Assembly (NCBI GenBank): GCA_018699735.1
Contig: JABIRP010000160.1
Location: 1 to 37,111, forward strand
DNA: 37,111 bases
Reading direction: 5' to 3'
From: Rhodospirillaceae bacterium
GTDB lineage: Bacteria; Pseudomonadota; Alphaproteobacteria; Thalassobaculales; Thalassobaculaceae
The notes beneath the pieces are model-generated. The model did not search any database, was not told the origin of the DNA, and was given only the letters and a program-made list of their open reading frames with translations. A program made the position numbers and the translations under genes. Below are positions 1 to 37,111 of this stretch, one piece after another. The stretch's first letter is position 1, and each line of letters begins with the position of its first letter.

Positions 1-213
1 AAAGTGGAGTTGGAAGGCGATACATCCGACTCGGCATTTCTAAAGCCAACCCAGAATACCGAGTTCGCGATCCAATTCATCGAACAATATTTGATCAAAA
101 AGGACGCCGAGGCTTTCGGTACCAGCTTTGGTGCGCCGAACAATTCTTACCTCATCGGCTTGATCCAACCGATCGCGCCGGTCGCCGGATCCGGGTTGAA
201 TATCCTAGGCTAG
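1..213 (+). CDS. C-terminal fragment of an unidentified protein
   Basis: The frame is open from the first base of the window to a TAG at 211-213, so this is most likely the 3' end of a gene that starts outside. A GTG at 4 could act as a start but has no visible ribosome binding site in the window. About 70 residues are visible: a short mixed segment, an amphipathic stretch (around FAIQFIEQYLIKKDAEAF) and a hydrophobic, Gly/Pro-rich tail ending GSGLNILG. I recognise no family motif and assign no function. The next gene lies on the opposite strand and converges on it, with only 16 bases between the stops. Confidence 0.5.
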   Translation, partial: KVELEGDTSDSAFLKPTQNTEFAIQFIEQYLIKKDAEAFGTSFGAPNNSYLIGLIQPIAPVAGSGLNILG

Positions 214-229
214 CGCGTTTTAATCAATA

Positions 230-1045
230 TTAGGTGCCGGCGACCATAGGTGCCGTAAGCCGACGCAAAGCCGCAAGAATGCTGAGGGCGGTTATCTTTC
301 CAGTTTTTGGGTTTTCCTCCGTCGGGATATTTTCGATCGACATTGAGAAGCGCGCGCTGTCTGCCTCGACGGTGATGGTGTGCATGTTGCGATCAACGTC
401 TGGGTCTGCCCAGATCTCAAGCTTGGTCTCGTCCGGTCCAATGCCGGCCAGGCTCAGTGCGGCGGCCACATTGACGTTGGCCGGAAAGCCTACCGCACCT
501 TCGCGAGCGTTGCCGGAAAAAACCCGTTTCGGCTCGTTCAATCCATCTACCGAAATATTGTTTTCCACCAGATAAGGCGCACCCTTCAGGCCGAGCGGTG
601 GTTTTCGGGTAACCAGCGTGACGCTTTCTATCGTGCCTTCGGCAGCAGCGCGAACCGCGTCCAGGCCGATGAGGGCGCCGGTCGGAACCGAAATGCGGGC
701 GCCGGTCTCACGCGCGATATCCACCAGATCCATGTTTTGCAAAAGCGCACCGACCGAGATAGGCAAAAAGATCCGGCCGGCGCGAACGGCCGCCTCGCCG
801 ACCTCTCGAAACACCGCCGCCGGAGCGCATTCGACCACCACATCGCCGAGTTCGGCCAATTTTGCCAGCGATACGACTGGGGCTGGATTGGCGAACGAAG
901 CCATGTTGCGACTGGCTTTTTCCACATCCCGGGCCGAAACGGCGGCCAGCACCAAGCCCGGCAATTCGCCGTTATCGAGGGCTCGTGCCAAGGTCAATCC
1001 GATGGCGCCAAGGCCGCCGATACATACACGAAGTTCGTTGTTCAT
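230..1045 (-). CDS. Aspartate dehydrogenase family protein
   Basis: A 271-residue NAD(P)-dependent amino-acid dehydrogenase of the L-aspartate dehydrogenase (NadX/DUF108) family. Known members oxidise L-aspartate to iminoaspartate, which feeds NAD synthesis or aspartate breakdown in the cytosol. The Rossmann nucleotide motif GGLGAIG is at residues 10-16. The C-terminal domain carries the family block GFPANVNVAAALSLAGIG (186-203), then EIWADP and an N-x-H motif (N220-H222) that probably supplies the catalytic His, and ENIPTEENPKTG near the end. Length is normal for the family. It starts 58 bases from the divergent Bug-type gene, so the two probably share a promoter region. Its exact substrate cannot be read from sequence; the nearby D-glutamate genes make another acidic amino acid possible. 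Confidence 0.85.
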   Translation of the reverse strand: MNNELRVCIGGLGAIGLTLARALDNGELPGLVLAAVSARDVEKASRNMASFANPAPVVSLAKLAELGDVVVECAPAAVFREVGEAAVRAGRIFLPISVGALLQNMDLVDIARETGARISVPTGALIGLDAVRAAAEGTIESVTLVTRKPPLGLKGAPYLVENNISVDGLNEPKRVFSGNAREGAVGFPANVNVAAALSLAGIGPDETKLEIWADPDVDRNMHTITVEADSARFSMSIENIPTEENPKTGKITALSILAALRRLTAPMVAGT

Positions 1046-1103
1046 TGTGGTTCGCCTCGATTACGGGATTTGATTGCGGGTAAAGCTGTGCTGTTCTAGC
1101 GGT

Positions 1104-2207
1104 ATGGACAGGTTGAGACAAATTGGATCGTGGCGTCAGATTTGGCGGTCGACACTGATCGCGCATCTTTTGCTCGGGTTGACGGTCAGTTTGTTTGTTA
1201 TGACCCGGGCTGAGATTTCTTCAGCCCAGACCAATCAGGCTCAGACGGATAATTCGAAAACTGATATGGCCCAGTCAAAGCGGAAAATTAAACTCCCGCC
1301 TTGCCGCTACGTCAAAGTTCTGGTCGCCGCCGGTGCCGGCAGCGGAACCGATCTAATTATGCGCTCGCTCGTTCGCTCGGCAAATGCTGCACGGCCGAAG
1401 CCACTCTTTCGGGTCGTCAATCGTGAGGGCAAGGATGTGTGGACGGAGACCGCGACGTCGGCGCCAAACGGCTGCACATTATTGACTGTCAACCAGGACT
1501 TGGTGGCCGCATATCTCCTCGGCGCTCGCGATCTTGATTGGGAATCGTTCCGACCACTTGCGTTGTTGGTCCGCGTTGCTGCGGTCCTGGCCGGCAAATC
1601 TACCCTGGAAGCAGAAAATTTGAAGGATCTTCTCACCAGTGCGCGCGAGACGCCGGGCTCGGTCTCGGTCGGATATTCAGACAGCCGATTGGAGCGGATA
1701 TTCCTCGCCACATTAGAGACCAATGCGAAAGTCTCTTTCGACAGAAAGGCTTTCGAAACTGGGGTCGATATGTTTACGGCGTTGTTGGAGAAAAGGGTCG
1801 ATCTTGGTTTTATTTCGGTGCCGGCCGCGCGCCGACGGATCCAGGATGGAAAACTCAAAGCTTTCGGCGTTAGTACCGCAGAGCGGATTGCGTCTTTGTC
1901 TGATGTTCCGACGCTGGCCGAACAAGGTGGTTTCTCTTTTGGTTACGACCTCGGCTTGATAGTGGCCAAAGGGACGCCGGTTGAACTGGTGGATCATTTG
2001 GCGGCGATTTTTGAGAAAGCGGTTGAGGATAAACTCCTTGTGGACGAACTGGGTGAGAACGGCATCATGATCCACTTCCTGGCGTCCGATCCGTATACGC
2101 GATATCTGGAAGACCTCAGAGCGGACTGGCGCAAACTGCTTGGTACTGAAGATTCCGACAAAAAACCGGGTGACAAATTGCCGCCTGTGAAAGGCCAAAA
2201 GTCGTAA
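1104..2207 (+). CDS. Bug/TctC-family solute-binding protein, orphan
   Basis: A 367-residue periplasmic binding protein of the tripartite tricarboxylate transporter receptor (TctC/Bug) family, which binds small carboxylates or amides. ATG 1104 is preferred over an in-frame TTG at 1074 because it directly precedes a positively charged N-region, a hydrophobic helix (about residues 17-33) and a likely cleavage site near SSA-QT. A Gln/Thr/Lys-rich linker follows, then the domain from about residue 70 (VLVAAGAGSGTDLIMRSLV, a variant of the usual G-G-x-x-D-x-x-A-R pattern). Near the C-terminal half it has the family-like FGVSTAERIASLSDVPTLAEQG. It ends in a Lys/Asp-rich tail. No tctA or tctB membrane genes lie nearby, so it must work with a remote TTT permease or as a sensor. 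The domain is rather divergent. Confidence 0.8.
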   Translation: MDRLRQIGSWRQIWRSTLIAHLLLGLTVSLFVMTRAEISSAQTNQAQTDNSKTDMAQSKRKIKLPPCRYVKVLVAAGAGSGTDLIMRSLVRSANAARPKPLFRVVNREGKDVWTETATSAPNGCTLLTVNQDLVAAYLLGARDLDWESFRPLALLVRVAAVLAGKSTLEAENLKDLLTSARETPGSVSVGYSDSRLERIFLATLETNAKVSFDRKAFETGVDMFTALLEKRVDLGFISVPAARRRIQDGKLKAFGVSTAERIASLSDVPTLAEQGGFSFGYDLGLIVAKGTPVELVDHLAAIFEKAVEDKLLVDELGENGIMIHFLASDPYTRYLEDLRADWRKLLGTEDSDKKPGDKLPPVKGQKS

Positions 2208-2222
2208 TTTCGGGAACGCGCC

Positions 2223-2253
2223 ACCGTCATCAACGGTAAATCCGACGGGATTT
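2223..2253 (+). terminator. Two adjacent small hairpins after the Bug gene
   Basis: Two perfect short stems abut each other 16 bases after the stop: ACCGT-catca-ACGGT (2223-2237) and AAATCC-gacg-GGATTT (2238-2253). They may mark the 3' end of the Bug transcript or an RNA processing signal. The stems are short and there is no clear U-tract, so terminator function is uncertain. Confidence 0.3.
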
Positions 2254-2414
2254 CCTTGTCGTTAGAAACCCTGGCACGATATGTTGAAATCTTGTTGAGC
2301 CGCCTTAATGGCGATTGTTTCTGCGGACATCCATGACTTATCTTTGACCTCACGATCTGCTGGGCTTAGGCCCAATCTGAATTCTTGGTCGATTTCAATG
2401 TGGAGAGCTGGTGA

Positions 2415-3425
2415 ATGACGATTGAAAACCCTTACTTGATGTTCTTGGGCGATGCTGCCGACCAGCTGGCGGCGAAGGTCGCGAATGGGACCCGCATCTG
2501 GCGGCCGGACTGGTGTATCGGACAGTTCCGCTTGCCGGGTTGCGGCGCCGATCTGGGCTTGCCGGACATGACCATGGAAGAGGCAGCCGCCGCTGGCGTG
2601 CGCACCATCATCGTCGGCGTGGCAAATCGCGGCGGCATCATTCCAGACAGCTGGGTCGCCGAGTTGAAGCGCGGTCTGGAGCTCGGTATGAACATCGCGA
2701 GCGGCCTGCACAACAAAGTGGCTGAAATACCGGAGCTGGTTGAGATCGCCAAGGCCAATGGCTTGCGGCTCGATGATGTTCGCCACCCGACGCGGAACTT
2801 CTCGGTCGCCAACGGTATAAAGCGTCCGGGCAAGCGTCTCTTGACGGTCGGCACCGATTGCTCGGTCGGAAAGATGTTCACCTCTCTTGCCATTGAAAAA
2901 GAGATGCGCGAGCGCGGCTTGAAGACGTCGTTTCGTGCCACCGGCCAAACCGGTATCTTCATCGTTGGTGACGGGGTTTCGGTCGATGCGGTTGTCGCCG
3001 ATTTCATTTCCGGCGCCACCGAATGGTTGACCCCGGCCAACGACCCGGACCACTGGGACGTTGTTGAGGGCCAAGGCTCTTTGTTCCACGCGTCCTACGC
3101 CGGCGTCACCATGGGCCTGATCCATGGCGCGCAACCGGACGTGCTCGTGGTTTGCCATGAGGCTGGGCGCCCCCATATGCGCGGCCTGCCGGATTACGAG
3201 CTTCCGCCGATACCTGAGACGATCGACTTCAATCTCCAGGCCGCCCGCTTGACCAATCCACAAGTGCGTTGTGCCGGTGTTGCGGTCAACACCAGCCATG
3301 TCAGCGACGCTGATGGCGAAGCGTTCTGCCGGCGGGTGACAGAAGAAACCGGATTGCCCTGTGTCGATACGATGAAGCATGGGGTTGGCGCCATCGTCGA
3401 TCGGATCCAGGCGGAGGAGCTTTGA
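2415..3425 (+). CDS. dgcN: N-acetyltransferase DgcN (DUF1611 family)
   Basis: A 336-residue DUF1611 protein. The characterised homologue DgcN from marine Pseudoalteromonas acetylates D-glutamate to N-acetyl-D-glutamate, the first step of a D-Glu catabolic route. An N-terminal alpha/beta domain (TIIVGVANRGG, residues 64-73, and ASGLHNKV, 95-102) is followed by a domain with a P-loop-like GTDCSVGK (146-153) and FRATGQTGIFIVGDG, both typical of the family. ATG 2415 sits about 9 bases after GGAG. The gene overlaps dgcA by one base (TGATG), a usual sign of translational coupling, and this pair order matches the published system. Activity on D-Glu here is inferred from family and context. Its 207-base upstream region has no convincing sigma-70 promoter by eye. 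Confidence 0.88.
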   Translation: MTIENPYLMFLGDAADQLAAKVANGTRIWRPDWCIGQFRLPGCGADLGLPDMTMEEAAAAGVRTIIVGVANRGGIIPDSWVAELKRGLELGMNIASGLHNKVAEIPELVEIAKANGLRLDDVRHPTRNFSVANGIKRPGKRLLTVGTDCSVGKMFTSLAIEKEMRERGLKTSFRATGQTGIFIVGDGVSVDAVVADFISGATEWLTPANDPDHWDVVEGQGSLFHASYAGVTMGLIHGAQPDVLVVCHEAGRPHMRGLPDYELPPIPETIDFNLQAARLTNPQVRCAGVAVNTSHVSDADGEAFCRRVTEETGLPCVDTMKHGVGAIVDRIQAEEL

Positions 3426-4423
3426 TGGCCCGCAGTCTCACAGTCCGCCGCGAAGAGTACCCCCTACAGGGTGTGTTCCGAATATCCAGAGGAGCCCGCA
3501 CAATCTCTGAAGTGATTTCCGTCGAGATCGAAGAGGCGGGCGCCGATGGTCGCGCCCGTGGCAGGGGGGAATGTTTCCCATACTCGCGTTATGGCGAGAC
3601 CCTCGACAGTGTCGAAGCGCAAATCGAGACGTTGCGGGGGCCGATCGAGCTCGGGTTGGACCGCAATGACCTACAGGGACAACTCCCGTCCGGGGCGGCC
3701 CGCAACGCGCTCGACTGTGCGCTTTGGGATCTCGAAGCCAAGGAAAGTGGTCATCCTGCGTGGTCGCTTGCCGGTCTGCCAGCACCGGAGCCGATTACCA
3801 CCGTTTACACGCTCGGTGTCGACGACCCGGAGGTCATGGGGAGCAAGGCTGCCGAGAATTCGGGCCGACCGATGCTCAAGCTGAAAATGACCGGTGATGG
3901 GTTGGATCTTGAGCGGGTTTCGGCAATTCACGCGCGCGCGCCGTCGGCCCGTCTTGTCGTTGATGCGAATGAAGGGTGGACGGCTGAGGAGTACACCCGC
4001 CTGGCGCCAAAACTCGGTGCGCTCGGAGTGGAGATGATCGAACAGCCTTTGCCGGCTGGCGACGATGAGGGGCTGCGCGGCCTAGAGCGGCCGATCCCGG
4101 TTTGTGCTGACGAGGCCTGTCACGACAGTGCGACATTGGACAGCCTGCTCGGGAAGTATGACGTGGTGAACATTAAGCTCGACAAGACCGGCGGCCTGAC
4201 AGAAGCCCTAAAGTTGCGCGCAGCGGCGGAGGCGATGGGGTTCAGGATTATGGTTGGTTGTATGGTCGGCTCTTCTCTGGCCATGGCTCCGGGCATGCTG
4301 GTGGCTCAAGGAACATGGATCGTCGATCTTGATGGGCCGCTGCTGCTCGCACGCGATTGCATTCCGGGACTGGTTTATACCGGCAGTATCATCCAGCCGG
4401 CGCAACCGGCACTCTGGGGATAG
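3425..4423 (+). CDS. dgcA: N-acetyl-D-glutamate racemase DgcA (enolase superfamily)
   Basis: A 332-residue enolase-superfamily enzyme of the dipeptide epimerase/muconate-lactonising group. In the DgcN-DgcA route it converts N-acetyl-D-Glu to N-acetyl-L-Glu by alpha-proton exchange. All expected residues are visible: the K-x-K base pair (K152, K154), metal ligands D180, E206 and D229, and the opposite-face base K251 in NIKLDKTGG. ATG 3425 overlaps the dgcN stop; a TTG three bases earlier is a less likely start. Without the dgcN partner, L-Ala-D/L-Glu epimerase would be the default name, so the DgcA assignment rests on the neighbour. An N-acetyl-L-Glu deacetylase, needed to finish the route, is not in this operon. 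Confidence 0.88.
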   Translation: MARSLTVRREEYPLQGVFRISRGARTISEVISVEIEEAGADGRARGRGECFPYSRYGETLDSVEAQIETLRGPIELGLDRNDLQGQLPSGAARNALDCALWDLEAKESGHPAWSLAGLPAPEPITTVYTLGVDDPEVMGSKAAENSGRPMLKLKMTGDGLDLERVSAIHARAPSARLVVDANEGWTAEEYTRLAPKLGALGVEMIEQPLPAGDDEGLRGLERPIPVCADEACHDSATLDSLLGKYDVVNIKLDKTGGLTEALKLRAAAEAMGFRIMVGCMVGSSLAMAPGMLVAQGTWIVDLDGPLLLARDCIPGLVYTGSIIQPAQPALWG

Positions 4424-4426
4424 GGA

Positions 4427-5269
4427 ATGGTTGAGACATCCAAACGGGTTCAAGAACATTATTCCAGCGTTGATCTGGCTGATCGCATTATTGGGCTAAC
4501 GGGGGTCTCGCGTGACGCGTTGACCGTAGCGGCGCTCGAGCCGTTCGATCACATGCATCTTCGCGGATCGAAAGCCAGCCGGGAAATGGTTGAGGCTCTG
4601 GCACCCGGTGCCGACTGGCATGTCGTCGATGTCGGTGCCGGCATCTGCGGGCCGGCGCGCATGGCAGTAGCGGCGACCGGATGCCAAGTGACGGCACTTG
4701 ATCTGTCAGACGATTTCTGCGCCTGCGCTACCGAGTTGAACCGGTTGGTTGGTTTGCAGGACCGGATCGCGGTGCGCCAAGGTGACGCGCTCGCCATGCC
4801 GTTCGCCGATGCCACCTTTGACGGCGCCATCACCCACCACGCGGCGATGAATATTTCGGACAAGGCGGCGCTCTATCGAGAGATCGCGCGGGTGTTGAAA
4901 CCGGGCGGTCGCTTCGTACTTTACGATGTCATGCGAGGACCGGGCGAGGAGCCGTACTATCCGGTGCCTTGGGCAACGACGTCCGAAATCAGTTTCCTTG
5001 CCACGCCAGAAGACGTGAGGGGGCACCTGGCGGCTGCGGGGTTTGCCGAGCGCGACTGGCAAAGCCTTCGCCAGGAAACCTTGGACTGGATGGCGGCCGT
5101 GAAGGCAGCCAGAGAGGCCGCGGCTGCGGCGGGTGATGGTACGGCGCCGGCGAACACGGGGTCTGTCCTCATGGGGGCGAGCGGTCCAGAGAAAATACGC
5201 AATGTCGCCCGCAATCTCGGCCAGGATCGGATTACGGTAGTCATGGGAATTTTTGAGAAGGACGCTTGA
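4427..5269 (+). CDS. SAM-dependent class I methyltransferase
   Basis: A 280-residue methyltransferase of the type 11/UbiE-like class. Motif I is VVDVGAGICG (about 66-75), followed by the acidic loop ALDLSDDF (90-97), the GDALAMPFADATFDGA segment, and ARVLKPGGRFVLYDVM, the usual post-motif region. The substrate is not evident; the overall layout resembles small-molecule methyltransferases of the sarcosine/dimethylglycine or UbiE type. It starts 3 bases after the dgcA stop behind a purine-rich GGGATAGGGA, and the next gene starts 2 bases after its stop, so it is firmly inside the dgc operon. No methyl-transfer step is known in D-Glu catabolism, which makes its presence worth noting. Confidence 0.85.
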   Translation: MVETSKRVQEHYSSVDLADRIIGLTGVSRDALTVAALEPFDHMHLRGSKASREMVEALAPGADWHVVDVGAGICGPARMAVAATGCQVTALDLSDDFCACATELNRLVGLQDRIAVRQGDALAMPFADATFDGAITHHAAMNISDKAALYREIARVLKPGGRFVLYDVMRGPGEEPYYPVPWATTSEISFLATPEDVRGHLAAAGFAERDWQSLRQETLDWMAAVKAAREAAAAAGDGTAPANTGSVLMGASGPEKIRNVARNLGQDRITVVMGIFEKDA

Positions 5270-5271
5270 GA

Positions 5272-6099
5272 ATGGCGGGCAGAGGCATCGATCATGTCGT
5301 TATCGCGGTACGGGATTTGGATCGCGTGGCGGCAGTCTATGAAGGTCTGGGTTTCGTGCTGACGCCAAGGGCGCAACACCCTTGGGGTACGGCCAATCGT
5401 TTGGCTCAGTTTCCCGGTGGAAATTTCATCGAGCTCCTGGAGATTGATCGACCGGACATGATGAGTGCGCCAAACGCTGCGGCCGATCCCCCGGAGTTTA
5501 GTTTCGGCGCCTTCAACGGTGCGTATCTGGCTTCTGACGAGGGCATGTCAATGCTGGTTCTGCAAGGTCAAGATAGTCGCGGAGATGTAGCACGGTACCA
5601 GGCCGCTGGTATTTTGGCCTACGCACCATTCGATTTCGAGCGTAAGGCAGTTCTGCCGGATGGACGGGAAGTGGATCTCGCGTTTTCGCTCGCCCTCACA
5701 ACCCATCCGGACATGCCGAAAGCCGCTTTCTTCACTTGTCACAATCTGTTTCCCGAGAATTTTTGGAAACCGGAGTTTCAGGCTCATACCAATGGCGCCA
5801 ACGAGATTGTCGAGGCGGTGATGGTTGGCGAAAACCCCTCCGCATTCGCGGCCTATCTGGAGGCGTTCTCAGGCGGTCAGGCGGCAGACGTGGAGGGTGG
5901 GATCCGGGTCGATACCGGCGGCCATGCAATCTCGATGCTGACCCCAGTTCAGGCTTCGAGAAGGTTTCCGGGCTGCTCCACCGATACTTCAGAGGGCCCT
6001 CGTTTTGTCGCCTTCACGATTGCTGGGAATGACGTTCCGGGTGGGATTGTCCCAGCTTCCGAAGCCGGTGGTGTCGCAATCGAATGGCGCCGGCAATAG
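5272..6099 (+). CDS. VOC-fold (glyoxalase-like) protein
   Basis: A 275-residue protein of the vicinal oxygen chelate superfamily, glyoxalase-like domain type 3. The first module begins GIDHVVIAVRDLD with a potential ligand H8 and continues to GGNFIELLEI with E54, the usual His/Glu metal pair. The second module (about 155-265) is more divergent, with TCHNLFPENFW and NEIVEAVMVGENP. ATG 5272 is chosen; a TTG at 5266 overlaps the previous stop and would add two residues. It is the last gene of the dgcN-dgcA-methyltransferase-VOC operon and converges on the phosphate transporter gene 12 bases away. Substrate unknown: VOC proteins include dioxygenases, epimerases and resistance proteins. Confidence 0.82.
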   Translation: MAGRGIDHVVIAVRDLDRVAAVYEGLGFVLTPRAQHPWGTANRLAQFPGGNFIELLEIDRPDMMSAPNAAADPPEFSFGAFNGAYLASDEGMSMLVLQGQDSRGDVARYQAAGILAYAPFDFERKAVLPDGREVDLAFSLALTTHPDMPKAAFFTCHNLFPENFWKPEFQAHTNGANEIVEAVMVGENPSAFAAYLEAFSGGQAADVEGGIRVDTGGHAISMLTPVQASRRFPGCSTDTSEGPRFVAFTIAGNDVPGGIVPASEAGGVAIEWRRQ

Positions 6100-6111
6100 C
6101 GCTCCCGTTTA

Positions 6112-7908
6112 TTATTTTGCCGTTTTCGCCTCTGCATCCGAGGTTCCGCCGCGTCGGCCTTCGACAACGAGGCGGCTATCGCTCAATTGCCCGCTGGCTT
6201 CCAGGATTGGATAGGCAACGGACGTCAGGTGGCTGTTGACGCGCTTTAGGTCGCGCACGACATCGAGATGGATCGAGCTGGTCTCGATGGTTTCCGGCCG
6301 GCCCTCGCGCAGACGATTGAGATGGTGGTCGGAGGCCCGTTGTTCGGCATGGCGCATGGCGGTTTTCTGCTCCAGCAACCGCCGCGCCATACGAATGTCG
6401 TTCGACATGAAGACATTGAATGCGAGATCCAGATTTTCGAGGACCTGGGCATGGATTTCCGCCAGTTCCGCCATCCCCTCTGGAGAGAAATCGTAACGGT
6501 TCTTGATTTTCTTGGACGCCAGCTCCATCAAGTTTTTGTCGATGATGTCACCAACGTGCTCAAGATTGGTTGTGAAGGTGAGCACCTCGACATAGCGCTG
6601 GCCCTCGCGCTCGTCGAGTTCGCGTCTGGATAGCTGTGTCAGGTAGATCTTGATCGCTTCGTACAGCGTGTCGACCTTGTCGTCGTCGGCGACAATACGC
6701 TCGGCCAGTTTGCTGTCGTTGTTGCGGAACACCTCGATCACCCGCCGCAGCATTGATGACACCTCGTCACCCATGCGCAAGGTCTCACGTGCGGCACAGG
6801 CGAGCGCTTCGGATGGCTCGTCCAACGCATTCTGGTCGAGGTGGCGTGGGCCGTTCGCTTCCATTCCGGCCTCGGCGTCGGGCAAAAGTTTCCGCGTGAC
6901 CTTATCGACCAAGCCGACAAACGGTAGGAAGACGAGTGCGATCGCTATGTTGAAGGCTGTGTGAAAGTTGACCGCTGCCCGGGCCGGGTCGGCGTCGACT
7001 TGCAACACATACGGCATCGCCAAATCCAACAACGGCAACGCCGCCGCCGCACCAACGAGGCGCATGAGAAAATTGCCGAGGGGAGGGCGGCGCTCTTCGG
7101 GCGCGCCGCGCGCGGTGATCAACAAGGGGGCTATGGCGCCACCAACATTGGCACCGACTACCAGCACAACCGCCAAATCCAAAGGCAAGACGCCGGCGGC
7201 GGTCAGTGAGGAGACGAGCAGCACAATCGCCAAGCTGGAATGCGCGAGCCAGGTAAGGCCGGCCGCGATAACGACGGCGATAAACGGATCGCTCGCCAAA
7301 GGTTCGACCAGGGCGACTAACAGTTCGGATTCACGCAAAGGGGCCGAGGCGGCAAATATCAATTTCAGCGACAACAGTGCCAAGCCGAGACCGATAAAGA
7401 CCCGACCGATATGCCGGCGGGTACCTGCGTCCGCCGACATAAACATTGCGACGCCAAGCACCACGAGGACGGGCGAAAGAAATTTCGGATCGAAGGACAA
7501 GAACTGCGCAACGAGGGTCGTGCCGACATCGGCGCCGAGCAGAATGGCGATGGCAATCATCCCGCTCACCATTTGCTTGCCGGCAAATGATGAGACGATC
7601 AATGCGGTGGCCGTGCTGCTTTGAAGCAAAGCCGTCACGCCGAGCCCAAGCCCGAAAGCGCGGAAGCGATCCTTCGCCCCGGTCGCCAGCACCCGCCTCA
7701 AGCGTGCGCCGAAAGCTCGGGTAACCCCTGTACGCACCATGCGCACTCCCCAGAGGAGAAGTGCGATGCCGCCGGCCAGATTGACCAACAATTCGGTGCC
7801 CTGAAAGATGGCCGTCCCCCCAGTCTTCGTCGTTCGATTTTGTTTGTTTGCCGTCGAAGAGAGTGGCCCCTTCGCAGCACGAATACAAGATCCAGCGAGC
7901 AGCCTCAA
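6112..7908 (-). CDS. Na/Pi cotransporter family protein with PhoU domain
   Basis: An approximately 600-residue membrane protein of the NptA/YjbB type. It has an N-terminal Na/Pi-cotransporter domain made of two inverted modules, with the signature QSSTAT at residues 96-101 and the second-module equivalent AHSSLA at 222-227, and a C-terminal cytosolic PhoU-like helical domain (about 370-570). Members export or import phosphate with sodium. The start is uncertain. The open frame begins at a TTG (7908), but the first 35 residues look unlike the family, and the transporter homology begins near ELLVNLAGGIALLLWG; TTG codons at 7791 and 7788 are the closest internal candidates. It is divergent from the acyl-CoA dehydrogenase across a region rich in repeats. 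Confidence 0.88.
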   Translation of the reverse strand: MRLLAGSCIRAAKGPLSSTANKQNRTTKTGGTAIFQGTELLVNLAGGIALLLWGVRMVRTGVTRAFGARLRRVLATGAKDRFRAFGLGLGVTALLQSSTATALIVSSFAGKQMVSGMIAIAILLGADVGTTLVAQFLSFDPKFLSPVLVVLGVAMFMSADAGTRRHIGRVFIGLGLALLSLKLIFAASAPLRESELLVALVEPLASDPFIAVVIAAGLTWLAHSSLAIVLLVSSLTAAGVLPLDLAVVLVVGANVGGAIAPLLITARGAPEERRPPLGNFLMRLVGAAAALPLLDLAMPYVLQVDADPARAAVNFHTAFNIAIALVFLPFVGLVDKVTRKLLPDAEAGMEANGPRHLDQNALDEPSEALACAARETLRMGDEVSSMLRRVIEVFRNNDSKLAERIVADDDKVDTLYEAIKIYLTQLSRRELDEREGQRYVEVLTFTTNLEHVGDIIDKNLMELASKKIKNRYDFSPEGMAELAEIHAQVLENLDLAFNVFMSNDIRMARRLLEQKTAMRHAEQRASDHHLNRLREGRPETIETSSIHLDVVRDLKRVNSHLTSVAYPILEASGQLSDSRLVVEGRRGGTSDAEAKTAK

Positions 7909-7912
7909 TCCC

Positions 7913-7952
7913 GATGGAAGTTATCTGCGGCCTTGATGGAGGTTACCTGCGG
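7913..7952. repeat. Two 18-bp direct repeats 22 bp apart
   Basis: The sequence gatggaRgttaYctgcgg occurs at 7913-7930 and 7935-7952 with only two mismatches. The copies are 22 bp apart start to start, about two helical turns, so a protein could bind both on the same DNA face. They lie between the divergent phosphate transporter and acyl-CoA dehydrogenase genes. The second copy contains the small palindrome AGGTTACCT. Operator function is inference. Confidence 0.5.
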
Positions 7953-7959
7953 GGCAGTA

Positions 7960-7982
7960 ATTGCCAAAGCGGCACTGGCAAT
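7960..7982. promoter_or_regulatory. Inverted repeat ATTGCCA-N9-TGGCAAT
   Basis: A perfect 7-bp inverted repeat with a 9-bp spacer (23 bp overall) lies 8 bp after the direct repeats, in the same divergent intergenic region and about 80 bp before the acyl-CoA dehydrogenase start. Size and symmetry fit a dimeric helix-turn-helix regulator site, for example of TetR or GntR type as often found near acyl-CoA genes. No regulator gene is adjacent. Confidence 0.4.
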
Positions 7983-8063
7983 ATTCCGGCCATCCTTTTA
8001 AATTGCCCTACTCGCTGGGACCTCGGCTCCGAGCCCATCACACGACAAATGGAATGACCGACC

Positions 8064-9239
8064 ATGACGGAACAGTCTGCGGCGCTTGAAGAGACGATTG
8101 TTGAAATTCGCCGGGCGGTGGGCGCGCTTTGCGAGGGTTTTCCGGGCGAGTACTGGCGCGAGAAGGATCGGGAGCGGGCCTATCCGACCGAGTTTGTCCA
8201 AGCTTTGACCGAGTCAGGCTATCTCGCGGTCTTGATCCCGGAAGAATATGGCGGCTCCGGCCTGCCTTTGGCTGCGGCTGGCGCTATTCTGGAGGAGATC
8301 CATCAGAACGGCTGCAACGGCGGCGCCTGTCACGCGCAGATGTATATTATGGGCACGTTGCTGCGGCATGGCAGCGAGGAGCAAAAGCAACGCTACCTAC
8401 CGGGCATCGCGTCCGGCGATTTGCGATTGCAGGCTTTCGGCGTCACCGAGCCGACCAGCGGTACGGACACCTTGTCGCTGCAGACGACGGCGGTGAAACA
8501 GGGCAATGACCGGTATATTGTAAACGGCCAGAAAGTTTGGACGTCCCGGGCTGAGCATTCGGACCTGATGTTGTTGCTCGCGCGCACCACGCCCAAAGAT
8601 CAGGTCGTAAAACGCACGGACGGTCTTTCCGTCTTCCTGGTCGACTTGCGGGAAACAGTCGGCAAAGGGGCTGAGATCCGGCCGCTCCGCGCCATGGTCA
8701 ATCATTCGGCCACCGAGGTGTTCTTCGACAACATGGAAGTTCCGGCCGAGAACTTGATCGGCGAGGAGGGCAAGGGCTTTCGCTACATCCTCGATGGCAT
8801 GAACGCCGAGCGCATCATTATTTCGCACGAGTCTATGGGCGACGCGCGCTGGTTCATCAAGACGGCGTCCGATTACGCCCGGGATCGCAATGTCTTCGGC
8901 CGACCGATCGGACAGAACCAGGGTATCCAATTCCCAATTGCCCAGGCCTACGCGCAGGCCGAAGCGGCCAATCTTATGAAGGAAAAGGCGGTGCGACTGT
9001 TCGATTCCGGCCAGCCCTGCGGGCCGGAGGCAAATATGGCGAAGATGCTGACTGCTGATGCCGCCTGGGCGTCAGGCGACATGTGTCTGCAGACGCATGG
9101 CGGCTTTGGTTTCGCCGAGGAATACGATGTCGAGCGCAAGTTCCGCGAGGCGCGGCTTTATCGGGTGGCCCCGGTCTCGACCAACTTGATCCTGTCTTAT
9201 ATCGCTGAGCACGTTCTAGGTTTGCCGCGCTCGTACTGA
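8064..9239 (+). CDS. Acyl-CoA dehydrogenase
   Basis: A 391-residue FAD-dependent acyl-CoA dehydrogenase, which forms the alpha-beta double bond of an acyl-CoA and passes electrons to ETF. Family features in order: GYLAVLIPEEYGGSGLPL (52-69), the FAD/substrate block AFGVTEPTSGTD (124-135), VNGQKVWTS (153-161), RNVFGRPIGQNQGIQFPIA (275-293) and QTHGGFGFAEEYDVER (343-358). The short-chain-type catalytic Glu before the C-terminus (IYEGT motif) is replaced by YRVAPVS. The base is therefore probably E249 in MNAERI, as in isovaleryl-CoA and long-chain enzymes. Substrate unknown. The last four codons lie inside the first unit of a 14-bp tandem repeat. A CoA-transferase gene lies two genes downstream. 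Confidence 0.92.
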   Translation: MTEQSAALEETIVEIRRAVGALCEGFPGEYWREKDRERAYPTEFVQALTESGYLAVLIPEEYGGSGLPLAAAGAILEEIHQNGCNGGACHAQMYIMGTLLRHGSEEQKQRYLPGIASGDLRLQAFGVTEPTSGTDTLSLQTTAVKQGNDRYIVNGQKVWTSRAEHSDLMLLLARTTPKDQVVKRTDGLSVFLVDLRETVGKGAEIRPLRAMVNHSATEVFFDNMEVPAENLIGEEGKGFRYILDGMNAERIIISHESMGDARWFIKTASDYARDRNVFGRPIGQNQGIQFPIAQAYAQAEAANLMKEKAVRLFDSGQPCGPEANMAKMLTADAAWASGDMCLQTHGGFGFAEEYDVERKFREARLYRVAPVSTNLILSYIAEHVLGLPRSY

Positions 9240-9296
9240 CGCGCTCGTACTGACGCGCTCGTACTGACGCACTCGTACTGAAGCACTCGTACTGAA
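9227..9296. repeat. Five tandem copies of a 14-bp unit spanning a stop codon
   Basis: The unit gcgctcgtactgac is repeated exactly at 9227, 9241 and 9255, followed by two copies of the variant gcactcgtactgaa at 9269 and 9283. The first copy encodes the final Arg-Ser-Tyr-stop of the acyl-CoA dehydrogenase. Because 14 is not a multiple of three, successive TGA triplets (9237, 9251, 9265) fall in all three forward frames. It looks like a minisatellite made by slippage from the gene end. Confidence 0.9.
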
Positions 9297-9395
9297 GCCC
9301 TGCCGCTATCGTCTGGAGCGTTGATTTGCTAGGCTGCCGACAGCTCGGGATAATTTTCCCGTATCGAGTATAGTTAACGCATGGAGTGAATCTCG

Positions 9396-10580
9396 GTGCC
9401 GATCGAAAGCCTGTCCGTCCTGGTGGTTGAGGACGAGAGCTATCAGCAGATGGTCATGCTTCAGATCCTCAAATTGATTGGGGTTGCCGAAGCTCGGGCG
9501 GCCAGTGACGGTGCGAGCGCTCTCGAGAGCATCCTGGTCGACGGCTACCGGCCCGACGTGATGATCTGCGATCTTGAGATGCCGGGCATGGACGGTATCC
9601 AGTTGATGCGCCATCTGGTTGAAACCCCGTTCGACGGGGCCATCATGCTGGTCAGCGCACATACGGCCGGGATCATGGAATCGGTTTCACGAATGGCGAC
9701 GACCCACGGCTTGCCCGTTATCGGCGCGCTTGAAAAGCCGGTGACCCATGATCAGTTGGCGGCGTTGCTGGCCAAGGCCGGGACAGCGCGGACCAATCCC
9801 AGCCGGCCAACCGAGCACGAGTTCACGAAGGATCAGATCGAAGGCGCGATTGAACGCGGAGAGTTCGTGCCATTCTTCCAGGCTAAGCTCCATCTCGACG
9901 GGCTGGCGGTTCACGGAGCCGAGGCGCTGGCGCGCTGGCTGCACCCGAATTTGGGACTGCTTGGTCCCGGTGCGTTTATCGAACTGGTGGAGCGCTATGA
10001 CCTGATGCGTCTCTTCACGCTCAAGCTTTTCGAAGTGACGCTGGCGCACCTCGAAAACTGGTCGACGTTGAATTTCGAGCCGCATGTCTCGATCAATGTC
10101 GAGACCACTACGCTGGCCGATGTCACCTTCGCCGATGCCGTCCTGGAGGCGACCGATGGTTCGCGCACCGCCTTTCGCTCGCATATAAGCTTTGAGGTGA
10201 CCGAGCGCCACGGCGTGCAGGAACTGGCGCACTATCTGGAGAACCTGAACCGGTTGCGCATGCGCGGTTTCGGCTTGGCGCTGGACGACTATGGCACCGG
10301 ATTTTCCTCCATGGAACAACTGGCCCACATTCCCTTCACCGAGCTGAAACTCGACCGGTCCTTCGTCGACGGCGTGGCCGATGACACGCGCAAGCACTCG
10401 ATGGTCGAGCACAGTGTCGTGATGGCTCAGGAGCTCGGATTGCGGACAGTTGCCGAAGGCTTGGAGCGGGAGCAAGACGCGGATATTCTGAAGGCGCTTG
10501 GTTGCGACCTGGCGCAAGGGTTTCTTTATTCCAAACCGATCGGCGCGGAGGACTTCCTGCAAACCTACGGGCCGCAATAG
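9396..10580 (+). CDS. Response regulator with EAL c-di-GMP phosphodiesterase domain
   Basis: A 394-residue cytosolic protein with an N-terminal receiver domain (residues 6-125: acidic ED at 12-13, phospho-acceptor D59, K114 in EKP) and a C-terminal EAL domain (about 146-390). The EAL domain has the residues of active c-di-GMP phosphodiesterases: E176-A-L, N234, E268/E270 in FEVTER, D297-D298 in LDDYGTG, K318 and E354 in VAEG. It should hydrolyse c-di-GMP to pGpG when its receiver is phosphorylated. GTG 9396 is chosen because GGAG lies about 9 bases upstream and the nearby ATG 9381 is followed at once by a stop. No cognate kinase is adjacent; it sits between two acyl-CoA metabolism genes. Confidence 0.92.
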   Translation: MPIESLSVLVVEDESYQQMVMLQILKLIGVAEARAASDGASALESILVDGYRPDVMICDLEMPGMDGIQLMRHLVETPFDGAIMLVSAHTAGIMESVSRMATTHGLPVIGALEKPVTHDQLAALLAKAGTARTNPSRPTEHEFTKDQIEGAIERGEFVPFFQAKLHLDGLAVHGAEALARWLHPNLGLLGPGAFIELVERYDLMRLFTLKLFEVTLAHLENWSTLNFEPHVSINVETTTLADVTFADAVLEATDGSRTAFRSHISFEVTERHGVQELAHYLENLNRLRMRGFGLALDDYGTGFSSMEQLAHIPFTELKLDRSFVDGVADDTRKHSMVEHSVVMAQELGLRTVAEGLEREQDADILKALGCDLAQGFLYSKPIGAEDFLQTYGPQ

Positions 10581-10605
10581 ATCATCGGAATTTGGGAAAC
10601 AGATC

Positions 10606-11730
10606 ATGGTCAAACCGCTGGACGGAATTCTCGTCGTTTCTCTTGAGCAGGCAGTTGCGGCGCCGTTTTGTTCCTCTCGCCTTGCCGATGCCGGCGCCCG
10701 GGTCATCAAGATCGAGCGACCCGAGGGTGATTTCGCACGAGAATATGATCACCAAGTAAAGGGCCAGAGCGCATTTTTCATCTGGTTGAACCGGGGCAAG
10801 GAAAGTCTTGTCGCCGATATCAAGGGTTCAGACGACAACGCGTTGCTCCGGCGAATCTTGGCCAAGGCTGATGTGTTCATACAGAACCTGGCTCCGGGCG
10901 CGGCCAAACGAGCGGGGCTGGGCTCAGAGGATTTGCGCAAAGTTAATCCACGCCTGATTACTGTTGATATCAGTGGGTATGGCGAAGACGGTAAGTATGC
11001 CGGAATGAAGGCGTATGATTTCCTGGTCCAGGGCGAGAGCGGTATGATTTCCGTCACCGGCACACCGGAGGATATGGGGCGGGTCGGTGTGTCGATCTGC
11101 GATATCACCTGCGGTATGTTCGCAAAAACGGCAATTCTTGAGGCATTGTTGAGCCGGCATCAGACGGGTGAAGGGGCATCGATCAAACTATCGTTGTTCG
11201 CCGGGATGTCGGAAATGATGTCTCCGGCTTTGCTGCAGCAGATCTACGGTGAGCTTCGCCCTCAGCGCATGGGTTTACACCATCCGATGATCGCACCCTA
11301 CGGCGCCTATGAGTGCGATGGCGGCGATTGGATTCTTATCGCGATCCAAAACGCGCGGGAATGGGCGCGGCTCTGCGGCGAGGTCTTAGGCAAGCCGGAG
11401 TTGGTCGAAGACCCGCGACTGATCGATAATACGGCCCGCTTGGAAAACCGAGCCCACCTCGACGCCGAAATTTCGGCGGTATTCTCGTTGCATTCGCGTG
11501 ATGAGGTTCGCACGAAATTGGAAGCCGCGCGTATCGCATATGGGGCTGTCAATACGGTCGCCGATCTAGCGGAGCACCCGGCATTGCGTCGCACTCCTGT
11601 CGAAACCCCTGCTGGGACGGTCGAGGTGGTTGCTCCTCCGGCCGAGTTCGTTGGTATGCAATTGAGTTTTGCTCCTGTTCCTGAACTCGGGCAACACAGC
11701 GACCAAATCCGCCAAGAGTTCAGGGATTGA
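10606..11730 (+). CDS. CoA-transferase family III (CaiB/BaiF)
   Basis: A 374-residue class III CoA-transferase that moves CoA between carboxylic acids through an Asp-linked anhydride. The N-terminus has the family block LDGILVVSLEQAVAAPFCSSRLADAGARVIKIERP. The catalytic Asp is probably D166 in VGVSICDITCGM, matching D169 of formyl-CoA transferase. YDFLVQGESGM and GEGASIKLSLFAGM are further family segments. ATG 10606 fits the family N-terminus; the frame continues upstream into the EAL gene but adds nothing family-like. It begins 25 bases after the EAL stop, so co-transcription is likely. The acyl donor and acceptor cannot be read from sequence; pairing with the nearby acyl-CoA dehydrogenase suggests a small acid degradation route. 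Confidence 0.9.
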   Translation: MVKPLDGILVVSLEQAVAAPFCSSRLADAGARVIKIERPEGDFAREYDHQVKGQSAFFIWLNRGKESLVADIKGSDDNALLRRILAKADVFIQNLAPGAAKRAGLGSEDLRKVNPRLITVDISGYGEDGKYAGMKAYDFLVQGESGMISVTGTPEDMGRVGVSICDITCGMFAKTAILEALLSRHQTGEGASIKLSLFAGMSEMMSPALLQQIYGELRPQRMGLHHPMIAPYGAYECDGGDWILIAIQNAREWARLCGEVLGKPELVEDPRLIDNTARLENRAHLDAEISAVFSLHSRDEVRTKLEAARIAYGAVNTVADLAEHPALRRTPVETPAGTVEVVAPPAEFVGMQLSFAPVPELGQHSDQIRQEFRD

Positions 11731-11839
11731 TTTTGGTTTTCACGATGTGGAATTCCATCTCTCCGGTTCGTTTTGTTGATTCAGGTAATATTTCTCTTTT
11801 AGAGAGAAAATTAAGATATAAACACAGTTATATAATTCA

Positions 11840-11851
11840 GAATATATATTC
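11840..11851. promoter_or_regulatory. AT-rich 12-bp palindrome GAATATATATTC
   Basis: A perfect 12-bp palindrome in the AT-rich part of the dctP leader, about 18 bp before the candidate -35 element TTGACG. It could be a regulator or nucleoid-protein site; in an AT-rich stretch it may also arise by chance. Confidence 0.3.
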
Positions 11852-11894
11852 GTTGAGCGGCCCCATAATTGACGATTTAGTCGGGCGTTAGGTG

Positions 11895-11908
11895 AAATTC
11901 GCGAATTT
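11895..11908. promoter_or_regulatory. 14-bp palindrome AAATTCGCGAATTT, possible operator
   Basis: A perfect 14-bp palindrome centred on CGCG overlaps the -10 position of the candidate dctP promoter. That placement would suit a repressor that blocks polymerase until the transported acid is present. Operator function is inference from symmetry and position only. Confidence 0.4.
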
Positions 11909-12200
11909 GGTCGGCTTCGCGGTGTTGCAATAATGAGAAAATCGACAATTAATCTTTGGAAACCTTAGTAGCAGCTCTGCGATGCGGCGCTAGCGGGATT
12001 GTAAACGGGGGGCGACTGTCGTAGGGTATGCGCGACCGAGGCGTCCGTGCCGTATCCGGGATAACGAGGGGCTTTATCCGCGTGTTCGGGACATCTCAGG
12101 GGGCAACAGGACCTCTGGTACGAGGCGCCGTGTGGTCGATTTGGGTCCGCACCATCCTTCGGGTTGGTGTGGCGGATCGAAGGAAGGGAGGACTATCTCT

Positions 12201-13271
12201 ATGAATGTCATTAAGACACTCGCGTTTACAGCTATTGCCGGTGCCGTTGCTTTCGGTGCTATCAGCAATGCTCAAGCGCAAAAGCGTGTGAAGTGGAAAA
12301 TGCAAAGTGCTTTCGGCAGCCAGCTGTCGCATCTTGGCACCTCTGGCGTCCGTTTTTCTGAGAAGATCGACAAGCTGTCCGGTGGCAAGTTCCAGGTGAA
12401 GTTTTTCGAGCCTGGCGCTCTGGTTCCGGCACTTGAGTGCTTTGACGCGATCTCTAAGGGTTCGATCGAGTCTTGTTGGACGACACCTGGCTATCACACC
12501 GGCAAATATCCGGGGTTGGCCTTCATGACAGCCGTTCCGTTCGGCCCGCAGGTCGGCGAATTCATCGGTTGGAAGTGGTTCGGTGGCGGAAACGCACTGC
12601 GCGACGAGATCTATCAGAAGCACAATCTGATCGCATTCGACTGCTTTGCTATCGGCCCGGAGACTTCGGGTTGGTTCAAGACTAAAGTCGTAGGCGGTGT
12701 CGCCTCGCTGAAGGGCCTGAAAATGCGCTTCTTCGGTCTGGGTGCCAAGGTCATGACCAAACTTGGTCTGTCGACCCAGCTGCTCGCCGGTGCCGATATC
12801 TATCCGGCCCTGGAGCGTGGCGTTATTGATGCGACCGAGTTCTCGATGCCTAACATCGATAAGGACCTTGGTTTCTATCAGATCGCCAAGTTCAACTACT
12901 ACCCGGGTTGGCATCAGCAAGTTTCGGTTTCCGAACTCCTGATGAACCGTGACAAGTACAACGGTTTGCCGGAAAACTACCGGACCATGCTTGAAGTCAC
13001 GGCTGGTTGGGGTGTCATGTACACCTACGCCGAGACCGAGGCTCAGAACCCCCAAGCTATGCTCGACATGGGTACCAAGTACGGCGTTACCAACGTTCGT
13101 TGGGAAGATGCTGATTTGGCTGCCATGGAGAAAGCCTGGAACGAGGTGATGGACGAAGAGTCGGCTAAGGACCCTTGGTTCAAGAAATTCCGCGAGAGCT
13201 ATGATGCCTTTCGCTCGAAATACAAAATTTGGGGTGACGCTCAGTCCCTCAAGCTGACCTATCTTAAGTAA
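12201..13271 (+). CDS. dctP: TRAP transporter substrate-binding protein (DctP/FcbT1 type)
   Basis: A 356-residue periplasmic binding protein of a TRAP transporter, mannitol/chloroaromatic subgroup (COG4663, related to the alpha-keto-acid binder TakP). The signal peptide is clear: MNVIK, a hydrophobic core, then NAQA-Q at residues 23-27. Family segments include VKFFEPGALVPALECFDAISKG, KGLKMRFFGLGAKV with the conserved carboxylate-binding Arg at R176, and GADIYPALERGVIDATEFSMP. In the last, F214 stands where TakP-like proteins usually have Trp, which may change specificity. ATG 12201 has GGGAGGA upstream. A strong hairpin follows the stop, so this gene is probably expressed more than the membrane genes behind it. 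Ligand likely a monocarboxylate or keto acid, unproven. Confidence 0.93.
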   Translation: MNVIKTLAFTAIAGAVAFGAISNAQAQKRVKWKMQSAFGSQLSHLGTSGVRFSEKIDKLSGGKFQVKFFEPGALVPALECFDAISKGSIESCWTTPGYHTGKYPGLAFMTAVPFGPQVGEFIGWKWFGGGNALRDEIYQKHNLIAFDCFAIGPETSGWFKTKVVGGVASLKGLKMRFFGLGAKVMTKLGLSTQLLAGADIYPALERGVIDATEFSMPNIDKDLGFYQIAKFNYYPGWHQQVSVSELLMNRDKYNGLPENYRTMLEVTAGWGVMYTYAETEAQNPQAMLDMGTKYGVTNVRWEDADLAAMEKAWNEVMDEESAKDPWFKKFRESYDAFRSKYKIWGDAQSLKLTYLK

Positions 13272-13285
13272 ACTTGCTTGATAGG

Positions 13286-13336
13286 GTAGCGTAAGCTACG
13301 AACTGGAGGCTGGGATCCCGGTTATGGGATCCCAGC
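13286..13336 (+). terminator. Intercistronic hairpins between dctP and dctM
   Basis: A perfect 11-bp stem GCTGGGATCCC / GGGATCCCAGC (13309-13319 and 13326-13336) closes a 6-base loop and is followed by attcctttta. A smaller stem GTAGC-gtaa-GCTAC with a GNRA-type loop lies just upstream (13286-13299). Such structures after the binding-protein gene commonly cause partial termination or protect the upstream mRNA, giving excess binding protein over permease. The U-run is weak, which favours partial termination or stabilisation. Confidence 0.7.
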
Positions 13337-13375
13337 ATTCCTTTTAGACATCGATAAATTAGACTGGATCTGAAG

Positions 13376-14908
13376 ATGGACGAGTCGAACGTTGGGCACC
13401 AAGAAGGCAGCAGCAAGGCTGGCCTGATCCTGTTTGGTCTCATCGCATTGGTCGTGGTAGCGGTAGGAATAGTCGTCAATTTAACGGCCATCAGCATTGC
13501 CGAGGTTGATGAAATTCCATTCTCTGAGGCGCTGCTTTATGCGACTCAGGAATACCTCCCGATCCTGATGTTCTTGACCCTCGCGGTACTGCTTTTCTCA
13601 GGATACCCCGTTGCCTTTATCCTGGGCGGCTTGGCATTCCTGTATGGAATGATCGGGTTTTTCCTCGACGAGTATTTCTCGCTCATCGAGTTTTTCAATT
13701 TTCTCCCGCGAATCTGGGGTAGCGCCGCCGAGAACCTGGTTCTTGTCGCCGTCCCGGGTTTTGTCTTCATGGGCGTGATGATGGAGCGCGCTGGCATCGC
13801 CAATGACCTCCTGTACTGTGTGCAGGTGTTGTTGAAGCGTGTGCCGGGCGCACTTGCGCTGGCCGTCACGATCATGGGCACCATCTTGGCGGCCATGACC
13901 GGTATCATCGGCGCTTCGGTAACCATGATGACAGCCTTGGCACTGCCGACAATGATGCGACAGGGATACAGTCACGAACTGGCGACTGGCGTTATTGCCG
14001 CGTCGGGAACACTCGGAATTCTAATTCCGCCAAGCATCATGCTGATCATTATGGCCGACCTGCTGCAGGTTTCGGTCGGCAACATCTTCATGGCGGCGGT
14101 GGTCCCTGGCCTGACATTGGCGGTTTTGTATCTTGTCTATGTCGGCGTTACGGCCGCGACACGGCCGCATCTGGCGCCTCCGCTTCCGGGACATTTGTTG
14201 AATGTTCCGAAGGGTGAAATGGGCCCGCTGGTGCTGCGCAGTTTCCTGCCGCCGGTGTTTCTGATCACTTTGATCAAGAGTTCGATCCTGCTCGGTTGGG
14301 CAACCCCGTCAGAAGCCGGTGCGGTCGGTGCCTTCGGCGCCACATTGCTGGCGATCTACAATCGTCGTTTGAACCAGGACACGCTCTATCAAGTTTGTAC
14401 GACCTCGGCTCGCACAGTTGCGATGATCTTCTTCATCATCATCAGTGCCACCTGTTTCGCATACGTTTATCGTTCACTCGGTGGCGATGACATCATCGAG
14501 CACTTGATCAAGGAAAAAGCCGGCCTCGACTCCTGGGGCATGCTGTTCCTGATCATGGGTGTGGTGTTTATGCTGGGTTTCTTCCTTGATTGGATTGAAA
14601 TCACATTGATCGTGCTTCCGGTTTTCGCGCCGATGGTTGCCGGCCTCGACTTTGGTGACCATCTCCCGCAGGAAGACATCAAGTTCTGGTTCATCATTCT
14701 GGTGGCCGTTAATCTACAAACATCGTTCCTAACTCCACCATTCGGGTTCGCGTTGTTTTATCTAAAGGGCATCGCGCCTCGAGAAATCAAAATCACAAGC
14801 ATCTATCGGGGCATCATCCCGTTTGTTCTGCTGCAGCTCAGTGCCGTGATCACCGTAATGGCGTTCCCGGGTGTTGCGATGTGGCTGATGCATGTGGTTC
14901 ACGGTTAG
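13376..14908 (+). CDS. dctM: TRAP transporter large permease subunit (DctM/FcbT3 type)
   Basis: A 510-residue inner-membrane protein, the large subunit that moves the bound substrate with sodium. It is longer than a standard DctM (about 430 residues) because of an N-terminal extension of roughly 60 residues with one extra hydrophobic helix (about 15-40), as in COG4664 members. Family segments include PGFVFMGVMMERAGIANDLLYCV, GTILAAMTGIIGASVTMMTALALPTMMRQGYSHELATGVIAASGTLGILIPPSIMLI (the classic DctM signature region) and TPPFGFALFYLKGIAP near the C-terminus. ATG 13376 follows GGATCTGAAG. The large subunit precedes the small one here (order P-M-Q). A 15-base gap separates it from dctQ. Confidence 0.93.
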   Translation: MDESNVGHQEGSSKAGLILFGLIALVVVAVGIVVNLTAISIAEVDEIPFSEALLYATQEYLPILMFLTLAVLLFSGYPVAFILGGLAFLYGMIGFFLDEYFSLIEFFNFLPRIWGSAAENLVLVAVPGFVFMGVMMERAGIANDLLYCVQVLLKRVPGALALAVTIMGTILAAMTGIIGASVTMMTALALPTMMRQGYSHELATGVIAASGTLGILIPPSIMLIIMADLLQVSVGNIFMAAVVPGLTLAVLYLVYVGVTAATRPHLAPPLPGHLLNVPKGEMGPLVLRSFLPPVFLITLIKSSILLGWATPSEAGAVGAFGATLLAIYNRRLNQDTLYQVCTTSARTVAMIFFIIISATCFAYVYRSLGGDDIIEHLIKEKAGLDSWGMLFLIMGVVFMLGFFLDWIEITLIVLPVFAPMVAGLDFGDHLPQEDIKFWFIILVAVNLQTSFLTPPFGFALFYLKGIAPREIKITSIYRGIIPFVLLQLSAVITVMAFPGVAMWLMHVVHG

Positions 14909-14923
14909 GCGAGGAGATAGACA

Positions 14924-15715
14924 ATGGCTTCCAACGAAACAGCACTTGGCGACCGCACCGGTTCAGGACGTATGAGCGAGGAAACGGCGCGTTCCCTTTT
15001 GAACGTGGTCGAGCTTTTGCGGTCCTTCGTCGAAAAATGCGGCCGATGGACGTCGTGGCTTTTCGTGCCGCTGGTGCTCATAACCGTGTTTGATGTCTGC
15101 CTACGCAAGACCGGTAAGTTCCAGATCGAGATCAAAGAGTTCATGGAGCCCTATTATCTCGGATGGATGTTCGAATCGACCCTGTTGCAGGAATTTGAGT
15201 GGCACACCCATACTGCCCTGTTCGCGATGGTTTTAGGATACGGATATGTCGCCAACACGCACGTGCGGGTTGACCTCGTCCGGGAGACTATGGCATTTCG
15301 CAAAAAGGTGTGGATGGAGCTGATCGGCTGCACCATCTTTTTGATCCCATTTACCTCCATCGTGATCTACTTCGCGGCTATTTACGCATACGACTCGTTT
15401 ATGATTGGCGAAATCTCGGCATCAATGGTCGGCTTGCCACATCGCTGGGTCATCAAGTCAATCCTGACGCTGGGCCTCTGCGTAGCCTTGATCGCGGGTG
15501 TCACCGTCTGGCTACAGTCTTTGGTCACATTGATGGCGCCGCCTGAGATGCGCTTCCCGCTCATGACACTGGAGTGGCCGGAACAAGCGGGTGATTCCTT
15601 CGAAGGCAAGGAGCGGATGAAGGTTGATCTGGAAAAGACGGTTGATGAAGATTTGAACGAGATGACTAGCAAGATCCTGTCCCGTGAGGATCAGAATAAG
15701 AAGCTTTACGAGTAA
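14924..15715 (+). CDS. dctQ: TRAP transporter small permease subunit (DctQ/FcbT2 type)
   Basis: A 263-residue membrane protein with four predicted helices (about 43-63, 95-112, 133-157 and 173-197). It matches the DctQ small subunit of the mannitol/chloroaromatic TRAP subgroup, including the FDVCLRKTGKF and ESTLLQEFEWHTHTALFAMVLGYGYVANTHVRVDLV segments between helices 1 and 2. It pairs with DctM to form the membrane unit. Both ends are longer than usual: an N-terminal Ser/Glu-rich extension and a 60-residue charged cytosolic tail. ATG 14924 has GAGGAGAT just upstream. It is the last TRAP gene and is followed by a strong terminator. Confidence 0.9.
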   Translation: MASNETALGDRTGSGRMSEETARSLLNVVELLRSFVEKCGRWTSWLFVPLVLITVFDVCLRKTGKFQIEIKEFMEPYYLGWMFESTLLQEFEWHTHTALFAMVLGYGYVANTHVRVDLVRETMAFRKKVWMELIGCTIFLIPFTSIVIYFAAIYAYDSFMIGEISASMVGLPHRWVIKSILTLGLCVALIAGVTVWLQSLVTLMAPPEMRFPLMTLEWPEQAGDSFEGKERMKVDLEKTVDEDLNEMTSKILSREDQNKKLYE

Positions 15716-15777
15716 ATCCGGATATCTGGGCGTCGCGGCCAACTATCGTGGCGTGACGGGATGACGTAGAGATAGAT

Positions 15778-15810
15778 GGGGCGGGCCGGTATTACCAGCT
15801 CGCCCCGTTT
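15778..15810 (+). terminator. Rho-independent-like terminator of the TRAP operon
   Basis: A 13-base arm GGGGCGGGCCGGT (15778-15790) pairs with ACCAGCTCGCCCC (15794-15806) around a 3-base loop, with one G-U pair and one C-A mismatch, and is followed by GTTT. It lies 62 bases after the dctQ stop. The GC-rich stem is strong; the T-run is short. Confidence 0.7.
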
Positions 15811-15897
15811 CATTCCCGCATCTGCGCGCGACCACTTGCGCGGAGTGAAAGCAAGACTATTTGACGTAGGCGGTAATATTATGGTTATGAGATATCC

Positions 15898-16380
15898 ATG
15901 ATCGACTGGTTCACTTATATAAAGCGATATGTCTGGGACGATGACACCACGCCCTATTTGGTGCCGGTCTCTAAGATGTCGAAAGGCCAGGCTGACAACG
16001 AGGTCTTCTTCTATGCGCTGTTGATGGCGGTGTTTTTTGCTGTCGTGAGTTTGGCCTCGGTTAGTGGGGAGGCGCCTTACGGTCGCTCCAATCCCGCTGG
16101 TGGCTATGCCTTCTCCGTCGTCACAGCTGCGGTCCTGCTCTGGATGGTGAAGCATGTCTGGGCGGCGCTCTGGTGCGCGACCGCGCCATTGGTCGGGCTC
16201 GGCGCGATGTTTTTGCTTGGGTTTCCGCAGAAGATGGCTTTGCTCGACGAGTTGGTGGTCTTGGCCATTACCCTCGCCATTTTCAGATACTCGTTTCGTA
16301 TTATTCGGATCTGCCAGGCCTATCCGGCTCTACCGGTGCGCCCGATGAAGGGGCGCCGGCGTAAACGCACGCTATTTTAA
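15898..16380 (+). CDS. Conserved-looking four-helix membrane protein, function unknown
   Basis: A 160-residue protein with about four transmembrane helices (roughly 37-56, 71-87, 88-106 and 113-134). It has a short cytosolic start (YIKRYVWDDDTTPYLVPVSKM) and a strongly basic C-terminus (GRRRKRTLF). The N-terminal WDDDTTPYLVPV and the central KHVWAALWCATAPLVG pattern resemble, from memory, an uncharacterised family found in alphaproteobacterial genomes; no function is known to me. It follows the TRAP terminator, so it is probably transcribed separately, and the next small membrane gene starts 25 bases later. The ribosome binding site is weak. Confidence 0.7.
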   Translation: MIDWFTYIKRYVWDDDTTPYLVPVSKMSKGQADNEVFFYALLMAVFFAVVSLASVSGEAPYGRSNPAGGYAFSVVTAAVLLWMVKHVWAALWCATAPLVGLGAMFLLGFPQKMALLDELVVLAITLAIFRYSFRIIRICQAYPALPVRPMKGRRRKRTLF

Positions 16381-16405
16381 GTTACTGACAGGGCTGAAAG
16401 ACGCC

Positions 16406-16792
16406 ATGGCTGAACCGACCCCACCAAATACCGCAGAGGCACCGCTGAAAGGGTGGAAGGCGTTCGCGATTCAGAATTACGTCCGACATGAGCGCATATA
16501 TTTCACAGCAATCGTCCTGCTGACGATTGCTGATTTCATTTTTTGGGATGGTTGGGCAACGTTCTGGGCAATGTTGGTTCTAACGGTGCTTTATGTCATC
16601 CATTTCATGCTCTGGAAGTCTATGACAGCGACCGATGAGTGGGCTGACGAGCATGTCTACACCCATGTTTATCGCCCGTGGGACACCGGCCATATAGAGG
16701 ACATCAAGGAAAATCCCTGGGGCCAATCCCCGCACCGAACGGATGCGGACGACGCTAAGAGGGGCCCTGAAAAAACCGACGAGTCCAGTTAG
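16406..16792 (+). CDS. Small two-helix membrane protein
   Basis: A 128-residue protein with two closely spaced transmembrane helices (about 33-48 and 51-69) separated by the short turn FWDGWATF. A His/Asp/Glu-rich hydrophilic tail follows (TDEWADEHVYTHVYRPWDTGH and a charged, probably disordered end). The pattern is like 2TM-domain proteins, which can occur fused to sensor or regulatory domains, but I assign no function. It probably forms a two-gene unit with the preceding membrane protein. Its stop codon overlaps the stop of the convergent HAD phosphatase gene by four bases (16789-16792). Confidence 0.7.
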   Translation: MAEPTPPNTAEAPLKGWKAFAIQNYVRHERIYFTAIVLLTIADFIFWDGWATFWAMLVLTVLYVIHFMLWKSMTATDEWADEHVYTHVYRPWDTGHIEDIKENPWGQSPHRTDADDAKRGPEKTDESS

Positions 16793-17496
16793 ATTAGATC
16801 GGCTATGTGATGCAGGTCGGTGACCACAAAATCTGCATAGGGCTCGAGGTCACTCGCGTCTGAGGGACCCGTCAACACGCCGACCACCAGACCGCAACCG
16901 GCCGACCGGCCGGCCGTAAGATCGCCGACCGAATCACCAACCATCGCAACATTCCCCGGCATCAGACCTACCGCATCACAAAACGCCAAGATCATATCCG
17001 GCGACGGTTTTGGACGGGCAACGCTGTCGTAACCGGCCACGAAATCCACAAGAGTCTCGATGCCGAGGGTCGACATTGATTGCCGGGCACCGGCTTCTGA
17101 GTCGTTGGTTGCGACGCCGAGCTTAATACCGCGCCGGCTAAGGCCACTCATAAATCCCGCGACATCACCGACGGGAGTGAGGTGCGCGTGCCCGACACGG
17201 TTCCAATAGTCATCGATCCACGGGATCAGCGACTGGAGCGGTGGCAACTCCGGGACCAGGTCGCGCCACTGGGCCGCGACAACGTCGGTGGTCCCGGCGG
17301 CAAGTTGGCTACCTGGGAGGATCCGGCCAGTGTCCGGGCATCGCCCGACCGCCTCTAACATAACCGCCGCCATGTTCGGACGTCCGGCCCGCATGGCCAA
17401 TTCCTCCGCGCTGCCGACCAGGGCTGGGACCCAGCTGCGCTCAAAGTCGATCAGCGTGCCGTCTTTGTCGAAAACAATACCGCGAATACCAACCAA
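16789..17496 (-). CDS. HAD-family hydrolase, phosphoglycolate-phosphatase-like
   Basis: A 235-residue haloacid dehalogenase-superfamily phosphatase with a helical cap (subclass I). Motif I is FDKDGTL (D10 nucleophile, D12 acid/base), motif II is GVATNDS, motif III is the Lys in RPKPSPD, and motif IV is VGDSVGD. Members dephosphorylate phosphoglycolate or similar small molecules. The start is a TTG at 17496, behind the very strong purine run GGAGGGGGG that overlaps the end of the upstream methyltransferase gene; no ATG or GTG fits better. It lies 5 bases after the methyltransferase stop, so the two form an operon. Confidence 0.88.
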   Translation of the reverse strand: MVGIRGIVFDKDGTLIDFERSWVPALVGSAEELAMRAGRPNMAAVMLEAVGRCPDTGRILPGSQLAAGTTDVVAAQWRDLVPELPPLQSLIPWIDDYWNRVGHAHLTPVGDVAGFMSGLSRRGIKLGVATNDSEAGARQSMSTLGIETLVDFVAGYDSVARPKPSPDMILAFCDAVGLMPGNVAMVGDSVGDLTAGRSAGCGLVVGVLTGPSDASDLEPYADFVVTDLHHIADLI

Positions 17497-17501
17497 AGCG
17501 G

Positions 17502-18281
17502 TTACACCCCCCTCCGTTGGACATGCGCCAAGCGTGTGATGTAGGGCAGGGGGACGAGGCCATCTTCGTCAGAATGCTGACGAGCAAGACCTATCAGTTC
17601 TGCCTCTACCGCGTCTCGGCCCACACGGTCGACCCAGGGCTTTCCCTTCGAACGAGATAGCATTAGGCCGGCGAATTGATCTGTTGTCAGGTGCCAAGTC
17701 CAGTTGATCTCATCGAGCGTGGCGGCCTCACCCCAATCCACTGTTTTGATCTCACCCACGTAGTCGAACGAACGATACGCTCGATCGTAATCGGGTATCT
17801 CAGCTTCCATGCGGGCCTCGAATTCGCTGGTGAGGGCGCTATCAGGGTCACGGTCGTTGTAGAGCACCATCAGCCGTCCACCAGGCGCCAAGACGCGGCC
17901 GCATTCGCTGTAAAACAGAGGCCGGTCAAACCAATGCAGAGCCTGGGCGACTAGTATCAATCCGGTGGTTCCATTTGCGACCGGCAGGGTCTCGGCACCG
18001 GATTGCTCGAACGATAGGTTCACGATGCCGTCCGAGGAACGACGTGCCTCGCGCAACATATCCGCACCGGGTTCAAGCCCTTTCACGTGCCATCCCGAAC
18101 CCAAGGCCTGGGCCATCCCCCGGCTGGCAATACCTGTCCCGGCACCAACGTCGAGCGCCTGGCAGGGTTCGGACGGAGCCAATTTCGCAATGCGCTCCAT
18201 CACCGCGTCCGGATAACTCGGGCGATGCTTTTGATAGATCGAGGCAAGACCCTCGAACGTCGAACTTGGCAGTTCATTCAT
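17502..18281 (-). CDS. SAM-dependent class I methyltransferase
   Basis: A 259-residue methyltransferase. Motif I is ALDVGAGTG (42-50), the acidic loop GLEPGADML follows, then QSGAETLPVANGT and VAQALHWFD, a pattern seen in type 11/trans-aconitate-methyltransferase-like enzymes, and GRVLAPGGRLMVLYNDRDPD. The start ATG 18281 is close to the divergent GMC oxidoreductase. It is not closely similar to the methyltransferase in the dgc operon beyond the shared fold. The substrate is unknown. It is first in a two-gene minus-strand operon with the HAD phosphatase. Confidence 0.88.
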   Translation of the reverse strand: MNELPSSTFEGLASIYQKHRPSYPDAVMERIAKLAPSEPCQALDVGAGTGIASRGMAQALGSGWHVKGLEPGADMLREARRSSDGIVNLSFEQSGAETLPVANGTTGLILVAQALHWFDRPLFYSECGRVLAPGGRLMVLYNDRDPDSALTSEFEARMEAEIPDYDRAYRSFDYVGEIKTVDWGEAATLDEINWTWHLTTDQFAGLMLSRSKGKPWVDRVGRDAVEAELIGLARQHSDEDGLVPLPYITRLAHVQRRGV

Positions 18282-18369
18282 GGCGGCCGGATCATAGCCA
18301 AGGTCGCTCTGGCGCGATATGACTTTCCTCCAGCGTGAGACAAAAGAGCTCGAATGGGGGCGGGCGAAT

Positions 18370-20046
18370 ATGAGTGACGAGATAACATACGATCGCGAGG
18401 CGGACTACGTGATCATTGGCGCCGGATCGGCCGGATGCGTTCTGGCGGACCGTTTGTCTGAAGACGGAGAGGCGTCGGTCCTGGTTCTGGAAGCCGGCGG
18501 TGCCGACAACTCGATCCACATCCATATGCCGGCGGCCTTCGCTTACCCGCTGATGGATACACGCTATAACTGGGCTTACGACAGCCAGCCAGAGCCACAT
18601 ATGGATGGGCGGAGCCTCTATTGTCCGCGCGGCAAGGTGTTGGGGGGATCCTCCTCGATCAATGGCATGTGTTACGTGCGCGGCCATGCGCGCGACTACG
18701 ATCGGTGGGCTCAAAGCGGGCTCAGAGGATGGGACTACGCGCATTGCCTGCCGTATTTCCGAAAGGCCGAGACCCTCGATATTGGCGGCGATGACTACCG
18801 GGGCTCGGGCGGGCCTTTGCACGTAACTGCGGGCCCGATGAAAAACCCGCTCTACCACGCCTGGGTCGAGGCAGGGGAACAGGCGGGCTACCCTGTCACC
18901 AACGATATGAACGGTGCTCAGCAAGAAGGCGTCGGGCGTATGGACATGACCGTCCGCAAGGGCGAGCGCTGGAGTGCTTACAAGGCTTATCTGAAGCCGG
19001 CCCTGAAGCGGCCAAAGGTCGATGCCGAGACCGAGGTCATGGTCACGCGCATTCTGTTCGACGGGCGCCGAGCGGTTGGGGTGGAGTATTCCTGGTACGG
19101 TCAAATCCGGCGCGCCCGGGCCCGGCGTGAGGTGATCGTCTCGGGTGGTGCGATCAATTCGCCGCAAATCCTACAACTCTCCGGCATAGGGGCGGGCGAT
19201 GATCTACGCCAACACGGAATAGAAGTGTTGGCCGATCTTCCGGGTGTCGGTGCGAACTTGCAGGATCATCTGGAAATCTACGTGCAGATGGAATGTACCG
19301 CGCCAATATCGCTCTACCCGGCGACCAAGCTGCTGGGCCAACTCAAGGTCGGGCTCGAATGGATGTTGGCCAGACGCGGTGTCGGGGCCTCGAACCTGTT
19401 CGAGGCAGGCGGCTTTATTCGCTCTCGCGCCGGAGTGGAACACCCGGACCTGCAATATCATTTTCTCCCCATCGCGATCAATTACGATGGCAGCAATCCC
19501 CAGGACGTGCACGGATTTCAGGCGCATGTCGGACCTATGCGCCCAACCAGTAGAGGGCATGTTAAATTAAGCTCGGCCAATCCTCTTGAGGCACCGGAAA
19601 TCCTGTTTAATTACATGTCCACCGAGGGGGATCGGGTCGAAATGCGGGCCGCCGTGCGCCTCACGCGTGAAATCTTCTCGCAGGCCGCGTTTGATCCGTA
19701 TCGAGGTGCTGAACTGGCGCCCGGAGCAGACGTTCAGAGCGACGCCGAGATCGACGCCTTTGTGCGAGAACAGGGTGAGAGCGCTTATCATCCATCCTGC
19801 ACCTGTCGCATGGGACCGGACAGCGATCCGTCGGCTGTGGTTGACGGTGAAGGCCGAGTCCATGGATTGGCCGGCTTGCGTGTCATTGACGCCTCGATCA
19901 TGCCGGACATCGTCAGCGGTAACCTGAACGCGCCGACCATCATGCTGACCGAGAAACTTTCCGACGCCATCCGGGGACGCACGCCTTTGCCAGCGAGCGA
20001 AGCGGAGGTCTGGATCAATCCGAATTGGGAGACGAGCCAGAGGTGA
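18370..20046 (+). CDS. GMC oxidoreductase, choline-dehydrogenase-like
   Basis: A 558-residue FAD enzyme of the glucose-methanol-choline family. FAD-binding [13 protein letters not shown] is near the N-terminus, GMC signature 1 is [20 protein letters not shown], and signature 2 includes [17 protein letters not shown]. The catalytic pair is H474 ([11 protein letters not shown]) and N518 (SGNLNAPT), spaced 44 residues apart as in choline oxidase. Size and the C-terminus resemble BetA choline dehydrogenase, but the absence of betB, betI or choline transport genes nearby leaves other primary alcohols open. ATG 18370 is chosen for fit to the family; an upstream ATG at 18319 would add 17 residues without a ribosome binding site. 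Confidence 0.88.
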
Positions 20047-20052
20047 AGGTCG

Positions 20053-20619
20053 CTAAGGGAGATGTGGCGCCAACCAGTCTGGTAGTGGAGACGCTGTGAA
20101 AATTCTACTGGTATTCAAGTAGGTCGCCAGAATTGTTGGTCCACTCCTGGATCTATTTTCAAGAACTACCGATACGCCAGAAATTTGTATTGCGTGCGCC
20201 AAGTTAGCGAGGCTTCTAGAATATCGTCGTCGAATATCGCTTTCGGGGACTGAATGTCCGCCCCGGCGAACGCGCTCTGCTACGCGGGCGACTGCTACTT
20301 CGGGTCGATTGAGACCGATATATATTAGGCCGATTCGACGACCGTTGGCTTTAGCTTTAAGCATCATACGAATAGGGCCGGTGCCGGAAAGTGTCGTTTC
20401 CCAAAACACTGGTGATCTGTCGAGAAGTGCTGCCTCCAGGCTTAACAATGTTTGCCGCGCCGCTGCCACGGCCGAGTGATCCGGTGCATCCGGCGTCATT
20501 GCTGCCGCTATATCATCGGTATTGATCCGTGCGTGTTCGGGCAAAAGACGCCGTGCCAACGTCGTCTTACCTGCCCCGTTCGGGCCTGCGATCAGCCAAA
20601 ATGAAGGCTGGTTGATCAA
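20053..20619 (-). CDS. Zeta-toxin-like P-loop kinase
   Basis: A 188-residue P-loop protein like zeta-toxin-family ATPases. Walker A is AGPNGAGKTT (11-20), followed by RINTDD (31-36), where zeta proteins carry a catalytic Asp, the ETTLSG motif (75-80), and ARVAERVRRGGHSVPESDIRRRYSRSLANL, an Arg-rich lid typical of this group. Known zeta/PezT toxins phosphorylate UDP-N-acetylglucosamine and block peptidoglycan synthesis; this short chromosomal subgroup is largely uncharacterised. The start is a TTG (20619) that overlaps the stop of the small upstream gene, so translation is probably coupled. It converges on the GMC gene with 6 bases between stops. Confidence 0.82.
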   Translation of the reverse strand: MINQPSFWLIAGPNGAGKTTLARRLLPEHARINTDDIAAAMTPDAPDHSAVAAARQTLLSLEAALLDRSPVFWETTLSGTGPIRMMLKAKANGRRIGLIYIGLNRPEVAVARVAERVRRGGHSVPESDIRRRYSRSLANLAHAIQISGVSVVLENRSRSGPTILATYLNTSRIFTASPLPDWLAPHLP

Positions 20620-20882
20620 TCTGCGTCGGGACTGGAAATTCTAACAATATCGATAGATGATCCATTGTTCAGCGGAAAAATCTGACCGTCCGGCGCTTCT
20701 TCTACGAGATACGGTGTCGGTCCTTCGGTTACGTATACGATCGCATTACCTGCAGATTTGTGATCAGCGATCGCCTCGGCGACAGCCTCGCGACCAATTC
20801 TTGCAACGCCGGTCGCGAATACAGATACAGCCCTTGCATCCTTAAGATCGAGGGACATGAAATCGATTAATGATTTTCTCAT
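20616..20882 (-). CDS. Small partner of the zeta-like kinase, possible antitoxin
   Basis: An 88-residue soluble protein of no recognised family. The start ATG 20882 follows a GAGAGCG run; an upstream in-frame start at 20996 would add 38 residues that look non-coding and would overlap the kinase gene behind it. Another internal ATG lies 8 codons further in. The protein has a helical N-terminal half (SLDLKDARAVSVFATGVARIGREAVAEAIADHK) and a strand-rich C-terminal half (AIVYVTEGPTPYLVEE). Its TGA overlaps the TTG start of the zeta-like kinase, the arrangement typical of antitoxin-toxin pairs. Antitoxin role is inference from position and size. Confidence 0.6.
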   Translation of the reverse strand: MRKSLIDFMSLDLKDARAVSVFATGVARIGREAVAEAIADHKSAGNAIVYVTEGPTPYLVEEAPDGQIFPLNNGSSIDIVRISSPDAD

Positions 20883-20967
20883 CGCTCTCGCGCCTGCAAA
20901 GTTGGAAATGTCTCGCAAACAACAATATAAGACCTTGATGACGTGACCGCAAATGGGGCTGGGTGCA

Positions 20968-21849
20968 TTAGCCAAACTCTGCAAGTGTCGTCTCAATAAT
21001 CCCGATCATGCGCTCCATGCGGTCTGGCTGGTCCAAGAGGACGGCTCGGCTGGCGCTGTGCAGGGCGGTCGGGATCGTGAGCAGTTGGATATCTTCCTCA
21101 CGCACCGAGCCATATTCAGACAGGACCGTTGGAACAGCGGACCAGCCGGCATAGGCGGCGATCCACGCGAAATCCCAGGCGGGCGGTCCGAGGAATGTGT
21201 CATTGAAGTCGATAAGTCCGGCCAATCGCCCACCTTGGATCCGAAGGTTGTAGTTGGCGGGATCCCCATGCAGCACAACCGCTGTCCCACTGGCGGCCTT
21301 CTGGATCGCCGGACCCAGAGCCGAGATACGTTCAGTCAGGTGCGGCGCCACTTTGGCGAATGGATGGTCGGAAAGGTCACTGTCATCGATCGGCCAAGCC
21401 TGCTGCAGCCGTGTGGCAGCGATGCCCTCGACGCCTTCGGTTTCAATTGAATGCAATTTTGCCAGAAGGACACCGAGTTCCGCCCAAATCCCGGCATCAA
21501 CAGTTTCCCGTGTCCCGTCCTCACCCTCTATGAAGCTGTCTACTGCCCAGGCACGCCCTTCTACGAGAGAGGACAACTCCGGTCGGTCGTCATGATGGGA
21601 AATCGGTTGTGCAAGGCGAGTGTCAAGCTTTGCAAGACGGTGACGAACCAGGGCGTCGACGGCGAACCGAGGGGTCTTGCCCGGTCGAGGGAAAGCAACG
21701 CGAGCCACGAGCGGGCCACGATCGGTATCGACCCGCCAGACACGTGACGTCGACATCAATCGAAGCGATGTCACGGTCTCGACGGCATACCCAAGCGCGG
21801 TGACGAGGGAGCGAGCCGCTGCTATCCAGTCTGTCGTTGCGTCACTCAT
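20968..21849 (-). CDS. Aminoglycoside-phosphotransferase-fold kinase (APH family)
   Basis: A 293-residue small-molecule kinase of the APH/choline-kinase fold. The catalytic loop is HGDPANYN (H194, D196, N201) and the Mg-binding motif is IDFND (D214). The substrate of such chromosomal APH-like proteins is usually unknown; true aminoglycoside resistance should not be assumed. The GPPAWDFAWIAAYAG stretch after the Mg motif is common in homoserine-kinase- and choline-kinase-like members. The start ATG 21849 is divergent from the NTF2-fold gene by 89 bases. It ends just upstream of the zeta-like pair, on the same strand, and may be transcribed with it. Confidence 0.85.
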   Translation of the reverse strand: MSDATTDWIAAARSLVTALGYAVETVTSLRLMSTSRVWRVDTDRGPLVARVAFPRPGKTPRFAVDALVRHRLAKLDTRLAQPISHHDDRPELSSLVEGRAWAVDSFIEGEDGTRETVDAGIWAELGVLLAKLHSIETEGVEGIAATRLQQAWPIDDSDLSDHPFAKVAPHLTERISALGPAIQKAASGTAVVLHGDPANYNLRIQGGRLAGLIDFNDTFLGPPAWDFAWIAAYAGWSAVPTVLSEYGSVREEDIQLLTIPTALHSASRAVLLDQPDRMERMIGIIETTLAEFG

Positions 21850-21938
21850 GCGGCACTATAGACGATCCCTGGCCGATGACAGCGACGACGGCTAGGCGTA
21901 AGCTCCCGGAACCTACAGGGACGATTGAGGACCGAGAT

Positions 21939-22328
21939 ATGAGTGAGCGTTTCAACGATGCCAGCATTGCCGAGATTACGGCCGTGCTGAATGACTATTT
22001 CGATGGTCTGTACGATGGCGATCTTGAGAAATTTGGCCGAGTATTCCATCCGAGCTCCCACCTATATGCGACCGATGGTACGAACGTCACAGACATGCCG
22101 CGCGCGACCTATTTCGAGATGATCGGCGGTCGTGCCTCTCCCCGTGAGCAAGGACTTGCGCGCCACGACCGAATTCTTTCGATCCACAAGGCCGGGCCGA
22201 ACACCGCGATGGCCACGGTCAACTGTGCTATGCCACCGCGTTTTTTCACGGATTATCTGACCCTGATGCGCGACGCCGATGGCTGGCGCATTATCTCGAA
22301 GAGCTTTCACACCGACGTGCACGAATGA
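21939..22328 (+). CDS. NTF2-fold, lumazine-binding-like protein
   Basis: A 129-residue protein of the SnoaL/NTF2-like superfamily, closest in appearance to the putative lumazine-binding group. It has the opening helix DASIAEITAVLNDYFDGLYDGDLEKFGRVFHPSSHLYA and a C-terminal sheet ending DYLTLMRDADGWRIISKSFHTD, both characteristic. Proteins of this fold bind small hydrophobic ligands or act as simple lyases or isomerases; a specific role cannot be given. ATG 21939 is chosen because GAGG lies 8 bases upstream; the open frame continues back to 21837 but without family-like sequence. It converges on the hsp20 gene. Confidence 0.8.
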   Translation: MSERFNDASIAEITAVLNDYFDGLYDGDLEKFGRVFHPSSHLYATDGTNVTDMPRATYFEMIGGRASPREQGLARHDRILSIHKAGPNTAMATVNCAMPPRFFTDYLTLMRDADGWRIISKSFHTDVHE

Positions 22329-22349
22329 GGGGTAGGCTGGTCCAACAGG

Positions 22350-22772
22350 TTATTTCTTCTGGACCTTGATTGCGCGTTTCGGTGGATCGGCCTCGGTTTT
22401 CTTCGGCATCCGCAGGCTCAAAATACCGTCTTCGGCACGGGCTTCGATACGGCTTTCATCGACATCCGGTGGCAACCGGAAGGCGCGCTGGAAGGCGCCA
22501 TAACTGCGCTCGCTGAAGTAATAGGTTTTGCCTTTTTCTTCATGGCTGGAGCGCTTCTCGCCCTTAACTGAGACGACGTTGCCGTGAAGTTCGATATTGA
22601 TGTCCTCTTCCTTGACGCCTGGCAACTCAACCTCGACGACATAAGCATCGTCAGTTGCTGCCGCGTCTGAAGCTGGTGTGAAGAATTCTGCAACCTTCGA
22701 GCCGAAGCGGCGTAACGGGTCGCTTAGGTGTGGCCACCACTCAGAGTGGGAATGTGGGCTTCTTTCGACCAT
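22350..22772 (-). CDS. Hsp20/alpha-crystallin small heat-shock protein
   Basis: A 140-residue small heat-shock protein, an ATP-independent holdase. The alpha-crystallin domain runs from about residue 43 to 130 with VVEVELPGVKEEDINIELHGNVVSVKGEK, the conserved YGAFQRAFRLPPDVD, and EDGILSLRMPK. The C-terminal I-x-V (AIKV) matches the oligomer-anchoring motif. The N-terminal arm is short and hydrophilic. A strong ribosome binding site (GAGGAGAG) precedes ATG 22772. A heat-shock sigma factor gene of its likely regulon lies about 9 kb away; I could not recognise a clean RpoH promoter in the 100 bases upstream. Confidence 0.93.
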   Translation of the reverse strand: MVERSPHSHSEWWPHLSDPLRRFGSKVAEFFTPASDAAATDDAYVVEVELPGVKEEDINIELHGNVVSVKGEKRSSHEEKGKTYYFSERSYGAFQRAFRLPPDVDESRIEARAEDGILSLRMPKKTEADPPKRAIKVQKK

Positions 22773-22873
22773 GATACTCTCCTCAGGTCATGCGCGGGTT
22801 GAACGGATCCCGCAGCAATCCAAGGATAACCTAAGTGAGAGTGGTGGCCCTTGATCGATCTCAATTGGTGCTT

Positions 22874-23269
22874 TCAGTCGCCGCTTTGCAATCGGTCGAG
22901 CGCCCGTCGGTCGCGTTTGGTCGGTCGTCCCTCGCCGCGCTCGCGCGACGGCGCGCGGTCGGTTGATGGCGAGGCTTTTGGTTTCTTCGATTCGATCGGC
23001 ACCAAGTCTTCATAAAGCGTTTGTGCCTCGGGGGCTGGGCCTCGACGCTCAGCCAGGAACAGCACTTTGACGACGCGGATATGCGGGCCTTGCGGGAAGG
23101 TTAGGACCTCACCTTCACGCACGATTTGACTGGCTTTGGAAATCACCCGGCCGTCGAGGCGGAGTTTTCCGGCACCGACCAGCTTGCTCGCCAAGGAGCG
23201 GGACTTGAAAAACCGGGCACACCAGAGCCACTTGTCGAGACGTTGTGTGGGTGCCGGAGCGTCGTTCAT
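22874..23269 (-). CDS. S4-domain RNA-binding protein, Hsp15-like
   Basis: A 131-residue protein with an N-terminal S4 RNA-binding domain (residues 8-60: QRLDKWLWCARFFKSRSLASKLV, then KLRLDGRVISKASQIVREGEVLTF), as in Hsp15/HslR, which binds 50S subunits carrying stalled peptidyl-tRNA. The C-terminal third is Arg/Lys/Glu/Ser-rich and probably disordered. The start ATG 23269 overlaps the stop of the upstream helicase by four bases, so the two are translationally coupled. This helicase-S4 pairing is familiar in alphaproteobacteria and suggests a shared RNA or ribosome-related role. Confidence 0.88.
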   Translation of the reverse strand: MNDAPAPTQRLDKWLWCARFFKSRSLASKLVGAGKLRLDGRVISKASQIVREGEVLTFPQGPHIRVVKVLFLAERRGPAPEAQTLYEDLVPIESKKPKASPSTDRAPSRERGEGRPTKRDRRALDRLQSGD

Positions 23270-25923
23270 TTTACCAGATTGAGGGTGCGCAGGACAGCGA
23301 ACGGGGAGTTCTCATCAATCGGTTTTTCACGCGGCTTTTGTCGCGGTTTCTCGTGCCGGTTCTCGTGTCGGTTTTGGTGCTCTTGACCCTTGGGCTTTGG
23401 GTGTTTGGTCCGTTTCGGGCGGCGGCGCTTTGCCTCCCCGGATTTGGCATCGTCACCAACGGTTTCCGCATCTGTCGATTTCGCTTTGCTCGCATCCGAA
23501 TTTACCGGCGGCCTTTTGGGTGCCCGTTGGCGCCGCCGGATGAAGACCGGGACCTCTTCCACCTCACCTGAGCGGCGATATCCGAGGGCGTCGAGAATTG
23601 TGGCCATGGCTTCGTGGCCGACGGCGGCGATCGAAAGCATCTCATCGGTTATGGAAAATGGCTCCTTGCGTGCCGACTGGCGGGCGATGAAGGCCAATCG
23701 CTCGGCCATATCGGCGCGGATTGCGTGCGCACCCAACACAACGTAGCCGGCGGCGTGGTAATAGCCCTCTGGCACCTCGGGGTCGCGCAGGACATTGACC
23801 CGACCTTCGGGCGGCGGGCCGGCGTCTGGAAAGATGTCATGATGCGCCGACCACAAGGCCGCTTTCAAGCGCGCCGCCTTAGGTTTCAGGAGCGCCGGCA
23901 CGTAGATCGTGCCCGTGCCAAACCGGAGGCCCAGCCTCCCAAGGTCCCGGCGCGCGTCATCGTCGGCTGATTTCAAGAGCCCCGCGACCGCGTCTGCACG
24001 CGCCACGCCCATGCCTTCCATCACTTGAAACAATACCCCGCGGCCGGGCCCACTTATTTCCGCTGCCTTGAACTGAAGAAGAGCCGGGGCATCTTCGGTG
24101 ATCCGGGCTTCCAGCCACCGTGCCAGGCGTTCCTCCATCTCTTGAAATAGCGGTTTCGAGAGTTGGTCGGAGGCATGAATTCGGATGACCGGCGACAACG
24201 GGTCGTGGCCACGCTCAAGCCGCGCGACCTCTTCGCCACGCCACGCGATACGGGCTTTGCCCTCTATCGTGAAGTCGCTGTCGGGTGAGGCGATGATTGT
24301 ACGTGCTCGCCTGGCCAACTCCTCGGGTAACACCCGACGGGCGGCCGTCAGAACCAGTTTAGATGTTCCGTCTTCGAATTCATCTGGCACGAATGTTAGT
24401 CCTCTTAAATGGCCGACGATATGTCCCTCAACCATAACCTCTCCCGCCGAATTTACCGAGGCTATGAGATCTGCATCATCCTTTAGTTTGCGCCCGAGAT
24501 GCGCTGCGCGCTTGTCGACGAAGCGTTGGGTCAGCCGTTCATGCAGGGCATCGGACAACCGATCCTCGATCGCTCGTGCAGTTTGTTGCCAATGTTCTGG
24601 ATCGGCAACCCAGTCGGCGCGATTGGAAATATAAGTCCATGTGCGGATGTGGGAGATCCGGCCAACCAACGTATCGATATCGCCATCGGTGCGATCAAAG
24701 CGCTTGACCTGATCGGCAACCCAATCGGTCGATAATCTCTCGGTACCCTCGGTCAGTTTGAGAAATATCTGCGATAAGAGGCGGGCATGGGCTTCCGTTA
24801 GTGTCTTGCGGAAATCCGGCACCTGGCAGATGTCCCAAAGCAATCGGATGCGCGCCGGGGCCGTTGCTCGCGCTGCTACATCCTCCATGCGGGAGAGCGC
24901 TTCCAGTGCCTGCTGATCCTCACCGTCGCGCTTTCGGTAAAGATAGGGCTCGTCGGGCCGGTCCTCCAGAGTGCGCCTTAGATCGCGCAGTGTGGTAAAC
25001 CGCAGGTCCGTATTGCGCCAATAGAGCGCGCGCAGCGGCTCGAACTTGTGGTTCTCGATTGCCTCGATGACCTCTTCGTCGAAGCCCGGACACTCGGCTG
25101 TGACACCGAAAGTGCCATCGTTCATATGCCGGCCGGCGCGGCCAGCGATCTGCGCCAGTTCAGCCGGGCGAAGCCGCCTTGGCGCCCGGCCGTCAAACTT
25201 TACATCCTCGGCAAAAGCGACGTGGTCGACATCCATGTTGAGGCCCATGCCAATGGCGTCGGTAGCGATCAGATAGTCGACCTCTCCGGCCTGATACATT
25301 TCCACCTGGGCATTCCGGGTGCGCGGGCTGAGCGCGCCAAGTACGACGGCCGCGCCACCGCGCTGTCGGCGCACCAGTTCGGCCAAGGTATAGACGTCGG
25401 TTGCCGAGAAGGCGACCACGGCGGATCGCCGGGGCAAGCGTGTGATCTTACGTTGTCCCGCATAGGACAGATTTGAGAGGCGGGGTCGGGAAATAAACTC
25501 AGCATCGGGTATGAGGCGGCGAAGCAGTGGGCGAACGATGTCAGAGCCGAGGAACATGGTCTCGCGCTCGCCTCGGGCAGAGAGCAGTCGGTCGGTGAAG
25601 ACATGACCCCGCTCCGGGTCGCCGCAAATCTGGATTTCATCGACAGCGAGAAAGTCGACCCGACGGTCGACCGGCATCGACTCGACCGTGCATACGAAGT
25701 ATCGCGCATTCGGCGGCAGGATTTTTTCCTCGCCAGTGATTAGGGCGACATGTCGAGCGCCCTTTTGCCGAACCACACGGTCATAGTTCTCGCGCGCCAG
25801 CAGGCGTAGCGGAAACCCGATCATGCCTGAGGCATGGCCAAGCATGCGCTCTATGGCGAGATGCGTCTTGCCGGTGTTGGTCGGCCCAAGGACGGCCGTG
25901 ATGGTGGAAGATCTATCGGTCAT
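23266..25923 (-). CDS. SUV3-like superfamily 2 helicase (MgpS-like)
   Basis: An 885-residue helicase resembling the mitochondrial RNA helicase SUV3 and alphaproteobacterial MgpS. Motifs in order: Walker A GPTNTGKT (13-20), VDEIQ (94-98), FSATDVY (172-178), motif V ATDAIGMGLN (220-229) and motif VI QIAGRAGR (258-265). SUV3 unwinds structured RNA with the degradosome; the bacterial forms are poorly studied. The middle and C-terminal helical part (300-780) is of normal family length. The last 100 residues form an unusual Lys/Arg/Pro/His-rich tail with a repeated H-E-K/N-R pattern (QNRHENRHEKPRQKPREKP), probably RNA-binding and disordered. It is divergent from htpG and coupled to the S4 gene. Confidence 0.92.
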   Translation of the reverse strand: MTDRSSTITAVLGPTNTGKTHLAIERMLGHASGMIGFPLRLLARENYDRVVRQKGARHVALITGEEKILPPNARYFVCTVESMPVDRRVDFLAVDEIQICGDPERGHVFTDRLLSARGERETMFLGSDIVRPLLRRLIPDAEFISRPRLSNLSYAGQRKITRLPRRSAVVAFSATDVYTLAELVRRQRGGAAVVLGALSPRTRNAQVEMYQAGEVDYLIATDAIGMGLNMDVDHVAFAEDVKFDGRAPRRLRPAELAQIAGRAGRHMNDGTFGVTAECPGFDEEVIEAIENHKFEPLRALYWRNTDLRFTTLRDLRRTLEDRPDEPYLYRKRDGEDQQALEALSRMEDVAARATAPARIRLLWDICQVPDFRKTLTEAHARLLSQIFLKLTEGTERLSTDWVADQVKRFDRTDGDIDTLVGRISHIRTWTYISNRADWVADPEHWQQTARAIEDRLSDALHERLTQRFVDKRAAHLGRKLKDDADLIASVNSAGEVMVEGHIVGHLRGLTFVPDEFEDGTSKLVLTAARRVLPEELARRARTIIASPDSDFTIEGKARIAWRGEEVARLERGHDPLSPVIRIHASDQLSKPLFQEMEERLARWLEARITEDAPALLQFKAAEISGPGRGVLFQVMEGMGVARADAVAGLLKSADDDARRDLGRLGLRFGTGTIYVPALLKPKAARLKAALWSAHHDIFPDAGPPPEGRVNVLRDPEVPEGYYHAAGYVVLGAHAIRADMAERLAFIARQSARKEPFSITDEMLSIAAVGHEAMATILDALGYRRSGEVEEVPVFIRRRQRAPKRPPVNSDASKAKSTDAETVGDDAKSGEAKRRRPKRTKHPKPKGQEHQNRHENRHEKPRQKPREKPIDENSPFAVLRTLNLVK

Positions 25924-25996
25924 GGTTCTATCTTAGGATCAACGGAACTCAGTGGCGGCGCAAGTCTGATCCGGGAGGCTTGATGTTACCGAGGGG

Positions 25997-26024
25997 TTGC
26001 GTTTTCGGCTCGTTCGGCACATAT
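25997..26024 (+). promoter_or_regulatory. Possible heat-shock-type promoter of htpG
   Basis: TTGCGT (25997-26002) is followed after 16 bases by ACATAT (26019-26024), preceded by GGC. The -10 part resembles the CAT-A/T heat-shock consensus (CCCCATNT) more than TATAAT, and the -35 keeps the TTG core. It lies about 50 bases before the htpG start. Weak match; no CIRCE element is seen. Confidence 0.3.
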
Positions 26025-26071
26025 GACCCTTCGTTCCGAATCGCAATCCTTCAGCTGAGAGATTTATCCAA

Positions 26072-27976
26072 ATGGCTGCCGAGAAACGTACCTTTCAAGC
26101 AGAAGTAAGCAAGCTTCTGCATATTGTCGCAAATTCGCTCTACAGCGAGCGCGAAGTCTTCTTACGAGAGTTGATCTCGAACGCGTCCGACGCTTGCGAC
26201 AAGCTGCGCTACATGGCGCTGACCAATGCTGAGTTGATTGAGGGCGATCCCGAATTCAAGATCCGCCTCTCCGTCGACAAAGACGCCAAGACCTTGATCA
26301 TTTCCGACAACGGCGTCGGTATGAGCGCGGAGGAATTGCACGAGAACCTGGGCACGATCGCGCGTTCGGGTACCGAGGCGTTCGTTGGATCGCTTAGCGG
26401 CGATGACAGCAAGGATGTGAGCCTCATCGGTCAATTCGGCGTGGGTTTCTATTCCGGGTTCATGGTGTCCAACCAGGTTGAAGTGCTGACCCGAAAGGCG
26501 GGCGAGGAAGCGGCCTCTCTCTGGCAGTCCGATGGGCTTGGCGAGTACGAGGTCTCAGCCGCCGAAAAAGCAGAGCGCGGTACCATGATTACGCTGCACC
26601 TGCGCGATGATGCGACAGAGTTCCTGGAAGAAGCGCGGCTTAAGCACATCGTTTCGACCTATTCCGATCATATCGCGATCCCAATCGTTCTCGATGGCGG
26701 CGAAACCGAAGATCCGCTGAATAAGGCCTCTGCCCTCTGGACCCGGCCAAAGAGCGAGATCACGGCCGAACAATATAAAGAGCTTTACCATCACGTTGGT
26801 CATAGCTTCGATGACCCATGGCTGACCATGCACTGGAAGGCTGAAGGGGTTATTGAATACACATCTCTGCTTTTTACGCCGACAGCGGCGCCCTTCGACC
26901 TTTTCCACCCTGATCGCAAACACCGGGTGAAGCTCTATGTGAAGCGGGTCTTCATCACTGACGATTGCGAAGGGTTGGTGCCGTCTTATCTGCGGTTCTT
27001 GCGCGGTGTTGTCGATTGCGAAGATCTGCCGCTCAATGTCAGCCGCGAGATGCTGCAGCACAACCCGGTGCTCAATAAGATCTCCACTGCCGTGATCAAA
27101 CGCGTGCTCTCTGAGCTTGCGAAGAAGGCCGATAAGGAGCCAGAGGAATACGCCAAATTCTGGGAAGCCTTTGGCGGTGTTTTGAAGGAAGGCCTGTACG
27201 GCGAAAGTGGCGATCACAGAAAACCAATTCTGGAACTGTCGCGTTTCAAATCGACCGGCGGCGATGGCCTGGTAAGCCTGAAAGACTATGTCGCTCGGAT
27301 GAAGGAGGGGCAGGAGGCCATCTACTACATCACTGGCGAGAACGCCGAGGTGCTGGCCAAGTCACCGCATTTGGAAGGCTTCCGCGCCAAGGGTGTCGAG
27401 GTCCTGTTGCTGAGTGATCCGATTGACGACTTTTGGGTCCCGAGCTTGTTCGAGGGCTACGAGGAGAAACAGTTCAAATCCATCACTCGCGGTGGCGCTG
27501 ATCTCGATAAGATAACCGACGGCGATGACGATAAGGACGATGCTGATAAAACCGCCAAATCGAAAAAGAAAGAAGACAAAAAGGCAGAGAAAGCGGACGT
27601 TTCCGCTCTGATCGCCAGTCTGAAACTGGCACTTGGTGAGACGGTGAAAGATGTGCGTGTTTCTGAGCGGTTGACCGACAGTCCGGTATGCCTGGTTGCC
27701 GACGAGGGTGACATGGATATGAACCTCGAACGCCTGTTGCGTCAGCACCAACAGATGACCGAGGCCTCGCCTCGCGTATTGGAGATCAACGCCAGTCACG
27801 CGCTGATCAAAACACTGAACGACCGTGTGATCGCGGGTAAAACCGGCATTGAAGTTGAGGATGCCGCGTACTTGCTGCTCGATCAGGCACGGATCGTCGA
27901 AGGCGAGAGCATTCCTGACCCATCGGCATTTGCTCGGCGCATGGCTTGGGTAATGGAGAAGGGCTTGGCGGGGTAG
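26072..27976 (+). CDS. htpG: Chaperone HtpG (bacterial Hsp90)
   Basis: A 634-residue cytosolic Hsp90 ATPase chaperone. The GHKL ATP-binding domain shows E33 in LRELISNASDA, DNGVGM (79-84), GTIARSGT (94-101) and GQFGVGFYSGFM (120-131). The middle domain includes VKLYVKRVFITDDCEGLVPSYLRFLRGVVD and LPLNVSREMLQ with the catalytic-loop Arg (R325). The C-terminal dimerisation domain ends normally. Between the middle and C-terminal domains (about 478-509) lies an Asp- then Lys-rich linker, more charged than in E. coli HtpG. The gene is monocistronic or leads the following aminotransferase 47 bases on, and is likely under RpoH control. Confidence 0.97.
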   Translation: MAAEKRTFQAEVSKLLHIVANSLYSEREVFLRELISNASDACDKLRYMALTNAELIEGDPEFKIRLSVDKDAKTLIISDNGVGMSAEELHENLGTIARSGTEAFVGSLSGDDSKDVSLIGQFGVGFYSGFMVSNQVEVLTRKAGEEAASLWQSDGLGEYEVSAAEKAERGTMITLHLRDDATEFLEEARLKHIVSTYSDHIAIPIVLDGGETEDPLNKASALWTRPKSEITAEQYKELYHHVGHSFDDPWLTMHWKAEGVIEYTSLLFTPTAAPFDLFHPDRKHRVKLYVKRVFITDDCEGLVPSYLRFLRGVVDCEDLPLNVSREMLQHNPVLNKISTAVIKRVLSELAKKADKEPEEYAKFWEAFGGVLKEGLYGESGDHRKPILELSRFKSTGGDGLVSLKDYVARMKEGQEAIYYITGENAEVLAKSPHLEGFRAKGVEVLLLSDPIDDFWVPSLFEGYEEKQFKSITRGGADLDKITDGDDDKDDADKTAKSKKKEDKKAEKADVSALIASLKLALGETVKDVRVSERLTDSPVCLVADEGDMDMNLERLLRQHQQMTEASPRVLEINASHALIKTLNDRVIAGKTGIEVEDAAYLLLDQARIVEGESIPDPSAFARRMAWVMEKGLAG

Positions 27977-28023
27977 CGGTCTCAGGATGACGTAAACAGC
28001 AGCTGATGTAGGAGAAGCCGAGC

Positions 28024-29193
28024 ATGAGCGAGTTCGATATCGCGCGAGCCAGAGCCGAGACGCGCGGATGTGCTCGGGTGGCGCATTTGAACAATGCCGG
28101 GTCCTCGCTGACGCCAGCGCCAGTGGCCGACTACCTGCGCACCTATCTCGATGAGGAGGAGATGCTCGGGGGCTACGAGGTGGCCGCGCGACGAGACGGC
28201 GATCTAGAGAATTTCTATACCGCCACCGCGCGTCTGTTGAACGCCTCGAGCGATGAGATTGCTTTCATTGAGAACGCGACCCGGGCCTGGGATATGGCGT
28301 TCTACGCCATTCCGTTTGAGCCCGGGGACCGGATCCTAACGGCCATGGCGGAGTACAGCTCCAATATGATTGCCTACATTCAGCGCGCAAAAGCCACCGG
28401 GGTGACGATCGAAATCGTCCCGAATGATGCATCCGGGCAACTCGACGTGGCGGCGTTGGAGGCAATGATCGATGACCGGGTCAAACTGATCGCTATCACC
28501 CATGTGCCGACCGGTGGCGGTCTGGTCAATCCGGCCGAGGAAATTGGCCGGGTCGCTCGAAAGCACGACATTCTCTACCTGCTTGATGCTTGTCAGTCGG
28601 TTGGCCAAATGCCGGTCGATGTGGAAGCGATCGGCTGTGACATGCTTTCGGCGACCGGCCGAAAATACCTGCGCGGACCACGTGGTACGGGGTTCCTCTA
28701 TGTGCGCCGAAACCGGATCGAGATGCTTGAGCCGCCGTTTCTCGATTTGTTCTCGGCCGAATTGGTGGCGACGGACAGATACGTCGTGCGATCGGACGCG
28801 CGAAAATTTGAGAATTGGGAACGCTACTTCGCTGGCCAAGCCGCTTTGGGGCATGCGATTGATTATGCTCTCGACTGGGATATCGATGCCATCTGGGACC
28901 GGGTGAAGGACCTTGGCGAAATTTTACGGGCCTCACTCGCTGCCCTGCCGGGTGTCGAGGTAACCGATGAAGGCAAAGTGCGCTGCGGCATAGTGACCTT
29001 CCGGAAGCAAGATGAGACAGCAACATCGATCAAGGCTCGTCTGGCGGAACACGGTATCAACGTTTCGACTTCATCTGCCTCCGGCACCCTTCCAAGTTTT
29101 CAGGCCCGCGGCATTGATGAGGTTGTTCGCGCCAGCGTCCACTACTACAACACTGAAGACGAGATCGCGGCCCTGGTTGAGGTGTTGCGATAA
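28024..29193 (+). CDS. Class V aminotransferase-fold PLP enzyme, not a desulfurase
   Basis: A 389-residue PLP-dependent enzyme of the class V family (isopenicillin-N-epimerase/cysteine-desulfurase-like). The Schiff-base lysine is K214 in SATGRKYLRGPRGTGFLYV, with D188 and Q191 in LLDACQSVGQ holding the cofactor. The conserved catalytic cysteine of SufS/IscS is absent: the corresponding C-terminal loop reads NVSTSSASGTLPSF. A lyase, epimerase or transaminase is therefore more likely than a desulfurase. ATG 28024 has AGGAGAAG upstream. It sits between htpG and a TerB-like gene that starts 25 bases after its stop; the substrate cannot be inferred. Confidence 0.87.
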   Translation: MSEFDIARARAETRGCARVAHLNNAGSSLTPAPVADYLRTYLDEEEMLGGYEVAARRDGDLENFYTATARLLNASSDEIAFIENATRAWDMAFYAIPFEPGDRILTAMAEYSSNMIAYIQRAKATGVTIEIVPNDASGQLDVAALEAMIDDRVKLIAITHVPTGGGLVNPAEEIGRVARKHDILYLLDACQSVGQMPVDVEAIGCDMLSATGRKYLRGPRGTGFLYVRRNRIEMLEPPFLDLFSAELVATDRYVVRSDARKFENWERYFAGQAALGHAIDYALDWDIDAIWDRVKDLGEILRASLAALPGVEVTDEGKVRCGIVTFRKQDETATSIKARLAEHGINVSTSSASGTLPSFQARGIDEVVRASVHYYNTEDEIAALVEVLR

Positions 29194-29218
29194 CGAATTG
29201 GAACTGGCGGAACGAACT

Positions 29219-29680
29219 ATGATCGAGCATTTGCGGAAATTAATTGGCATCAGCCCGCGCGTTGCGGTTTCCGACGTTGAGGACAATTCCGTCCGCCGCG
29301 CCGTCGCCGCGTTGTTGGCCAAGGCGGCGATGCTGGACGGCGAAGTTGACGAAGTCGAAGTTGATCAGGCGCGCAAAATCTTGGCCGAGCGGTTTGGATT
29401 GTCACGTGAGGACGCCGATGAAATCCTTGCCGAGGGTAGAGCAGACGCGGATGACGCCGTCGACCACTATGGTTTCACTCGTGTCATCCGCGACGCATTC
29501 GATCATGACGAACGGGTCGAACTGGTCGGCCAGATTTGGGAGATCGTGCTTGCCGATGGCGAGGTGCATGACTATGAGGCGGCCCTGATGCGCCGGCTCG
29601 GCGGCTTGCTGCACGTAAGCGACCGAGAGAACGGCGACGCGCGCAAGCAGGCGGTGGTGAAACTTGGGCTTGCGGGCTAG
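29219..29680 (+). CDS. TerB-family (tellurite-resistance-like) protein
   Basis: A 153-residue helical protein of the TerB family (COG4103-like). Two acidic repeats are visible: AAMLDGEVDEVEVDQARKILAERFGL and, in the second half, DHDERVELVGQIWEIVLADGEVHDYEAALMRRLGGLL; these Asp/Glu clusters are proposed metal-binding sites in TerB. Direct evidence for a role in tellurite resistance is lacking for such stand-alone members. ATG 29219 is chosen because the protein then begins at MIEHLRKLIG, the family N-terminus; the open frame extends back into the aminotransferase without homology. Part of the htpG-to-fdxA plus-strand series. Confidence 0.83.
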   Translation: MIEHLRKLIGISPRVAVSDVEDNSVRRAVAALLAKAAMLDGEVDEVEVDQARKILAERFGLSREDADEILAEGRADADDAVDHYGFTRVIRDAFDHDERVELVGQIWEIVLADGEVHDYEAALMRRLGGLLHVSDRENGDARKQAVVKLGLAG

Positions 29681-29734
29681 TCAGATATTTATTAGGAGAT
29701 CCGCTGTCAGCGCCAACTCAAGGAGCGGCCGTCT

Positions 29735-30073
29735 ATGACTTACGTCGTCACCGAAGCCTGTATCAAATGCAAGTATACGGACTGTGTCGAAGTCTGCCCC
29801 GTGGATTGTTTCTACGAGGGTGAGAATATGCTCGTCATTCATCCGGACGAGTGCATTGATTGTGGCGTCTGCGAGCCGGAATGCCCGCCGGAAGCCATTA
29901 TTCCCGATACCGATGACGGCGCCGAACGCTGGCTCTCGATGAATTTGGAATATTCTGAAGCCTGGCCGAATATCACGCGTCAAAAGGATGCTCCGGCCGA
30001 TGCTGATAAATTTGATGGCGTAGCAGGAAAGTTCGAGAAATTTTTCAGCGCCGAGCCTGGCACGGGCGATTGA
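29735..30073 (+). CDS. fdxA: Seven-iron ferredoxin FdxA (3Fe-4S/4Fe-4S)
   Basis: A 112-residue electron carrier of the Azotobacter FdI type. By alignment with FdI, shifted by one residue, C9, C17 and C50 hold the 3Fe-4S cluster and C21, C40, C43 and C46 hold the 4Fe-4S cluster; C12 and C25 match the free cysteines. The C-terminal extension after residue 60 ([12 protein letters not shown]) is normal for the family. ATG 29735 follows a strong AAGGAG. In many alphaproteobacteria fdxA lies directly before carD, as here. Its redox partner is not apparent. Confidence 0.95.
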
Positions 30074-30112
30074 ACACGCTGAATTGCAATCCGCCAGAAC
30101 CATATATCTACG

Positions 30113-30149
30113 GTCAGAATGTGGCTCAGGCCCTCAATCTGACGGTTTT
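30113..30149 (+). terminator. Possible fdxA terminator
   Basis: GTCAGA (30113-30118) pairs with TCTGAC (30138-30143) around an inner GGC-tcag-GCC stem, and TTTT follows at 30146-30149. The outer stem is only six pairs, so this is tentative. It lies 40 bases after the fdxA stop. Confidence 0.35.
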
Positions 30150-30183
30150 CGGCCCGGGGCCCCTACCTATTGCATAAAAATTG

Positions 30184-30192
30184 TGCTATAGT
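30184..30192 (+). promoter_or_regulatory. Extended -10 promoter of carD
   Basis: TGcTATAGT forms an extended -10 element (TG-N-TATAGT, 30184-30192), predicting transcription start near 30199 and a leader of about 200 bases before ATG 30403. The only TTG-type -35 candidate, TTGCAT at 30170, is just 11 bases away and too close to be used normally. Confidence 0.5.
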
Positions 30193-30402
30193 GCATTGAA
30201 CGCGTCGTGGAAGAGGGAGACATAGTTTTCCGCGCCGCCCCCGAAAATGTTTCGGACCAATTGTGGCGATCATCCAGGACTGCTTACCAGCGGTTCTTTG
30301 CTGTTTTAGCGCTGGATGGATCGCAGAGGTACACCGATCGAAATCGACGGTGAGCGGGTCTGTTATGCTCGGGTTTTCGAAGACCGGGAGAGAATCTATA
30401 AA

Positions 30403-30942
30403 ATGACGAAAAAGTCTGAATACAAGGCCGGAGATTTCGTGGTCTACCCCACGCATGGCGTGGGCCGGATCATGGGGACCGAATCCCAGGAAATCGCAGG
30501 CACCCAGCTTGATTTGCTGGTTATTGATTTCGAACATGATCGAATGACGCTTAGAATCCCGCTCACCAAAGCCAAGAACTCTGGATTGCGTCGGTTGAGC
30601 AGCCGCAAGCAGATGGATGCAGCCCTCATCAAATTGAAAGGACGGGCTCGGGTGCGTCGCACGATGTGGTCACGCCGTGCGCAGGAATACGAGGCGAAGA
30701 TCAATTCCGGTGATCCGGTATCGATCGCCGAGGTGGTCCGCGACCTTCGTCGCAACACCAATCAGTCCGAACAGTCGTATAGCGAACGCCAAATGTATCA
30801 GGCAGCCCTTGATCGCTTGGCTCGCGAGTTCGCGGCGATCGAAAAAATCGACGAGGAAACAGCGACGCAGCGCCTTGAGAAAATGATGATGGCAACTGCG
30901 ACGGCAACCGCCGCTGCGGCTGAAAGCGCTTCGGCGGCCTAG
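30403..30942 (+). CDS. carD: CarD-family transcriptional regulator
   Basis: A 179-residue CarD/CdnL-type protein that binds the RNA polymerase beta subunit and stabilises open complexes, notably at rRNA promoters. The N-terminal RNA-polymerase-interaction domain begins EYKAGDFVVYPTHGVGRIMG and continues to VIDFEHDRMTLRIPL. The helical C-terminal domain includes RRTMWSRRAQEYEAKINSGDPVSIAEVVRDL and ERQMYQAALDRLAREFA. It ends in a low-complexity Ala/Thr tail. ATG 30403 follows GGGAGAGA and gives the family N-terminus; ATG 30316 is a less likely start. A rho-independent terminator follows. Confidence 0.95.
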   Translation: MTKKSEYKAGDFVVYPTHGVGRIMGTESQEIAGTQLDLLVIDFEHDRMTLRIPLTKAKNSGLRRLSSRKQMDAALIKLKGRARVRRTMWSRRAQEYEAKINSGDPVSIAEVVRDLRRNTNQSEQSYSERQMYQAALDRLAREFAAIEKIDEETATQRLEKMMMATATATAAAAESASAA

Positions 30943-30998
30943 TCGGCTGAGACAGGCTCTGTCGAGCTGGGGCCAAGGCCCGAATAATGATGACGATG

Positions 30999-31024
30999 CG
31001 GCGCCCTTTGGGGCGCCGTTTTCG
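30999..31024 (+). terminator. Rho-independent terminator of carD
   Basis: A perfect 8-bp stem CGGCGCCC (30999-31006) / GGGCGCCG (31011-31018) with a TTTG loop is followed by TTTTCGGTTT. It lies about 57 bases after the carD stop and is the clearest intrinsic terminator in the window. Confidence 0.9.
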
Positions 31025-31130
31025 GTTTCGGCGGTATTTCGGCGCTTATGCCTACAAACTGCGCCTCCGGGTTTGGCGGTAAGCGATCTACCTGCTATCA
31101 CCAATTCTGCGAGAAACGCTGGGGACTAAG

Positions 31131-31967
31131 ATGGATGAGGCGGAGGCAAGCGGTCCTTTTGGGGCGCTAGATCCCGACAGGTTCACGCTGTTACGGCGTG
31201 CCGTTCGAATCTGGGCGGTTGGTGCCGTGCGCGGAGACTCTGAGCGTTTGGCGGCTCTGCACGACGAGATCGGCGCGCGATGGGTGAGCGGCGATCGTAT
31301 TGTCTATCTCGGTGACTATGTTGGTCATGGACCTGCGGTCGTAGAGACAATCGACGAGTTGTTGCGGTTTCGTCGTTTGGTCCTGGCGCAACCGCCATTT
31401 ACCCATCTCGACGACGTCGTCTTTTTGCGCGGGAGCCAGGAAGAGATGTGGAGCAAGCTGCTGCAGCTGCAATTCGCATCAGAGCCGACACGGGTGTTGG
31501 ATTGGATGTTCGAGCGCGGTGTTCGGCGCACGCTTGAAGCCTATGGCGGCAACTCTTCTCACGCTTATGCTGCGGCCCGTGACGGCTCGTTGGCGTTGTC
31601 CCGATGGACCCAGTCGATCCTCGGCCGCATGCGTGCGCGCGCCGGGCATTCAGAGTTTCATGCTGCGCTGAAACGCGCCGCATTTACCGAGAACGGTGGA
31701 TTGCTTCTGGTAAACGCTGGGATCGATCCAACTTTGCCGTTGGAACGACAGGGCGATCGTTTTTGGTGGGATGCCGGCGGGTTTGCGTCCATGAAAGCGC
31801 CTTTTGCCGGCCTGGGTGTCGTTGTGCGGGGCAGTGACCCGGCTCGTTCGGGGCTGGTGACCGGCAGTCACACGGTCAGCCTCGATGGCGGGTCCGGCCT
31901 GGACGGCGAACTCCTTGCGGTCTGCCTTAGCCCCAAAGGTGACGTCGTAGAGGCGCTTGTGGCTTAA
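31131..31967 (+). CDS. Degenerate metallophosphatase-fold protein, probable pseudoenzyme
   Basis: A 278-residue protein whose layout follows bacterial Ser/Thr-phosphatase-type calcineurin-like enzymes but with the metal site dismantled. The GDxHG motif reads GAVRG (31-35), GDxxDRG reads GDYVGHG (61-67, only D62 kept), GNHE reads GSQE (101-104), the HAG ligand is N195 (LLVNAG) and the final HGH motif reads RGS (233-235). The flanking framework (VYLGDYV, VFLRG, NAGIDPTLPLERQ, VVVRG) is intact, and the frame is unbroken, so it is a conserved scaffold and not decay. It probably binds a ligand or partner without hydrolysis. It lies between carD and rpoH, 96 bases before rpoH. Start ATG 31131 lacks a strong ribosome binding site. 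Confidence 0.78.
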   Translation: MDEAEASGPFGALDPDRFTLLRRAVRIWAVGAVRGDSERLAALHDEIGARWVSGDRIVYLGDYVGHGPAVVETIDELLRFRRLVLAQPPFTHLDDVVFLRGSQEEMWSKLLQLQFASEPTRVLDWMFERGVRRTLEAYGGNSSHAYAAARDGSLALSRWTQSILGRMRARAGHSEFHAALKRAAFTENGGLLLVNAGIDPTLPLERQGDRFWWDAGGFASMKAPFAGLGVVVRGSDPARSGLVTGSHTVSLDGGSGLDGELLAVCLSPKGDVVEALVA

Positions 31968-32063
31968 AGCGACAAATTGCCCCAGCCAGGTGATCCAGAC
32001 AGCTCTGAGATCCGTATCAACATTTAGGAAAAAGGACAACGCTACCTCTGAAGGGGGCGACCG

Positions 32064-32954
32064 ATGGGTTACGCAGATCAAGGTCTTGCTGAACAAGCGA
32101 CCCGAGGCTTCATCAAAACGACGATGAAAGCGCCTTTGTTGACCAGGGAACACGAGCTCGATCTGGCGCGCCGGTGGCGCGATGACGAAGATGAAGCTGC
32201 CCTGCATGAGCTTGTCCAAGCCTACATGCGCCTTGTTGTGAGCCTGGCGGTTAAGTTCCGGAATTATGGATTGCCGATGAGTGATCTGATCCAGGAAGGC
32301 AACATTGGGCTGATGCAGGCTGCAGCCCGTTTTGAGCCCGAGAGAGAAGTTCGCTTTTCGACCTATGCCGTCTGGTGGATCCGCTCTGCCATCCAGGACT
32401 ATGTCTTGCGAAACTGGTCGATTGTCCGGATTGGTACGACGGCGACGCAGAAATCTCTATTCTTCAACCTGCGCCGTCTGCAGGCGCGGATCGGCGTTGC
32501 CAGCGCGCCCCAGGATCGTCGTCCAGGTGAAGCAGATGACACCATCGCCGAACAGTTGCGTGTCGGGGTTCATGATGTGGAAAAGATGCGCCTGCGATTG
32601 AGTGGGTCCGATCAATCACTTAACGCAACCGTTGGCGAAGATGGTGACGAGGAGTGGCAGGAGTTCCTGGCCGACGAGCGGCCGAACCCGGAAGAAACCA
32701 CCACAGTGTTGCGGGCTGGAAATACCCGGACGGAATGGCTGGCGGAAGCTCTGATGGAGTTATCACCCCGTGAGCGCACGATCATAGAGTGCCGGCGTCT
32801 GACGGAAGAGGGTGCCACGCTTGAGGCGTTGGGTCGCCAATTGGGCGTATCGAAAGAACGTGTACGCCAGATCGAAAGTCGAGCCCTGGGTAAGTTGCGC
32901 GACTGCATCAGTCGCCGGATAGACGATCCGAGCGATCTATATTCGGCTGTATAG
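32064..32954 (+). CDS. rpoH: RNA polymerase sigma-32 factor (RpoH2-type)
   Basis: A 296-residue heat-shock-type sigma factor. Region 2 is visible as AYMRLVVSLAVKFRNYGLPMSDLIQEGNIGLMQAAARFEPEREVRFSTYAVWWIRSAIQDYVLRNWSIVRIGTT. The RpoH box QKSLFFNLRRL follows, which separates RpoH from RpoD. Region 4 ends with the helix-turn-helix LEALGRQLGVSKERVRQIESRALGKLR. The divergent N-terminal region and context beside fdxA-carD suggest the RpoH2 branch, which in several alphaproteobacteria responds to oxidative and general stress. ATG 32064 follows AAGGGGGCGA. It should help drive hsp20 and htpG in this window. Confidence 0.94.
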   Translation: MGYADQGLAEQATRGFIKTTMKAPLLTREHELDLARRWRDDEDEAALHELVQAYMRLVVSLAVKFRNYGLPMSDLIQEGNIGLMQAAARFEPEREVRFSTYAVWWIRSAIQDYVLRNWSIVRIGTTATQKSLFFNLRRLQARIGVASAPQDRRPGEADDTIAEQLRVGVHDVEKMRLRLSGSDQSLNATVGEDGDEEWQEFLADERPNPEETTTVLRAGNTRTEWLAEALMELSPRERTIIECRRLTEEGATLEALGRQLGVSKERVRQIESRALGKLRDCISRRIDDPSDLYSAV

Positions 32955-32976
32955 AGGTATCTGGCTGAAACGTTCG

Positions 32977-34716
32977 CTAACTGGTCAAATCGACGACCCG
33001 TGCCGCTGGGAAAACAAAGGTGAAGTTCGAACCTTTGCCGGGCGTGCTTTCAATCTCCAAATGGGCACCATGCGCTTGAAGGATGGCTTCGGATATCGCT
33101 AAGCCGAGTCCAAGACCGCCGCGATCACGGACATAGGCGGATTTTACGCGGGCGAATTTCTGCCGGATCACATCCAGATCTTTGGCTTCAATTCCAGCAC
33201 CCTCATCGATCACACTGACGGCGAGTTCGCCGCCCGACCTATGGTCAGCGCTGATTGTGATATGGCCGCCCTCGTCGCTGAAATTGATCGCGTTGGCGAT
33301 CAAGTTGGTCAGCACTTCGGTCACTCGTACGCGGTCGGCGCGAAGGGCTGGAAGATGCTCTGGTAGCTCGATTTTGATCTCGATTTCCCTGGCTTGCGCT
33401 TTCGGTGTTGCCATGTTTTTGCAGTCTGTGGCGATGCGCTTCAGGTCCAGCCACTCTTCGCTTAAGGCCGGCTGTGCATCGCCCAAACGGGTGATATCGA
33501 GGACCTGCTCGATCAACCCGAGGAGATACTTGGCTGATCGGTTTATATCTTCGAGATATTCGTTAAACCGAGCCTCGCCAATCTTGCCAGCGGCACCGAC
33601 GCGCATGAATTCGCTAAACCCAATGATGGAGTTTAGAGGCGTGCGCAGCTCATGGCTCATGCTTGCCAGGAACTGGTCTTTGGCCTTGGCTGCACGAACA
33701 GCCTCATCCGTCACTTGAACTAGGTCGCGGGCAATACGGCGCTGATCGGTGAGCGCACAGGAGATGACCAAACCCGTGACAGCGGCCGTAATGAGGAAGA
33801 CCTGAAGGTTTTGCAGAGACTGCCCAGTTGCTTCCTCCAATCTGACGAATGGACCGAGTCCCATTCCAGTGTGAAGCGTCGCCAAGGATCCGAGCAAAAG
33901 CATACCGGCTGCCACAGCTGGTAAGGGGAACCGCGTGGCACCCCAGATCAGGAAGGGCAGCAAAAGATACGGCAAAGATATAGTGAAAGATTCACTCGAC
34001 GGTGTTGAGAATATAATGACTTCGGCGGCTGTAGAGGTGAGCAAGAGCGCCAACGCCTCGTAGGCCCGAGGTCGGTGTCGTAATGCGACCAACTCATTGA
34101 AACGGAACTTCAATACCAGGATTGTCGGGGCAATCAAGATGCTTGAAGATGCTGCCGTTAGCCACCAGTCGCGGGCGATCACCCAACCGAGTGAGGTGCC
34201 CATATTGGCTTGAAGGACCGAGCTGGCAAGAATTGTTGCCGTACCGAGCAGAGGCCCCAGGGCCGCCCCTGCGGCAATGATCCAGAGCATCCCGTGTAGG
34301 CTGTCGATTTCGTACTTGCCAATGATGTAGCGCCGTAAATAGTAGGCTGCGGGCGCGACCTGTAGGACGGAAGCGACCAAGTATATCGCGGGCCCGCTAA
34401 ATCCATCATCGATCAGCGCAATCGTACCCAACAAATATGCCCCGGTCATAGCTGTGAGATGGCGCGGCCATGCTTTAAACGGTGCCAAGCTCAGAAGTGC
34501 CAGCAGCACAGCATTTGCTATACTAAGTTGAGACGCTCCTAGGTTTAATGCAAGGTCGGCACGTGTATATGCCCATGCGGCGGTCAAATAGAGGACGGCA
34601 ACGCCTGCCGACAGGATCCATTCTGACAGGTGGTTTGTTTCGATCGTTGAACTGTTTGTCCCGTGCTCTTGCATACAGCCAGAGGCCCTCGGCCGAATAG
34701 GACTTATCGACGTCAC
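32977..34716 (-). CDS. Membrane sensor histidine kinase with MASE1-like sensor
   Basis: A 579-residue histidine kinase. The N-terminal 325 residues hold about eight hydrophobic helices with the MASE1-like pattern PFLIWGATRFPLPAVAAGMLLLGSLATLHTGMGLGPF before LQNLQVFL. HisKA follows with phospho-acceptor H355 (ASMSHELRTPLNSIIGFSE). The HATPase domain has N475 in LTNLIANAINFS, DEGAGI (504-509) and GGLGLGLAIS (533-542). The start GTG 34716 has GAGGA eight bases upstream; ATG 34674 is an alternative. No response regulator is adjacent, so it is an orphan; the unpaired REC-EAL protein at 9396 is one possible partner but distance gives no support. It converges on rpoH. Confidence 0.9.
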   Translation of the reverse strand: MTSISPIRPRASGCMQEHGTNSSTIETNHLSEWILSAGVAVLYLTAAWAYTRADLALNLGASQLSIANAVLLALLSLAPFKAWPRHLTAMTGAYLLGTIALIDDGFSGPAIYLVASVLQVAPAAYYLRRYIIGKYEIDSLHGMLWIIAAGAALGPLLGTATILASSVLQANMGTSLGWVIARDWWLTAASSSILIAPTILVLKFRFNELVALRHRPRAYEALALLLTSTAAEVIIFSTPSSESFTISLPYLLLPFLIWGATRFPLPAVAAGMLLLGSLATLHTGMGLGPFVRLEEATGQSLQNLQVFLITAAVTGLVISCALTDQRRIARDLVQVTDEAVRAAKAKDQFLASMSHELRTPLNSIIGFSEFMRVGAAGKIGEARFNEYLEDINRSAKYLLGLIEQVLDITRLGDAQPALSEEWLDLKRIATDCKNMATPKAQAREIEIKIELPEHLPALRADRVRVTEVLTNLIANAINFSDEGGHITISADHRSGGELAVSVIDEGAGIEAKDLDVIRQKFARVKSAYVRDRGGLGLGLAISEAILQAHGAHLEIESTPGKGSNFTFVFPAARVVDLTS

Positions 34717-34937
34717 TCTCGGATCCTCGATCTATACCAAACCGTTAAGATCGATGTTCCTCTACCTAAAATACACTATTCGCGAGTTTTGGCATCCCGT
34801 GAAACAAGGATGGCCCGTTAGGGGATGTGGAAGCGTTTTTGAAGCCAGGTATGTTTGACCGGAATGGAAGGCTGTGACAATCTCGCCGACAAACGCCCAC
34901 AGGCGATCCTTATCGAACATTTGTAGAGGATTTTGCG

Positions 34938-36146
34938 ATGACCGAGGCCTTCATCTGTGATGCCGTGCGTACCCCGATCGGCCGATATGCGGGTGCGCTA
35001 TCGCCGGTCCGCACCGACGATCTTGCCACCCTTCCGATAAAGGCGCTGATGCGTCGCAACCCAGACGCCGATTGGGATGCGGTCGATGATGTCTATTTCG
35101 GATGCGTCAATCAGGCGGGAGAGGACAATCGCAACGTCGCCCGCATGGCCCTGTTGCTTGCTGGCATGTCTTCTGAGATCCCCGGCGCCACGGTAAACCG
35201 GCTCTGCGCATCCGGCATGGAGGCGGTCAACGCCGCGGCCCGCTCGGTTCGCTCGAATGAGGGCGACCTGTTCGTTGCTGGAGGTGTGGAGAGCATGAGC
35301 CGCGCGCCCTTTGTCATGGCCAAGGCGACCAGCGCGTTTGACCGAAATGCTCAGGTTTTCGACACCACGATCGGTTGGCGTTTCGTCAACCCAGAGATGG
35401 AACGGCAATACGGCACCGACGCCATGCCGGAAACGGCTGAGAATGTCGCTGAAAAGTTCCAGATCAGGCGAGAAGACCAGGATGCCTTCGCGCTGCGCAG
35501 CCAACAGAAGGCTGGCAAGGCGATGGAGAATGGGCGGCTGGCAAAGGAGCTTGAGCCGGTTGAGATCAAAGGCCGCAAAGGTGCAGTGACGATTGTCGAT
35601 ACCGATGAGCATCCCCGCCCTAGTACGACTGCCGAAGGGTTGGCCAAGCTCGCCACACCGTTCCGCAAGGAAGGTGGAACTGTGACGGCGGGCAACGCAA
35701 GCGGTGTCAATGATGGCTCGGCCGCCATGATCGTTGCTTCAGAGGAGGCGGCGCGCAAACATGGCTTGACGCCACGCGCGCGCATTGTCGCGGCGGCTGT
35801 GGCTGGTGTTGAACCCCGGATCATGGGCATGGGCCCAACGCCTGCCACACGCAAGGCGTTGGAACGCGCCGGCCTGACCGTCGACGATATCGATGTGTTC
35901 GAGTTGAACGAGGCGTTCGCGGCACAGGTGCTGGGTTGCCTGCGTGAACTCGGCATCGCCGATGACGATCCCCGGGTCAATCCGAATGGCGGCGCCATAG
36001 CGCTCGGCCATCCGCTCGGTGCCAGCGGCACGCGGTTGCTTCAGACCGCGACCCAGGAACTGCACGAAACCGGCGGACGTTATGCGCTCTGCACCATGTG
36101 TATTGGGGTTGGCCAGGGCATGGCGACGATCATCGAACGGGTCTGA
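34938..36146 (+). CDS. Thiolase, 3-oxoadipyl-CoA-thiolase-like (PcaF/PaaJ type)
   Basis: A 402-residue degradative thiolase that cleaves a 3-oxoacyl-CoA with CoA. The nucleophile is C90 in [13 protein letters not shown], with H358 ([14 protein letters not shown]) and C388 ([10 protein letters not shown]) completing the triad and NEAFAAQ present. The segment [23 protein letters not shown] is typical of 3-oxoadipyl-CoA thiolases of the beta-ketoadipate and phenylacetate pathways. The next gene, a 3-hydroxyacyl-CoA dehydrogenase, favours a PaaJ-like role in phenylacetate breakdown, though a general beta-oxidation thiolase remains possible. ATG 34938 follows GAGGATTTT. The 221-base upstream region shows no firm promoter. 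Confidence 0.9.
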
Positions 36147-36171
36147 ACCGAACGCGATACGAGAGGCGAAC

Positions 36172-37111
36172 ATGAGTGAGTTGATGCGGGTTGGTGTCAT
36201 CGGCGCCGGCGCCATGGGGCAGGGCATTGTTCAGGTCTCATTGCAAGGCGGTATGCCGGTGGTCCTGTATGATGCCAAGGATGGCGGTGCCGAAGCAGGC
36301 CGCGACATGGTCATTGGCAGGTTGGATCGTCAGGTCGAGAAAGGCCGTCTCGATGCCGGTGAGGTTGAGGCGATGAAAGGCCGGCTGCATCTTGCGGCTG
36401 ACCTGTCGGCATTGGCCGAGTGCGATGCCGTCATTGAGGCCGTGTTCGAGGATATCGGCGTTAAGCACGAGGTCTTCAAGGCACTGGAGGCGGTCGTGCG
36501 TGATGATTGCATCCTGGCCTCCAATACATCGTCGATCCCGATCGCGTCGATCGCGCGGGTGCTTGAACACCCGGGCCGGGTTGCCGGGATGCATTTCTTC
36601 AATCCAGTCCCATTGATGCGTTTGGTCGAAATCATCCGCAGTCCGGCGACCGAGGACTGGGTGGCCGAGAAGCTCACTTTGCTTGGTGAGGCGATGGGCC
36701 GAACGCCGGTAACGGTGAAGGATGCGCCCGGTTTCCTGGTCAATTTAGGCGGTCGTGCCTACACCACCGAGGCCCTGCATATCGTGCAAGAAGGGGTGGC
36801 GACCGTGGCTGAGGTCGACGCCGTTATGCGTGACTGTGGGCATTTTCGCATGGGGCCGTTTGAATTGATGGATCTGACCGGCGTGGATGTGAATTACCCC
36901 GTCAGCCTGATCGTACACGAGCAGTACAACTACGATCCGCGCCTGCGCACCACGACGATGCATAAAGCCCTGTTCGATGCTGGGCGCTACGGGCGCAAAA
37001 CCCAGATCGGTAATTATCGCTACGACACCAAGGGCAAGGCGATTGATCCGCCAAGCCCGGATCACGAGACCGACGCGACACCGGCGGAAGCCGTCTATGT
37101 GGCGGCTGGCG
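36172..37111 (+). CDS. 3-hydroxyacyl-CoA dehydrogenase (PaaH-like), 3' end outside window
   Basis: Translation from ATG 36172 stays open to the window end, giving 313 residues of an NAD-dependent 3-hydroxyacyl-CoA dehydrogenase. The Rossmann motif is VGVIGAGAMGQGI near the N-terminus, followed by ASNTSSIPI, the signature with catalytic His GMHFFNPVPLMRLVEI, VKDAPGFLVN, and the start of the C-terminal domain (CGHFRMGPFELMDLTGVDVNYPV). PaaH/PaaC proteins are about 500 residues with a second C-terminal domain, so about 190 residues may be missing. It begins 25 bases after the thiolase stop behind GAGAGGCG and is clearly in its operon. It would oxidise 3-hydroxyadipyl-CoA or a similar 3-hydroxyacyl-CoA. 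Confidence 0.9.
   Translation, partial: MSELMRVGVIGAGAMGQGIVQVSLQGGMPVVLYDAKDGGAEAGRDMVIGRLDRQVEKGRLDAGEVEAMKGRLHLAADLSALAECDAVIEAVFEDIGVKHEVFKALEAVVRDDCILASNTSSIPIASIARVLEHPGRVAGMHFFNPVPLMRLVEIIRSPATEDWVAEKLTLLGEAMGRTPVTVKDAPGFLVNLGGRAYTTEALHIVQEGVATVAEVDAVMRDCGHFRMGPFELMDLTGVDVNYPVSLIVHEQYNYDPRLRTTTMHKALFDAGRYGRKTQIGNYRYDTKGKAIDPPSPDHETDATPAEAVYVAAG

Follow-up and report, generated by a model that had tools for sequence, protein, structure and literature searches.

Metallophosphoesterases that have lost their activity are known mainly in eukaryotes, where they act as scaffolds. In retromer, VPS29 is an inactive phosphatase fold that serves as a scaffold (PMC7539009), and the B subunits of the eukaryotic DNA polymerases alpha, delta, and epsilon (e.g., Dpb2), which are fused to an OB domain and bind DNA polymerase, contain an inactivated calcineurin-like domain (PMC7308368). 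An inactivated phosphoesterase retained as a binding module is a kind of protein already known; here, we describe a compact bacterial family, probably of this kind, that spans a class. It would work like VPS29 in that a metallophosphoesterase fold is used as a protein scaffold, but VPS29 is eukaryotic, belongs to another branch of the fold, and is not known to have a partner in common with the family. Unlike the DNA polymerase B subunits, the pseudophosphatase has a single domain and only a candidate partner.

The alphaproteobacterial PrpA/ApaH-like PPP metallophosphoesterases (L152 to L167; PDB entries 2qjc, 5vjv for Rhilph2, and 1g5b for lambda phosphatase) have the fold, the motif order, and the spacing in common with the family, and also the elements W..GG.TL.SYG and AGxxP..PL..Q after motifs III and IV. 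They differ in keeping all ligands (15/15), whereas the pseudophosphatases keep at most four of six and never the Asp of motif I. In addition, the helical stretch that follows motif III is longer and strongly conserved in the pseudophosphatases, whose genes occupy a different locus. With the CarD/CdnL locus of alphaproteobacteria, the likeness consists in the direct neighborhood with the pseudophosphatase gene. CarD has been proposed as an activator of many sigma-70 promoters in Alphaproteobacteria (PMC8407463). The CarD/CdnL literature that we found does not mention the pseudophosphatase gene, and our search of the open-access literature returned nothing on it.

A PPP-type phosphatase homologue encoded next to carD

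We analyzed a stretch of 37,111 nucleotides from a Rhodospirillaceae bacterium, referred to here as the window. An earlier note on this DNA had described an ORF between carD and rpoH as a metallophosphatase scaffold stripped of its metal ligands. The ORF lies exactly where it was placed (31131..31967, + strand), starts with ATG, and encodes 278 aa, and domain and NCBIfam matches agree with the identity of its two neighbors, both on the + strand. The carD (cdnL) gene covers 30316..30942, with the Pfam domains CarD_TRCF_RID and CarD_C, and probably starts near 30403, judged by homology. The rpoH gene (32064..32954) is RpoH2-like (NCBIfam PRK07500, E value of 2.4e-117) and is an optional neighbor across the family; the source genome encodes a second RpoH, 46% identical to that of the window. 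Upstream of carD, an fdxA-like ferredoxin gene (29735..30073, + strand) completes the conserved fdx-carD order. Between carD and the ORF, a terminator-like hairpin (30998..31019, + strand) suggests that in the window the pseudophosphatase may be on its own transcript; the hairpin comes from a consensus scan only, which found three such sites against 2.1 expected in shuffles.

Farther upstream of the ferredoxin gene are genes for a TerB-domain protein (29012-29680; Pfam TerB, E value of 8.8e-33) and HSP90/HtpG (26072-27976), and at many related loci, genes resembling TerB and S4 are likewise found upstream of fdx-carD. A MASE1 histidine kinase gene (32977-34716, - strand) is convergent with rpoH.

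We then examined the homology of the ORF product. The window protein by itself matched the Metallophos entry PF00149 with an E value of 0.11 and 13.3 bits, below the gathering cut-off of 21.5 bits, and a PDB search with this single sequence gave a weak match to ApaH (E value of 0.43). A family profile built from 120 members retrieved the Ap4A phosphatase 2qjc (E value of 3.9e-6) and the Rhizobiales-like phosphatase Rhilph2 (5vjv, 1.8e-5) from the PDB, and hhalign aligned the family to 15 intact alphaproteobacterial phosphatases with a probability of 99.8% and an E value of 8.6e-29, the five motifs being in register. The profile matches and this register indicate more than a chance resemblance of motifs: the ORF product is, by profile comparison, a true metallophosphatase homologue. 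The predicted structure led to the same PPP-type fold: five AlphaFold2 models of the window protein agreed with each other at high confidence (mean pLDDT of 95.6, pTM of 0.92), and a Foldseek search of the PDB with the predicted model placed the diadenosine tetraphosphatase 2qjc first (E value of 5.5e-10, TM scores of 0.56/0.69), followed by lambda phosphatase and then eukaryotic PPP enzymes. Among viral models, the Foldseek hits were Ser/Thr phosphatases from phages with this same fold, and no closer match appeared.

Loss of the metal ligands and probable remodeling of the pocket

In the window protein, the five motifs are found in the order and at the positions previously proposed, each as a remnant and all on the + strand. 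Motif I reads GAVRG (canonical GDxHG; residues 31 to 35, 31221..31235), with D32 replaced by Ala and H34 by Arg. Motif II reads YLGDYVGHG (canonical YLGDYVDRG; residues 59 to 67, 31305..31331), keeps the bridging D62, and has Gly for D65 and His for R66. In motif III, RGSQE (canonical xGNHE; residues 100 to 104, 31428..31442), Ser replaces N102 and Gln replaces H103, E104 being kept. Motif IV, VNAG (canonical VHAG; residues 194 to 197, 31710..31721), has Asn for H195, and motif V, RGS (canonical HGH; residues 233 to 235, 31827..31835), has Arg for H233 and Ser for H235. We scored D32, H34, D62, N102, H195, and H235 as the PPP ligand set. In HGH, we take the required ligand to be H235, not H233, and the alignment of intact homologues is consistent with this, its second His being invariant and the first nearly so. 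By this score, the window protein retains one ligand of six, D62, and the replacements in motifs I, III, IV, and V are those that the earlier note had listed.

To follow these positions through the family, we used orthologues from related whole genomes, 30 to 55% identical to the window protein. The set of 151 loci came down to 149 without two duplicates (L007, equal to L002, and L011, equal to L003), which are identical contigs kept in two collections. Ligand loss is common to all 149 members, each of which keeps between zero and four of the six ligands, mostly one or two, so that the two-metal site of active PPP phosphatases and ApaH (D, H, D, N, H, H) is complete in none of them; the 15 canonical homologues, which come from related genomes, all have every motif intact. 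The motif I Asp is never present (Ala in 99 members, Ser in 40), the bridging Asp is kept in nine, including the window protein, and is Asn in 133, and N102 is kept in four. H235 is kept in six members and is Phe or Tyr in 114. H34 is found in 119 (Arg in the window protein and seven others) and H195 in 72, and one weak metal site might therefore be present in some members. The residues corresponding to the general-acid His of GNHE and the substrate Arg of DRG are affected as well: position 103 is Gln in 139/149 members and His in 2, and DRG has become GxG, with Gly for D65 in 148/149 and Arg at position 66 in 38 members, the window protein not among them. The first His of HGH is Arg in 139 members and His in none, and E104 is invariant (149/149). 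With the metal-holding and proton-donating residues replaced, two-metal hydrolysis of phosphoesters would not be expected, and we consider the protein very probably non-catalytic.

The substitutions in the pocket covary as sets. The combination H34-N62-F/Y235 occurs in 95 of the 151 rows, and the close relatives of the window protein, which form its own subclade, have R34-D62-S/A235. Since the D62 rows are nested among N62 rows in the tree, D62 of this subclade may have been regained rather than retained from the ancestor. The joint substitutions look like a repacking of the pocket in which an Arg-Asp pair replaces the metal site, and such linkage is what a remodeled pocket, rather than decay, would be expected to produce.

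A remodeled pocket could also belong to an enzyme with a changed mechanism, such as a mononuclear or metal-free hydrolase, a lyase, or an epimerase, which would use the conserved H34, N62, Q103, E104, R100, and R233. The pocket is indeed strongly conserved, as the above counts for E104 (149/149), Q103 (139), R233 (139), N62 (133), and H34 (119) illustrate, and column entropy is lowest along residues 101 to 110. However, D32 is lost in all members, 133 have Asn for the bridging Asp, and 114 have Phe or Tyr in place of the pocket ligand H235; moreover, the subclade of the window protein also lacks H34, which leaves E104 as the only polar ligand position common to all. We regard a changed enzyme as distinctly unlikely.

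Selection, origin, and distribution of the family

Loss of ligands might also be expected if the gene were decaying and retained beside carD by chance, and the distribution of the family, which is patchy and implies several losses on the CarD tree, could be read in the same way. Against this, reading frames are intact in nearly all orthologues, pairwise dN/dS values (NG86) for the 25 closest pairs range from 0.04 to 0.21, indicating purifying selection, and conservation spans the whole class, with W28, G61, G101, E104, W212, and G234 invariant across the family. Close relatives with all ligands, as recent decay would leave them, were not observed. The family-wide pattern of loss and the dN/dS values rule out recent decay or a local pseudogene, and the counts refute decay as an explanation for the family in general; it could apply to the source genome alone, and we find it scarcely credible as the explanation of this gene. 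Catalytic residues have been lost while fold and gene were retained by selection, which is the hallmark of a pseudoenzyme. The earlier proposal of a non-catalytic protein under selection is thus borne out by the class-wide ligand loss, the dN/dS values, and the high-confidence predicted fold.

In a tree that includes the 15 intact homologues, a single branch (support of 91/86) separates the family from them, pointing to a likely single origin of the pseudophosphatases; part of the family tree was made unreliable by two very distant own-genome rows. When the profile was run against 398 genomes of the phylum, strong members (E < 1e-90) came only from Alphaproteobacteria, and the next matches, with E values of 1e-20 or weaker, scored like intact phosphatases. 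About a third of the sampled alphaproteobacterial genomes (∼134/385) had a strong match. Plasmid records gave weak matches alone, of <32% identity and at least some of them annotated as metallophosphoesterases. No model in Pfam or NCBIfam names or covers the family: in NCBIfam, members came closest to symmetrical Ap4A hydrolase (6.5e-7 at best), and the best PF00149 E value among 120 members was 0.031. Automatic annotation is likely to give these proteins a misleading label, either phosphatase or hypothetical protein. We conclude that they apparently constitute an ancient, conserved, and unnamed family of alphaproteobacterial PPP-type pseudophosphatases.

We propose that the pseudophosphatase acts as a stable binding module, which would recognize either a partner protein or a phosphorylated ligand and thereby scaffold or regulate. 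In its pocket, Arg233, together with Arg34 in the clade of the window protein, would substitute for the charge of the metals; this picture uses the pocket geometry and surface patches that we infer from sequence. That the protein is a binding or regulatory module is likely, and the explanation as a whole, i.e., an ancient family of apparently single origin kept as a non-catalytic binding module, we hold to be true on balance.

The partner might be sought among active phosphatases of the same cell, with the pseudophosphatase regulating or competing with a paralogue through shared substrates. Many pseudoenzymes behave in this manner (PMC10211241), and the closest active relatives of the family are class-wide PrpA/ApaH-like phosphatases. 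The source genome encodes nine PF00149 proteins. However, it has no paralogue detectable from the window protein at an E value of 0.001, and a close paralogue is present in some carriers of the gene and absent from others, making such competition a highly doubtful role.

Gene neighborhood and candidate partners of the proposed binding module

Evaluation of the 149 loci revealed that carD is beside the pseudophosphatase gene in 131 of them, a ferredoxin gene is present in 110, rpoH in 64 (downstream and on the same strand), and an M48 peptidase gene in 55, the latter label coming from a reading of the cluster sequence by eye. The usual order is ferredoxin, carD, pseudophosphatase, optionally rpoH, and optionally the M48 peptidase on the opposite strand. 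Because the gap between carD and the gene is 60 nt or less in 25/133 loci, the two are probably cotranscribed at some loci.

The adjacent heat-shock sigma factor had led the earlier note to suggest a regulator, for example one that binds phosphoproteins or RpoH itself; a regulator of RpoH might be an anti-sigma or chaperone-like partner. The 64 loci with rpoH downstream on the same strand fit this proposal, but the distribution of the two genes does not. We assigned proteins with at least 51% identity to the window RpoH to the RpoH2 class and found no consistent co-occurrence of this class with the pseudophosphatase across genomes: of 54 carriers without an adjacent rpoH, 20 have an RpoH2-class protein somewhere and 34 have none anywhere, two of the latter lacking any RpoH match at an E value of 1e-50, and 17 of 26 non-carriers do have an RpoH2-class factor. 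A dedicated RpoH regulator is unlikely to behave so. Furthermore, in genomes without the gene, rpoH directly follows carD at 10 of 29 carD loci and an M48 peptidase gene takes this place at others, and we therefore see pseudophosphatase and rpoH as separate optional residents of one locus. Tried by synteny and by co-occurrence, the RpoH partnership found no support, and we rate it very improbable. One of the carriers without an RpoH match at 1e-50 (G170, locus L134) has a genome that is 99% complete.

For the pseudophosphatase as a binding module, gene order would place the partner, more tentatively, on the CarD/RNA polymerase side of transcription and not with RpoH. Only CarD or RNA polymerase has even indirect support as a candidate, in the form of synteny, and the same gene order applies to ferredoxin; the synteny with carD may be inherited order and not function, since ferredoxin also adjoins carD. 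A partnership with CarD or RNA polymerase is accordingly rather unlikely in our estimate. In a more specific version, which we consider unlikely, an inactivated PPP phosphatase would have become a dedicated part of the alphaproteobacterial RNA polymerase machinery that depends on CarD, serving it as a non-catalytic subunit or as a regulator, and its remodeled pocket might sense a phosphorylated ligand, for instance a nucleotide alarmone. If true, this would give bacteria a counterpart to those subunits of eukaryotic DNA polymerases that are inactivated phosphoesterases, and a partnership with CarD or RNA polymerase would be important given the proposed role of CarD at many sigma-70 promoters. 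The adjacency to carD makes a role in transcription testable through a single deletion.

We also looked for coevolution of CarD with the pseudophosphatase. At residue 134 of the window CarD ORF, Pro is found in all 131 carriers that have the residue, and Leu or Ile in 13 of 29 non-carriers. The Leu/Ile rows require just two changes on the CarD tree, and we therefore attribute the pattern to lineage and reject coevolution through P134. Many genomes carry carD without the pseudophosphatase gene, and no intact phosphatase, as an active ancestor at the carD position, was identified in its place at the 29 gene-less loci (rpoH, the M48 peptidase, or other genes being there instead). Among small genomes, one of 1.7 Mb (G041) gave no CarD match, and in one of 1.5 Mb on a single contig (G022), from the family of the window, the only CarD-like sequence is a broken remnant containing several stops.

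In 18/148 loci, the gene is away from carD and beside unrelated genes, including ffh, acyl-CoA dehydrogenase, polysaccharide export, transport, and others, with no common theme among the ten neighbors recognized by eye. At L118 (genome G128), the ferredoxin gene is immediately 5' of the pseudophosphatase gene, with no carD detected between them. Three of the loci away from carD belong to family f105: at L062, the pseudophosphatase gene and an ffh-like (SRP) gene are divergently oriented, and at L092 and L098, a neighbor encodes 449 aa, a length equal to that at L062.
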